53,067 nucleotides of DNA from Oscillospiraceae bacterium (lineage in GTDB: Bacteria; Bacillota; Clostridia; Oscillospirales; Acutalibacteraceae): positions 1 through 53,067 of the forward strand of contig CACWPS010000008.1 in assembly GCA_902762875.1 (NCBI GenBank), read 5' to 3'. The first letter of the stretch is position 1. Each line of letters starts with the position of its first letter. Under the pieces are notes generated by a model, which made no database searches, was not told the origin of the DNA, and saw only the letters and a list, made by a program, of their open reading frames with translations. Position numbers and translations under genes: made by a program. This document shows positions 1 through 53,067 of the stretch, in pieces.

Positions 1-69
1 CGTCCACTTAATTGGAAATCTCCTGCCCAATATATTAAGGCTTTTATTCAAAATGGAGAAGTTTTCTAA
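1..69 (+). CDS. Transposase C-terminal fragment (cut by window edge)
   Basis: The frame opens at the window edge and ends at TAA 67-69, giving a tail that contains RPLNWKSPAQYIKAF. A PLNWKSPxEY-type tail is typical of integrase-core (rve) transposases of the IS3 and IS481 groups, where it follows the catalytic DDE domain. The catalytic residues lie outside the window. It is partial because the window stops here, not necessarily because the gene is broken. Confidence 0.75.
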   Translation, partial: RPLNWKSPAQYIKAFIQNGEVF

Positions 70-98
70 TTTTGTAACACATCATTGACAAACCTACA
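1..98 (+). mobile_element. Right end of an insertion sequence (IS481/IS3-like), left window edge
   Basis: These bases are the end of an IS. They carry the last 22 codons of a DDE transposase, a stop codon and about 29 bp of terminal DNA ending in ACA at 96-98. The same sequence occurs in reverse complement at the far edge of the window, and identity stops exactly at this ACA, which marks the IS boundary. The matching outer end TGTAGGTTTGTCAATGATG read from the other strand resembles terminal repeats of IS481-type elements (TGT...ACA). Only the downstream end is inside the window, so no target duplication can be checked. Family assignment is an inference from the tail sequence and end structure. 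Confidence 0.8.
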
Positions 99-210
99 TT
101 ACGGCGGGATATTTTTTACAAAAATGTAAATTTAGATGTTAGACTTTAGAAATTAGACATTAGACCGATTGCCCATCTCTAGATAATTGTATTATCTGAA
201 TTTTAGACCT
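99..210. repeat. Gene-free gap with short TTAGAC-type repeats
   Basis: This AT-rich gap between the IS end and the stop of ysxC holds no ORF. It contains several close copies of TTAGAC/TTAGAT/TTAGAA between 131 and 166 and one more near 204, and a small hairpin AGATAAT-tgt-ATTATCT (181-197). The hairpin has no T-run on either strand, so it is not a clear terminator for ysxC. Confidence 0.4.
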
Positions 211-795
211 TTACTTAAGGCTGTTTTCGATTACCGTGCGTAAGCTTTCCACCCCGTCATTATTCTGTGCAGAAAAGGGTATTATTTCGGTATTCTCGGC
301 AAACTCGCCCAGCTCTTCCCTGATAAGCGAAAGTCGGTTTTGTGTTTCGGTTTTGTTAAGCTTATCGGATTTTGTTAAAATTACCGTGTAAGGTATTCCC
401 ATCTGTGACATAAAGTCCAGCATAGAAATATCAAATTCGGTGGCGGGGTGGCGCATATCAATAAGCTGAAATGCCATTTTTATATTTCTGCCCGACTGAA
501 AATAGCCTTCCATAAGGTCCGCCCAACGGCTTTTTTCGAAAAAAGGCACCTTTGCGTAGCCGTAGCCCGGCAAATCCACAAGGCGGAAATCCCCTACCCT
601 GTAAAAATTCACCGTGACGGTCTTCCCCGGCTTTGAGCTTACCCGAGCAATCGATTTTCTGCCGAGAACCCTATTAATAAGGGAGGATTTACCCACATTC
701 GACCGTCCGCAAAAGCAGATTTCGGGCAAGTCCGAGGCTTCAAGCTGTTCGGCTGTGCCGAAGGATTTTTCAAAGATTGCGTTATTATAATTCAT
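211..795 (-). CDS. ysxC: Ribosome biogenesis GTPase YsxC/EngB
   Basis: Small GTPase of the TrmE-Era-EngA-YihA group that assists late assembly of the 50S ribosomal subunit. The 194-residue protein shows the G1 loop GRSNVGKSS (about residues 30-38), the G3 motif DLPGYGYA (about 73-80), the G4 motif TKSDK (about 141-145) and a G5-like SAQ. Length matches the family. It is the last gene of a minus-strand run and starts 6 bp after the lon stop. The lon-ysxC pairing is common in Firmicutes (known for Bacillus), which supports both calls. Confidence 0.95.
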   Translation of the reverse strand: MNYNNAIFEKSFGTAEQLEASDLPEICFCGRSNVGKSSLINRVLGRKSIARVSSKPGKTVTVNFYRVGDFRLVDLPGYGYAKVPFFEKSRWADLMEGYFQSGRNIKMAFQLIDMRHPATEFDISMLDFMSQMGIPYTVILTKSDKLNKTETQNRLSLIREELGEFAENTEIIPFSAQNNDGVESLRTVIENSLK

Positions 796-801
796 ATTTC
801 C

Positions 802-3201
802 CTACTGGCTTATCGCACTGACGGCGGGCTTAGGCATTATACCGCCTAACATAAGGTTATTATCCTTTTCGCCGTCAAGGACAAGCGCTTCCTTTATTAT
901 TTCATCAACACTTGAAACGGGAACGAAGCGGACATTCTCCTTAACCGTCTTATCCACCTCATCAAGGTCGGCGACATTGTCCTTCGGAATAAAGACGGTT
1001 TTAACCCCGCCGCGGTATGCCGCCATAGACTTTTCCTTAAGACCGCCTATAGGGAGTACTCTGCCCCTGATTGTAACCTCACCCGTCATTGCAATATCAC
1101 GCTTAACAGGTCTTCCTGTAAGCTCGGAAACAAGCCCTACCGTCATAGTAACACCCGCTGACGGGCCATCTTTAGGAACTGCCGCCTCGGTGGCGTGAAT
1201 ATGTATATCCCGTTTTTTATAAAATTCGGGGTCGATATTAAGCCGCTCGGCATTTGCACGAACATAACTTACCGCTGCCATAGCCGATTCCTTCATAACA
1301 TCCCCTAAGGAGCCGGTAAGCTCTACCTTACCTGTACCCGCCATTGAAGCAATTTCAAGCTGCATTATCTCGCCGCCAACCGCCGTCCAAGCAAGGCCGT
1401 TTATAATGCCCACCTCGTCCTTTTGGAGGATAGTTTCAGGTTTAAAGCGGTGCTTGCCCAGCATTTTTTCAACATCTGCCTCTTTAAGGGTAACCTTTGC
1501 CGTTTCGCCCGAGGCAATCATTTTAGCCGATTTACGACACAATGCCGCAAGCTTGCGTTCAAGGTTGCGTACACCCGCTTCCCTTGTATAAAAATCTATA
1601 AGAGAATAGATAGCCGAATCTGCAATTTTGAGTCTTTTATTATCAAGTCCGTGGCGGGAAATTTCCTTGGGTACAAGGTGCTTTTTAGCAATATTCAGCT
1701 TTTCCTCACGGGTGTAGCTTCCAAGCTCAATTACTTCCATACGGTCAAGCAAGGGTGCGGGGATTGTATCGGTAGTATTGGCAGTTGCAATAAATACTGC
1801 ACGGCTTAAATCGTAGGGAATTTCTATAAAGTGATCTACAAAGGTGTTGTTTTGCTCGGGGTCAAGCACCTCAAGCATAGCAGATGAGGGGTCGCCTTTG
1901 TAATCACTGCCTAATTTATCCACCTCGTCAAGCAAAATAAGGGGATTACCGCTGCCCGCTTTCCTTACGGCGTCTATTATTTTACCCGGCATTGCACCGA
2001 TATAGGTCTTTCTGTGGCCTCTTATTTCCGCCTCATCATGCACACCGCCTAAGGATACCCTCGCAAATTTACGCCCCATACACTCGGCAACCGTTTTACC
2101 TATTGAGGTTTTGCCCACACCGGGAGGGCCTACAAGGCAGATAATCTGCCCCTTAATATTGGGAGCAACGGCATAAACTGAGAGCATTTCAAGTATGCGT
2201 TCCTTAACCTTATCCATACCGTAAATATCACGGTTAAGTATTTTTTCCGCCTTTTTTATATCTGTCAAGACAGCACTGTCCTTATTCCAAGGCAGTTCAA
2301 TACAGGTGTCAAGATACCCTCTTACAACCGTACCCTCGTGGGAGCCCGACGGCATTTTTGCAAGCTTATTAACCTCTTTATGCAGGGTTTCCCTGACCTC
2401 GTCCGGGGCAGTCAAACAGCCGATTTTATAGTGGTACTCGTCAATCTCATCAGCGGAATCGTCGCCGTAAAGCTCGCTTGAGATTGCCTTAATCTGCTCT
2501 CTTAAATAGTATTCCCGCTGATTTTCGTCGATTGCCGCCTTGGTCTTTTCGCTGATTCTGCGGTCAATCTCCCCTATTTCACGCTCCTTATCCAGCATTT
2601 CGATAAGTATTTTAGCCCTGTGAATGGGGTCGTCCTGCTCCAAAACATACTGCTTATCATCATAAGGTGCGGGAACATTAGAAGCTATGTAATCCGCTAA
2701 AAAGCCCACCTCTTGGGTCTCTGCTATCCTCATAATCACATCAGGCGCAATATTAGAATAAACCTCAGCATATTTTTCAAACTGTGTTCTAATCCTGCGA
2801 AGGAGTGACTCAACATAGACAGGACGGTTTTTAATAGGCTTATCCTTAATTTCGGTAATTTCGGATATCGGAAATCCCCTTCCGTTAAAAAGGGAACCGT
2901 GCTTTGCACGGTAAAGCCCCTCAACAAGCACTCTTACGGCATTATCCGCAATCTTTAAGACCTGACGGACCTTTACCACACAGCCTATTTCATATAAATC
3001 CCTCTCTTCAGGGTCTTCTACATATACCTCCTTTTGGGCGACCGCAAAAATCAGCTGGTCACGCTCCATTGCCGCCTTAAGTGCGGCGGAGGATTTTTTT
3101 CTTCCCACATCAAATGAGAGTACCGTTCCCGGAAATACCACTAAGCCTCTAAGGGGTAAAACGGGAAGCATTGTAACTCTTTCTTCAGTTTCTATTGCCA
3201 T
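802..3201 (-). CDS. lon: ATP-dependent protease La (Lon)
   Basis: Cytosolic AAA+ serine protease that degrades misfolded and regulatory proteins. The 799-residue chain has the N-terminal LonN substrate domain (from MLPVLPLRGLVVFPG), a central AAA+ module with Walker A GPPGVGKT (about residue 350) and Walker B ILLDEVDK, and a C-terminal protease domain with the catalytic serine in PKDGPSAG (Ser about 681) and the partner lysine in GGLKEKSMAA. Size and domain order are normal. It ends with a short extra tail (LMLGGIMPKPAVSAISQ). The gene lies 17 bp after a small lipoprotein gene and directly before ysxC. Confidence 0.97.
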   Translation of the reverse strand: MAIETEERVTMLPVLPLRGLVVFPGTVLSFDVGRKKSSAALKAAMERDQLIFAVAQKEVYVEDPEERDLYEIGCVVKVRQVLKIADNAVRVLVEGLYRAKHGSLFNGRGFPISEITEIKDKPIKNRPVYVESLLRRIRTQFEKYAEVYSNIAPDVIMRIAETQEVGFLADYIASNVPAPYDDKQYVLEQDDPIHRAKILIEMLDKEREIGEIDRRISEKTKAAIDENQREYYLREQIKAISSELYGDDSADEIDEYHYKIGCLTAPDEVRETLHKEVNKLAKMPSGSHEGTVVRGYLDTCIELPWNKDSAVLTDIKKAEKILNRDIYGMDKVKERILEMLSVYAVAPNIKGQIICLVGPPGVGKTSIGKTVAECMGRKFARVSLGGVHDEAEIRGHRKTYIGAMPGKIIDAVRKAGSGNPLILLDEVDKLGSDYKGDPSSAMLEVLDPEQNNTFVDHFIEIPYDLSRAVFIATANTTDTIPAPLLDRMEVIELGSYTREEKLNIAKKHLVPKEISRHGLDNKRLKIADSAIYSLIDFYTREAGVRNLERKLAALCRKSAKMIASGETAKVTLKEADVEKMLGKHRFKPETILQKDEVGIINGLAWTAVGGEIMQLEIASMAGTGKVELTGSLGDVMKESAMAAVSYVRANAERLNIDPEFYKKRDIHIHATEAAVPKDGPSAGVTMTVGLVSELTGRPVKRDIAMTGEVTIRGRVLPIGGLKEKSMAAYRGGVKTVFIPKDNVADLDEVDKTVKENVRFVPVSSVDEIIKEALVLDGEKDNNLMLGGIMPKPAVSAISQ

Positions 3202-3218
3202 TTATTTCTCCTAAAAAA

Positions 3219-3785
3219 TTATATTGTCCATTTATCTGTGTTGTAAATTGCGGCGGCGAACAGCTCGTTATCCTGAAATACAAAGAGAATAACCGTGCTG
3301 TCAAATGTGTAACGCATTACGGTGCCGTTTTCAACGCCCATAAGGAAAAAGGCGTTACTGTCATCTGCGGGTTCCTCTGTGTAATCATAGCCCGCAAGGG
3401 ACTCTTTAAGATCAAGGACAGAGGTTCCCGTTTCAAATCCGTAGGCCTTATCAAACGCCGCAATATATGAAATGCCTTCATTTTCCTTGCCTTTTTCATA
3501 AAAAAAGGAAAAGTCTCCGTTATCAATGCGTACCGATTTTTCCCCCTCGGTCACATTATAGGCGTATTCCTCTCCCTCGCTTACGGCGGACTGTTCCTCA
3601 GAGGAAAGGGCGGTCTTTATTGTTTCGGGGTCTTCGCCTAATTTATAGTTGCATTCGGGAATTTCGCCGAGCTTTGCGTAGTACTCGATATCAACCTCGG
3701 CGGTTTCTTTCTTTTTATCCTTACCGCAGGCAGCTAAGGAAACAAGCATCAGTACCGAAAGCATTAAGCAAAATATTTTTTTCAT
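3219..3785 (-). CDS. Putative lipoprotein of unknown function
   Basis: I do not recognise the family. The 188-residue product begins with a lipoprotein signal peptide: basic MKK, a hydrophobic stretch, and a lipobox LAAC with Cys20, followed by a charged linker (GKDKKKE). The mature part is acidic and has a repeated look of YxxxxG and beta-rich segments, so it should be tethered to the outer face of the membrane. It sits between pncB and lon with gaps of 30 and 17 bp and is probably co-transcribed with them; the context gives no functional hint. Confidence 0.8.
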   Translation of the reverse strand: MKKIFCLMLSVLMLVSLAACGKDKKKETAEVDIEYYAKLGEIPECNYKLGEDPETIKTALSSEEQSAVSEGEEYAYNVTEGEKSVRIDNGDFSFFYEKGKENEGISYIAAFDKAYGFETGTSVLDLKESLAGYDYTEEPADDSNAFFLMGVENGTVMRYTFDSTVILFVFQDNELFAAAIYNTDKWTI

Positions 3786-3815
3786 TTTTATTCTCCGTTC
3801 TGCCGCATAATTTTT

Positions 3816-5258
3816 TTATGAAAGATTGTTAAGAAGGTCGTGGCGCAAATTCCAAAGCTCCTCGGATAAATCCACATAATAGGTATGGGGATTTTCAAAG
3901 CGTGTAACCTCGTCCCACAGGGAATCAACCTGTTCGGCACGGTATTTTGAAATTTCCTTAACCGAGGGCGAAGAATAAACCTGCCTTCCTTTTTCGAAAA
4001 CCTTAACCTGTAGCTTTTTAGCGATAAAGTCAGTTACTACCTTGCGCTTCCAGGTGTGCTCGGGGTCAAAAATCTCATAAGGCTCGTCGGAGCTTATCCT
4101 CTCATCATTAAGGGTGATAACATCGGCAATAGCCTTGCCCGTTTCCCTATCATAAAGTCTCCAAGGAATTTTAACACCGGGCAAAGTGATTTTAGCCGCA
4201 TTTTCGCTTATCTTAATTTTCGGTATTATCTCACCGTTTTTCTCAACCGCAGAAAGCTTGTAAACGCCGCCGAAAACCGCCTCGCTGGAAGCGGTGATAA
4301 GGCGCTCGCCCACGCCGTAGCTATCCACCTTAGCGCCTTGGAAAATCATATCCCTTATAAGGTACTCGTCAAGGGAGTTTGAAATGCAGATTTTGCAGTC
4401 CTCGTAGCCTGCCTCGTCAAGCATTTTGCGGGCACGCTTGGTTATATAGGTTATATCTCCGCTGTCAATACGAACCCCTAAGGGGCGTTTGCCTAAAGGC
4501 TTTAAAACCTCGTCAAACACTCTTATAGCATTGGGAATACCCGATTTTAAAACATTATAGGTGTCAACAAGGAGCATACAGGAATCGGGATATTTTTCGG
4601 CATAGGTTTTAAATGCGGTGTACTCTGTGGGGAAAAGCTGTACCCAGCTGTGCGCCATAGTGCCCGATGCCTTGGTATCAAAATCCTTTGCGGTAAGAAG
4701 ACAGGAAGTACCGGCACAACCGCCGATAATAGCCGCCCTTGCGCCGTAATACGCCGCACCGTAGCCGTGGGCACGCCTTGCACCGAACTCCATAACAGGT
4801 CTACCCTGTGCCGCACGGACTATGCGGTTTGCCTTTGTGGCAATAAGGGACTGATGGTTAATTGTAAGCAAAAGCATAGTTTCAAGCATAAGTGCCTGCA
4901 TTGCGGGACCTCTTACCGTAACGATAGGCTCATGGGGGAAAATAACCGTACCCTCGGGAACAGCCCAAACATCGCAGCTGAACTTGAAATTACGCAGATA
5001 ATCGATAAACTCCTCGTTAAAAAGCTTTAAGCTCTCTAAATATTCGATATCATCCTTGGTGAATTCAAGGTTATTCATATATTCTATAAGCTGTTCAAGA
5101 CCCGCCATAATCGCAAAGCCTCCGTCATCGGGAACACGGCGGAAAAACATATCGAAATATGTCACCGTATCCCGCATATCGCTCGTGAAAATACCGTTAG
5201 CCATGGTAAGCTCATAAAGATCCATTATCATTGTAAGGTTTAATTCTTTGTTTTGCAT
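3816..5258 (-). CDS. pncB: Nicotinate phosphoribosyltransferase
   Basis: Joins nicotinic acid and PRPP to make nicotinate mononucleotide, the entry step of the NAD salvage (Preiss-Handler) pathway. The 480-residue protein starts with NLTMIMDLYELTMANGIF, a hallmark of the long Firmicutes NAPRTase, and has the family segments FGARRAHGYGAA (about 155-170), GTMAHSW (about 200) and VRIDSGDITY (about 260). Length fits. It follows argS after a 28-bp gap that carries a clear ribosome binding site (AGGAGAT). Confidence 0.95.
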   Translation of the reverse strand: MQNKELNLTMIMDLYELTMANGIFTSDMRDTVTYFDMFFRRVPDDGGFAIMAGLEQLIEYMNNLEFTKDDIEYLESLKLFNEEFIDYLRNFKFSCDVWAVPEGTVIFPHEPIVTVRGPAMQALMLETMLLLTINHQSLIATKANRIVRAAQGRPVMEFGARRAHGYGAAYYGARAAIIGGCAGTSCLLTAKDFDTKASGTMAHSWVQLFPTEYTAFKTYAEKYPDSCMLLVDTYNVLKSGIPNAIRVFDEVLKPLGKRPLGVRIDSGDITYITKRARKMLDEAGYEDCKICISNSLDEYLIRDMIFQGAKVDSYGVGERLITASSEAVFGGVYKLSAVEKNGEIIPKIKISENAAKITLPGVKIPWRLYDRETGKAIADVITLNDERISSDEPYEIFDPEHTWKRKVVTDFIAKKLQVKVFEKGRQVYSSPSVKEISKYRAEQVDSLWDEVTRFENPHTYYVDLSEELWNLRHDLLNNLS

Positions 5259-5286
5259 TGTTATTATCTCCTAAAAGTGAAAACAA

Positions 5287-6975
5287 TTACATTTTCTCGG
5301 GTGCGTTTATCTTCATAAGCGTCAGTACATTTTTAATTGTTATCGCGGTGTCGGCACAGAGTGTAAGTCTCGCCTGCATAAGACCTTCGTCTGCACCCTT
5401 TACACGGCATACAGCGTAAAATTTGTGGAATTTTGTAGCAAGCTCCTCCACATAGTGGGTGATTCTCGCAGGGTCATACGCCTTTGCCGCCGCAATAATT
5501 TCATCGGTAAGGGCGGCAATATGAAGTGTAAGCTCTCTTTCCTCGGGGGCTTTTAAAAGCTCAAGCTCTTTTTGCGTACACCTACGGCGGGTTATTCCCT
5601 CTCCTGCAAGGTTGCGGATAATACTGCAAATTCTCGCATATGCGTACTGAACATAATAAACGGGGTTGGAGTTTGACTCCTTAACCGCAAGGTCAAGGTC
5701 AAAGTCAAAGTGACTGTTAGGCTCTCTTAGATTAAAGAAAAATCTCGCCGCATCAATCGGCACTTCGTCTAAAAGGGTGACAAGGGTAATCGCCTTGCCC
5801 GAACGCTTTGAAGCCTTAATAACCTCGCCGTCCCGCACCAAACGAACCATCTGCATAAGGACTGCATCAAGCTTATTTGCGTCAACCCCCAAAGCGGTAA
5901 GCGCCGCCTTAAGGCGGGGTACATATCCGTGGTGGTCGGCACCTAAAATATCAATAGCCTTATCAAATTTTCTGACAACCAGCTTGTTGTAATGATAGGC
6001 AATATCGGGCACAACATAGGTGGGAACGCCGTTTGCACGAACCAAAACAAAGTCCTTATCACAGCCGAAGTCGGTGGCCTTAAACCAAAGGGCGTCTTCC
6101 TGCTCATAGGTGTGACCGCTCTGCTTTAAAAGCTCAATAATCCTTTCGGTCTCGCCGTTTTGGTGCAAAGAGCTTTCCTTAAACCAGGTATCGTAATGAA
6201 TACGGTATTTGGCAAGGTCATCGTGAAGACCCTGAATGTTTTTAGGCAACGCAAACTCTACAAGTGCTTTTCTGCGTTCTTCCTCGGACTTGCCAACAAA
6301 GCTATCGCCATAAATTTCGGCAAAAGCCTTTGCGTGATTTATGATATCCTCGCCGTGGTAGGAATCCTCTGGCATTTCTATGCCGTCCTTATAAAGCTGT
6401 AAATAGCGCAGGTCAAGAGACAGGCCGAATTTATTAATCTGGTTACCCGCATCGTTAATATAAAACTCACGCTCGGTATAATAACCCGCCGCCTCTAAAA
6501 CAGAAGCAAGGCAGTCTCCCAAAGCGCCGCCTCGGGCGTTTCCTATGTGCATAGGACCTGTGGGATTTGCAGAGACAAATTCAACCAAAACCCGCTTACC
6601 CTCGCCGTAGTTACTCTTGCCGTAATCTGCACCCTTTTCGTCCACATCGGCTAAAATATCGGCATAGTACCTGTCCGACAAAAAGAAGTTGATAAAACCG
6701 GGGCCCGCTATCTCGAATTTTTCTATATAAGTGTCGGAAAAATCAAATTCAGCACTGATTATTTCCGCAATTTGGCGGGGAGCTTTATGAAATGCTTTTG
6801 CCCAGACCATAGCCGCATTTACCGCCCAGTCCCCGTGTTCACGGTTTTGGGGAACGGTTACCGTAAATTCGGAAAGCTCTGCATTTTCAAGAATTCCTTT
6901 TTCCATAGCAGTCTTCGCCGCATTTAAAACACAAGAAGATACCTGTTCCTTTGCTTTTGCTACCAATAATGACAT
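5287..6975 (-). CDS. argS: Arginyl-tRNA synthetase
   Basis: Class I aminoacyl-tRNA synthetase that charges tRNA-Arg. The 562-residue protein has the N-terminal Arg-tRNA-synthetase N domain, the HIGH-type signature PTGPMHIGNARGG (His143-Asn146), a KMSKS-like loop reading IKASKRSG, and a C-terminal DALR anticodon-binding domain ending in LMKINAPEKM. Gene order ywiB-argS is conserved in many Firmicutes. The start lies immediately next to the ywiB stop, so the two are likely translationally linked. Confidence 0.97.
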   Translation of the reverse strand: MSLLVAKAKEQVSSCVLNAAKTAMEKGILENAELSEFTVTVPQNREHGDWAVNAAMVWAKAFHKAPRQIAEIISAEFDFSDTYIEKFEIAGPGFINFFLSDRYYADILADVDEKGADYGKSNYGEGKRVLVEFVSANPTGPMHIGNARGGALGDCLASVLEAAGYYTEREFYINDAGNQINKFGLSLDLRYLQLYKDGIEMPEDSYHGEDIINHAKAFAEIYGDSFVGKSEEERRKALVEFALPKNIQGLHDDLAKYRIHYDTWFKESSLHQNGETERIIELLKQSGHTYEQEDALWFKATDFGCDKDFVLVRANGVPTYVVPDIAYHYNKLVVRKFDKAIDILGADHHGYVPRLKAALTALGVDANKLDAVLMQMVRLVRDGEVIKASKRSGKAITLVTLLDEVPIDAARFFFNLREPNSHFDFDLDLAVKESNSNPVYYVQYAYARICSIIRNLAGEGITRRRCTQKELELLKAPEERELTLHIAALTDEIIAAAKAYDPARITHYVEELATKFHKFYAVCRVKGADEGLMQARLTLCADTAITIKNVLTLMKINAPEKM

Positions 6976-7404
6976 TTACTTTACCTCTTTAACAGAAATT
7001 TTTACAGAATTTCGGCTTACAAGCCTTAAATTGGAATCTATTGTATATTTCATTGAAATTTCGCCGCCGCAAGATGATAAATCGGTTTTGACCTTTTCGC
7101 CGAATATGCCTATTAAAAGCTCACCCGCCGAGGTGTTATAACAGCACACACTGCGTTTGCCCTCCTCGACTACAAGTCGGCTTTCAACCGAGCCTGTACG
7201 CTGTAAAATCACCGATTTATCGGGCTTGATATAAATACTCGTTTTAACAGAGCCGCCCACGCCCATCATTTCGGTCTCGTCGTAGCCTAAATAATAGCTT
7301 CCGTTCTTTTCCCCGAAGCGGCCGACGGTTGTAAGCTCTATTTTATCGGAATCGTTGTCAATTCCCTGCTCACCGCAGATATTAATAATTACATCCTTCA
7401 TCAT
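6976..7404 (-). CDS. ywiB: DUF1934 (YwiB-type) beta-barrel protein
   Basis: 142-residue protein resembling the YwiB/DUF1934 family, small lipocalin-like beta-barrel proteins without an assigned activity. The sequence alternates short beta strands (IELTTVGRFGEKNGSYYLGYDETEMMGVGG... then TSIYIKPDKSVILQRTGS), typical of this family, and the gene is directly upstream of argS as in Bacillus. Its start overlaps the murI stop by 4 bp (ATGA), indicating coupled translation. The call rests on sequence pattern plus gene neighbourhood. Confidence 0.82.
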   Translation of the reverse strand: MMKDVIINICGEQGIDNDSDKIELTTVGRFGEKNGSYYLGYDETEMMGVGGSVKTSIYIKPDKSVILQRTGSVESRLVVEEGKRSVCCYNTSAGELLIGIFGEKVKTDLSSCGGEISMKYTIDSNLRLVSRNSVKISVKEVK

Positions 7405-8219
7405 AGCGTGCTTAAATCCACCTGTTCTACCCTGCTGTCGTCAAGCTCCTCACCCAAAAGCACCGAAGCCTGTGCCTTAAAGGAATCGGGCTTGTCACTT
7501 ACATAAAAATTATGTATACCCATACCGTTATTAATGTTTTCAAGAGCGTTACTCTTAATAAAAACCGAAACCGCCTCGGAAACAGCAACCCCCGGGTTTA
7601 TAAGGGTGATTTTACCCTCGGTTATCCGTCTTATAGCCCCCTCAAGCACGGGATAATGGGTACAGCCGAGTATCAGCGTATCACAGCCCGCACTTATTAT
7701 GGGTGAAAGATAACGCCTTACTGTTTCCAGAACAACAATATCCTCTTCCCCATACCAGCCCGATTCTACAAGAGGAACGAAAAGCGGACAGCTTGCCGCC
7801 GTGACCTCGGCTTCGGGCAAAAGCTTTAAAATTTCCTTTTTGTGACTGCCACTGAGTACAGTTGCCGCAGTACCTATAACCCCGATTTTTCGGTTCCTTG
7901 TGGCATTAACAGCCGCCCTTGCCGCATGGGTTACCATTTCAAAAAATGGTACGGGGAGACTGACAGCAGTATCTGCCGCAACCGAGGATACCGTACCGCA
8001 GGCGGCGATAATAAGCTTTACATTGTGGCGAAGTAAAAACCGCTCGTCCTCAGCGGCGTATTTTTTAATTGTCTCACGGCTTCTTGTTCCGTAAGGCACA
8101 CGGCCCGTATCCCCGAAATAGACTATGTCTTCACAAGGGTTACGCCTTATAAGCTCCCTTACCACCGTAAGCCCGCCGAGGCCGGAATCAAAAACACCTA
8201 TTGCACGACTGTCCGCCAT
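7401..8219 (-). CDS. murI: Glutamate racemase
   Basis: Cofactor-independent racemase that makes D-glutamate for peptidoglycan. The 272-residue protein opens with IGVFDSGLGGLTVVREL (substrate Asp/Ser), and has the two catalytic cysteines in AACGTVSS (about residue 73) and GCTHYPVLE (about 185). Length is standard. It is the promoter-proximal gene of the seven-gene minus-strand unit that ends with ysxC. Confidence 0.96.
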   Translation of the reverse strand: MADSRAIGVFDSGLGGLTVVRELIRRNPCEDIVYFGDTGRVPYGTRSRETIKKYAAEDERFLLRHNVKLIIAACGTVSSVAADTAVSLPVPFFEMVTHAARAAVNATRNRKIGVIGTAATVLSGSHKKEILKLLPEAEVTAASCPLFVPLVESGWYGEEDIVVLETVRRYLSPIISAGCDTLILGCTHYPVLEGAIRRITEGKITLINPGVAVSEAVSVFIKSNALENINNGMGIHNFYVSDKPDSFKAQASVLLGEELDDSRVEQVDLSTL

Positions 8220-8250
8220 GCAATCAACCCCTTATATATTTATTCAATTT

Positions 8251-8279
8251 ATAATACCACACATTTGCGATATTCGCAA
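8251..8279 (-). promoter_or_regulatory. Sigma-A-type promoter of the murI-ysxC unit
   Basis: On the minus strand TTGCGA and TATTAT are separated by 17 bp, about 30 bp upstream of the murI start. A short palindrome TTGCGA-tat-TCGCAA (8265-8279) overlaps the -35 box. No better promoter was seen between here and ysxC, although weaker internal promoters cannot be excluded. Confidence 0.5.
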
Positions 8280-8328
8280 CCAAAAAATAAGGCTAAATTA
8301 CCTTTTTTTATTAAAATAAAAATTTCCG

Positions 8329-8357
8329 TTGAAACTTTCAGTGACAAAGTATATAAT
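8329..8357 (+). promoter_or_regulatory. Sigma-A-type promoter of the mtaB operon
   Basis: TTGAAA and TATAAT with a 17-bp spacer lie 30 bp before the mtaB start codon. The match is near consensus. It diverges from the murI promoter within the same 167-bp gap. Confidence 0.7.
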
Positions 8358-8386
8358 AAATAGAGTTATTTTATTTGGAGAGTTAT

Positions 8387-9673
8387 ATGAACATTGCTTT
8401 TTATACACTCGGATGTAAAGTAAATCAGTACGAAACCGAAGCTATGCGTGAAGCTTTTGCCGCTGCGGGACACACCGTAGTGCCCGACAGCGCCCCCTTT
8501 GATGCGGTAGTAATAAATTCCTGCACCGTAACCGCCGAAAGCGACCGCAAAACGAGACAAACCGTGCGCCGTTTCCGCAAGGAACACCCCGATGCGGCGG
8601 TAGTCCTTACTGGCTGTATGGTGCAGGCTTTTTCAAGTGAGGCACAGGCATTAAGTGACGCTGATGTAATAGCGGGAAATACAGATGTTAAAAAAATTGT
8701 CGATTATACCGAAAGGTTTTTAAGTGACGGCGAGCGGATTTTTGAAGTTTCCGCCCACAAAAAAGAGGAGCGTTTTAACACCCCTTCCCTTTCCGATTTT
8801 GCCGAGCGCACCCGTGCTTATATGAAGATTGAAGACGGTTGCGAACGCTTTTGCACCTACTGCATTATACCCACTGCCAGAGGCTTTGTTCGTTCTAAAC
8901 CTCTTGAAGAAATTAAAAACGAAGCAGAGAATTTAAGCAAGGCAGGATTTTCGGAAATAGTGCTTGTGGGAATTAATCTTACCTCATACGGAACAGGCGA
9001 AGCTTTTGACCTTGCTGACGCTGTGGATGCAGTTTGCGGGGTTGAGGGCATAAAGCGGGTGCGTTTAGGCTCCCTTGAGCCCGACCATATGAGCGACGAA
9101 ATGCTGTTACGGCTTAAAAAACAGGAAAAATTCTGCCCCCAGTTTCATTTATCCCTACAGTCGGGCTGTGATAAAACCCTTAAAAGAATGAACCGTCACT
9201 ATGACACTGCCTTTTACCGTGATTTGGTAAAAAGAATACGGGATAATTTTGCGGATGCCGCCATTACTACCGATATTATGGTGGGTTTTGCGGGGGAATC
9301 CCAAGAAGAATTTAACGAAAGCCTTAGCTTTGCAAGGGAAATCGGATTTGCAAAGGCGCATATTTTCGCCTATTCAAGGCGGGCTGGTACTGTTGCTTAC
9401 TCCCTTCCCAATCAGGTTTCAAGGGCTGAAAAGGCAAGGCGAAGCCGACTTATGAGCGAAGCCACCCTTAAAACCGAACACGAGTTTTTAAACTCACTTG
9501 TAGGAAAGGTGTTTCCCGTGCTTTTTGAGACGGCGCAGGACGGCTTTTTAGAGGGCTATACCGCCAATTATTCCCGTGTAAGGGTTAGGACGGACAAGCC
9601 TTATACAGGTGAAATACTTAATGTTAAAATAATTTCCGCCGAAAATGAATACTGCGTGGGAGAGATTGTATAA
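8387..9673 (+). CDS. mtaB: tRNA t6A37 methylthiotransferase MtaB
   Basis: Radical SAM enzyme that adds a methylthio group to t6A37 of ANN-decoding tRNAs, giving ms2t6A. The N-terminal UPF0004 domain carries the three cluster cysteines in GCKVNQYE, NSCTVT and LTGCMVQ; the radical SAM motif is CERFCTYC (CxxxCxxC); the C-terminus is a TRAM domain. About 428 residues as expected. I chose the ATG at 8387 because GGAG at 8377-8380 is properly spaced; an in-frame TTG 12 bp earlier overlaps that site. The following genes tsaE and tsaB make the t6A base that MtaB modifies, a fitting operon. Confidence 0.94.
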   Translation: MNIAFYTLGCKVNQYETEAMREAFAAAGHTVVPDSAPFDAVVINSCTVTAESDRKTRQTVRRFRKEHPDAAVVLTGCMVQAFSSEAQALSDADVIAGNTDVKKIVDYTERFLSDGERIFEVSAHKKEERFNTPSLSDFAERTRAYMKIEDGCERFCTYCIIPTARGFVRSKPLEEIKNEAENLSKAGFSEIVLVGINLTSYGTGEAFDLADAVDAVCGVEGIKRVRLGSLEPDHMSDEMLLRLKKQEKFCPQFHLSLQSGCDKTLKRMNRHYDTAFYRDLVKRIRDNFADAAITTDIMVGFAGESQEEFNESLSFAREIGFAKAHIFAYSRRAGTVAYSLPNQVSRAEKARRSRLMSEATLKTEHEFLNSLVGKVFPVLFETAQDGFLEGYTANYSRVRVRTDKPYTGEILNVKIISAENEYCVGEIV

Positions 9674-9674
9674 T

Positions 9675-10109
9675 ATGGAAAAATACATTACCGCCTCACC
9701 CGAGGAAACCGAACAATTAGGCTTTAAGCTTGGAAAAAAGCTTCAAGGCGGCGAGGTTATCGCCTACCGAGGCGGGCTCGGTATGGGTAAGACCTGCTTT
9801 ACAAGGGGCTTGGCGGCAGGTTTGGGTTATACAGGCGAGGTTACCTCCCCCACCTTTGCACTTATAAACGAGTATTTAGGCGGCAGACTTCCCCTTTACC
9901 ATTTTGATATGTACCGAATAAGCGATTGGGAAGATTTGTATTCTACAGGATTTTTTGAATACCTCGAAGAATGCGGTGTTATTGCCGCCGAATGGAGCGA
10001 AAACATTGAAAACGCTCTGCCCGAAAATACAATAACCGTCTCCCTTAAATCGTTAGGAGACGAAAAAAGAGAAATCACTATTGAGGGAATCGAGTTGAAA
10101 GCTATATGA
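9675..10109 (+). CDS. tsaE: tRNA threonylcarbamoyladenosine biosynthesis ATPase TsaE
   Basis: ATPase that drives turnover of the TsaBD complex during t6A37 formation. The 144-residue protein shows the Walker A loop GGLGMGKTCFTRG, the family motif TSPTFALINEY and the segment YHFDMYRI. The ATG at 9675 follows GGGAGAG and lies just after the mtaB stop; an upstream in-frame start inside mtaB is unlikely. It overlaps tsaB by 4 bp. Confidence 0.94.
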   Translation: MEKYITASPEETEQLGFKLGKKLQGGEVIAYRGGLGMGKTCFTRGLAAGLGYTGEVTSPTFALINEYLGGRLPLYHFDMYRISDWEDLYSTGFFEYLEECGVIAAEWSENIENALPENTITVSLKSLGDEKREITIEGIELKAI

Positions 10110-10822
10110 AAATTCTATCCTTAGACTGTTCAGCAGGGCCCGCCTCGGCGGCGGTAACCGAGGACGGTAAGGTTCTTGCCTATTCCTTTGTTAATATCAA
10201 GCTTACCCATTCTCAAACCCTTTTGCCTATGGTTGAAAACGCCCTTAAATCGGCTATGCTTGGGTTTGATGATATAGAGGGTATTGCCGTAAACTGCGGG
10301 CCCGGCTCATTTACGGGTATTAGAATAGGTATAGCCGCCGCAAAGGGGCTTGCCGCACCTAAAAATCTCCCCTGCGCCGCTGTTTCTACCCTTTATTCTA
10401 TGGCTTATAATTTTGTCGACACCGACTGCATTCTCTGCGCTGTTATGGACGCAAGGTGCAATCAGGTTTACAATGCGATTTTCGATATCAAGGGCGGAAA
10501 AATCACAAGGTTTTGTGAAGACAGGGCGATTTTGTGCGAGGATTTGGCAGAAGAATTAAAAAAAGTGTCGCAAAATACACCTAAGTGTGTTATAATAGTC
10601 GGAGACGGTTCGGAGGTTTTCTATCCCTTTGCAAAGGATATTAAGGGTGTAAAAAAATCGGGCGAGAATAACCGCTATCAAAATGCAGTTTCTGTAGGGC
10701 TTGCCGCAACCGAAATTTTCCATAGCGGCAAAGCCGTTTCACCCGAAGAATTACTGCCTACCTATCTCCGTCTTCCCCAAGCGGAAAGAGAACTAAAAAA
10801 GAAAAACGAGGTAAATGTATGA
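10106..10822 (+). CDS. tsaB: tRNA threonylcarbamoyladenosine biosynthesis protein TsaB
   Basis: Non-catalytic ASKHA-fold partner of TsaD in t6A synthesis. The 238-residue protein starts with ILSLDCSAGPASAAV and contains the conserved GPGSFTGIRIG and AVMDARCNQVYNA. Both borders overlap neighbours by 4 bp, so translation is tightly coupled with tsaE and rpiB. No tsaD gene is present in the window. Confidence 0.93.
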   Translation: MKILSLDCSAGPASAAVTEDGKVLAYSFVNIKLTHSQTLLPMVENALKSAMLGFDDIEGIAVNCGPGSFTGIRIGIAAAKGLAAPKNLPCAAVSTLYSMAYNFVDTDCILCAVMDARCNQVYNAIFDIKGGKITRFCEDRAILCEDLAEELKKVSQNTPKCVIIVGDGSEVFYPFAKDIKGVKKSGENNRYQNAVSVGLAATEIFHSGKAVSPEELLPTYLRLPQAERELKKKNEVNV

Positions 10823-11268
10823 AAATTGCAATAGGCTGTGACCACGGCGGATTTGAACACAAAAACGCTATTGCCGCACATTTAAAGGAACGGGGCTTTG
10901 ATGTTACCGATTTCGGAATTTACGAAAACAAATCGGTTGATTACCCCGAAATAGCGCTTAAGGTGGCTAACAGCGTATCCGCCGGCGAAAACACCCTGGG
11001 TATACTTGTATGCGGTACGGGAATCGGTATGTCCTTAGCGGCAAACAAGGTAAAGGGCATACGGGCCGCCGCAGTAAGCGACCACTTTTCCGCCAAATAC
11101 ACAAGGTTGCACAATAACTCAAATATACTTTGCTTAGGCGGCAGGGTTATAGGTGTCGGCACCGCTTTAGAGCTTGCAGACCTCTTTGTTGATACCGAAT
11201 TTGAGGGCGGAAGACACCAAAGGCGTATAGATATGATTACCGAAATTGAAAAATCACAGAAAAAATAA
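10819..11268 (+). CDS. rpiB: Ribose-5-phosphate isomerase B
   Basis: Interconverts ribose-5-phosphate and ribulose-5-phosphate, feeding PRPP synthesis. The 149-residue RpiB/LacA/LacB protein has [10 protein letters not shown] at the N-terminus, the active-site Cys in VCGTGIGMS, and the phosphate-binding [16 protein letters not shown] segment. In Firmicutes rpiB is often placed directly before upp, as here (20-bp gap with a GGAGG site). Confidence 0.94.
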
Positions 11269-11288
11269 TTCTACGGAGGAATTTTAAT

Positions 11289-11921
11289 ATGAAAGACAAT
11301 GTATTTATTATGGACCACCCGCTCATTCAGCACAAGCTTTCCATTCTTCGGGATGAAAAGACCGGCTCGAAGCAGTTTAGGGAGCTTATAAGCGAAATTG
11401 CGATGCTTATGTGCTATGAGTCAACCCGTGACCTCCCCCTTGCCGAGGTTGAGACCAAAACCCCCATTACAACCGCTAAAACCAAGGTTTTAGCAGGCAG
11501 AAAAATGGCTTTTGTTCCGATTCTCCGTGCAGGTCTTGGCATGGTAGACGGCGTTTTAAGCCTTATCCCTGCCGCTCGAGTAGGCCACATAGGAATGTAC
11601 CGTGACCCCGAAACCCACAAGCCTGTTGACTACTACTGCAAGCTTCCCTCCGACCTTAACGAGCGTGATGTATTTGTGCTTGACCCCATGTTAGCTACCG
11701 GCGGAAGCGCTATTGATGCAGTTTCAAGGATTAAAGAGTTTAATCCTAAGCGCATTAAGTTTATGTGCATTATAGCCGCCCCCGAGGGAATCGAAGCCTT
11801 CACAGCCGCCCACCCTGATGTTCCCGTTTACTGTGCAGGACTTGACGACCATCTGAATGAGCATTGCTACATTGTTCCCGGTCTCGGTGATGCGGGCGAC
11901 CGTATTTTCGGTACAAAATAA
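11289..11921 (+). CDS. upp: Uracil phosphoribosyltransferase
   Basis: Salvages uracil with PRPP to UMP. The 210-residue protein has the PRPP-binding loop [10 protein letters not shown] and the uracil-binding C-terminal segment [17 protein letters not shown]. The ribosome binding site ACGGAGG is well placed. It is the last gene of the mtaB operon; a palindromic repeat with a T-run follows. Confidence 0.96.
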
Positions 11922-11940
11922 TTCTAAATAGTAAACAAAG

Positions 11941-12047
11941 GCCCCCTTGTGTAAAGGGGGCTGTCAGTATGACTGACTGGGGGATTGTTTTCAATGTACC
12001 GCAATCCCTCCGTCACTTCGTGACACCTCCCTTTGCACAAGGGAGGC
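11941..12047. repeat. Imperfect palindromic repeat element acting as two-way terminator
   Basis: About 107 bp fold into five consecutive hairpins: GCCCCCTT/AAGGGGGC (11941-11961), GTCAGT/ACTGAC (11963-11977), a central GGGATTG/CAATCCC pair (11981-11987 with 12002-12008), GTCAC/GTGAC (12012-12024) and CCTCCCTT/AAGGGAGG (12026-12046). The left half is a diverged reverse complement of the right half, so the whole is one large palindrome of the MITE or REP kind. The last stem is followed by a T-run for upp on the plus strand; the first stem is followed by a weaker T-rich run for proC on the minus strand. Confidence 0.75.
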
Positions 12048-12051
12048 ATTT

Positions 12052-12858
12052 TTATTTCATACCCTTTGTTTTATCAAACGCCGACTTGACAGCGTCCATA
12101 ACTGCTCCTCTAAAGCCTGCGTTTTCGAGGGCGTGCACACCCGCTATCGTAGTGCCGCCGGGACTGCAAACCTCGTCCTTTAGCTGTTCGGGGTGCTTTT
12201 CCGACTCTAAAATAAGCCTTGCAGAGCCCACAAGGGTCTGTGCCGCATAGCGAGCCGCCTTATCTCTTGGAAGTCCGCATTCAACCGCCCCGTCGGCTAA
12301 AGCGTTGGCAAACATATAAACAAAAGCAGGTCCGCAACCAGATAAAGCACTTGCGGCGTCTATAAGGCTTTCGTCAAGTTTGTCTAAAATGCCCACATTT
12401 CGCATACAGTTGGAAAACTCGGTGACTTCGTCCATAAATACAGCCTCGGAAACAGCGTAAGGCACAACTCCCTCACCTATTGCAACGGGTGTATTGGGCA
12501 TTATCCTGATAATGGGATATTCTGCACCCAGCATCTCATTTATTGTTTCCATTTTAAGCCCTGCCGCCATTGTAACAAGCACAAAGCGGTCATTGCGGGC
12601 GGTCAAGGTATCTGCTATACCCTCAAGCATAGCTTTCATCATTTGCGGCTTTACACCGAGAAATATGTACTTAGCTTTTCTCGCTACTGTTTTATTATCC
12701 GCCGCTCGGCAGTTAAGCTCCGCCGCTAAGGTCTGCGCTTTTTGAGCTGTTTTGTTTGAGAGCACCACCTCATGACCGGGAACCGTCTTTCTTAGTGCCC
12801 GTGCCAATGCCGCACCCATATTGCCTGTACCTATAAATCCGAATTTTACCTCTGACAT
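12052..12858 (-). CDS. proC: Pyrroline-5-carboxylate reductase
   Basis: NAD(P)H-dependent last step of proline synthesis. The 268-residue protein has the Rossmann start FGFIGTGNMGAALARAL, the VKPQMM segment and the C-terminal dimerisation motif with LSGCGPAFVYMF and DEVCSPGGTTIAGVHALE. It is the last of three proline genes on the minus strand (proB, proA, proC), 9 bp after proA. Confidence 0.96.
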   Translation of the reverse strand: MSEVKFGFIGTGNMGAALARALRKTVPGHEVVLSNKTAQKAQTLAAELNCRAADNKTVARKAKYIFLGVKPQMMKAMLEGIADTLTARNDRFVLVTMAAGLKMETINEMLGAEYPIIRIMPNTPVAIGEGVVPYAVSEAVFMDEVTEFSNCMRNVGILDKLDESLIDAASALSGCGPAFVYMFANALADGAVECGLPRDKAARYAAQTLVGSARLILESEKHPEQLKDEVCSPGGTTIAGVHALENAGFRGAVMDAVKSAFDKTKGMK

Positions 12859-12867
12859 ATTGATTAC

Positions 12868-14100
12868 CTACCTTATCTGTCCGTTTCCGTGAATAATATA
12901 TTTATATGTGTTAAGTTCGTTAAGTCCCATAGGCCCTCTTGCGTGAAGCTTTTGGGTGGAAATGCCCATTTCACAGCCGAGACCGAACTCACCGCCGTCG
13001 GTAAATCGGGTTGAGCAGTTTACATAAACTGCCGCCGAATCTACCCGAGATGTGAAATAATCAGCCACTTTCCTATCCTCTGTTATAATGCTCTCACTGT
13101 GATGCGTAGAGTGCTTAGAAATATGATTGACTGCCTCTTTTACATCGGCGACAACCTTTACAGCCATTATGTAATCCAAAAACTCGGTGTCAAAATCGCT
13201 GTCACCGGCAGGGGTTGCGTTTATAATACTGCAAACCTCTTTGTCACCCCGAATTTCGGTGCGGTTTTTAAACCTAACTGCCAGCATAGGCAGGAATTTA
13301 TCCGCAATATCACGGTTTACAAGACAAACTTCCGCCGCATTGCAGACAGAGGGTCTGCTTGTTTTTGCGTTGTCCACAATATTAATCGCCTTTTCCAAAT
13401 CTGCCGATTTATCTACATAAATGTGGCAGATACCCGTCCCCGTCTCAATAACAGGCACGGTGGCGTTTTGAACACAGGCGGAAATCAGTCCCTTACCGCC
13501 TCTGGGAATAAGCAAATCAACATATCCGTTCGCCGTCATAAGGGCATTTGCGCTGTCTCTTGTTGTGTCCTCTACTAGGTTTACATAATCCTCGCTTACC
13601 CCCGATTTATTAAGCCCGTCTTTAAGAGCCTTAACCACAGCAAAGGCACTCGAAAAAGCCTCTTTACCGCTTCGCAGAACGCATACATTCCCGCTTTTAA
13701 AGCAGAGCGCCGCCGCATCCGAGGTTACATTCGGTCTGCTCTCATAAATAATTGCCACCACTCCGAGGGGTACGGACACCTTTTGAATTATAAGCCCGTT
13801 TTCACGGGTGGTTTCTGCCAAAATTCTTCCGACAGGGTCGGGTAGTTTTGCAACCTCTCTTATACCCCCTGCCATAGCCGCAATGCGCTTTTCATCAAGG
13901 CGCAGGCGGTCAAGCATAACCTCGCTTATTTTGCCCTTAGCATTATTAAGGTCGGTTTCGTTTGCGGCAAGTATATCTGCCGTGTGGATAATAAGGGAAT
14001 CTGCCATATTTAAAAGGACAGCGTTTTTCTTTTCACAGCTAAGGGGCGCTTCAAATGAAGCGGTCTTCGCCCTTTCTAAAATTACAGAAGTTTCGGTCAT
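12868..14100 (-). CDS. proA: Gamma-glutamyl phosphate reductase
   Basis: Reduces glutamyl-5-phosphate to the semialdehyde in proline synthesis. The 410-residue aldehyde-dehydrogenase-like protein has [17 protein letters not shown], the [10 protein letters not shown] loop and the catalytic cysteine in [10 protein letters not shown]. Its start is 3 bp downstream of the proB stop, as in the usual proBA operon. Confidence 0.96.
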
Positions 14101-14103
14101 TTT

Positions 14104-14874
14104 TTAAGCCTTCCTTGCAACAAATCTTGTGCCGACAGTTTTACCCTCGACAATATCATAAAGTATATGCGGCTCCTTGCCGTTGGCGATTATCATATCA
14201 ATCCCCGCCTCGGTTGAGATTTTAGCCGCCTTGATTTTAGTCGCCATTCCCCCTGTGCCGAACTTGCTTCCCGCACCGCCTGTCATATCCTCAATTTCGG
14301 GGGTGATTTCCTCAACCAGCTCGAGTAAAACCGCATTTTCATCGGTTCGGGGGTCGGCGGTAAACAGCCCGTCAATATCGGAAAGAAGTACAAGCAAATC
14401 GGCGTTAATTGCTGTTGCGACAATAGCACCCAAGGTATCATTATCCCCTATTACAATCTCGTCTGTTGCAATAGAGTCATTCTCATTAATAATAGGAATA
14501 GCGCCCAAATCAAGCAGTCTGCACATAGTGTTTTCAAAATTCACCTTGCGCTCCCTATGCTCTATATCCTCACCCGTAATCAAAATCTGGGCTACAGTGT
14601 GATTGTACTCGGAAAAGAGTTTATCATATGTATACATAAGCTCGCATTGGCCCACAGCCGCCGCCGCCTGCTTTGTGGGAATGTCCGACGGCTTTTCCGA
14701 AAGGGAAAGCTTCCCCGCACCCATTCCGATAGCGCCTGAGGAAACGAGAATCACCTCGTTGCCCGCATTTTTAAGGTCGCTCATAACCTTGCAAAGCTCC
14801 TCTACCCTTCTTATATTAAGTAGCCCCGATTTATGAGCTAAAGTCGATGTTCCGATTTTAATTACAATACGCAT
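14104..14874 (-). CDS. proB: Glutamate 5-kinase (short form without PUA domain)
   Basis: Phosphorylates glutamate in the first, normally proline-inhibited step of proline synthesis. The protein has the amino-acid-kinase motifs KIGTSTLAHKSG, VSSGAIGMG, NENDSIATDE and GTGGMATKIKAA. At 256 residues it has only the kinase domain; the C-terminal PUA domain of the E. coli-type enzyme is missing, a form found in other bacteria too. It is first in the proBAC unit, with a GGAG site before ATG. Confidence 0.95.
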   Translation of the reverse strand: MRIVIKIGTSTLAHKSGLLNIRRVEELCKVMSDLKNAGNEVILVSSGAIGMGAGKLSLSEKPSDIPTKQAAAAVGQCELMYTYDKLFSEYNHTVAQILITGEDIEHRERKVNFENTMCRLLDLGAIPIINENDSIATDEIVIGDNDTLGAIVATAINADLLVLLSDIDGLFTADPRTDENAVLLELVEEITPEIEDMTGGAGSKFGTGGMATKIKAAKISTEAGIDMIIANGKEPHILYDIVEGKTVGTRFVARKA

Positions 14875-14991
14875 TTTTCTACTCCGTTTTGCTACAATTT
14901 ATATCATTATACATTATTATACTTAAAAATACCATATTTTTTACATAATTTTTTGACAAAAAGACAAATTATATATTTTTTACAAAAGTTC

Positions 14992-15020
14992 TTGACTTTA
15001 TCGCTTTAAAGTGATATACT
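14992..15020 (+). promoter_or_regulatory. Sigma-A-type promoter of the ABC importer operon
   Basis: TTGACT and TATACT with a 17-bp spacer lie about 36 bp before the start codon of the substrate-binding protein. The remainder of the gap toward proB (14875-14991) is very AT-rich and shows no further clear element. Confidence 0.75.
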
Positions 15021-15056
15021 TCTATCATATTATTAAATCTAAGGAGAGACAGATTT

Positions 15057-16031
15057 ATGAAAATGAAAAAAATCTTAGCCGCTGTAACGGCGCTTTCGCT
15101 TGCGGCGGTAACCTGTGTTTCCCTTTCGGGCTGCGGTGGAAAAAAAGCAAAATACACCGTCGGCATCTGCCAATTAGTTCAGCACGAAGCACTTGATGCG
15201 GCTACTAAGGGCTTTAAGGATGCACTTAAAGAAAAGCTCGGCGATGACGTTGAGTTTGACGAGCAGAACGCTGCAAACGATTCAGCAACCTGCGCTACTA
15301 TCGCCAACCGCTTTGTTTCAAACAAGGTTGACCTTATAATGGCTAACGCTACCCCCGCTTTACAGGCGGCGGCTGCTGCTACAGCAGATATTCCGATTGT
15401 AGCTACATCTATTACCGACTATGCTACCGCACTTGAGATAAGCGATTGGACCGGCAAAACCGGCAAAAACATCACCGGCTCTGCTGACTTAGCCCCCCTT
15501 GACAAGCAGGCTGAAATGATTAAGGAATTATTCCCCAACGCTAAGAAGGTTGGTATCCTTTATAATTCGGGCGAGGCTAACTCAAAGTATCAGGCAACCG
15601 TAGTTACCGCCGCTCTTAAGGAGTTAGGCATTGAGGCTAAGGAATACACCAGCGCCGACTCAAACGATTTACAGGGCGTTGTAACCAAGGCTTGTGACGA
15701 GGTTGATGTTATCTACATTCCTACCGATAATACTATGGCTTCCAACACCGGTATTGTAAACAATGTTGCAGAGCCTAAGAAGGTTCCGGTTGTTGCAGGT
15801 GAGGCAGGTATATGCAAGGGCTGCGGTATCGCCACTCTTTCTATCGACTACTACAGCATCGGTCAGAAGGCCGGCGAAATGGCTTACGAAATTCTTGTAA
15901 ACGGTGCAAAGCCGGGCGAAATGGAAATTGAATATGCTGATACTCTTACAAAGCAGTATATGGCTTCCCGTTGCAAGACTCTCGACATAACCGTTCCTTC
16001 CGATTATGTTGCTATTTCAGAGGAAGAGTAA
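15057..16031 (+). CDS. ABC transporter substrate-binding lipoprotein (TrpX-like)
   Basis: Extracellular ligand-binding lipoprotein of a three-part importer. The 324-residue protein has a lipoprotein signal (KKILAAVTALSLAAVTCVSLSGCGG, lipobox Cys26) and an ABC_sub_bind (PF04392-type) fold: YTVGICQLVQHEALD near the N-terminus, IPIVATSITD and KVGILYNSGE. This family includes streptococcal TrpX for tryptophan, but members with other ligands exist and nothing here fixes the ligand. GGAGAG precedes the chosen ATG. Confidence 0.9.
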   Translation: MKMKKILAAVTALSLAAVTCVSLSGCGGKKAKYTVGICQLVQHEALDAATKGFKDALKEKLGDDVEFDEQNAANDSATCATIANRFVSNKVDLIMANATPALQAAAAATADIPIVATSITDYATALEISDWTGKTGKNITGSADLAPLDKQAEMIKELFPNAKKVGILYNSGEANSKYQATVVTAALKELGIEAKEYTSADSNDLQGVVTKACDEVDVIYIPTDNTMASNTGIVNNVAEPKKVPVVAGEAGICKGCGIATLSIDYYSIGQKAGEMAYEILVNGAKPGEMEIEYADTLTKQYMASRCKTLDITVPSDYVAISEEE

Positions 16032-16051
16032 TAATAATTTTTAAAATTAAT

Positions 16052-16079
16052 AGCGATAAGGTGTAAAGGCCTTATCGCT
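16052..16079 (+). terminator. Intercistronic hairpin between binding protein and permease
   Basis: A perfect 10-bp stem AGCGATAAGG/CCTTATCGCT with an 8-nt loop is followed by a weak T-rich run (TATTACTGTTTTT). It could be a partial terminator or a 3-prime stabiliser that lets the binding protein be made in excess over permease and ATPase, a common device in ABC operons. Confidence 0.6.
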
Positions 16080-16117
16080 TATTACTGTTTTTATAACTAC
16101 CGAAAGGAATCAATGAA

Positions 16118-17029
16118 ATGCTGACTTTTATAAGCTCCCTGCCCGGAGCAATCGCTCAGGGCGCAGTTTGGGGAATTATGGCGGTAGGCCTTTACATAAC
16201 CTACAAAATACTTGACCTTGCCGATCTTACGGTTGACGGCTCCTTCGGCACGGGCGGTGCCGTACTTGTTGTTTGCACCGCAGGGGGAATGAATATTTTT
16301 CTTTCCCTTTTATTAGCCCTGCTTGCAGGCTGTCTTGCGGGATTGGTGACGGGAATTTTCCACACAAAATTCGGTATACCTGCCATTCTTGCGGGAATAC
16401 TTACACAGCTCGCTCTCTATTCCGTAAACCTTAGGGTTTTGGGCGGTAAGGCAAATCAACCGCTTTCTGTTGATAAATACAATCTGCTGATTTCCCTTAG
16501 AAATATAAATAAATCGCTTATTGTTCTTGCAATTTTCATCGCCGTAATCATTCTTGTGCTTTACTGGTTCTTCGGCACAGAGCTTGGACATTCGCTCCGT
16601 GCAACAGGCTGTAATCAGGCTATGGCAAGGGCTAACGGAATCAACACTTCAACAAATAAGATTATCGGCTTTGTGCTTTCAAACGGTATCGTTGCGCTTT
16701 CAGGCGGTATGCTCGCACAGTATCAGGGCTTTGCCGATGTAAATATGGGCAGGGGTGCTATAGTAATCGGTCTTGCGGCAATAATTATCGGCGAGGTCGC
16801 TTTCGGCAAGCTTTTTAAAAACTTTGCGCTAAAGCTTTTAGCGGCTGTTTTCGGCGGAATTATTTACTATATTGTAATTTCCTTTGTTCTGTGGCTGGGT
16901 CTTCCTGCTAACGACCTTAAATTACTTTCGGCGATTGTTGTTGCCTTCTTCCTTGGTATCCCCTACTGGAAGAACAAAATTGCCGAAAACAGAGTAAAGC
17001 CCGTTCCCGGAGGTGACGCAAATGCTTGA
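16118..17029 (+). CDS. ABC transporter permease (TrpY-like)
   Basis: Membrane subunit of the importer, 303 residues with about eight to nine hydrophobic segments. It has features of the BPD_transp_2 (branched-chain amino-acid/ribose permease) family, for example GQAxxWGIMAVGLYITYKI near the start and GHSLRATGCNQAMARANGI near residue 165, the region that contacts the ATPase. It overlaps the ATPase gene by 8 bp. Confidence 0.9.
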   Translation: MLTFISSLPGAIAQGAVWGIMAVGLYITYKILDLADLTVDGSFGTGGAVLVVCTAGGMNIFLSLLLALLAGCLAGLVTGIFHTKFGIPAILAGILTQLALYSVNLRVLGGKANQPLSVDKYNLLISLRNINKSLIVLAIFIAVIILVLYWFFGTELGHSLRATGCNQAMARANGINTSTNKIIGFVLSNGIVALSGGMLAQYQGFADVNMGRGAIVIGLAAIIIGEVAFGKLFKNFALKLLAAVFGGIIYYIVISFVLWLGLPANDLKLLSAIVVAFFLGIPYWKNKIAENRVKPVPGGDANA

Positions 17030-17816
17030 AATTAAAAATGTATACAAAACCTTTAACCCCGGCACTATAAATGAAAAGCGTGCCCTTAACGGGCTTAATC
17101 TCACCCTTAATGACGGGGATTTTGTTACGGTTATCGGCGGTAACGGTGCGGGAAAATCCACTATGCTTAATATGGTGGCAGGCGTTTACCCTGTTGACAG
17201 CGGCTCGATTATAATTGACGGCGCAGATGTTACCCGCTTGCCCGAGCACAAGCGTGCTAAATATTTAGGCCGTGTTTTCCAAGACCCGATGATGGGTACT
17301 GCCGCAGATATGTGGATTGAGGAAAATATGGCCCTTGCAAGCCGCCGAGGTCAGGCAAGAGGTCTTAAATGGGCTATAAGCAAGGCAGAAAGAGAGCAGT
17401 TTAAGGAAATGCTTAGGGAGCTTGATTTGGGTCTTGAAAACCGCCTCTCCGCTAAGGTAGGTCTGCTTTCGGGCGGTCAGAGACAGGCATTAACCCTTTT
17501 AATGGCGGTTATGAAAAAGCCGAAGCTTTTACTCCTTGACGAACACACAGCGGCGCTTGACCCCAAAACCGCCGCAAAGGTGTTAGCCCTTTCGGATAAA
17601 TTCATTGAAGAGGGTCACCTCACCGCAATGATGGTAACCCACAATATGAAGGACGCTATCGCCCACGGAAACCGACTTATTATGATGAATAACGGTCAGA
17701 TAATCCTCGATGTTTCGGGCGAAGAAAAGAAAAAGCTTACGGTTGAATACTTACTTGAAGCTTTCACAAAGCTAAGCGGCTCCGAATTTGCAAACGACCG
17801 AGCTTTACTTTCATAA
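17022..17816 (+). CDS. ABC transporter ATP-binding protein (TrpZ-like)
   Basis: Energising subunit of the importer. The 264-residue protein has Walker A GGNGAGKST (about residues 39-47), signature LLSGGQRQ, Walker B LLLLDEHTAALD and switch histidine VTHN. I chose ATG 17022, spaced from GGAGG at 17009-17013; a GTG 9 bp upstream would overlap that site. No terminator was seen directly after it. Confidence 0.93.
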   Translation: MLEIKNVYKTFNPGTINEKRALNGLNLTLNDGDFVTVIGGNGAGKSTMLNMVAGVYPVDSGSIIIDGADVTRLPEHKRAKYLGRVFQDPMMGTAADMWIEENMALASRRGQARGLKWAISKAEREQFKEMLRELDLGLENRLSAKVGLLSGGQRQALTLLMAVMKKPKLLLLDEHTAALDPKTAAKVLALSDKFIEEGHLTAMMVTHNMKDAIAHGNRLIMMNNGQIILDVSGEEKKKLTVEYLLEAFTKLSGSEFANDRALLS

Positions 17817-17900
17817 GCGTTAAGATTTCTTTATACAATTTATACATATCTCCTATGCAATATTGAAAGGAATTTTTCGTCAAAATTTTACTTTCGGCGA

Positions 17901-17930
17901 TTGACAAAATATAAAGCGGTGTGTTATAAT
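17901..17930 (+). promoter_or_regulatory. Strong sigma-A promoter for the purine operon leader
   Basis: Consensus TTGACA and TATAAT boxes with an 18-bp spacer. The 27-bp inverted-repeat element starts 2 bp after the -10 box, so transcripts would begin inside or at the edge of that element and run into the ZTP riboswitch. No other convincing promoter lies between the element and the riboswitch. Confidence 0.75.
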
Positions 17931-17931
17931 C

Positions 17932-18207
17932 TAAGCAAAGCCGACAAATCCGAACCCGATTTTAAAGGGCGGATTTTCGCCTTTGCATTGTTAAAATACT
18001 CGTAAATCCGTTAGGATTTACTGCGTTTTGTGCCTCGCACAGACAAAAATCCGCCTCTTTAAAATTCTACGACCTAAGACGAGCAGAATTTCGAGTGATT
18101 TTTGATTTGAGCGAGACCATAAGGCTAACGCCTATGGTGGAGCAAAAAACCGAAAAGCGCCGAAATTATGCCGTTTTAGGCGGGTTCGGATTTGTCGGCT
18201 TTGCTTA
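17932..18207. repeat. 276-bp element with perfect 27-bp terminal inverted repeats (MITE-like or structured RNA)
   Basis: Positions 17932-17958 and 18181-18207 are perfect reverse complements (left arm starts TAAGCAAAGCCGAC). The inside is full of further stems: 17960-17977 with 18046-18064 (one gap), TAAATCC/GGATTTA (18003-18020), TGTGC/GCACA (18029-18041), AATTCT/AGAATT (18063-18090) and a bulged stem around 18116-18138. There is no ORF. TA sits at each outer edge, compatible with a TA-targeting MITE, but TA is part of the palindrome. Alternative: a leader or separate noncoding RNA. Confidence 0.7.
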
Positions 18208-18220
18208 ACCATACAATATA

Positions 18221-18291
18221 TAGTTCTTTGTGACTGACGGATAAGTGGAGCACCACATGAATCAAAGAACGAGTCAGCCGACCGTCTGGGC
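18221..18291 (+). promoter_or_regulatory. ZTP (pfl) riboswitch aptamer
   Basis: The RNA matches the pfl/ZTP architecture: P1 GUUCUUUG/CAAAGAAC (18223-18230 with 18263-18270), conserved UGACUGACGG after the P1 5-prime strand, a short GUGG/CCAC hairpin (18245-18256), and the conserved 3-prime block GCCGACCGUCUGGGC (18277-18291). This class binds ZTP/AICAR ribotide and turns expression on when 10-formyl-THF is scarce. It precedes purE and a whole purine and folate operon, the expected context. Confidence 0.88.
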
Positions 18292-18325
18292 ATACTTATC
18301 TTTCTTGGGTAAGTGTGCCCTTTTT
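18288..18325 (+). terminator. Riboswitch-controlled intrinsic terminator
   Basis: A 13-bp stem (18288-18300 with 18308-18320, two U-G pairs, loop UUUCUU) is followed by UUUUU. Its 5-prime strand begins with the GGGC of the aptamer's conserved CUGGGC, so ligand-bound aptamer and terminator are mutually exclusive. This is the usual ON-switch platform of ZTP riboswitches. Confidence 0.85.
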
Positions 18326-18336
18326 GTGATTTGGAG

Positions 18337-18502
18337 GATTAGCGTGAAAAATCACGCTAATCACAATATAGGGACGGCGTTCCGCTCGCCTTTTATAAAA
18401 TAAAAGGCAACCGCAGAACATGCCGGTATAATCTCCATTCGCCGCTATGGGAGATTTCATAACCTATTTGTGCTTACGCTTTAGCGGCAGAATGGAGATT
18501 AT
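18337..18502 (+). promoter_or_regulatory. Three consecutive leader hairpins, the last covering the purE ribosome binding site
   Basis: After the terminator come an 11-bp stem (18337-18347/18352-18362), a 9-bp stem (18388-18396/18400-18408), and a long stem pairing 18428-18446 with 18483-18502 (one bulged A). The last stem buries the GGAG site and the bases just before the purE ATG. It suggests translational control of purE on top of the riboswitch, but no ligand or trigger is evident. Confidence 0.6.
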
Positions 18503-18503
18503 T

Positions 18504-18998
18504 ATGAAAAAAATTGCAATCATTATGGGAAGCGACAGCGACCTGCCCGTTGTATCTAAAGCGGCGGACACGCTTAAAAGCTTCGGCGTACCCTTTGAGG
18601 TACATGTGTTTTCTGCGCACCGCACCCCCGAGGAGGCAAAGGAATTCAGCTGTAATGCCCGCAAAAATGGCTTTGGCGCTATTATAGCTGCGGCGGGAAT
18701 GGCGGCGCACCTTGCGGGAGCTATTGCCGCTAACACTACACTTCCCGTTATCGGAATACCCATTAAATCAGCAGGCTTAGGCGGTGTTGACGCCCTTCTT
18801 TCAACCGTGCAGATGCCCTCGGGCATACCTGTAGCAACGGTTGCTATTGACGGCGCTGTTAATGCCGCTTTGCTGTGCATAGAAATATTGGCTGTCACCG
18901 ATTCGGAGCTTGCCGAAAAGCTTGAAAACAAGCGCAAGGCAGATTACGAAAAGGTGCTGAGTAAAAACAAAGCTGTCGAAGAGCAGTTCAATATCTAA
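18504..18998 (+). CDS. purE: PurE, N5-CAIR mutase / AIR carboxylase
   Basis: Makes CAIR in purine synthesis. The 164-residue protein has [11 protein letters not shown] at the N-terminus, [12 protein letters not shown] and [15 protein letters not shown], all typical of PurE. The ATG at 18504 has GGAG seven bases upstream. First gene of the operon. No purK is present in the window, so whether it works as mutase with a remote PurK or as a direct CO2-using carboxylase is open. Confidence 0.95.
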
Positions 18999-19014
18999 AA
19001 CGGAGGAATTTAAA

Positions 19015-19725
19015 ATGGAAAAAACAACACAGCTTTATGAAGGCAAGGCAAAAAAGGTATTTGCTACCGAAAATCCCGAATATGTAATCGTTTCTTATAA
19101 GGACGATGCCACCGCCCTTGACGGTCTTAAAAAGGGTACTATCACAGGCAAGGGCGTAATAAACAACAGAATGTCAAACTTCCTTTGCAAAATCCTTGAA
19201 AAGCAGGGCGTTCCCACCCACTATGTTGAGGAGTTAAACGACCGCGAAACCGTTGTTAAAAAGGTTAGCATTGTGCCGTTAGAGGTAATTATCCGCAACA
19301 TTTCGGCAGGCTCCTTTGCAAAGCGCTACGGCGTTGAAGAGGGCATTGTTTTTGACGAGCCCACAATCGAGTTCTCCTACAAAAATGACGATTTGCACGA
19401 CCCGCTCATCAATGAATATCACGCCCTCGCATTAAAGCTTGCAACCAGGGAAGAAATCGACACAATTAAAGCTATGGCGTTTAAGGTGAACGAAATTTTA
19501 AAGGAATACTTCCTCTCGCTTAATGTAAAGCTTGTTGACTTCAAGCTCGAGTTCGGCAGACTCTCTAACGGCGCTATCGTTTTGGCGGATGAAATCTCCC
19601 CCGATACCTGCCGTTTCTGGGATGCGGACACTAACGAAAAGCTTGACAAAGACCGTTTCCGCCGTGATATGGGCGGAGTTGAGGACGCTTACAACGAAAT
19701 GATGAAAAGAGTATTCGGCGAATAA
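19015..19725 (+). CDS. purC: SAICAR synthetase
   Basis: ATP-dependent joining of aspartate to CAIR. The 236-residue protein opens with [17 protein letters not shown] and has [29 protein letters not shown] and the SPDTCRFWD signature. It follows purE by 16 bp with a GGAGG site. Confidence 0.97.
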
Positions 19726-19740
19726 TTCTCGGAGGCAAAA

Positions 19741-21174
19741 ATGAGTAATTTAAGAGAAGAATGCGGTGTTTTCGGTGTCTTTTCGCCCGAAACTGCCGAT
19801 GTAGCACGCACCACCTATTACGGTCTTTTCGCACTCCAACACCGTGGTCAGGAATCCTGCGGAATTGTGGTGAACGATGACGGCGTTTTTGCCGATTATA
19901 AGGATACAGGGCTTGTAAACGATGTTTTCACTCCCGAAATAATTGACCGCTTAGGAGAGGGCAATATTTCGGTAGGTCATTGCCGTTACGGCACAACCGG
20001 CTCTAACGACCGCAGCAACGCCCAACCGATTGTGGTAAACCACATTAAGGGCAGAATGGCTCTTGCCCACAACGGCAACCTTATAAATTCGGGAGAACTT
20101 AGAAAAGAGCTTGAATTACAAGGCTCTATATTCCACACCACAAGCGATACTGAGGTTATCTCCTACATAATCACAAAGGAGCGCCTTACCGCCCCCTCGA
20201 TCGAACAGGCGGTAAATCAGGCGATGAACAAAATAAAGGGCGCATATTCCCTTGTTATAATGTCCCCCTCAAAGCTTATCGCCGCAAGGGACGAAAACGG
20301 CTTTAGACCCCTTTGCTACGGCAAAACGCCCGACGGCAGGTACATTGTAGCTTCCGAAAGCTGTGCCCTTGACGCAGTGGGTGCGGAGTTTATCCGTGAT
20401 GTAAAGCCCGGTGAAATAGTCGTTTTTGAAAAGAACGGTGTCAGAAGTATAACCGACCATTGCGATAAGGTTCCCTGCTCCCTCTGCGTGTTTGAGTACA
20501 TATATTTTGCCCGTCCCGACTCGGTAATTGACGGCTGCTGCGTTCATTCAGCACGACTTCGTGCAGGTGCCTTTTTAGCCCTTGAACATCCCGTTCAGGC
20601 TGATATTGTAATCGGTGTTCCCGATTCGGGAATTGATGCGGCAATAGGCTATTCAAAGCAGTCGGGTATTCCCTACGAATTGGGCTTTATTAAGAATAAA
20701 TACATTGCAAGAACCTTTATCGCTCCGGGTCAGAAAAGCCGTGAGGACAAGGTTAAAATTAAGCTTAACCCGATTTCCGAAATTGCCAAGGGCAAGCGCA
20801 TTGTTATGATTGATGACTCTATTGTAAGAGGTACCACCAGCGCCCGTATCGTAAAGCTTTTGCGGGACGCGGGAGCAAAGGAAATTCATATGCGGGTTTC
20901 CGCTCCCCCCTTTATGAATCCCTGCTACTACGGCACGGATATTGATTCAAGGGAAAACCTTATCGCCTGCAAGCACTCGGTTGAGGAAATTGCAAAGATT
21001 ATCGGCGTTGATTCCCTCGGTTATTTAAGCGTTGAAAGCGTAAAGCAGATTGCTAAGGGCGTAAACGGCGGCGGCTACTGTACCGCCTGCTTTGACGGAA
21101 ATTACCCAACAGAAATTCCGAAAGCCCCTATGAAAAACAGATTTGAAACTAAAATTTCAGAAAACAAGGAGTAA
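19741..21174 (+). CDS. purF: Amidophosphoribosyltransferase
   Basis: Commits PRPP to purine synthesis using glutamine. The 477-residue protein has a short propeptide (about 8 residues) before the catalytic Cys in EECGVFGVF, the N-terminal glutaminase segments HRGQESCGIV and GHCRYGTTG, and a PRTase domain with the PRPP loop VMIDDSIVRGTTS. Four cysteines consistent with the Fe-S type enzyme are visible (for example CSLCVFEYIYFARPDS and GYCTACF). 16 bp after purC. Confidence 0.97.
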   Translation: MSNLREECGVFGVFSPETADVARTTYYGLFALQHRGQESCGIVVNDDGVFADYKDTGLVNDVFTPEIIDRLGEGNISVGHCRYGTTGSNDRSNAQPIVVNHIKGRMALAHNGNLINSGELRKELELQGSIFHTTSDTEVISYIITKERLTAPSIEQAVNQAMNKIKGAYSLVIMSPSKLIAARDENGFRPLCYGKTPDGRYIVASESCALDAVGAEFIRDVKPGEIVVFEKNGVRSITDHCDKVPCSLCVFEYIYFARPDSVIDGCCVHSARLRAGAFLALEHPVQADIVIGVPDSGIDAAIGYSKQSGIPYELGFIKNKYIARTFIAPGQKSREDKVKIKLNPISEIAKGKRIVMIDDSIVRGTTSARIVKLLRDAGAKEIHMRVSAPPFMNPCYYGTDIDSRENLIACKHSVEEIAKIIGVDSLGYLSVESVKQIAKGVNGGGYCTACFDGNYPTEIPKAPMKNRFETKISENKE

Positions 21175-21177
21175 GAA

Positions 21178-22218
21178 ATGAATAATTCACAGTCAAAATC
21201 CTACGCAGACGCAGGCGTTGATATTACCGCAGGCTACAAAGCGGTAGAGCTTATGAAAAAGCATATCGCAAGAACCAAGAACGAAGGCTGTCTTGACGAT
21301 GTGGGCGGTTTCGGCGGTTGCTTTGGTTTGCCTGTTAAGGGAATGGAAGAGCCTGTGCTCGTCAGCGGAACCGACGGTTGCGGAACCAAGGTTAAGCTTG
21401 CTATTCTTCTTGACAAGCACGACACCATCGGTATCGATGCAGTTGCTATGTGCGTAAACGATATTATCTGCTGCGGTGCGAAGCCCCTTTTCTTCCTTGA
21501 TTATATCGCCTGCGGTAAAAATATTCCCGAAAAAATCGCTGAAATAGTAAGCGGTGTTGCCGAAGGCTGTGTGCAGTCGGGGGCAGCTTTAATCGGCGGT
21601 GAAACCGCAGAGCACCCGGGAATGATGCCTACAGACGATTATGACCTTGCAGGCTTCTCGGTAGGTATTGTTGATAAGAAAAAGATTATTGACAACACTA
21701 CTATGAAAGAGGGCGATGTTGTTATTGCCCTCCCCTCAAGCGGTGTTCACTCAAACGGTTTTTCCTTAGTTCGTAAGGTTTTTGATGTTGAAAACTGCGA
21801 CCTTACCGCCACCTATGAGGAATTAGGCGGAAAATCTTTAGGTGAAACCCTTTTAACTCCTACAAGGATTTATGTTAAACCTATTTTAGCACTTTTAGAG
21901 GCGGTTAAGGTACGGGCTATTTCCCACATAACGGGCGGCGGCTTTTATGAGAATATTCCGAGAAGTATTCCCGACGGATACGGTGCAGAGATTGTTAAGT
22001 CTTCTGTTAAGGTACTCCCGATTTTCGACTTGATTGCAAAGACGGGCAATATCCCCGAGCGTGATATGTTTAATACCTTTAATATGGGCGTTGGTATGAG
22101 CGTCGTTGTGGCTAAAGAGGATGCGGACAAAGCTCTCGAAATCCTTAAAGCCAACGGCGAGGATGCCTATGTTATAGGCAAAATCGTCAAGTCCGACACA
22201 AAGGTTACAATCATATGA
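21178..22218 (+). CDS. purM: AIR synthetase (PurM)
   Basis: Closes the imidazole ring from FGAM. The 346-residue protein starts with [20 protein letters not shown] and contains [28 protein letters not shown] and [13 protein letters not shown], all conserved in PurM. It follows purF after 3 bp and overlaps purN by 4 bp. Confidence 0.97.
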
Positions 22219-22823
22219 GCAAAAAGGTAAATATAGCCGTTTTAGTATCGGGCGGCGGCACAAATTTACAGGCACTTATTGATTCCGAAAAATCAGGTAT
22301 TATCAAATCGGGCGAGATTAAGCTTGTTGTTTCCAACAACGAAAACGCCTATGCTTTAACCCGTGCACAAAATGCCCATATTAAAACCGCAGTTTGTGTA
22401 AAAAAAGGTGTTTCGCAGGAAGATTTTGAACAAAACCTTATTTCTCTGTTGACGGAAAACGGTATTGAACTAATTATTTTAGCGGGCTTTATGTGTATCT
22501 TAAGCGAGAATTTCACCTCAAAATACCCTAAACGCATTATTAATGTTCACCCCTCCCTTATTCCCGCCTTTTGCGGCAAGGGCTTTTACGGGCTTCATGT
22601 TCACGAGGCGGCGCTTAGCTACGGCGTAAAGGTGACGGGCGCTACGGTACATTTTGTGAACGAAATACCCGACGGCGGCGAGATTATAATGCAAAAAGCG
22701 GTTTACATTGAGGATGGCGACACACCCGAGATATTACAGAAAAGAGTAATGGAAAGTGCGGAGTGGGAGATACTCCCCCTTTCTACCGAAAAGGTTTGCA
22801 GTGATATTTTAAAGGAGAATTAA
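22215..22823 (+). CDS. purN: GAR transformylase (PurN)
   Basis: Transfers a formyl group from 10-formyl-THF to GAR. The 202-residue protein has [26 protein letters not shown], the [15 protein letters not shown] substrate loop and [14 protein letters not shown] with the catalytic His/Asp region. It is one of two 10-formyl-THF consumers in this operon, consistent with ZTP control. Confidence 0.96.
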
Positions 22824-22824
22824 T

Positions 22825-23544
22825 GTGGATATTTACAAGATTAATAACATAGGCGAGCTTATAAAGGATAACGCTTATGTGGGCAGAGGAATTGTTATAG
22901 GCACCACCGAGGACAGCACCAAGTCTGTGGCGGCATACTTTATTATGGGCAGAAGCGAAAACAGCCGTAACAGGGTTTTCACCGAAAACGGCGGTGAAAT
23001 TAAAACCGAGCCCTTTGATGTTTCTAAGGTTGAAGACCCGTCTCTTATTATTTATAATGCTGTCAGAAAATTAGGCGACAGCCTTATTGTAACAAACGGC
23101 GACCAGACCGATACTATTTATGATTTAATGAGTGAGGGTAAATCCTTTAAGGAAGCTCTTGAAACCCGTGAATTTGAGCCTGACGCCCCCAATTTAACCC
23201 CCCGCATAAGCGGTATTTTAAACTATAAGGACGGCGGCTTTACCTACGAAATGAGCATTTTAAAGAGCATTGATTCCGAAGGCTCCGACTGTTGCCGTTA
23301 TACCTTTTCTTACCCCTCTAAGGCGGGCCTCGGTCACTTTATTCACACCTATGTTTGCGACGGTAACCCTATTCCTACATTTCAGGGTGAGCCAGAGCGT
23401 GTTGAAATTCCAAACAGCATTGACGAATTCACCGAAACCCTTTGGAATAACCTAAATGCTGACAATAAGATTTCTCTTTATGTACGCTATACCGACCTTA
23501 AAACCGGTGAATTTGAGCAGAGACTCATAAACAAAAACAAGTAA
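22825..23544 (+). CDS. purO: IMP cyclohydrolase, PurO type
   Basis: Final ring closure from FAICAR to IMP. The 239-residue protein starts at GTG, two bases after the purN stop, behind AAAGGAG. The segment YVGRGIVIGTTEDSTKSVAA with MGRSENSRNRVF is typical of the IMP_cyclohyd/PurO family (PF07826) first described from archaea. Together with the stand-alone AICAR transformylase further down, it replaces the usual fused PurH. Gene name is by family similarity. Confidence 0.9.
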   Translation: MDIYKINNIGELIKDNAYVGRGIVIGTTEDSTKSVAAYFIMGRSENSRNRVFTENGGEIKTEPFDVSKVEDPSLIIYNAVRKLGDSLIVTNGDQTDTIYDLMSEGKSFKEALETREFEPDAPNLTPRISGILNYKDGGFTYEMSILKSIDSEGSDCCRYTFSYPSKAGLGHFIHTYVCDGNPIPTFQGEPERVEIPNSIDEFTETLWNNLNADNKISLYVRYTDLKTGEFEQRLINKNK

Positions 23545-23556
23545 GGAGTTTTTAAA

Positions 23557-24993
23557 ATGCCCGATAATAAGGATAATTATATTTCGCCTTTTTCCACACG
23601 ATATGCATCTAAGGAAATGCAACAGGTTTTCTCAGAAAACTTTAAGTTCCGCACTTGGCGACGGCTGTGGATTGCCCTTGCTAAAGCGGAAAAGCAGTTA
23701 GGGCTTAGCATTACCGACGAGCAAATTGCCGAAATGGAAGCTAATAAGGATAATATTAACTACGAGGTTGCCGAGGAGCGTGAAAAGCTGGTTAGGCACG
23801 ATGTTATGTCCCATGTTTACGCATTCGGTAAGCAGTGCCCCAAGGCCGAGCCTATCATTCATTTGGGTGCTACAAGCTGTTATGTAGGCGATAATACCGA
23901 TGTTATTATTTTAAGGGAAGCCTCAAATATCATTCAGAAAAAGGCGGCACAGGTGCTTAAAAATCTTTCGGAATTTGCGCTCACATATAAGTCCCTCCCC
24001 TGCCTTGCCTACACCCATTTACAGCCCGCACAGCTTACTACCGTCGGCAAGCGTGCCACCCTTTGGATGTATGAACTATCGCAGGATATTGATAACCTTG
24101 ATTATCAGCTTTCCCGCCTTAAGCTTTTAGGCTCTAAGGGTACAACGGGCACACAGGCAAGCTTTATGGAGCTCTTTAGCGGTGATGAGGAAAAGGTTAA
24201 AAAGGTTGAGGAGCTTATCGCAAAGGAAATGGGCTTTGATGCCTGTGTTCCCGTTTCGGGCCAGACCTATTCAAGAAAGGTTGACTCCTATTTCCTATCG
24301 GTGCTTTCAGGCTTTGCGCAGAGCGCCTACAAGTTCTCAAACGATATGCGGCTTTTACAGTCCTTTGAGGAAATGGAAGAGCCCTTTGAAAAGAATCAAA
24401 TCGGTTCTTCTGCAATGCCCTACAAGCGCAATCCTATGCGCTGTGAGAGAATTTCTTCCCTTGCACGCTATGTTATTGCCGATTCGGTAAACCCCGCAAT
24501 GACAGCGGGCACACAATGGTTTGAACGCACCCTTGACGACAGCGCAAACAAGCGTATCTCGGTTGCAGAGGCATTCTTAGCAGTTGATGCTATACTCAAC
24601 ATTTATATAAATGTAACCTCCGGACTTGTAGTTTACGAAAATGTCATCAAAAAAAGAGTTATGGAAAAGCTACCCTTTATGGCTACCGAAAACATTATGA
24701 TGGAGTCGGTAAAGCGGGGCGGCGACCGTCAGGAGCTGCACGAAATTATCCGTGTTTACTCCCATGAGGCGGCGGCGGGCGTAAAGCTAAGAGGCGAAGC
24801 TAACAACCTTATCGACCGCATAGCTGAAGACGAGCGAATCCCCCTTACAAAGGAAGAAATATTAAAGGAATTAGACCCATCAAAGTATATCGGCAGGAGC
24901 GCATCACAAACTGAAGAATTTGTGGAAACGGTTATAAACCCGATACTCAGTAAACACTACACCGAGCCGGTAAAAGCAGTTCTTAATGTATAG
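23557..24993 (+). CDS. purB: Adenylosuccinate lyase
   Basis: Cleaves SAICAR and adenylosuccinate. The 478-residue protein of the fumarase/aspartase superfamily has IHLGATSCYVGDNTD, THLQPAQLTTVGKR and the signature loop IGSSAMPYKRNPMRCERI. The long form with SPFSTRYASKEM at the N-terminus is the one usual in Clostridia. Start 12 bp after purO with AAGGAG. Confidence 0.96.
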   Translation: MPDNKDNYISPFSTRYASKEMQQVFSENFKFRTWRRLWIALAKAEKQLGLSITDEQIAEMEANKDNINYEVAEEREKLVRHDVMSHVYAFGKQCPKAEPIIHLGATSCYVGDNTDVIILREASNIIQKKAAQVLKNLSEFALTYKSLPCLAYTHLQPAQLTTVGKRATLWMYELSQDIDNLDYQLSRLKLLGSKGTTGTQASFMELFSGDEEKVKKVEELIAKEMGFDACVPVSGQTYSRKVDSYFLSVLSGFAQSAYKFSNDMRLLQSFEEMEEPFEKNQIGSSAMPYKRNPMRCERISSLARYVIADSVNPAMTAGTQWFERTLDDSANKRISVAEAFLAVDAILNIYINVTSGLVVYENVIKKRVMEKLPFMATENIMMESVKRGGDRQELHEIIRVYSHEAAAGVKLRGEANNLIDRIAEDERIPLTKEEILKELDPSKYIGRSASQTEEFVETVINPILSKHYTEPVKAVLNV

Positions 24994-25016
24994 TTTTATA
25001 AATAGGAGTTGTTTTT

Positions 25017-25853
25017 ATGAAAACTTGTTTACTCTTTCCCGACGAAAAAGAAAAAGCTCTGACGCTCAGCTATGACGATGGCGTTGATACCGATATAAGG
25101 TTTATTGAGCTTTTAGAAAAATACAATATTAAATGCACATTTAATATTAATGCAGGTTTGTTTGCTCCCGAAGGCAGTGTTCGTCCCGAAGGTCAGGTGC
25201 ATTTTCGCCTTTCCGAAAGCGAGGTCAAAAAGCTTTATGATAATCCGCTTTGCGAGGTTGCAACCCACGGCCTTACGCATCCGTTTTTTAATTGCCAACC
25301 ATCTGCCCAATGTATGCTCGAAATATTAAAGGACAGGCAGGCGTTTGAAAAGCTTTTCGGCAGAATAATTCGTGGTCACGCTTACCCTTACGGAGCATAT
25401 GACAGCAATGTTGTTGATATTTTAAAGCAAGCGGGAATTGTGTATGCAAGAACTACAGAATCACACCGTTCCTTTAAAATTCCCACCGATTGGCTGAGAA
25501 TGGGTGCTACCTGTCACCATAACGACCCCGAGCTTATGAGCCTTGCCGATAAATTCATAAACGGAGAGGTTGGAAGTAACGACGGTTGGCTCTTTTATCT
25601 GTGGGGTCATACATATGAGTTTCGTGGCAACGATAACTGGAATGTTATCGAAGAATTTTTTGAAAAGGTAGCAAATAACGATAATGTTTGGTATGCTACG
25701 AATATTGAAGTTTACGATTATGTAACGGCTTACAGAAGCCTTGTTTATTCTGCCAACGGAGATATGGTTTACAACCCTACCGCAACCGATGTATGGGTAA
25801 AAATTGATGGTAAAACAGTTTCTGTGCCGTCAGGTAAATCTGTAAATATATAA
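25017..25853 (+). CDS. Polysaccharide-deacetylase-family (NodB-fold) protein inside the pur operon
   Basis: 278-residue metal-dependent deacetylase-like protein. It shows the first motif LSYDDG (Asp20, Asp21), the metal-binding HGLTH (HxxxH, His84 and His88) and YPYGAYD, so the catalytic set appears intact. No signal peptide or membrane segment is visible; it should be cytosolic, unlike wall deacetylases. A C-terminal beta-rich tail (residues about 240-278, VYNPTATDVWVKIDGKTV) is extra. It lies between purB and the AICAR transformylase with 23- and 10-bp gaps. The same fold includes the purine-catabolic allantoinase PuuE, but nothing proves a link. Substrate unknown. Confidence 0.85.
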   Translation: MKTCLLFPDEKEKALTLSYDDGVDTDIRFIELLEKYNIKCTFNINAGLFAPEGSVRPEGQVHFRLSESEVKKLYDNPLCEVATHGLTHPFFNCQPSAQCMLEILKDRQAFEKLFGRIIRGHAYPYGAYDSNVVDILKQAGIVYARTTESHRSFKIPTDWLRMGATCHHNDPELMSLADKFINGEVGSNDGWLFYLWGHTYEFRGNDNWNVIEEFFEKVANNDNVWYATNIEVYDYVTAYRSLVYSANGDMVYNPTATDVWVKIDGKTVSVPSGKSVNI

Positions 25854-25863
25854 GGAGAATATT

Positions 25864-27048
25864 ATGAAAGAATTTGAACTTAAATACGGCTGTAACCCCA
25901 ACCAAAAGCCCGCCAAAATCTTTATGGCGGACGGAAGTGAGCTTCCGATTAAGATTTTGAACGGAAAGCCCGGTTACATAAATTTTCTTGACGCATTTAA
26001 CTCTTGGCAGCTGGTAAAAGAGCTCAAAGAGGCTTTAGGTCTTCCTGCGGTCACATCCTTTAAGCATGTAAGCCCCACAAGTGCTGCGGTGGGTATTCCG
26101 TTGCCCCTAAAGCTTAAAAAGGCTTGCTTTGTTGACGATATAGAAAATCTTGACGAATCTCCCCTCGCCTGTGCATATGCAAGAGCACGAGGTACTGACC
26201 GCATGTGTTCCTTCGGCGACTGGGTTGCTTTATCTGATGTTTGTGATACCGCTACTGCCCTTTTAATAAAGCGTGAGGTGTCCGACGGAGTTATCGCCCC
26301 CGGCTACGAACCCGAGGCACTTGAAATCTTAAAATCCAAGCGTAACGGCAACTACAACATAGTTGAAATCGACCCTGATTATGTACCCGCAGAAATTGAG
26401 CACAAGCAGGTTTACGGTATCACCTTTGAGCAGGGACGAAACAATTTTAAGATTGACGAATCCTTACTTACAAACCTTGTAACCGAGAATAAAGAAATTC
26501 CCGACAGCGCAAAGCGTGACCTTATAATCTCCCTTATCACCCTTAAATACACCCAGTCTAACTCGGTTTGTTTTGCATTTGACGGTCAGGCAATCGGCGT
26601 AGGTGCGGGTCAGCAATCAAGGGTTCATTGCACCCGCCTCGCAGGCTCTAAGGCGGATACTTGGTTTATGCGCCAGTATGACAAGGTGTTAAATCTCCCC
26701 TTTAAGGACGATATTAAAAGACCCGACCGTGACAATATTATTGACGGATACATCAACCGCAACGAAGAAGATGTCTGCGCCGACGGTATTTGGCAGAAGT
26801 ACTTTAAAACCCAGCCCGAACCCCTTACCGATGAGGAGATAAAGGCTTATCTTTCGGGCATTTCGGGCGTTTCATTGGGCTCCGATGCCTTCTTCCCCTT
26901 TGACGATAACATAGAGCGTGCCCACAAAAGCGGCGTTTCCTATATTGCGGAGCCGGGCGGCTCAATCCGTGATGATATAGTTATCGACTGCTGTAATAAA
27001 TACGGAATTGCTATGGCATTCACGGGAATGAGACTTTTCCACCACTAA
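25864..27048 (+). CDS. AICAR formyltransferase, stand-alone (PurH without cyclohydrolase domain)
   Basis: Transfers a formyl group from 10-formyl-THF to AICAR. The 394-residue protein contains only the AICARFT half of PurH, starting with LKYGCNPNQKPA and including FKHVSPTSAAVG, ARARGTDRMCSFGDWVA and the C-terminal AEPGGSIRDD and MAFTGMRLFHH motifs. The N-terminal MGS-like IMP cyclohydrolase half is absent and is supplied by PurO. Its substrate AICAR ribotide is the precursor of ZTP, the ligand of the operon's riboswitch. Confidence 0.94.
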   Translation: MKEFELKYGCNPNQKPAKIFMADGSELPIKILNGKPGYINFLDAFNSWQLVKELKEALGLPAVTSFKHVSPTSAAVGIPLPLKLKKACFVDDIENLDESPLACAYARARGTDRMCSFGDWVALSDVCDTATALLIKREVSDGVIAPGYEPEALEILKSKRNGNYNIVEIDPDYVPAEIEHKQVYGITFEQGRNNFKIDESLLTNLVTENKEIPDSAKRDLIISLITLKYTQSNSVCFAFDGQAIGVGAGQQSRVHCTRLAGSKADTWFMRQYDKVLNLPFKDDIKRPDRDNIIDGYINRNEEDVCADGIWQKYFKTQPEPLTDEEIKAYLSGISGVSLGSDAFFPFDDNIERAHKSGVSYIAEPGGSIRDDIVIDCCNKYGIAMAFTGMRLFHH

Positions 27049-27069
27049 TATAACTAAGGAGTTGTCAAT

Positions 27070-28308
27070 ATGAATTTTTTTGACGAGCTTAAAAATTTTG
27101 ACCCGCAGGTAGCGGATGCCTGCAATTTAGAGCTTGAGCGCCAACAGCACAATATCGAGCTTATCGCTTCGGAAAACATTGTTTCAAAGGCGGTGCTTTT
27201 AGCCGCAGGAGGCGTGCTTACAAATAAATACGCCGAAGGATATCCCTCTAAGCGTTACTACGGCGGCTGTCAGTATGTTGATATTGTAGAAAACATCGCC
27301 CGTGAGCGTGCTAAAGAGCTGTTCGGAGCGGAGCACGCAAATGTTCAGCCCCACAGTGGCGCTAACGCAAACCTTGCGGTTTTCTTTGCCCTTTTACAGC
27401 CTGGTGACACCGTAATGGGTATGAATTTAAGCGAGGGCGGTCACCTTTCCCACGGCTCGCCTGTAAATATTTCGGGTAAGTACTTTAACATAGTTCCTTA
27501 CGGCGTAAATCCCGTAACCGAAATGATAGATTACGATAAAATGCGTGAAATAGCTTTAGAGTGCAAGCCTAAAATGATTGTTGTAGGCGCAAGCGCATAT
27601 TCAAGGGTAATTGACTTTAAGCGTTGCCGTGAGATTGCCGATGAAGTAGGCGCTTACCTTATGGTGGATATGGCACATATTGCGGGACTTATTGCCGCAG
27701 GACTGCACCCCTCCCCCGTACCCTATGCAGATGTTGTAACCACAACCACACACAAGACCTTAAGAGGGCCGAGAGGGGGATTAATTCTCTGCCGCGAGGA
27801 ATACGCGAAGCAAATAGATAAGGCGGTTTTCCCGGGAACTCAGGGCGGCCCGCTTATGCACATTATCGCCGCTAAAGCTGTGGCCTTGGGAGAAGCTTTA
27901 ACACCTGAATTTAAGGAGTATCAAACCCAGATTGTAAAGAATGCCACCGCCCTTTGCGAGGGATTAAAGGCTGAGGGTCTCGACATCGTTTCAGGCGGTA
28001 CAGACAATCACCTTATGCTCTTAAAGCTTATAAAGAACGGCATTACGGGCAAGGAGCTTGAGCACAGGCTTGACGAGGTACACATTACCGCCAACAAGAA
28101 CACCGTACCCTGCGACCCCCAGAGTCCCTTTATCACAAGCGGTCTTAGAATCGGTACTCCCGCTGTCACCACCCGGGGCTTTAAGGAGCCGGAAATGGCA
28201 AAAATCGCCAAGTGGATAACCACAGCGATAAACGATTTTGATAATAATAAGGACAGAATTTCCGACGAGGTACAAGAGCTTTGCTCCCACTTCCCGATTT
28301 ACGGATAA
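27070..28308 (+). CDS. glyA: Serine hydroxymethyltransferase
   Basis: PLP enzyme that makes glycine and 5,10-methylene-THF from serine, giving two purine inputs at once. The 412-residue protein has the N-terminal [31 protein letters not shown], and the PLP lysine in [16 protein letters not shown]. Its place in this operon couples C1 supply with purine synthesis. Confidence 0.97.
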
Positions 28309-28325
28309 GCTTTAGAGGTAATGCA

Positions 28326-29597
28326 ATGAAAGTAATGGTAATAGGCGGCGGCGGACGAGAGCACGCCATAATTAAAAAGCTAAAGGAAAACGATGAAATC
28401 ACAAAGCTTTACGCCCTGCCCGGCAACGGCGGAATGGCAGAGGATGCAGAATGTGTTAATATCGGCGCAAAGGATATAGAAAAGCAGGTTGAGTTTGCAA
28501 AGGAAAACGGTATTGATTACGCTGTTGTAGCCCCCGATGATCCGCTTGTTTTAGGCGCAGTTGACGCTCTTACAGCGGCGGGTATCCCCTGCTTCGGTCC
28601 CGATAAAAAGGCGGCTATAATTGAGGGTAGTAAGGTTTTTTCAAAAAATCTTATGAAAAAATACGGCATTCCCACAGCCGAATACGAGGTTTTCGATAAC
28701 GCCGATGCCGCCCTTTCCTACCTTGAAACTGCCACTATTCCCACCGTTGTAAAGGCGGACGGCTTGGCACTCGGTAAGGGTGTTATTATCGCAAACACCC
28801 GTGATGAAGCCAAAGAGGCTGTTCGCTCCATAATGGAGGAAAAGAAATTCGGCGAAAGCGGCGCTAAAATTGTAATTGAGGAATTTTTAACAGGCCCCGA
28901 GGTTTCGGTTCTTTCCTTTACCGACGGTAAAACCCTCGTTCCTATGGTTTCCTCAATGGACCACAAGCGTGCCCTTGACGGCGATATGGGACTTAACACA
29001 GGCGGTATGGGCACTATTGCTCCAAACCCCTATTATACCGATAAAATAGCACAGGAATGTATGGAAAAAATCTTTATTCCTACAGTAAACGCAATGAACG
29101 CCGAGGGGCGCACCTTTAAGGGATGTCTTTACTTTGGACTTATGCTGACCGAAAAAGGGCCTAAGGTTATAGAGTACAACTGCCGTTTCGGCGACCCCGA
29201 AACACAGGTGGTTTTGCCGCTTCTTGACAGCGATTTGTTTACAATTATGCGTGCTGTAACAGACGGCACATTGGGTGAAACCGAGGTCAAATTTAAAAAT
29301 GAAAATGCGGCTTGCGTTGTCATGGCATCAAAGGGCTACCCCGAAAAATATGAAAGCGGCTTTGAGCTTAAAATTGATAATTCTGTAAAGGACAGCGTTT
29401 ATGTCGCGGGCGCAAAATGTGAAAACGGCAGGCTTTTAACCGCAGGCGGACGGGTATTAGGCATTACCGCTACTGCCGATACTCTGGAAAACGCTATTAA
29501 TAAAGCATACGAAAAGGTCGGCAAGGTAGATTTTCAAAACGCCTTCTACCGCAAGGATATAGGCGCTAAAGCCCTTAAAGCAAAGGAGAGAAATTAA
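28326..29597 (+). CDS. purD: GAR synthetase (PurD)
   Basis: Joins phosphoribosylamine and glycine. The 423-residue ATP-grasp protein starts with KVMVIGGGGREHAIIKKL and has ADGLALGKGV, the signature NTGGMGTIAPNPY and RFGDPETQV. ATG 28326 follows TTAGAGGT; an upstream in-frame TTG inside glyA is less likely. Its stop overlaps the purL start by one base (TAATG). Confidence 0.96.
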   Translation: MKVMVIGGGGREHAIIKKLKENDEITKLYALPGNGGMAEDAECVNIGAKDIEKQVEFAKENGIDYAVVAPDDPLVLGAVDALTAAGIPCFGPDKKAAIIEGSKVFSKNLMKKYGIPTAEYEVFDNADAALSYLETATIPTVVKADGLALGKGVIIANTRDEAKEAVRSIMEEKKFGESGAKIVIEEFLTGPEVSVLSFTDGKTLVPMVSSMDHKRALDGDMGLNTGGMGTIAPNPYYTDKIAQECMEKIFIPTVNAMNAEGRTFKGCLYFGLMLTEKGPKVIEYNCRFGDPETQVVLPLLDSDLFTIMRAVTDGTLGETEVKFKNENAACVVMASKGYPEKYESGFELKIDNSVKDSVYVAGAKCENGRLLTAGGRVLGITATADTLENAINKAYEKVGKVDFQNAFYRKDIGAKALKAKERN

Positions 29598-32500
29598 TGG
29601 TATACCGTGTATTTACCGAAAAGAAGAAGGAGCTTGCAAATGAAGCAAGAGCGCTCCTTTCGGATATTAACGGGCTTTTACAGATAAGCTCTGTAACTGA
29701 TGTCCGTGTGATCAACCGTTATGATGCCGAAAACATAACCGAAGATTTATTTAATTATGCGGTGAAAACCGTATTTTCCGAGCCGCAGCTTGATATTACA
29801 TATTATGAGCTTCAAAATGACGGTGCGGTAATTTTTGCTGTAGAATATCTCCCGGGTCAATTTGACCAGCGTGCCGACTCTGCGGCACAGTGTATTCAGC
29901 TTATCTCAAAGGGCGACCGCCCCGTAATCCGTACCGCAAAGGTATATATGCTTTACGGAAATATCACCGAAGACGAGCTAAGTGCTATCAAAAAGCATGT
30001 TATAAACCCTGTTGAGGCAAGAGAGGCAGTACTCGAAATCCCCAAGACCTTAAAGGCGGATTACGATATTCCCGAAACGGTTGCTACACTTGATGGCTTT
30101 ATAGAACTTGACCGTGCGGGACTTGAAAATTTCGTAAAGCAGTACAGCCTTGCAATGGATACGGACGATATCGCCTTTTGTCAGGATTACTTTAAATCTG
30201 AACACCGTGACCCCACAATGACCGAAATCAGAATGATAGACACTTATTGGTCGGATCATTGCCGTCATACAACATTTTTAACCAATCTTGACGGTGCTGT
30301 TTTCGAGGACGAGCTAATCCAAAGCACATATGAGGATTACCTAAATGTCCGCAAGGAATTGGGCAGAACAAAGCCTATTTGCCTTATGGACTTAGCTACC
30401 GTTGCGGTTAAATACCTTAAAAAGCAGGGTAAGCTTGACAAGCTCGACGAGTCCGAGGAAATAAACGCCTGCACCGTTAAAATCAAGGTTGATGTTGACG
30501 GTAAAGAGGAAGATTGGCTCCTGCTTTTCAAGAACGAAACCCACAACCACCCCACCGAGATTGAGCCCTTCGGCGGTGCGGCTACCTGCATAGGCGGCGC
30601 TATCAGAGACCCCCTTTCGGGCAGGTCATATGTTTACGGCGCAATGCGTGTGACGGGTGCCGCTAATCCCCTTAAAAAGGTAAGCGAAACTATCCCGGGT
30701 AAGCTTCCCCAAAGAAAGCTTGTGACCACTGCGGCAGACGGGTATTCCTCATACGGCAACCAGATAGGTCTTGCCACGGGAATTGTGGACGAAATTTATC
30801 ATGACGGCTACGCCGCAAAGCGCATGGAAATTGGTGCGGTAATCGCTGCCGCCCCTGCAGAGAATGTAAGGCGTGAGTGTCCCGAAGAGGGTGATGTTGT
30901 AATACTCTTAGGCGGCAGAACAGGTCGTGACGGCTGCGGCGGTGCTACAGGCTCTTCAAAGTCCCACACTATGGAATCTCTTGAAACCTGCGGTGCAGAG
31001 GTACAAAAGGGTAACGCACCCGAGGAAAGAAAGCTCCAAAGGCTGTTTAGAAACCCCAAAGCCACCCGTATGATTAAGCGCTGTAACGATTTTGGCGCAG
31101 GCGGTGTTTCGGTTGCGGTAGGAGAGCTTGCAGACGGACTTAACATTGACCTTAACGCTGTACCGAAAAAGTATGACGGACTTGACGGTACCGAGCTTGC
31201 AATAAGCGAATCGCAGGAAAGAATGGCAGTTGTTGTCGAGAAAGAAAATGTAGAAGCCTTTATAAAACTTGCAAACGAGGAAAACCTTGAGGCTACTCCC
31301 GTTGCGGTGGTAACCGCAGAGCCTCGCCTTGTAATGCGTTGGAACGGCAAGGAAATAGTAAATATAAGCCGTGAATTCTTAAACTCCAACGGTGCCGAAA
31401 AGCACATAACTGCTACGGTTGAAAAGCCGCAGGATTACAATATTCCCGTTTGCGGCGGCTTTACCGAGAATTATAAAGCACTTGCAGAAGACCTTAATAT
31501 ATGCTCAAAGCGTGGTCTTTCCGAGCAGTTCGACTCAACCATTGGTGCGGGTACTGTGCTTATGCCCTTTGGCGGTAAAAATCAGCTTACCCCCATTCAG
31601 GCAATGGTGCAGAAAATTTCGGTGGAAAAGAAGCATACCGACGATTGTTCCTTAATGGCGTGGGGCTACAACCCCTTTATAACCGAAAAAAGCCCCTACC
31701 ACGGCGCATATTTGGCGGTTGTAGAATCCGTCTGCAAGCTTATTGCGACAGGTGCGGAATTTAAGGATGTATACCTTACCTTCCAGGAATACTTCGAGCG
31801 CTTAGGTAAGGACTCTAAGCGCTGGGGCAAGCCCCTTGCGGCGCTTTTAGGTGCATTCAAGGCGCAGACCGAGTACGGCATAGGCTCAATAGGCGGTAAG
31901 GACTCAATGAGCGGAAGCTTTGAACAGCTTGATGTTCCCCCTGCCCTTGTTTCCTTTGCAGTTACAACCTCAAAAACAAAGAATATCATTTCTCCCGAAT
32001 TTAAAAAGGCGGGCAGCAAAGTAGTATTGCTTGCACCCATTTACGATGAGAATACCAACCTACCCAACACCAAGTCACAAATCAGAATATTTAACCGTGT
32101 AACAGAGCTTATGCGTGAAGGCAAGGTGCTTTCCGCCTATACCCCCACCTTAGGCGGTATATCCGAGGCTGTTATGAAGATGTGCTTTGGTAACGGGTTA
32201 GGCTTTAAGTTCCACCCCAGTATGTGTGAAAGTGCTATTTTCAGCTATTGCTACGGAAGCTTTATTCTTGAGGTTACCGAGGATATTGATGATGCAATCG
32301 ATATAGGTAATGTAACAGATGACGGTAAGCTTACCTTTGCCTTTAAACAGGAAGAGATTGAGCTTGATACTTTATTTAACATCTATGAAAACAAGCTTGA
32401 GAGCGTTTACCGCTGTAATATTAAAGACAGTAAGTCACCTATGACCAACTTCTCTTTCACTGCCGAAAAGCGTGTTGCACCTGCGGTTAAAACAGCCAAA

Positions 32501-33295
32501 CCGCATGTGCTTATCCCTGTATTTCCAGGCACTAACTGCGAGTATGACAGCGCAAAGGTTATGCGTGATGCGGGCGCCGAGCCTGAGATTTTCGTTATTA
32601 ATAACCTTACCCCGTCGGCTGTTGCAAAAAGCGTTGACAGCTTTGCAGAAAAGCTCAAATCAGCTCAAATGGTATTTATTCCAGGCGGATTTTCGGGAGG
32701 TGACGAGCCTGACGGAAGCGGTAAGTTTATAACTGCATTCTTTAGAAACGCCGCTGTTAAGGAGGAGGTTACAAGACTTCTTGAGGACAGAGACGGCCTT
32801 ATGTGCGGTATCTGCAACGGTTTCCAAGCGCTTATTAAGTTAGGACTTGTTCCTTACGGTAAGATTATCGATACCGATGAGCATTGCCCCACACTTACAT
32901 TTAACACCATATCCCGTCACCAGTCAAAGATAGTACGCACAAGGATAGCTTCAAACAAGTCGCCTTGGCTTGCCCAGACCAATGTGGGCGAGATATACAG
33001 CGTGCCGATTTCCCACGGTGAGGGACGGTTTATAGCAGATGAAGAATTAATCAAAAAGTTAGCCGAAAACGGACAAATTGCAACCCAGTATGTTGACCTT
33101 AATGGCAATGCCACAAGCGATGTTCACTTCAACCCGAATGACTCTATGTATGCTATTGAGGGCATCACCTCGCCTGACGGCAGAGTATTCGGTAAAATGG
33201 GTCACTCTGAGCGCTATGCCACCGACCTTTACAAAAATGTGGCCGGCAACTATGATATTAAAATGTTCACATCTGCGGTAAAATACTTTAAGTAA
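29597..33295 (+). CDS. purL: FGAM synthetase, single-chain PurL
   Basis: Converts FGAR to FGAM with glutamine and ATP. The 1232-residue chain carries PurS-like, synthetase and glutaminase parts in one polypeptide: [13 protein letters not shown] and [24 protein letters not shown] (about residues 215-340), a second AIRS half, and a C-terminal class I glutaminase with the Cys nucleophile in [15 protein letters not shown] (about residue 1072) and HGEGRF. Separate purS and purQ are therefore not expected. Slightly shorter than the proteobacterial PurL, as is typical in Clostridia. Confidence 0.96.
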
Positions 33296-33306
33296 GGAGA
33301 CCAAAA

Positions 33307-34983
33307 ATGGCTTATTTAACCGATATTGAAATAGCACAGCAGTGCGAAATGAAGCCGATAACCGAGATTGCGAAGAATGCGGGTATCGACGAAAAATACA
33401 TTGAGCAGTACGGCAGATACAAGGCAAAGCTCGACCTTTCCCTCTTAAATGAGAGCAAAAGGGCTAACGGCAAGCTTGTACTCGTAACCGCTATCACCCC
33501 CACCCCCGCAGGCGAGGGCAAAACAACCACCACAATCGGCCTTGCGGACGGTATGAAGCGTATAGGCAAAAGCGTTGCGGTGGCTTTGCGTGAGCCGTCT
33601 TTAGGCCCTGTTTTCGGAATCAAAGGCGGTGCCGCAGGCGGCGGATATGCTCAGGTAGTGCCTATGGAGGACATTAACCTGCATTTTACAGGGGATTTCC
33701 ACGCAATAGGAGCGGCCAACAATCTCCTTGCCGCTATGCTTGATAACCATATTCAGCAGGGCAACGCCCTTGGAATTGACCCCCGCAAAATCACCTGGAA
33801 GCGCTGTGTTGATATGAACGACAGACAGCTTCGCTTTGTTGTTGACGGTCTGGGCGGTAAGGTAAACGGCGTTCCCCGTGAGGACGGCTTTGATATTACC
33901 GTTGCAAGTGAAATTATGGCAGTGCTGTGTCTTTCCAACTCCATTTCCGACCTTAAAGACCGCCTTTCCCGCATAATTGTGGGCTACACCTATGACGATA
34001 AGCCCGTTACGGCGGGTGAGCTTAAGGCGGCGGGCGCAATGGCAGCACTTTTAAAGGACGCTATAAAGCCCAACCTTGTGCAGACACTTGAGGGTACTCC
34101 CGCTTTCGTACACGGCGGACCCTTTGCTAACATAGCCCACGGCTGTAACTCGGTTACCGCCACAAAAATTGCTATGAAAACCGCCGATTACGCTATAACC
34201 GAGGCGGGCTTCGGTGCTGATTTGGGTGCAGAAAAGTTCCTTGATATTAAATGCCGTGTTGCGGGTCTTACCCCCTCTGCTGTGGTTGTGGTTGCTACCG
34301 TAAGGGCACTTAAAATGCATGGCGGTCTTGATAAAAAGAGCCTTGACACCGAAAATCTTACTGCCCTCGAACAGGGTATTCCCAATCTTCTGCGTCATGT
34401 ATCCAACATTAAAAATGTATATAAGCTACCCTGCGTAGTTGCGGTAAACCGCTTTCCCACCGATACCGATAATGAAATCAACTTCATTATCGAGAAGTGC
34501 AAGGAATTGGGCGTTAATGTTGTGCTCTCCACCGTCTGGGCAGACGGCGGCAAGGGAGGCGAGGAATTAGCAAAAGAGGTTGTACGCCTTTGCGAGGAAG
34601 AAAAGGGCGATTTTACCTACAGCTATTCCCTTGAAGGCTCTATTGAGGATAAGATTGAGGCGGTAGTTAAGAAGGTTTACGGCGGAAACGGTATATCTGT
34701 TCTCCCCGCCGCTAAGAAACAGATTGAAAAACTTACCGAGCTTGGTTTCTCAAATCTTCCTGTTTGTATTGCCAAAACCCAGTACAGCTTTTCGGATAAT
34801 CCCGCTCTATTAGGTGCTCCCGAAGACTTTACCGTAACGGTTAAAAATGTTAAAATCTCGGCTGGAGCGGGCTTTATAGTAGTCCTTACAGGGGATATTA
34901 TGACTATGCCGGGACTTCCCAAAGCCCCCGCCGCAGAGCGCATTGATATTGACGAAAACGGCAAAATCACAGGTCTTTTCTAA
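33307..34983 (+). CDS. fhs: Formate-tetrahydrofolate ligase
   Basis: Makes 10-formyl-THF from formate, THF and ATP. The 558-residue protein has the P-loop region [43 protein letters not shown] and the C-terminal [20 protein letters not shown]. Normal length. Last gene of the operon, directly replenishing the cofactor whose shortage the ZTP riboswitch reports. fhs is one of the known gene partners of this riboswitch class. Confidence 0.97.
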
Positions 34984-34993
34984 TAAACAGTAT

Positions 34994-35040
34994 AAAGTAT
35001 GGCGGCAGGGTCACTTACCTGCCGCCGTTATTTTATACTT
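34994..35040. terminator. Two-way terminator between fhs and the Nudix gene
   Basis: A 9-bp GC stem GGCGGCAGG/CCTGCCGCC (35001-35009 with 35018-35026) is flanked by AAGTAT/ATACTT, giving an extended stem with T-rich DNA on the 3-prime side of each strand. It sits between convergent genes and would end both transcripts. Confidence 0.85.
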
Positions 35041-35047
35041 ATTAATT

Positions 35048-35596
35048 TTAAAGCTTGCCCTGATCCTTTAAGACTTTAAGCTTGAGCACCGCCGCCTGTG
35101 TTTTAGCGTCGGTAATTTCGCCCGATAAAATCATTTCTACCGCCTTGTCAAGCGGTATTTTTTCTACCGTTAAAAATTCATCATCATCAGGATTTTGCTC
35201 GCCGTAGGAAAGCCCCGTTGCGGCGTACATCCAGATTATTTCCCCGCAATATCCGGGTGACGGATAAAGCTTACCGAGAGGAATAAATTTTTCGGCAGTA
35301 GCACCCGTTTCCTCTTTCAGCTCCCGCCTTCCGCATTCAAAGGGGTCTTCCTCCGCACTGTCACGCTTGCCCGCAGGAATTTCGGGAATAATCTCCATAT
35401 AAGGATAGCGGAACTGCCTTACAAACAGCACCTCGTCATTGTCGGTAAGCGCCGCAACGCATACTCCGCCGTTATGCTCAACAACCTCACGAGTGGCAGT
35501 ATTTCCGTTAGGAAGCAGTGCCTTGTCCCGTCTAAGGCTGATAATTTTACCCTTATACATATACTCGGCTGAAATTTGTTTTTCTTCTAAATTCAT
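35048..35596 (-). CDS. Nudix hydrolase, ADP-ribose pyrophosphatase-like
   Basis: Probably cleaves ADP-ribose or a similar nucleoside diphosphate sugar. The 182-residue protein has a full Nudix box (GKRDSAEEDPFECGRREL followed by KEETGA) and the upstream VRQFRYPYMEIIPEIPAG segment typical of NudF/ADPRase. I chose the ATG giving MNLEEKQISAEYMYKGKII because AAGGTG precedes it; a longer frame reaching 35659 would run into the divergent promoter region. Confidence 0.9.
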   Translation of the reverse strand: MNLEEKQISAEYMYKGKIISLRRDKALLPNGNTATREVVEHNGGVCVAALTDNDEVLFVRQFRYPYMEIIPEIPAGKRDSAEEDPFECGRRELKEETGATAEKFIPLGKLYPSPGYCGEIIWMYAATGLSYGEQNPDDDEFLTVEKIPLDKAVEMILSGEITDAKTQAAVLKLKVLKDQGKL

Positions 35597-35651
35597 TAAA
35601 TACACCTTCCGTAAATATAATATATTATACTTTGTATTTGGAGTGAAAACA

Positions 35652-36554
35652 ATGGACAAGATAGTAAACGCCTTAGAATATGATTATTTCGGGCGCAAAA
35701 AGCTTATGGATAGTCTTTGCGATGAATATTATTTTCTAAAACGCAAGGTAATAGGCAGAAGCTGTGCGGGTCGTGACATAACCTCGCTTAAAATCGGCTC
35801 GGCAGAGGAATACAGCCTTATTACCGCCGCTTTCCACGGGAGCGAAAGCATCACCGCCGTGGTGCTCTTGATGTTTGTAGAAAAGCTTTGCGAAGCGATT
35901 AAGACAGACGGATACATAGGCGGTATTTCCGTCAGGCGGGCAATGAACGGCAGAGGGATTATTTTTGTTCCCTGCGTTAATCCTGACGGCTGTGAAATAT
36001 CCCTGCGTGGTGAAATTGCTTGCGGTGAACTTGCTCCGCAAATCAAAAAGCTATGTAAGGGCGATTTTACGCATTGGAATGCGAATCTTAGAGGAGTAGA
36101 TATTAACCATAATTTTGGTGCAGGGTGGGACGAACTGCACGAAAAGGAAATTAAGGCGGGAATATACTGCCCGGGCCCTACCCGATTTGGTGGCTACCGT
36201 CCCGAAAGCGAGCCGGAAACTTTAGCCTTAACCGAGCTTTGCAGAAAAACAAAAATCCGTCATGCAGTAGCCCTACATTCACAAGGCGAGGTTATCTACT
36301 GGTGCTACGGCGACTCCACTCCCCCACGCTCTAAAAAAATGGCTGAAATAATGGCAACCGCCTCAGGGTATGCCCTTGATACCCCTGTTGGAATAGCGGT
36401 AGGCGGCGGCTTCAAGGACTGGTTTATTACCGAGTTTAACCGCCCCGGGTTTACTGTAGAATTAGGTCTCGGAGAAAACCCGCTTCCCGCCTACTTGGCA
36501 GACGATATTTATAAAAAGGTTGAAAAAATGCTGATGTTAAGTGCGATTATGTAA
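35652..36554 (+). CDS. M14-family zinc carboxypeptidase (gamma-D-glutamyl-diamino acid peptidase-like)
   Basis: Predicted metallopeptidase of about 300 residues. It shows the zinc ligands HGSE (HxxE) near residue 60, the third ligand in ALHSQGEV, the substrate segment GVDINHNFGAGWDE and a C-terminal FTVELGLGENPLP with the catalytic Glu. These features resemble MpaA and Bacillus endopeptidase I enzymes that trim peptidoglycan peptides. No signal peptide, so it likely acts on recycled peptides inside the cell. The ATG at 35652 has GGAG nine bases upstream; a longer upstream frame is antisense to the Nudix gene. Confidence 0.85.
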   Translation: MDKIVNALEYDYFGRKKLMDSLCDEYYFLKRKVIGRSCAGRDITSLKIGSAEEYSLITAAFHGSESITAVVLLMFVEKLCEAIKTDGYIGGISVRRAMNGRGIIFVPCVNPDGCEISLRGEIACGELAPQIKKLCKGDFTHWNANLRGVDINHNFGAGWDELHEKEIKAGIYCPGPTRFGGYRPESEPETLALTELCRKTKIRHAVALHSQGEVIYWCYGDSTPPRSKKMAEIMATASGYALDTPVGIAVGGGFKDWFITEFNRPGFTVELGLGENPLPAYLADDIYKKVEKMLMLSAIM

Positions 36555-36566
36555 AAATACACTTTA

Positions 36567-36592
36567 GGGCAGATGCGAATTAGCATCTGCCC
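36567..36592. terminator. Two-way terminator between the M14 gene and oadA
   Basis: A perfect 10-bp stem GGGCAGATGC/GCATCTGCCC with a 6-nt loop lies between two convergent genes. T-rich DNA follows on the plus strand (ATTTGTAT) and a T-run (GTATTTTTAC) on the minus strand. Confidence 0.8.
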
Positions 36593-36603
36593 ATTTGTAT
36601 AAA

Positions 36604-38028
36604 TTATTCCGAAAGATCCTCAACTATAAGGGTGCGAACGCCGTTTTCATCGGTAACGGCTTTTGTCTCCTCGGGGGCCTTGTCACGCACGGCGAAGAAC
36701 TTTTCAGCAACCTGCGGGAAGAGTGCATAGCTTAATACATCTTCTTCGGACTTGCCAATGCCCTTATCCCTCATTTCCTTAGCGTAGTTAGTAAGCTCGG
36801 GTTCAAGCTGGTCGGCGGGACGGCAGGTAATAACCTTATCGTCGCCGATAGCCTTTTTGCGAACCTCCTCGTTTACGGGTGCGGGAAGTCTTCCGTACTC
36901 ACCACGCAAAAGCGCTTTGGATTCCTTGGTAACCATCTTGTAGCGCTCACCTGAAAGTACATTGAGCACCGCCTGAGTGCCGACAATCTGTGAGGTAGGA
37001 GTTACAAGGGGCGGGTAACCGAAATCTTCTCTTACCTTCGGTACCTCTGCAAGCACCTCGTAATATTTATCCTCGGCATTCGCCTGCTTAAGCTGAGAAA
37101 GCAGATTTGAAAGCATACCGCCGGGAACCTGATAAATAAGGGTCTTGGTATCAACATTAAGCACCTTGGGGTCGAGTATTCCCTCTGCCTTCATCTTGTC
37201 CGCAACAGTGCGGAAATGAGCCGCAACCTCGCTAAGCTGGGTAAGATCAAGCCCTGTATCTCTCGGAGTATCCTGTAAAGTAGCAACGAGAGCCTCAGTG
37301 GAGGGGTTAGCGGTACCATTTGCAAAGGGCGAAAGCGCACAGTCAACAATATCAACGCCCGCTTCTGCCGCCATAAGATAGGTCATATCCCCTGTACCTG
37401 TGGTGTTGTGGGTATGCAGATGAATCGGTACTGAAACATTTTCCTTAAGCTTTTTAACAAGTGAGTAAGCATTATAAGGAAGAAGCAGGTTTGCCATATC
37501 CTTAATACAGATAACATCTGCACCCATCTTCTCAAGGGTCTTTGCCAATTCAACAAAGTAATCCTCGTTATGAACGGGGCTTACGGTATAGCTCATTGCC
37601 GCCTCACAGATGCCGCCATACTTCTTACAGCTCTTCATCGCCTGCTCCATATTGCGGGTATCGTTAAGTGCGTCGAAAATACGGATTACATCGATACCGT
37701 TTTCAATCGACTTCTTAACAAACATATCAACAACATCATCGGCGTAATGCTTGTAGCCTAAGATGTTCTGACCACGCAAAAGCATTTGAAGCTTGGTGTT
37801 GGGCATATGCTTTTTGAGGGTGCGCAGTCTCTCCCATGGGTCTTCGTTAAGAAAACGCATACAAGAGTCAAAGGTGGCACCGCCCCAGCATTCAAGGCTC
37901 CAATAGCCTATTTTATCAAGCTTTTCAAGTGCGGGAATCATATCTTCCAGCTTCATTCTGGTTGCCGCCTGTGACTGGTGAGCGTCACGCAGAATGGTAT
38001 CGGTTATATATAATTTTTTGTTTTCCAT
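36604..38028 (-). CDS. oadA: Oxaloacetate decarboxylase-type carboxyltransferase, alpha subunit without biotin domain
   Basis: Transfers CO2 from oxaloacetate (or a related acid) to biotin in a sodium-pumping decarboxylase. The 474-residue protein starts with ITDTILRDAHQSQAATRMK and contains ECWGGATFDSCMRFL, VIRIFDALND and HLHTHNTTGTGDM, typical of the HMGL-like plus PYC_OADA domains. It stops after the conserved carboxylase domain; the biotin-carrier part is a separate gene two positions upstream. Last gene in the minus-strand operon. Confidence 0.93.
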   Translation of the reverse strand: MENKKLYITDTILRDAHQSQAATRMKLEDMIPALEKLDKIGYWSLECWGGATFDSCMRFLNEDPWERLRTLKKHMPNTKLQMLLRGQNILGYKHYADDVVDMFVKKSIENGIDVIRIFDALNDTRNMEQAMKSCKKYGGICEAAMSYTVSPVHNEDYFVELAKTLEKMGADVICIKDMANLLLPYNAYSLVKKLKENVSVPIHLHTHNTTGTGDMTYLMAAEAGVDIVDCALSPFANGTANPSTEALVATLQDTPRDTGLDLTQLSEVAAHFRTVADKMKAEGILDPKVLNVDTKTLIYQVPGGMLSNLLSQLKQANAEDKYYEVLAEVPKVREDFGYPPLVTPTSQIVGTQAVLNVLSGERYKMVTKESKALLRGEYGRLPAPVNEEVRKKAIGDDKVITCRPADQLEPELTNYAKEMRDKGIGKSEEDVLSYALFPQVAEKFFAVRDKAPEETKAVTDENGVRTLIVEDLSE

Positions 38029-38042
38029 TTATGTCACGCTCC

Positions 38043-39239
38043 TTAACCTAAGAGGGAAATCAGCACGCCCGCCGCAATAGCAGAGCCGATAACGCCCGCT
38101 ACATTCGGACCCATTGCGTGCATAAGCAGGAAGTTTGAGGGGTTCTCCTTCTGACCTACAGACTGAGAAACACGGGCCGCCATAGGAACAGCGGAAACAC
38201 CTGCAGAGCCGATAAGGGGATTCATCTTGTTCTTTGAGAAAAGGTTCATAAGCTTTGCAAAAAGCACACCGCAGGCAGTAGCCACGCCGAAAGCAACAAC
38301 GCCCATTAAGATTATCTCAAGGGTTTGAAGCTTTAAGAAGGTTTGAGCGGTAGCAGTAGCACCTACAGATATTCCAAGGAATATTGTTACAATATTCATA
38401 AGCTCATTCTGTGCGGTCTTGCAAAGACGGTCAGCAACACCCGATTCCTTCCAGAGGTTACCAAGCATAAGGCAACCCACAAGCGGAGTGGCAGACGGAA
38501 CGAGTAAAGCCACAAAGATAGTAACCGCAATCGGGAAAATGATTTTTTCCCTTTTAGAGGGCTGTCTTAAGGGCTTCATAACTATCTGGCGCTCTTTTTT
38601 AGTGGTAAGAAGCTTCATAATCGGCGGCTGAATAACCGGAACGAGAGCCATATAAGAATATGCGGCAACTGCAATAGGTCCTAAAAGGCTCGGTTCCAAA
38701 ATAGAGGTGGTATAGATAGCGGTCGGGCCGTCCGCACCGCCGATAATTCCGATAGAGCCTGCCGCCTGCTGTGAAAATCCGAGAGCAATACAACCCGCAA
38801 AGGTAGCAAAAATACCAACCTGTGCCGCCGCACCCAAAAGCAGGGACTTAGGATTGGAAATCAGCGGTCCAAAGTCTGTCATAGCGCCGATGCCTATAAA
38901 TATAAGGCAGGGGTAAATACAGGTCTTGACGCCGATATATAGGTAATCAAGGAGACCGCCGTTTGCCAAAATATAGCCGTAATTGTGGTAATGTGCCGAA
39001 CCCTCGGTCATAAATTCCGTCCAAAGCTCGCCGTTATACATGCCTGCACCAGGTAGGTTGGTAAGCAACATACCGAAGGCTATACCGATAAGCAAAAGCG
39101 GCTCAAACTTCTTGTGAATGGCAAGCCACAGAAGAAAGAGGGAAACAAGAATCATTACAAGGTTTCCCCAGTTTTCGCTGAAATTGCCGAACAGCTTATA
39201 AAAGCCGGTAGTTTCGGCAAATTGAAGTATTTTATCCAT
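38043..39239 (-). CDS. oadB: Sodium-pumping decarboxylase, beta subunit
   Basis: Integral membrane subunit that decarboxylates carboxybiotin and exports Na+. The 398-residue protein has around nine hydrophobic segments, and the family blocks [28 protein letters not shown], and [20 protein letters not shown] near the C-terminus. Length fits OadB/MmdB/GcdB. The substrate specificity of the complex lies with the alpha subunit. Confidence 0.95.
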
Positions 39240-39258
39240 AATGCGATTCTCCTAACAG

Positions 39259-39624
39259 TTAACCGATTACACAGAGAACAGCGCCTGTCTCAACAGCGGC
39301 ACCCTTAGAAACATTTACAGAGGTAACAGTACCGTCACAGGGAGACATAATCTCGTTTTCCATCTTCATAGCCTCGAGTACCATAAGTACATCGCCCTTC
39401 TTAACAGTAGCGCCGTTAGTAACATTTACAGAAAGAATTGTTCCGGGCATGGGGCTTGATACGGTTTCACCGCCTGCGGCGGGCTTTGCAGCAGGTGCAG
39501 GTGCAGCGGCGGGAGCCGGAGCAGGAGTTGCGGCAGGAGCAGACGCTTTAACATCGGAAGCGTCAACCGCCTCAAGAGTGATTTCGTAAGCGGTACCGTT
39601 TACAGTTACATTATACTTTTTCAT
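39259..39624 (-). CDS. Biotin carboxyl carrier subunit of the decarboxylase
   Basis: 121-residue biotin carrier. An N-terminal strand-rich segment (MKKYNVTVNGTAYEITLE) is joined by a flexible Ala/Pro linker (about residues 26-50) to a biotinyl domain with the modified lysine in EAMKMENEI (Lys87). It carries the carboxybiotin between the alpha and beta subunits, like MmdC/GcdC. It lies 19 bp upstream of oadB in reading direction. Confidence 0.95.
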   Translation of the reverse strand: MKKYNVTVNGTAYEITLEAVDASDVKASAPAATPAPAPAAAPAPAAKPAAGGETVSSPMPGTILSVNVTNGATVKKGDVLMVLEAMKMENEIMSPCDGTVTSVNVSKGAAVETGAVLCVIG

Positions 39625-39642
39625 TTTTAAAACACCTTTTCT

Positions 39643-39909
39643 TTAAATTTTTTTGAATGAATGAATTCTGATTGCGGAAATATCTGTTCCCATTTCCTCA
39701 GCAAGGGCGGCAGATACAGCCGCAATTATCTCCTGACGGTTTTCAATCGGCTTTTCTGGAGAGACAGGAGCGGCAGGCGCCTCGGCAGTTTTAGGCTTTC
39801 TTTCAAAAGCTCTGCAAATTGCACTCATAATAAGGCAAAGCAGAACTATACACAAGAGGCCTATAAAAACAGTCCCTACGCCCATTCCGACGATGAATAT
39901 ATTTGACAC
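39643..39909 (-). CDS. oadG: Small membrane subunit, OadG-like gamma/delta
   Basis: 88-residue protein with a single N-terminal membrane helix (VGMGVGTVFIGLLCIVLLCLIMSAI) followed by a Pro/Ala-rich cytosolic stretch and a C-terminal helix (EIIAAVSAALAEEMG). This layout matches OadG/MmdD, which anchors and assembles the decarboxylase. It is the first gene of the operon. Confidence 0.88.
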   Translation of the reverse strand: MSNIFIVGMGVGTVFIGLLCIVLLCLIMSAICRAFERKPKTAEAPAAPVSPEKPIENRQEIIAAVSAALAEEMGTDISAIRIHSFKKI

Positions 39910-40000
39910 AAAAACGCACCTCCTCTAAGGCATTGAAAATAATTTTTGTTTACCGCAAAAAAGATTGTGATAAAAATAACAAATTTGCCCATTTACAATT

Positions 40001-40029
40001 ATTATACATATAAAAGCAAGTAATTACAA
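40001..40029 (-). promoter_or_regulatory. Sigma-A-type promoter of the decarboxylase operon
   Basis: On the minus strand TTGTAA and TATAAT are 17 bp apart, about 90 bp upstream of oadG. The whole 314-bp divergent gap (39910-40223) is very AT-rich. On the cotJ side I could not pick a convincing sigma-E promoter; there are imperfect stems around 40150-40200 (GAAGAC with GTCTTC). Confidence 0.55.
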
Positions 40030-40223
40030 TAACAATAATATAATTTTATCATTTTTTTAACATTTAATTTCGTTTCTTAATATTTTCTTAATATGATACA
40101 GGCTGTAACATTTTGTTTCCCGCATAATAAAATATTATAGGACAATATATGCGGGAGAAGACTATCCCCCGCCGTCTTAAAAAAATAAAAAAGTCTTCGT
40201 GGCTTTGAAGGGAGACAGATTTT

Positions 40224-40475
40224 ATGGACAGAAGAATGTTCGATATGTCCGAGTTTTACAGAGCCGACTCTGATATGCGCTCTGATCCTGTAAGAGATGA
40301 GCGGTATCGCATAAACACCGAAAGCGATGAGAAATGCACCGATCCGCTTACAATGGTATTTATTAATATGCAACCCCTTGACAGCGTTTATCCGCTTAAC
40401 GAGGCTTATGATGAAGGAACCTTATTCCCTAATCTTAATAAGCCCTTTTTAGGAGGTATGAGCAATGAACGATAA
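40224..40475 (+). CDS. cotJA: Spore coat protein CotJA
   Basis: 83-residue CotJA-type spore coat component. The C-terminal half PLTMVFINMQPLDSVYPLNEAYDEGTLF with PNLNKPFLG is the characteristic region. Expected to be made in the mother cell during sporulation and loaded into the inner coat with CotJC. Strong GGGAG ribosome site. It overlaps cotJB by 11 bp. Its presence marks the host as a spore former. Confidence 0.92.
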   Translation: MDRRMFDMSEFYRADSDMRSDPVRDERYRINTESDEKCTDPLTMVFINMQPLDSVYPLNEAYDEGTLFPNLNKPFLGGMSNER

Positions 40476-40731
40476 AGCAAGGCTTAAAAGACAGATATAC
40501 GAGCTTGATTTTGCACTTCACGAGCTTGTGCTGTTTCTTGATTCTCACCCTACCAACCGCCGTGCTATGGAATTAATGGGAGAATACCGAGAAAAGCGTG
40601 CCAAACTAATTGCCGATTACGAAAAAAGATACGGTAAGTATATTGTAACTGTTAATGATGTTCCTATGTCGGGCAAATGGGAATGGCTCGACAGCCCCTG
40701 GCCTTGGGACACAGATTTTATGGAGGGTTAA
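40465..40731 (+). CDS. cotJB: Spore coat protein CotJB
   Basis: 88-residue protein with the CotJB pattern: an N-terminal helix KRQIYELDFALHELVLFLDSHP, TNRRAMELMGEYRE, and the C-terminal WEWLDSPWPWD. It sits in the invariant order cotJA-cotJB-cotJC, with overlap upstream and a 4-bp gap downstream, indicating coupled translation. Confidence 0.94.
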   Translation: MNDKARLKRQIYELDFALHELVLFLDSHPTNRRAMELMGEYREKRAKLIADYEKRYGKYIVTVNDVPMSGKWEWLDSPWPWDTDFMEG

Positions 40732-40735
40732 AATT

Positions 40736-41314
40736 ATGTGGCAATATGAGAAAAAGCTTCAATATCCCGTAAAAATTAAAAATCCCAATCCGAAATACGC
40801 GCAAATTATAATCACACAATACGGTGGCCCCGACGGCGAGCTCGGCGCCTCGATGCGTTATCTTACCCAGCGTTACAGCCAGCCCTACAACGAAGTCAAA
40901 GGGATGCTTACGGATATAGGCACCGAGGAGCTCGCACATATGGAAATGATATGCGCAATGGTGCATCAGCTAACCCGAGACCTGACGCCCGAGCAGATAA
41001 AGGAAAGCGGCTTTGCCCCCTATTTTGTAGACCATACACTGGGTGTATACCCTGTTGCCGCTTCGGGTTATCCCTGGACAGCAACCTATATTCAGTCAAA
41101 GGGCGACACCCTTGCAGACCTGCACGAGGATTTAGCAGCAGAGCAAAAAGCAAGAGTCACCTACGACAACCTGTTAAGGCTAATAGATGACCCTGATATT
41201 AAAGACCCGCTTAAATTTTTGCGTGCACGGGAAATTGTGCATTACCAACGCTTTGGTGAAGCACAACCAACAAGGTGGAATGACTACGGCGGAGCAGCTG
41301 ACAAAACCGCTTGA
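40736..41314 (+). CDS. cotJC: CotJC, manganese-catalase-like spore coat protein
   Basis: 192-residue ferritin-like protein of the Mn-catalase family. It begins MWQYEKKLQYPVKIKNPNPKYA and has the metal-ligand helices (GGPDGELGASMRYLTQRY; GTEELAHMEMICAM with ExxH; later REIVHYQRFGEA). Such coat catalases may detoxify peroxide. I chose the ATG four bases after cotJB with GGAGGG upstream; an in-frame ATG 81 bp earlier lies inside cotJB. Confidence 0.93.
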   Translation: MWQYEKKLQYPVKIKNPNPKYAQIIITQYGGPDGELGASMRYLTQRYSQPYNEVKGMLTDIGTEELAHMEMICAMVHQLTRDLTPEQIKESGFAPYFVDHTLGVYPVAASGYPWTATYIQSKGDTLADLHEDLAAEQKARVTYDNLLRLIDDPDIKDPLKFLRAREIVHYQRFGEAQPTRWNDYGGAADKTA

Positions 41315-41351
41315 AATAAGGCTTTTTAAGTACATAAAAGGAGGATTTAAA

Positions 41352-41522
41352 ATGAAGCTGTTTAAGTGTATTGTTATGCTGATTTTAATATTAATTACCA
41401 TACGGACAGGCTATCTTGCACTTTTATATGAGGTCTCAACATCAACAGGTGCTTTTCTAATATGTTTAGGTATCACCTTGTTTGTTGCAAGTGATGGCGG
41501 TCTTAATAGAAAATCAAATTAA
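41352..41522 (+). CDS. Small hydrophobic protein, unknown
   Basis: 56-residue product with two hydrophobic stretches (about residues 5-23 and 33-47), so a small two-helix membrane protein. It has an excellent AAGGAGG ribosome site and lies 37 bp after cotJC, before a terminator, so it may be a fourth gene of the cotJ unit. I do not recognise the family. Confidence 0.65.
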   Translation: MKLFKCIVMLILILITIRTGYLALLYEVSTSTGAFLICLGITLFVASDGGLNRKSN

Positions 41523-41540
41523 ATAAGCTCATTAATATTT

Positions 41541-41571
41541 AAGACCACAGGCAAAACTAGTCTGTGGTCTT
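41541..41571. terminator. Two-way terminator after the cotJ unit
   Basis: A 10-bp stem AAGACCACAG/CTGTGGTCTT lies between convergent genes. The following DNA is T-rich on both strands (TAGCTTAATT; TAAATATT), though neither has a long pure T-run. Confidence 0.7.
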
Positions 41572-41574
41572 AGC

Positions 41575-42423
41575 TTAATTATATTCAAATTCAAAGCTCG
41601 CCTTATCTGTGGTGAATTCGCATAATGCTCTGCCTTTATGTGAAAAACGATAATATGCTTCACAAGCTGCACTTTCATGTATTGTTCTGCACATATTGCC
41701 ATTTGTGGGCGCCGCCAGTGGATGTGCGTTCTTATTTAACAACTTGGCAGTGAACTCAAAGTTTCCTTGCTTCACCGTGACAGTGTTTTTCTCAACTTGT
41801 TTTATTCTGGCGCCAAGATATGTGGCAATTCTATATTCCTTTCCATCAAGTAGAATAACACCGATAATACCCGTAAAATGAAAACCTAAAAAGGGTATGT
41901 CCGCCACAGATAACATTAGAGAATTATTTTCAAAACAGCACTGTGTCCAAATATATTTTTTCGGGAAAGAACGACCACGGTCACCTTCGATATATCCTAT
42001 TCCATTTTCAAATTTATAAGGTTGATCATTAACCTTAATTTGACCGTTAATTTTATGACACATACTGTATACGCTATGTCTGCATTGCATAAACGGTACA
42101 TACTTAAACGGTCCCATAATATCATAGCCGATAGGAGAAAAGTCTTCAAAATCAAGTGCTCCTTTAAGTGTTAAATCATCGCTCTGAAAATCCAGGTTTA
42201 TTCCTCTCTCGGAAAAGATACAATTACCTATTTTCACACATAATGGTTTTTTTGTATATTCTAATCTATCAAAGGGTACGTTAAAAGCTTCATCATCAGT
42301 TATTATTTGAAGAGAAGCCGAGTTTTTGTTATTGGTATAATGGTACGCAGTTATAAATGCAATTGTTTTGTCCCCAGTACTGCATTTAAAGTACCAACCT
42401 TTAAAATATCCTATATTAACCAA
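41575..42423 (-). CDS. Tocopherol-cyclase-like (lipocalin-fold) protein
   Basis: 282-residue beta-rich cytosolic protein. It resembles the bacterial tocopherol cyclase-like family (PF14249 type): FKGWYFKCSTGDKTIAFI at the N-terminus, MGPFKYVPFMQCRHSVYSM in the middle and the hallmark GYIEGDRGRSFPKKYIW followed by TQCCF. Clostridia do not make tocopherol, so the real substrate is unknown; members often occur as single accessory genes. AT-rich relative to the core. Transcribed toward the cotJ terminator. Confidence 0.8.
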   Translation of the reverse strand: MVNIGYFKGWYFKCSTGDKTIAFITAYHYTNNKNSASLQIITDDEAFNVPFDRLEYTKKPLCVKIGNCIFSERGINLDFQSDDLTLKGALDFEDFSPIGYDIMGPFKYVPFMQCRHSVYSMCHKINGQIKVNDQPYKFENGIGYIEGDRGRSFPKKYIWTQCCFENNSLMLSVADIPFLGFHFTGIIGVILLDGKEYRIATYLGARIKQVEKNTVTVKQGNFEFTAKLLNKNAHPLAAPTNGNMCRTIHESAACEAYYRFSHKGRALCEFTTDKASFEFEYN

Positions 42424-42504
42424 CCTCGCTTTTGCGATTTGATGATTATATAGTTTCCTAATATTGGTAATATATACAGCAATAAAGAATTTTCTTGCTA
42501 AACA

Positions 42505-42562
42505 AAATTAACCTACAATTTTTCAAATTATTGTTGATTTGTAGGTTAATTTGTGATATACT
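42505..42562 (+). promoter_or_regulatory. Promoter with palindromic operator for the Fic toxin-antitoxin pair
   Basis: TTGATT (42534-42539) and TATACT (42557-42562) with a 17-bp spacer form a good promoter. A perfect 14-bp inverted repeat (42505-42518 and 42539-42552, half-site TTGTAGGTTAATTT) brackets and overlaps the -35 and spacer. The geometry suggests repression by a dimer, as in self-regulated toxin-antitoxin operons. Confidence 0.7.
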
Positions 42563-42585
42563 ATTAGTAGTCAGGAGGTAGTGTT

Positions 42586-43107
42586 ATGACTGATATTATT
42601 TTTGAGTATAAAGAATTACTTGCAACAAAACTTGAAATTGAGCAAAAGCTTAGTGTTTTGCCAAAGGGATATATTTCTAAAAAGACGATTGGCGGTAAGC
42701 AATATTTATATTTGCAAACTCGCAACGGCGATACTGTTGAAAGTAAATATATTAAGGCGGAAGAAGCTCAAGATATAACAAATCAACTTTCCTTAAGGAA
42801 AGAGTATGAAGCAGAGTTACCCGACATTTTAATTCGACTTGCTGATATTGAAACCGCCGCAGAGTTGTTGGATAAAGCATTACTTCGTAAATTAAAAATG
42901 TTAAAGCTCACAAGCGGTATGGATAGCATTTCTGCTGACGAAAAAGAGAAACGAATTTCCTTTTCCGATGCTATGACCTCAATTGAGGGTGTTCCTGTAA
43001 GTGATAAGGTTAAAAACGACCTTGCTAATTGGAAAAATGGTAATATTACATTCTTGTCGGTTTTCGAGCAAACACTTAGAAGATACGGTTTTGTAACGGA
43101 GGTATAA
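42586..43107 (+). CDS. Fic-associated antitoxin with DUF6788-like N-terminus and VbhA-like C-terminus
   Basis: 173-residue protein directly upstream of a Fic gene. The N-terminal part has LPKGYISKKTIGGKQYLYLQ and KYIKAEEAQDI, a pattern I associate with DUF6788-type proteins, followed by a helical linker. Residues about 122-172 resemble VbhA antitoxins: ...AMTSIEGVPVSDKVKNDLA then NWKNGNITFL. In VbhA the inhibitory helix carries (S/T)xxxE(G/N); here Glu134-Gly135 are kept but the Ser/Thr position is Met130. Strong AGGAGG site. Likely neutralises the Fic enzyme and may autoregulate. Confidence 0.75.
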   Translation: MTDIIFEYKELLATKLEIEQKLSVLPKGYISKKTIGGKQYLYLQTRNGDTVESKYIKAEEAQDITNQLSLRKEYEAELPDILIRLADIETAAELLDKALLRKLKMLKLTSGMDSISADEKEKRISFSDAMTSIEGVPVSDKVKNDLANWKNGNITFLSVFEQTLRRYGFVTEV

Positions 43108-43110
43108 CAA

Positions 43111-43824
43111 ATGCGTGACCCTTATTTATATGATGATGTTAACGTCCTTAAAAATTTAGCAGATATAAAAGATTCTGAATTGCTACGTACGGCAGAAGCC
43201 GATATTACCGGTCTTGCTATGGCGGCAATTTATGATTATAAATATGATAAGTTTAATACCGAAACCTTGCAGGATATTCATCGCAACATCTTTGGGCAAA
43301 TATTTGATTGGGCGGGAGAATTCCGCACCATTCAAATGGTGAAATACGAAGACGTCCTCGGCGGTGATACTGTTCGTTATGCTTATCCCAAAGAAATAAA
43401 AAAACAATTAAACGAAACAATGAAAGAAATCACCAAGCTCAAAAGAACCGGCGATAATGATAAGGATATTGTTTTTAAACTTGTTCGTATTATTGCAAGT
43501 ATTTGGCAAACTCACCCCTTCCGCGAGGGTAATACAAGAACTGTTATAGTGTTCGCTGTTCTTCTCGCAAAATCGTTAGGCTTTGAGGTAGAACACGAAC
43601 TTTTCAAAACAAACTCTGCCTACGTGCGCAATGCTCTCGTTTGGGCATCACAAGGTATCTATTCAAAATACGGATACCTTGAACGCATCTTCTTCGATGC
43701 AATTCTCGGCGAAGATAACGAAACCGACACCCCAACCGAAACCAAAGCAAGTAAATATGATACCATCGGCGAATACAAAATTAAAGACTATAAAGAAAGA
43801 CCTCATGAGTACACCGAAGAGTAA
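43111..43824 (+). CDS. Fic/DOC-family protein (predicted AMPylating toxin)
   Basis: 237-residue Fic-domain protein. It has FDWAGEFRTIQM (about residues 65-76), typical of Fic folds, and the complete catalytic loop HPFREGNTRT (His135 to Thr144), so it should transfer AMP or another phosphate-linked group to a target protein. No inhibitory motif was noticed inside the protein, consistent with a separate antitoxin. It starts 3 bp after the antitoxin stop. Confidence 0.93.
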   Translation: MRDPYLYDDVNVLKNLADIKDSELLRTAEADITGLAMAAIYDYKYDKFNTETLQDIHRNIFGQIFDWAGEFRTIQMVKYEDVLGGDTVRYAYPKEIKKQLNETMKEITKLKRTGDNDKDIVFKLVRIIASIWQTHPFREGNTRTVIVFAVLLAKSLGFEVEHELFKTNSAYVRNALVWASQGIYSKYGYLERIFFDAILGEDNETDTPTETKASKYDTIGEYKIKDYKERPHEYTEE

Positions 43825-43868
43825 TTACTAGTTTAAGGTGCAAGAAAAATTAAAAGAGGAAGACCATA

Positions 43869-44474
43869 ATGAAAAAATCATTTATTGTAGTTTCAGCAAT
43901 TTTCTTTTTGATATTGCCGATCATCGCCATATTGGCAATATATTTTATATTTGCAATTAATATCTTTGACAATCCTGATTTCTGGTATGGATACATGGCT
44001 TATTTTGGTACTGTTGCATTAGCGGCTGTTTCATTGTGGCAAAACGAAAATGCAAATATGATCAATCAACGTTTAGCCGATATGTCATGTAAGGATAAAA
44101 TAGCTTATCTCGTTCCACCTAAAAACCAAATAATTAGAGGGAATACCATCGAGTTTAGATTCTTTAAACGAGGCAATTCCTTTGGCTTTGTAAGTGGCTA
44201 TGATCTATACATTAATAACGACTTTTCAAAACACGAAAATTGCAACTATTTTTTTGAAGAAACGAATATTAACGAACTTCAGGAACCCATCAATATTGAA
44301 TTTCAAGAAAAAATTAATAGAAAAGAAATAGATGTTTGTTTGGTCCTCTACTGGAAGAACCAATACGGTTATGAATATAAACAAAACATTTCAATGTCAT
44401 ATGAGCAGTATAAAAGCAGAAACGATATGTATGTCTCTACCAAAGAAACATTTGAAATAGAATACATCAAATAA
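43869..44474 (+). CDS. Membrane protein of unknown function
   Basis: 201 residues. Two N-terminal membrane helices (about residues 5-32 and 40-58, FWYGYMAYFGTVALAAVSLW) are followed by a cytosolic or external domain of about 140 residues rich in beta strands (IEFRFFKRGNSFGFVSGYDLYI). It starts 44 bp after fic with AGAGGAAG. I recall similar FWYGYMAYFGT proteins as orphan accessory genes in Firmicutes, but no function is known to me. It may be a third cargo gene of the Fic unit. Confidence 0.75.
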   Translation: MKKSFIVVSAIFFLILPIIAILAIYFIFAINIFDNPDFWYGYMAYFGTVALAAVSLWQNENANMINQRLADMSCKDKIAYLVPPKNQIIRGNTIEFRFFKRGNSFGFVSGYDLYINNDFSKHENCNYFFEETNINELQEPINIEFQEKINRKEIDVCLVLYWKNQYGYEYKQNISMSYEQYKSRNDMYVSTKETFEIEYIK

Positions 44475-44515
44475 ACACTGTTTAAAAATCAATTATAAGT
44501 TTTGGAGATGAAATT

Positions 44516-47278
44516 ATGACAGATATAGATAGAAAAAGAGCCGCAAAAGCCTTTGCGGAATATTGGAAAGATCGTGGTGACGAAAAGAGCGACAGCCAGT
44601 CCTTTTGGCTTTCTCTTGCACGTGACGTGTTGGGCGTTGCGGAGCCCGAAAAGTTTATATTGTTTGAAGAACGCGTAAAGTTGGACCATACCAGCTTTAT
44701 TGACGGTCATATTCCCTCTACGCATGTGTTGATCGAACAGAAAAAGAAGGGACTTAATTTGCGTAGTCCTATTCGTCAATCGGATGGTACTTTGCTCAAT
44801 CCTTTTCAGCAGGCACAGAGATATTCGGCGGCACTGCCTTATTCGCAGCGTCCTCGTTGGATCATCACTTGCAATTTTGAAGAGTTCCTTATCTACGATA
44901 TGGAGAAGCCTACAGGTGAGCCGGAAAGTATAATGCTTAAGGATCTCGGCAAGGAGTATTATCGCCTGCAATTTCTTGTAGAAGAAAAGAGTGAGCTTCT
45001 GCACCGAGAGGAACAGATCTCCATTAAAGCCGGTGAGCTTGTGGGCAAACTGTACGATGCCATTCTGAAGCAGTACATTCATCCAGATAGCGAGGAAACT
45101 CTGCGCAGCTTGAATATGCTTTGTGTCCGTCTTGTATTTTGCCTTTATGCAGAGGACGCAGGTATTTTCGGTGGTCATCTGAAATTCCATAATTACATAA
45201 AGAGCTTTAACGTGAAAGACGTGCGCCGCGCACTCATCGACCTTTTCCGTGTACTCGATACCAAAACCGAAGAGCGTGATCCGTATATGGATGGTGCTTT
45301 GGCGGCGTTCCCTTATGTAAACGGTGGTTTGTTTGCTGACGAAAATATTGAGATTCCTAATTTCACACAGGAAATCGTTGACCTTCTTCTTCATAATGCA
45401 AGTGAGGACTTTGACTGGAGCGACATCAGCCCCACCATCTTCGGCGCAGTATTTGAAAGCACCTTAAACCCCGAAACCCGCCGTAGCGGTGGTATGCACT
45501 ACACCTCTATCGAAAATATACATAAAGTTATTGACCCACTATTCCTTGATGAACTGCGCGAAGAATTGGAAGAAATCAAGGCTATAAAGGTTGCCAAGAC
45601 AAGAGAAACCAAAATAAATGATTTCCGTGAAAAGCTCGGAAACCTTACTTTCTTTGATCCTGCTTGTGGTTCGGGCAACTTTTTGACCGAAACCTATATT
45701 TCTCTGCGCCGTTTGGAAAATGAAGCTATTGAGGTTATTACGCAGGGGCAAATGCTCCTTGATTTTACCGGCATTATTAAAGTATCCATCGGTCAATTTT
45801 ACGGTATCGAAATCAATGATTTCGCTGTTACTGTTGCTAAAACTGCCCTTTGGATTGCCGAAAGCCAAATGATGAAAGAAACCGAGGTTATTGCACACAT
45901 CAACCTCAATTTTCTGCCGCTTAAATCCTATGCCAACATCGTAGAAGGCAACGCTTTGCGCACCGATTGGGAAACCGTTGTTCCTAAGGACAAGCTTAAT
46001 TATATAATGGGTAATCCGCCTTTTGTGGGGGCTCGCCTTATGACCAAAGAACAAAAGGATGATGTTGTCTCTGTTTTCGGCGCCAAGTGGAAAAATGCGG
46101 GTAATCTAGACTACGTTTCTTGTTGGTACAAAAAAGCTACTGATTTAATGAAGGGTACAAATATCCGTACCGCCTTGGTATCAACAAACTCAGTTTCACA
46201 AGGCGAAAGCGTTGCAATTCTGTGGAAACCTCTTTTTGAAGATGGTGTGCATATTGATTTTGCTCACCGCACATTCCGTTGGGATAGCGAAGCAAGTATT
46301 AAGGCTCACGTGCATTGTGTTATTATCGGCTTTAGCATTGCTCCGTTTTATAAATCTAAAGTCATATTTTCTGCAGAGCGACCTTTGATAGTAGATAACA
46401 TTAATGCGTATTTAATAGATGCGCCAGATGTCTTTATCGAAAGTGTGAAAAAAACTGTTTGCGATGTCCCTCAGCTTGTGTTTGGCAGCATGCCTAATGA
46501 TAATGGTTTTTTGAGTAGTTATTCTCAAGAAGAGCGAGATGCAATTGTAGCAGAATATCCCGAATCTGAAATAGTGTTCAAAAAATTTATTGGTGCAACG
46601 GAATTTATTAACAATAAGATTCGTTGGTGTATGTGGTTAAAAGGAGTATCTCCAAACATTATTCGTAACACACCTCCTATTGCAAAAGCAGTTGCATCTG
46701 TAAAAGAAATGCGTGAACAAAGCAATCGTGAAGCAACAAAGAAGTTAGCAGAAACCCCAACTCTTTTTGGAGAAATACGGCAACCTAGCGCAGATTATAT
46801 TGTTATTCCTCGAGTGTCCTCTGAAAGAAGAAAATATATTCCTATTGGCTTTTTGAATGCCGATTATATCGCTTCCGATGCAGTTCAAATCTTACCGGAT
46901 GCAAATATGTTTCACTTTGGAGTTCTGACCTCCAATGTGCATATGGCTTGGATGAGAGCTGTTTGCGGTAGATTGAAGAGTGATTACAGATATTCTGTAA
47001 ATATCGTTTATAACAATTTTCCGTGGCCGACTCCTACCGATGAGCAAAAAGCGGCCATTGAAAAAACCGCTCAAGCAATCCTTGACGCTCGCGTACTCTA
47101 TCCTGATTGTTCTTTGGCTGATCTCTACGATGAAGTGGCTATGCCACCGGAACTCCGAAAGGCACACCAAGCAAATGACCGTGCCGTGATGCAGGCGTAT
47201 GGTTTTGATGTAAAGACTATGACGGAGAGCACCTGTGTGGCAGAGCTTATGAAGATGTATCAGGAGTTAACGAAGTAA
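44516..47278 (+). CDS. MmeI-family single-chain restriction-modification enzyme
   Basis: 920 residues, almost exactly the length of MmeI (type IIL/IIG). The N-terminal nuclease has D63-x10-E74-Q-K76 (in FIDGHIPSTHVLIEQKKKG), the PD-ExK set needed for cutting. A helical spacer (about 155-320) is followed by an adenine methyltransferase with motif I FDPACGSGNFL (about 379) and motif IV NPPF (about 499), a target-recognition domain (about 610-820), and a C-terminal helical tail with FPWPTPTDEQKAAIE. All key residues are present, so both cutting and m6A modification are expected. Starts 41 bp after the membrane-protein gene with TTGGAGATG. Confidence 0.9.
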   Translation: MTDIDRKRAAKAFAEYWKDRGDEKSDSQSFWLSLARDVLGVAEPEKFILFEERVKLDHTSFIDGHIPSTHVLIEQKKKGLNLRSPIRQSDGTLLNPFQQAQRYSAALPYSQRPRWIITCNFEEFLIYDMEKPTGEPESIMLKDLGKEYYRLQFLVEEKSELLHREEQISIKAGELVGKLYDAILKQYIHPDSEETLRSLNMLCVRLVFCLYAEDAGIFGGHLKFHNYIKSFNVKDVRRALIDLFRVLDTKTEERDPYMDGALAAFPYVNGGLFADENIEIPNFTQEIVDLLLHNASEDFDWSDISPTIFGAVFESTLNPETRRSGGMHYTSIENIHKVIDPLFLDELREELEEIKAIKVAKTRETKINDFREKLGNLTFFDPACGSGNFLTETYISLRRLENEAIEVITQGQMLLDFTGIIKVSIGQFYGIEINDFAVTVAKTALWIAESQMMKETEVIAHINLNFLPLKSYANIVEGNALRTDWETVVPKDKLNYIMGNPPFVGARLMTKEQKDDVVSVFGAKWKNAGNLDYVSCWYKKATDLMKGTNIRTALVSTNSVSQGESVAILWKPLFEDGVHIDFAHRTFRWDSEASIKAHVHCVIIGFSIAPFYKSKVIFSAERPLIVDNINAYLIDAPDVFIESVKKTVCDVPQLVFGSMPNDNGFLSSYSQEERDAIVAEYPESEIVFKKFIGATEFINNKIRWCMWLKGVSPNIIRNTPPIAKAVASVKEMREQSNREATKKLAETPTLFGEIRQPSADYIVIPRVSSERRKYIPIGFLNADYIASDAVQILPDANMFHFGVLTSNVHMAWMRAVCGRLKSDYRYSVNIVYNNFPWPTPTDEQKAAIEKTAQAILDARVLYPDCSLADLYDEVAMPPELRKAHQANDRAVMQAYGFDVKTMTESTCVAELMKMYQELTK

Positions 47279-47310
47279 TTACATAAATCAATTTATAAAG
47301 GACGACAAGA

Positions 47311-48267
47311 ATGACTTCTAAATTGTCATATATTTTTAAATATAAAGAGCAGAAAACAAAAAAGGCAAAAGAAAAACAAACCGAAAATATTGTTTTAACT
47401 ACTTGGACTTTTAAGCAGACTTTAATGCATCATCTTAATTTATCCAAAGAACAATGTACAATTGAAGATGTGGGAGTGATTTTCACTATTTCGATAAATG
47501 ATGTGCAATCGTGTTGGAATGGAGTGAAAATTACAGTACATCAGTCACCACGCGTAATGTTCTTAGATGTATTTGTAGATGGGGTTCAAGCTAATAACAT
47601 TGGAGTCTTGGAGAGTTTTGATTCTGCCCTTGTTAAACCCAGGGTTATTACTACATATTCAGGATACAAAGTATGTATAGTTCAAGATTATGATATCATC
47701 AAAACTTACGACGATGTATCGTCATATTATTGCAATATGCTTTACCCTAAATTAGATGAATTTGACCGAAAGATGAGGTTGCTCTTATATAACACTTACT
47801 ATTTAGTTTATGGTTCGGATTACCCATATAGATTTAATTACTATTCTCACGGTGAGAAATTAAAAAAACGTGGCAAGAATACCGATATAAATGTGCTTTG
47901 TTCAGATAACATTTTCTATGCTTATGATTATTCTCAACTAATAGATATTTTATTTGTTCATAAAAGGCCAGCACCGGATGGAACAGAAAAAACCGATTGG
48001 GAACTGTATTTTGCCGATAAAATACAGTTTTCTGAACCTAAAGAAGATGTTGAAGAAATAAAAGATTTTAGAAATAAAATCGCACATTGCAAATTGTTTT
48101 CAAAAAACGATTATGAAAAAATGGTAGCGCTGTTAGATAAGTATTGCACTGCTTTTGATAAAGCAATACAATTAACATATTCAAAAGATTTTTCAAATGA
48201 ATTTTTTAATACATTAAAGGAAAGTCTTGAAGTGCTTGCGGACCGCATTAAGACCATATTAGGATAA
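47311..48267 (+). CDS. HEPN-motif protein, unknown (candidate RNase effector)
   Basis: 318 residues, no membrane segment or signal. The C-terminal third has a helical pair typical of HEPN domains: KLDEFDRKMRLLLYNTYYLVYG (about residues 147-168) and the motif RNKIAH (Arg254-x4-His259), the RxxxxH catalytic signature of HEPN ribonucleases. The N-terminal 140 residues are mixed beta/alpha and unrecognised. It lies 32 bp after the MmeI-type gene and 37 bp before the GIY-YIG gene, same strand, AT-rich. HEPN RNases are common abortive-defence effectors; the role here is inferred. Confidence 0.7.
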   Translation: MTSKLSYIFKYKEQKTKKAKEKQTENIVLTTWTFKQTLMHHLNLSKEQCTIEDVGVIFTISINDVQSCWNGVKITVHQSPRVMFLDVFVDGVQANNIGVLESFDSALVKPRVITTYSGYKVCIVQDYDIIKTYDDVSSYYCNMLYPKLDEFDRKMRLLLYNTYYLVYGSDYPYRFNYYSHGEKLKKRGKNTDINVLCSDNIFYAYDYSQLIDILFVHKRPAPDGTEKTDWELYFADKIQFSEPKEDVEEIKDFRNKIAHCKLFSKNDYEKMVALLDKYCTAFDKAIQLTYSKDFSNEFFNTLKESLEVLADRIKTILG

Positions 48268-48304
48268 TATTAATTACACTATAAACATAAAAGGAGATAT
48301 AATT

Positions 48305-48961
48305 TTGGAAAAACAAGGTGTTATCTATATATTAACAAATCCATCTTTTCCTGAGTATGTAAAAATCGGATACGCTGACGATATTGACAAGCGGTTACAG
48401 CAACTTAATCGTAGTGAATGTATTCCGTTTGCTTTTCGTGTTTACGCTACATATGAGGTGAATTCTCGCCTATCTGATTTGAAAATTCACTCTATCATAG
48501 ATAAGCTTAACCCGAATCTCAGATCTATTGAGAATTTTAATGGTCATAAACGGGTACGAGAATTTTATGCGATGTCTGCTGAGGATGCTTATTCTATTTT
48601 GGAAGCTATAGCAGAAATTCATGGTTGCTCTGATAAATTAAAGTTGGCTACTATGAGTGAAGATGATAAAGCTGCTGAGGAAACAGCAGAGGAAATTGCA
48701 ACCGAAACCCAGGAAAAAGCGGAAAACTTTTCTTTCTCCAAATGTCAAATTCCTGTGGGTGCTATTTTGGAGTTCGGTAATGATCCAACAATTACATGCA
48801 CAGTTGTTGATGATAGAATGGTTGAATACAATGGCAAGAAGATGTATTTGACTGGTTTAGCAAAGCAATTATTAGGTAAACGCACAGGGGTTGCCGGTCC
48901 CCGTTATTTCAAATATAACGGCGATTGGCTTAATGATATTAGGCACAAGATAGAGAAATAA
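48305..48961 (+). CDS. GIY-YIG (T5orf172-type) nuclease-like protein with extra C-terminal domain
   Basis: 218 residues starting at TTG behind AAGGAGAT. Residues 1-110 resemble the T5orf172/MUG113 GIY-YIG group: IYIL (7-10), YVKIG (18-22) and Arg30 in DIDKRLQQL. After an acidic linker (about 118-140) comes a compact domain, residues 145-213, with IPVGAILEF, VVDDRMVEYNGKKMYLTGLA and GPRYFKYNGDWLNDIR. That domain looks related to RAMA-type reader domains linked to modified DNA, but I am unsure. Next gene starts one base after its stop. Confidence 0.75.
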   Translation: MEKQGVIYILTNPSFPEYVKIGYADDIDKRLQQLNRSECIPFAFRVYATYEVNSRLSDLKIHSIIDKLNPNLRSIENFNGHKRVREFYAMSAEDAYSILEAIAEIHGCSDKLKLATMSEDDKAAEETAEEIATETQEKAENFSFSKCQIPVGAILEFGNDPTITCTVVDDRMVEYNGKKMYLTGLAKQLLGKRTGVAGPRYFKYNGDWLNDIRHKIEK

Positions 48962-48962
48962 T

Positions 48963-49697
48963 ATGATTTTAGGGGATAGTATGGTAAATAATAAGAAAAA
49001 ACATAGGGTCAACAAATTTTTGTATGTTTCCTTATTCTTGCTTAGCATAGTAGTTATACTTGTTTCGCTATTTTTTGCAATTGATAGTAAATGGTTTGTT
49101 CTTTTAAGTGGTATTGGATGCGGAAGTTTTGCTTCTGTCTTAGTTGCTCTGTTAATAGAAATATTTCATTGCAGAGAGAGGAATGAAAAAAGTGTGCATG
49201 TTTTAAATTTTGCAATAGAAGATATTGGAGCCGCCATAGCGGATTATTGTGACCGTTACTCATATTTCGTCATATCTATGGATGAAAAATACAAATGTGA
49301 ACTACATACTTTCTTAGAATGGGTTCAACTCTATGCTCAACTTGTTGCGGATGGAAAACCCCAGGTAAGAAAAACATATGTAACCGGGGCAATGGATTCG
49401 GTTAAAGAAGCATTTGACTTGTTTTATAATAATAGAGTTTGGTATTTGGAAAATGATTATTTAACAAAGGAAGAATTTAAAGCAATAAGCAGAATGTGTA
49501 AATCCATCTTTACATCCAAATTACATTATATGATTTCAGACGTAGAGATTTCTTCTGTTTCAATAGTAGAAATTAATCAAGAAATCTCAGAGTGCATGTT
49601 AAAAACAAAAGACTTCTCAAAATTTGCAAACACAAAATACTCATATCACCAATCATTATCCAGCATGTTTGTACATGATGAGTATGACGATGAATAA
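48963..49697 (+). CDS. Two-helix membrane protein, unknown
   Basis: 244 residues with two membrane helices near the N-terminus (LYVSLFLLSIVVILVSLFF and FVLLSGIGCGSFASVLVALLIEIF, about 20-40 and 46-68) and a soluble helical part of about 170 residues. Not recognised. The ATG at 48963 is one base after the previous stop but lacks a clear ribosome site; an ATG at 48981 has AGGGGA just upstream and may be the true start. Close linkage with the GIY-YIG gene suggests a joint role. Confidence 0.7.
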   Translation: MILGDSMVNNKKKHRVNKFLYVSLFLLSIVVILVSLFFAIDSKWFVLLSGIGCGSFASVLVALLIEIFHCRERNEKSVHVLNFAIEDIGAAIADYCDRYSYFVISMDEKYKCELHTFLEWVQLYAQLVADGKPQVRKTYVTGAMDSVKEAFDLFYNNRVWYLENDYLTKEEFKAISRMCKSIFTSKLHYMISDVEISSVSIVEINQEISECMLKTKDFSKFANTKYSYHQSLSSMFVHDEYDDE

Positions 49698-49706
49698 CAC
49701 TTTACT

Positions 49707-49742
49707 AAAAGCGACGCAGAAAGCGGCACTTTTGCTTTTTTC
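49707..49742 (+). terminator. Probable terminator of the MmeI-to-TM gene row
   Basis: AAAAGCGACGC pairs with GCGGCACTTTT (9 of 11 positions) around an AGAAA loop and is followed by GCTTTTTT. It begins 10 bp after the last stop codon of the row. Confidence 0.6.
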
Positions 49743-49802
49743 ATTGATCTTTTATAATTGTTTCCCCCTTTGTTAATGTTTTCTTGAAAGTCATATATAA
49801 CC

Positions 49803-49879
49803 TTTTTCATATTTTTAACCAAAGAGTCGAGAGTTCTCGGCTCTTAATTTTTTATAAAAGAGGTTAAAAATATGAAAAA
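49803..49879 (+). promoter_or_regulatory. Nested hairpin: 18-bp inverted repeat around an intrinsic terminator
   Basis: Positions 49803-49820 and 49862-49879 are perfect reverse complements. Between them lies AAGAGTCGAGA/TCTCGGCTCTT (49822-49845) followed by AATTTTTT, a textbook terminator. The right arm of the outer repeat includes the start codon of the next small ORF (49872). The arrangement looks like an attenuator or an operator, and may also be an element end. Confidence 0.65.
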
Positions 49880-50054
49880 CCATGATGAAGAAGCAAAAAA
49901 AAGAAGAGAACAAAGACACAAGGAGATGCGAGCAGGTTTTATAAAGAACTTAAATGCTCTTATGTATGAACGAAATTATTCGTGTCAACAGCTAAGTACT
50001 AATATACAGGTGCAAGGTTTTGAGAGAGCAAACTTGTGTACCAAAATTTTTTGA
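49872..50054 (+). pseudogene. Truncated HTH-like ORF
   Basis: 60 codons. The first part is a charged helix (NHDEEAKKRREQRHKEMRAGF) followed by IKNLNALMYERNYSCQQLS, which resembles helices 1-2 of an XRE-type helix-turn-helix. The expected recognition helix is missing; the frame turns into unrelated VQGFERANLCTKIF and stops just before the recombinase gene. I read it as the remnant of a regulator fused to downstream DNA. A functional short peptide is possible but not supported. Confidence 0.45.
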
Positions 50055-50070
50055 GGAAAGGAGAAAGGTA

Positions 50071-50622
50071 ATGGCTGATAAGAAAAGAACAAACGAAGAT
50101 CAAATATTCGACCAACTGAACAAGGCATACAAGCGTAATAATACCAAGAGCTTTGTGACTCAGAACGATTATTACAAGTATGATGAGCTTACAGTTAAAG
50201 GTAAAGGCGGTCAGCGGCGTGCAATACCCGTTGTAACGAAAGAGCAGAAAGAACTTCTAATAGAGCTGTACAACTTTGCAAAGAAAAACAAGCTGCAGTC
50301 GATGGAGTATATTATTAGTCCTAACGGTAAGGGCGGCGTTAAGCACGAAAAGGAATCGTTGGAAAACTGGATGACTGCCCACAGAGATAAGTTTACGGTA
50401 GAAAACCGTACCGAACAGACAAAGCCCGGTGAAAAGCCGAAAAAGGATGTTTTAACTTGGCATGGACTTCGCTATTATTACGCACAGAATGAATTTAAGA
50501 GATTAAAAGACGGAGGCTTTTATAAGCCGAAGCACAAGACCAGCGAAGCACTTGGTCATCACAGACCGGATATTACGAACACCTATCTTGCAGAAAAGCC
50601 TGTAAGAAAACACAAACAATAA
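50071..50622 (+). CDS. Truncated tyrosine recombinase (Integrase_1-like), first catalytic Arg absent
   Basis: 183 residues. It retains the beta-hairpin lysine region VKGKGGQRRAIPV (about 42-54), the HxxR box WHGLRYYYA (His131, Arg134), the second His in LGHHRPDIT (163/164) and the tyrosine in NTYL (Tyr172). The N-terminal core-binding domain and the LRxxE block with the first catalytic Arg are missing. The ATG at 50071 follows GAAAGGAG. It is probably a degraded or non-recombining derivative of an ICE or phage integrase. Confidence 0.7.
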   Translation: MADKKRTNEDQIFDQLNKAYKRNNTKSFVTQNDYYKYDELTVKGKGGQRRAIPVVTKEQKELLIELYNFAKKNKLQSMEYIISPNGKGGVKHEKESLENWMTAHRDKFTVENRTEQTKPGEKPKKDVLTWHGLRYYYAQNEFKRLKDGGFYKPKHKTSEALGHHRPDITNTYLAEKPVRKHKQ

Positions 50623-50701
50623 CGTTGAGTATTCATAGATGAAGGAGCTATTTAATTTATATACGAAAATCTTTGATTTTCATTTGTAATGGGAAGTATG
50701 A

Positions 50702-50731
50702 GTCAGGCACCGACTCTCCACGGTGCCTGAC
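50702..50731. repeat. Perfect 11-bp hairpin
   Basis: GTCAGGCACCG and CGGTGCCTGAC enclose an 8-nt loop. There is no T-run on either side, so it is not a clear terminator. It sits in a 209-bp gap between the truncated recombinase and the small ORF; the rest of the gap is AT-rich with a minor GAAAATC/GATTTTC stem near 50670. Confidence 0.6.
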
Positions 50732-50831
50732 AGATAAGAATTCTAATAAAACGCGTTTTGGTATAGAGGACAAGACGCAAATCATATTTTAATAAAAGAA
50801 AAATAGTCGCAAAAGGAAGGAGACGGACTGC

Positions 50832-50999
50832 ATGGTAAAATATGTCGCACAGTCTTGGGAGCAGAAAATCGGCAACAAAATCGTGTCGATTACAAATTTA
50901 ACTCCTCAATTTTCTGTGGACGAAAAAAGAGAAGTAAAATTACAAATAGAAGCAAAATTATATGATGTTTTTTGCAAATATATGTCCTGTAAACCTTGA
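50832..50999 (+). CDS. Small protein upstream of the serine recombinase
   Basis: 55 residues: it starts MVKYVAQSWEQKIGNKIVSI, continues with TNLTPQFSVDEKREVK and ends in a helix (LQIEAKLYDVFCKYM). The ribosome site AGGAAGGAGAC is strong, and the sequence has normal codon use. I recall similar short ORFs ahead of large serine recombinases in Clostridia, but cannot name a family. It may be an accessory factor for excision, or merely element cargo. Confidence 0.6.
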   Translation: MVKYVAQSWEQKIGNKIVSITNLTPQFSVDEKREVKLQIEAKLYDVFCKYMSCKP

Positions 51000-51021
51000 A
51001 GAAAAAGGGCTGTTATGGTAT

Positions 51022-51196
51022 AACGAGCTTCGAGAAAACAATGTTTAACATTGTTTAGCCGATATATCGGCTTGTAAAAAATAATTGAAAATTATTTTTA
51101 CCGAACTCGTTGCAATGGAATAAACAAAATTATCAAAAGATAATTTTGTGCCAAATAAAATTTGGCAATCAACACAAGTTTACTCTTGTGTTGATT
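51022..51196. ncRNA. Uninterrupted array of hairpins (candidate structured RNA or recombination site)
   Basis: Six different stems follow each other. An outer pair AACGAG/CTCGTT (51022-51027 with 51106-51111) encloses H1 (9 bp, 51035-51057 region), H2 (perfect 16-bp palindrome 51057-51072) and H3 (10 bp, 51077-51099). Then H4 (11 bp, 51124-51149), H5 (7 bp, 51150-51166) and H6 (12 bp, 51167-51196) adjoin with no unpaired base between them. Stem sequences differ from one another, so it is neither a CRISPR nor a tandem repeat. No ORF covers it. Biochemical role unknown. Confidence 0.6.
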
Positions 51197-51261
51197 CCTT
51201 ATATCCATTATAATATATATGTCAGCAGCTCCGCTTCTTTTTGCGAAGAAGGGAGTAAAAA

Positions 51262-52770
51262 TTGAATCTTTTTGACGCAATTTATGCAAGACAATCGGTT
51301 GACAGGATAGACAGCATATCCGTGGAAAGTCAAATCGAATTTTGCAAAAAGGAAGTGACAGGAGAAAGTTATAAAGTTTATACCGACAAGGGTTATAGCG
51401 GCAAAAACATAGACCGCCCCGCGTTTCAAGACTTGTTGCGTGATATAGAGGCAGGTAAAGTAAACCGTGTTATCGTTTACCGCCTTGACCGTATCAGCCG
51501 TTCGGTGCTTGATTTCGCCAATTTAATCGAAGTGTTTCAAAAGAACCATGTTGACTTTGTTAGTACGATGGAGAAATTCGACACTTCAACACCTATTGGC
51601 AAGGCTATGCTGATGATTGTTATGATTTTCGCACAGCTTGAGCGTGAGACCATTCAGCAGCGTGTTATTGATGCCTATTCTTCACGTAGCAAACGTGGTT
51701 TTTATATGGGTGGCAGAGTACCGTTTGGGTTTGAACTGGTGGAAACAATCATAGACGGAATACGAACAAAAATGTATAAGCCGATCGAAGAAGAAGCAGA
51801 GGTTATCAGATTAATATTTTCAATGTATGCAAAGCCTCAAACCTCATTTGGTGATGTAATGCGTTACTTGGAAGAGCACGGCATACGAAAGCGTGACGGT
51901 AAACTCTTTAATCGTAGCCGTCTTCGTGATGTTGTAATCAACCCTGCGTATGTAAAAGCCGACTATCAGCTTTATGAATTCTTTAAAGCACAAGGCACAA
52001 ACATTGTCAATACTCCTCAGGATTTTATAGGTATAAACGGAGCGTATCTTTATTCGGGAGATAATCTTAAGCGAAAAACAATATCCTTAGTAGGTCACAC
52101 ATTGGTTTTGGCTCCACACGAGGGGCTTGTTGATTCGGCAATGTGGATTAAATGCCGTTCCAAGTGCTTAAACAATCAAAGCGTTGCACGGCCCATCAAG
52201 GCAAAAGCCACTTGGCTTGCGGGTAAAATTAAATGTGCAAACTGCGGATATGCTTTAACCGCTAAGATTTATAAGTGCAAAACTAAGTCCGATAACCGTT
52301 ATTATCTCTGCACAAACAAATATCACTCCGGTGGATGTAACTTTGGCTCATTGGATGCTGATGTTGTGGACGACATTGTATTCAAAGAAATGCAGAAGAA
52401 ATTAGCGGAATTTCAGACACTGTCAAAGAAAAAGCAGGATGGCTGTAACCTGCAAGTTATTAAACTTAAAACTCGCATAGAAGAAATTGATTCGGAAATA
52501 TCCTCTTTGCTCGAAAAAATCGTTTCGGCAAATGATACGGTGATGCAGTACATAAACAACCGCGTTGCCGAGCTTGATGCTGAGAAGAAAGAACTTGGCG
52601 CTGAGATTGTTTCATTAGAGAGCAACCGCACAAACGATGTGGGAGAAATCAGCGGATATTTTGAGCATTGGGATGAACTGTCGGTTAGCGACAAAATCAC
52701 GGTGGTTGACTGCCTGATAGAGCGTATAACCGCCTCAAAAGAAAGCATTGAAATCAAGTGGAAGATATAA
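51262..52770 (+). CDS. Large serine recombinase
   Basis: 502 residues starting at TTG behind GAAGGGAG. The resolvase domain (about 1-150) has the catalytic serine in YARQS (Ser12) and VYRLDRISR; a Recombinase domain follows (about 165-275), then a zinc ribbon (CANCGYAL ... CTNKYHSGGC, about 325-365) and a coiled coil (about 395-455). This is the layout of integrases of Tn/ICE and phages. A small stem (51234-51239 with 51246-51251) overlaps its ribosome site. It appears intact and could mobilise the neighbouring DNA. Confidence 0.93.
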   Translation: MNLFDAIYARQSVDRIDSISVESQIEFCKKEVTGESYKVYTDKGYSGKNIDRPAFQDLLRDIEAGKVNRVIVYRLDRISRSVLDFANLIEVFQKNHVDFVSTMEKFDTSTPIGKAMLMIVMIFAQLERETIQQRVIDAYSSRSKRGFYMGGRVPFGFELVETIIDGIRTKMYKPIEEEAEVIRLIFSMYAKPQTSFGDVMRYLEEHGIRKRDGKLFNRSRLRDVVINPAYVKADYQLYEFFKAQGTNIVNTPQDFIGINGAYLYSGDNLKRKTISLVGHTLVLAPHEGLVDSAMWIKCRSKCLNNQSVARPIKAKATWLAGKIKCANCGYALTAKIYKCKTKSDNRYYLCTNKYHSGGCNFGSLDADVVDDIVFKEMQKKLAEFQTLSKKKQDGCNLQVIKLKTRIEEIDSEISSLLEKIVSANDTVMQYINNRVAELDAEKKELGAEIVSLESNRTNDVGEISGYFEHWDELSVSDKITVVDCLIERITASKESIEIKWKI

Positions 52771-52914
52771 AAAATTGACGTCGCAAAAGCATTTCACCAT
52801 TATTGTTCAGGTGAAGCGTTACGCCTTACCACAGACCGACTTAACTGCAAAAACTTTTACGCCTTTAACCCGAGCTTTGATGCTCAAAAAGGAAAAAACC
52901 GCAAATAAAGAACT

Positions 52915-52959
52915 AAATCCCGTGGAAACAGTTTATTATCAACTGCTTTCACGGGATTT
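52915..52959. terminator. Terminator-like stem between the recombinase and the IS
   Basis: AAATCCCGTG/CACGGGATTT pair perfectly (52915-52924 with 52950-52959), with an inner CAGTT/AACTG continuation. A weak T-rich stretch follows. Between 52771 and 52914 no convincing gene is visible. Confidence 0.65.
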
Positions 52960-52970
52960 ATAATAATATT

Positions 52971-53067
52971 TGTAGGTTTGTCAATGATGTGTTACAAAAT
53001 TAGAAAACTTCTCCATTTTGAATAAAAGCCTTAATATATTGGGCAGGAGATTTCCAATTAAGTGGAC
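52971..53067 (-). mobile_element. Right end of the same insertion sequence, inverted, right window edge
   Basis: An exact reverse complement of bases 2-98, starting with TGT at 52971. It therefore contains the IS end and the last codons of the transposase pointing toward the window centre. The IS body lies beyond the window. Confidence 0.82.
53000..53067 (-). CDS. Transposase C-terminal fragment (cut by window edge)
   Basis: Same 22-residue transposase tail as at the left edge, read on the minus strand, ending in the stop codon at 53000-53002. Identical sequence implies a recent second copy or one repeat shared by both contig ends. Confidence 0.75.
   Translation of the reverse strand, partial: PLNWKSPAQYIKAFIQNGEVF

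Follow-up and report, generated by a model that had tools for sequence, protein, structure and literature searches.

Between a 55-aa ORF (50832..50999, + strand) and a large serine recombinase gene with a TTG start (502 aa; 51262..52770, + strand), in what we call the window, meaning the whole 53,067-nucleotide stretch of DNA analyzed here, lies a dense array of hairpins, and the question that it raises is what kind of feature such an array is. The original prediction, made from the letters alone, held that the array explains no known feature type, and offered as possibilities a structured leader gating recombinase translation, a small RNA, a single-stranded DNA substrate, or the attachment or transfer site of the element carrying the recombinase. 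We conclude with high confidence that the array is one member of a family of non-autonomous mobile DNA repeats with a double-cloverleaf structure, inserted at the recombinase promoter, and among the options offered earlier a DNA substrate fits best.

Fold of the array

Folding of positions 51000-51280 yielded -89 kcal/mol (z -7.8), and the inserted element delimited below (188 bp, 51022..51209), folded as single-stranded DNA, reached z -11.2; in either case none of 200 shuffles folded equally well, bearing out the claim that hairpin density here lies far above chance. The element has a GC content of 29%, and its GC-corrected fold score of -5.7 compares with a best of -4.5 among 1126 tiles of the 53 kb; in raw energy, at least 10 GC-richer tiles fold more stably than the array. 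The longest ORFs over the array are 51 and 63 aa. Elsewhere in the window, a strongly folded stretch with inner hairpins at 11935-12050 (GGCCCCCTTGTG...CACAAGGGAGGC; the tile that begins at 11892 has a GC-corrected score of -4.2) may be a common palindromic repeat of Clostridia.

The element comprises two inverted cloverleaf modules, to none of which, nor to the element itself, a strand is assigned. The left module (51022..51111, delimited by the fold) pairs 51022-51032 with 51102-51111 in an outer stem around hairpins at 51036-51056, 51057-51072, and 51077-51099; after a 2-bp GC spacer (51112..51113, placed by the alignment), the right module (51114..51209, placed by the fold and by a match to a covariance model that includes the window sequence) pairs 51114-51123 with 51199-51209 around abutting hairpins at 51124-51149, 51150-51166, and 51167-51196. 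The junction between modules reads CGTT-GC-AATG in the window copy, the commonest form in the alignment being CATT-GC-AATG, and the left outer stem is ACGAGCTTCG/CGAACTCGT, with AATGATTRTAG and its partner in most aligned copies. An outer stem around the first three hairpins had been correctly predicted, but the last three had been taken as unenclosed; since a second outer stem encloses these, the array consists of two equivalent modules rather than one enclosed and one open. The array had also been extended to 51261, beyond the end of the inserted feature at 51209, and to a seventh, weak stem across the ribosome site of the recombinase (51233..51256, + strand); that stem exists, but it is the recombinase leader's own, its sequence being present in relatives that lack the array.

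Insertion at the recombinase gene

A search with the recombinase returned 51 loci, of which the 40 reaching the gene start were inspected. Eight near-identical loci (L002-L006, L008, L040, and L050) carry the site uninterrupted, six of them with the sequence GGTATAATATATATG. Relative to this empty site, the window holds 190 additional bp, that is, the 188-bp element plus a duplicated AT, in the arrangement GGT-AT-(188 bp)-AT-AATATATATG; the two copies of this 2-bp target duplication, likewise unstranded, lie at 51020..51021 on the left, as set by the empty-site comparison, and at 51210..51211 on the right. In four of the loci (L005, L006, L040, and L050), the empty site includes a TTGAAG-17-TATAAT promoter that lies 76 nt ahead of the start; L040 scored 10 of 12 in the promoter scan, and a loose promoter pattern matched 23 of the 40 loci. 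The insertion point is the -10 box, where TATAAT has become TATAAC in the window. The recombinase is left with this TATAAC box (TTGAAG, 17 nt, TATAAC; 50996..51024, + strand), with a -35 box now 266 nt from its start codon, and with a structured leader of 190 nt, and by its position the array now sits within the recombinase 5-prime leader. The element has entered the promoter's -10 box and makes up most of the predicted recombinase mRNA leader, and its insertion may have lowered recombinase expression.

The 55-aa ORF lies outside the element, is kept in close relatives of the locus, and has no Pfam or NCBIfam match. Upstream of it lies a full-length MmeI-type restriction-modification protein (920 aa; 44516-47278, + strand), after which come an ORF whose HEPN_Swt1 match is weak and under the cutoff and a T5orf172 ORF, while downstream of the recombinase the contig end (52939-53067) resembles, by eye, an insertion-sequence end. 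Several other recombinase leaders (among them L010, L026, L033, and L045) show, again by eye, an inverted repeat like CGGAGCTG...CAGCTCCG that brackets the -10 box and might represent either an operator or a site for a recombinase.

Copies and distribution of the repeat family

A search with the window copy turned up a single diverged relative, L057 (70% identity, genome E 0.0018). When L057 itself served as the query, 40 of 70 genomes of the same genus matched at E<=0.01 and 33 of the 70 had a best E<=1e-13, with the window's genome and that of L057 included in both numbers, and this query recovered the window copy at 3.4e-4; the window's genome carries further copies on contigs 2 (two), 11, 13, and 15. 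Across the taxonomic family, a covariance model of the right module matched 18 of 200 genomes, spread over 13 of 135 genera, three of these genomes (G160, G217, and G233) holding cloverleafs of unrelated sequence. At class level, covariance matches were found in 4 of 391 genomes, including the window's own: G462, from another taxonomic family, has 7 matches, and the four inspected are a variant with the same layout whose ends differ beyond AATG; the match in G645, a weak one, lies near a contig end of a genome that is 77% complete and 5% contaminated; and a weak match in G572 (L265) was discounted, as it looks like a lone hairpin. Viral contigs searched with three exact motifs gave no family match, and blastn against plasmids and phages returned short weak matches only for the window copy and none for the copy L192.

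A full copy is about 190-210 bp long and consists of two homologous modules placed head to head, 2 bp apart, each with an outer stem around three almost gapless hairpins, which makes it a four-way junction; the right-module model also matches left modules on the opposite strand, so the two are inverted homologues. Identical copies occur at different sites within one genome (G265), three of 194 bp and two of 211 bp, the latter from a second subfamily, and L214 and L215 seem to combine modules from different subfamilies. Shorter derivatives were recognized by eye, namely single modules (L099 and L191), single hairpins (L127, L128, and L142, of which the first two, from different genomes, apparently occupy one and the same place), and, in G079, G029, and G017, forms of 56 bp bounded by end motifs. 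The repeats are small, without a recognizable gene, and dispersed in multiple copies, and we file the family as a MITE-like bacterial repeat of new structural architecture. The alignment used below contains 40 copies; it was made from 45 by dropping two duplicate loci (L073 and L103), two copies with an unrecognized right end (L089 and L120), L110, and one of two L094 copies, and by adding the window copy. L094 was additionally excluded from alignment A4 (39 rows).

Target site and search for a mobilizing enzyme

The dinucleotides flanking a copy are equal in 84 of 87 cases, being AT in 83 and AC in L088, and unequal in L086, L098, and L116. Most copies are preceded by TT-AT and followed by AT-AA, and the TT before and AA after point to a symmetric TTATAA-like target; we suggest that the element enters such a site and that its central AT is duplicated. 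The duplication is exact at the recombinase promoter, the one locus with an exactly known empty site, and is represented elsewhere by the equal dinucleotides, where, nearly all flanks being AT, the AT could also count as element sequence. One further place, that of L194 in G265, is empty at the orthologous position in G267, with the exact borders hidden by divergence. The outermost four bases of both ends match in most copies, and 39 of 40 have a mismatch at position 5. A -35 match (at least 5/6, at 16-18 nt) accompanies 9 of the 105 left ends and 8 of the 121 right ends, against means of 1.9 and 2.3 and a maximum of 8 each in 500 base shuffles of the flanks; with 17 of 226 ends so placed, compared with about 4 expected, only a minority of copies appears to lie in promoters, as the window copy does.

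We infer that an enzyme acting in trans moves the repeat, probably one that recognizes folded or palindromic DNA, and two transposase families, IS30 and Y1, were compared with copy number. IS30 occurs in 9 of 70 genomes and, among the multi-copy G005, G007, G011, G017, G029, G030, and G047, in G005 only; the end motif was absent from 10 IS30 loci, and IS30 was rejected as the mobilizer since its presence does not track copy number. Y1 does not track copy number either, with matches in 49 of 70 genomes and none in the copy-rich G005 and G047, the latter 96% complete and holding 14 family matches. IS200/IS605 elements use an asymmetric target and leave no duplication, and derivation from them does not fit the symmetric flanks and the single AT at the empty site.

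End motifs searched in 12 genomes and paired by eye gave no end pair around a transposase. Exact motifs were used in eleven of these genomes and up to one mismatch was allowed in the twelfth, where 97 matches compared with 78 in the control, so that only the exact ones were used from it. Inward-facing end pairs 0.3-5 kb apart were seen in the 12 genomes at only two places, both in G047 and both formed by separate copies, two full ones around an ordinary ORF (C38) and one partial with one full copy (C13); the covariance search also found two copies around an intact ORF (G143:C34). According to the excerpt consulted of one survey (PMC2229807), for most bacterial MITEs an autonomous partner had not been found or looked for, and so the missing partner does not decide membership here.

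The same module shape in unrelated sequence

Three weak covariance matches (L168, L169, and L170) proved to be other sequences with a similar fold. The L169 element has at least 46 matching stretches in its genome, G160, the best 40 of 219 candidates having been scored, and occupies at least 40 places after opposite-strand self matches are merged; we call these repeats, which are single modules, family B, and the window's family A. Of 34 G160 loci (L296-L313, L317-L328, and L332-L335), 33 gave a match and L313 none, and the copies L298 and L301 have flanking sequence in common. Folded with 12 flank bases, all 33 copies contain a three-hairpin junction; trimmed to the junction of this first fold and refolded, all 33 form a single three-hairpin junction, 31 of them with at most 2 unpaired bases in it, and at a cut of 3 or fewer unpaired bases 32 of 33 copies qualify, compared with 3 of 330 shuffles and none of 132 windows from the flanks. 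Alignment A5 of this family is without L297, L325, and L328, which are kept in the fold counts. The L170 element in G217 has 8 matches and folds less regularly, a short outer stem enclosing two hairpins; in G233, a single full match was seen. Family B shows that a repeat family of unrelated sequence, in another genus, is built from what is predicted to be the same kind of single-module fold.

Covariation and strand character of the stems

Among the 40 aligned copies of family A, 94.8% of cells in the two-module structure are paired, and 47 of 73 pairs have changed on both sides, a level that none of 500 shuffles attained and that also exceeds all slid controls. The outer stems covary as well (7 of 10 pairs on the right, 3 of 9 on the left). 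A fold in which the outer ends pair with each other around a central hairpin was rejected as the conserved one, with 2 of 17 pairs covarying, which equals the shuffle level, though 30 of 87 copies fold so alone. Pairing is thus upheld by compensatory change within modules and not between outer ends, and the compensatory changes that had been set beforehand as the test of the predicted stems are present among the copies. When copies were folded alone, 52 of 87 formed two three-branch junctions and 30 one seven-branch loop; at least one junction with 8 or fewer unpaired bases was seen in 53 of 87 copies versus 50 of 870 shuffles, and two such junctions in 43 versus none. Over the stems of 87 sequences, 5728 pairs are Watson-Crick, and the mismatches number 123 G.T, 131 A.C, and 282 others; since RNA tolerates G.U but not A.C, these equal counts make the constraint, taken overall, look like one on DNA.

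A DNA-level process could also have produced the covariation if the fold itself were unselected, with template switching at quasi-palindromes correcting the arms of an ordinary MITE and the compensatory changes arising as a mutational by-product. The similar G.T and A.C counts fit this, as do the short hairpin loops; however, the outer stems covary too, with arms about 70 nt apart and three hairpins between them, and template switching alone leaves the architecture common to an unrelated family unexplained. We therefore rate this account as a genuine possibility, though one with the odds clearly against it.

It is conceivable, though we think it rather unlikely, that the repeats are single-strand mimics of Holliday junctions, a mobile class whose defining trait is shape rather than sequence. 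Recognition of the folded four-way junction would then fall to a structure-specific recombinase or a junction-binding protein, and if so, any sequence folding in this way could spread, which would explain the near-gapless three-hairpin junction common to families A and B despite the free change of their sequences.

The strong covariation would also be expected of a family of small RNAs that is transcribed and under selection as RNA at every location, and when both halves are read from the center outward, G.T exceeds A.C by 154 to 100, shared ancestry included (in the left half A.C 74 and G.T 43, in the right G.T 80 and A.C 57). This excess leaves room for a strand-specific role of the repeat. 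Against an RNA stand the DNA-like mismatch balance overall, the sense strand of 19 copies with co-directional neighbors, which shows 18 G.T and 29 A.C, the stems of family B, with 8 G.T among 1253 pairs, and the small number of ends with a spaced -35 box given above. The small RNA that the original prediction entertained consequently seems to us quite improbable.

Alternative roles at the recombinase locus

In favor of a structured 5-prime leader kept in order to regulate translation of the recombinase, one can point to the place of the array between promoter and start codon and to its very stable fold. The family profile, however, matched none of the 40 recombinase loci reaching the gene start (L002 and L003 with less than 100 bp upstream), and eight of these are empty sites; the array did not reach the gathering threshold of any Rfam family, its matches being sub-threshold only, at E 1.3 or worse; and the ORFs neighboring the 40 aligned copies, the window's included, stand in every relative orientation (12 ++, 12 -+, 7 --, 4 +-, and 5 undetermined, from crude ORF calls). 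In the window, only a ZMP/ZTP riboswitch at 18220-18298 (+ strand) reaches the gathering score of an Rfam family. We consider a regulatory leader very improbable and, in view of the empty sites, largely refuted; the insertion, with relatives elsewhere in the genome and genus and close relatives of the locus without the array, argues against a leader dedicated to this gene and, on this evidence, against an attachment site as well. To the latter, whether for attachment or for transfer of the element that carries the recombinase, we give almost no weight, even though the array adjoins a large serine recombinase and a 2-bp shared core would suit serine recombination, since close relatives of the recombinase lack the array and many copies of the family are dispersed elsewhere in the genus.

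Comparison with known repeats

Small bacterial repeats are usually pictured as families related by sequence, whose terminal repeats serve a transposase. What is conserved in the family described here is an architecture: compensatory change preserves a near-gapless four-way junction as the sequence turns over, modules appear to be exchanged between subfamilies, and an unrelated family of repeats shows the same module shape. Should recognition depend on shape, these repeats offer a testable entry to how such elements spread and rewire promoters.

Among the matches listed, the open-licence titles and opening abstracts included none on bacterial repeats with cloverleaf modules or on this family, which hints that both the family and its cloverleaf-module architecture may be new to the literature. 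The following likenesses and differences are drawn against the excerpts consulted of the papers cited. Repetitive hairpin-forming elements of sponge mitochondria (PMC2800124) are likewise invasive repeats in intergenic DNA, though they belong to a different compartment and are likened here by description and not by sequence or fold. BOX elements of Streptococcus (PMC3049150) share modularity, exchangeable pieces, and dispersal, but the present family has two inverted copies of one self-complete module type in place of a boxA-B-C series. REP and REPIN sequences with their RAYT Y1 transposases (PMC3116915, PMC2817692) are palindromic DNA repeats in inverted pairs, as here, whereas Y1 genes do not track our family, whose target is symmetric with a 2-bp duplication.

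The nearest comparison set is that of the bacterial MITE-like repeats RUP, ERIC, NEMIS/Correia, and CIR (PMC2229807), and the earlier verdict of no known feature type was in this respect too strong. As the excerpt portrays them, these repeats are, like ours, small, A+T-rich, gene-free, dispersed, strongly base-paired, and associated with a target duplication. The present family differs from them in that its pairing is kept inside two modules and not between termini, in that the modules are four-way junctions, and in that AT within TTATAA is duplicated, with no terminal TA as the ends are defined here.
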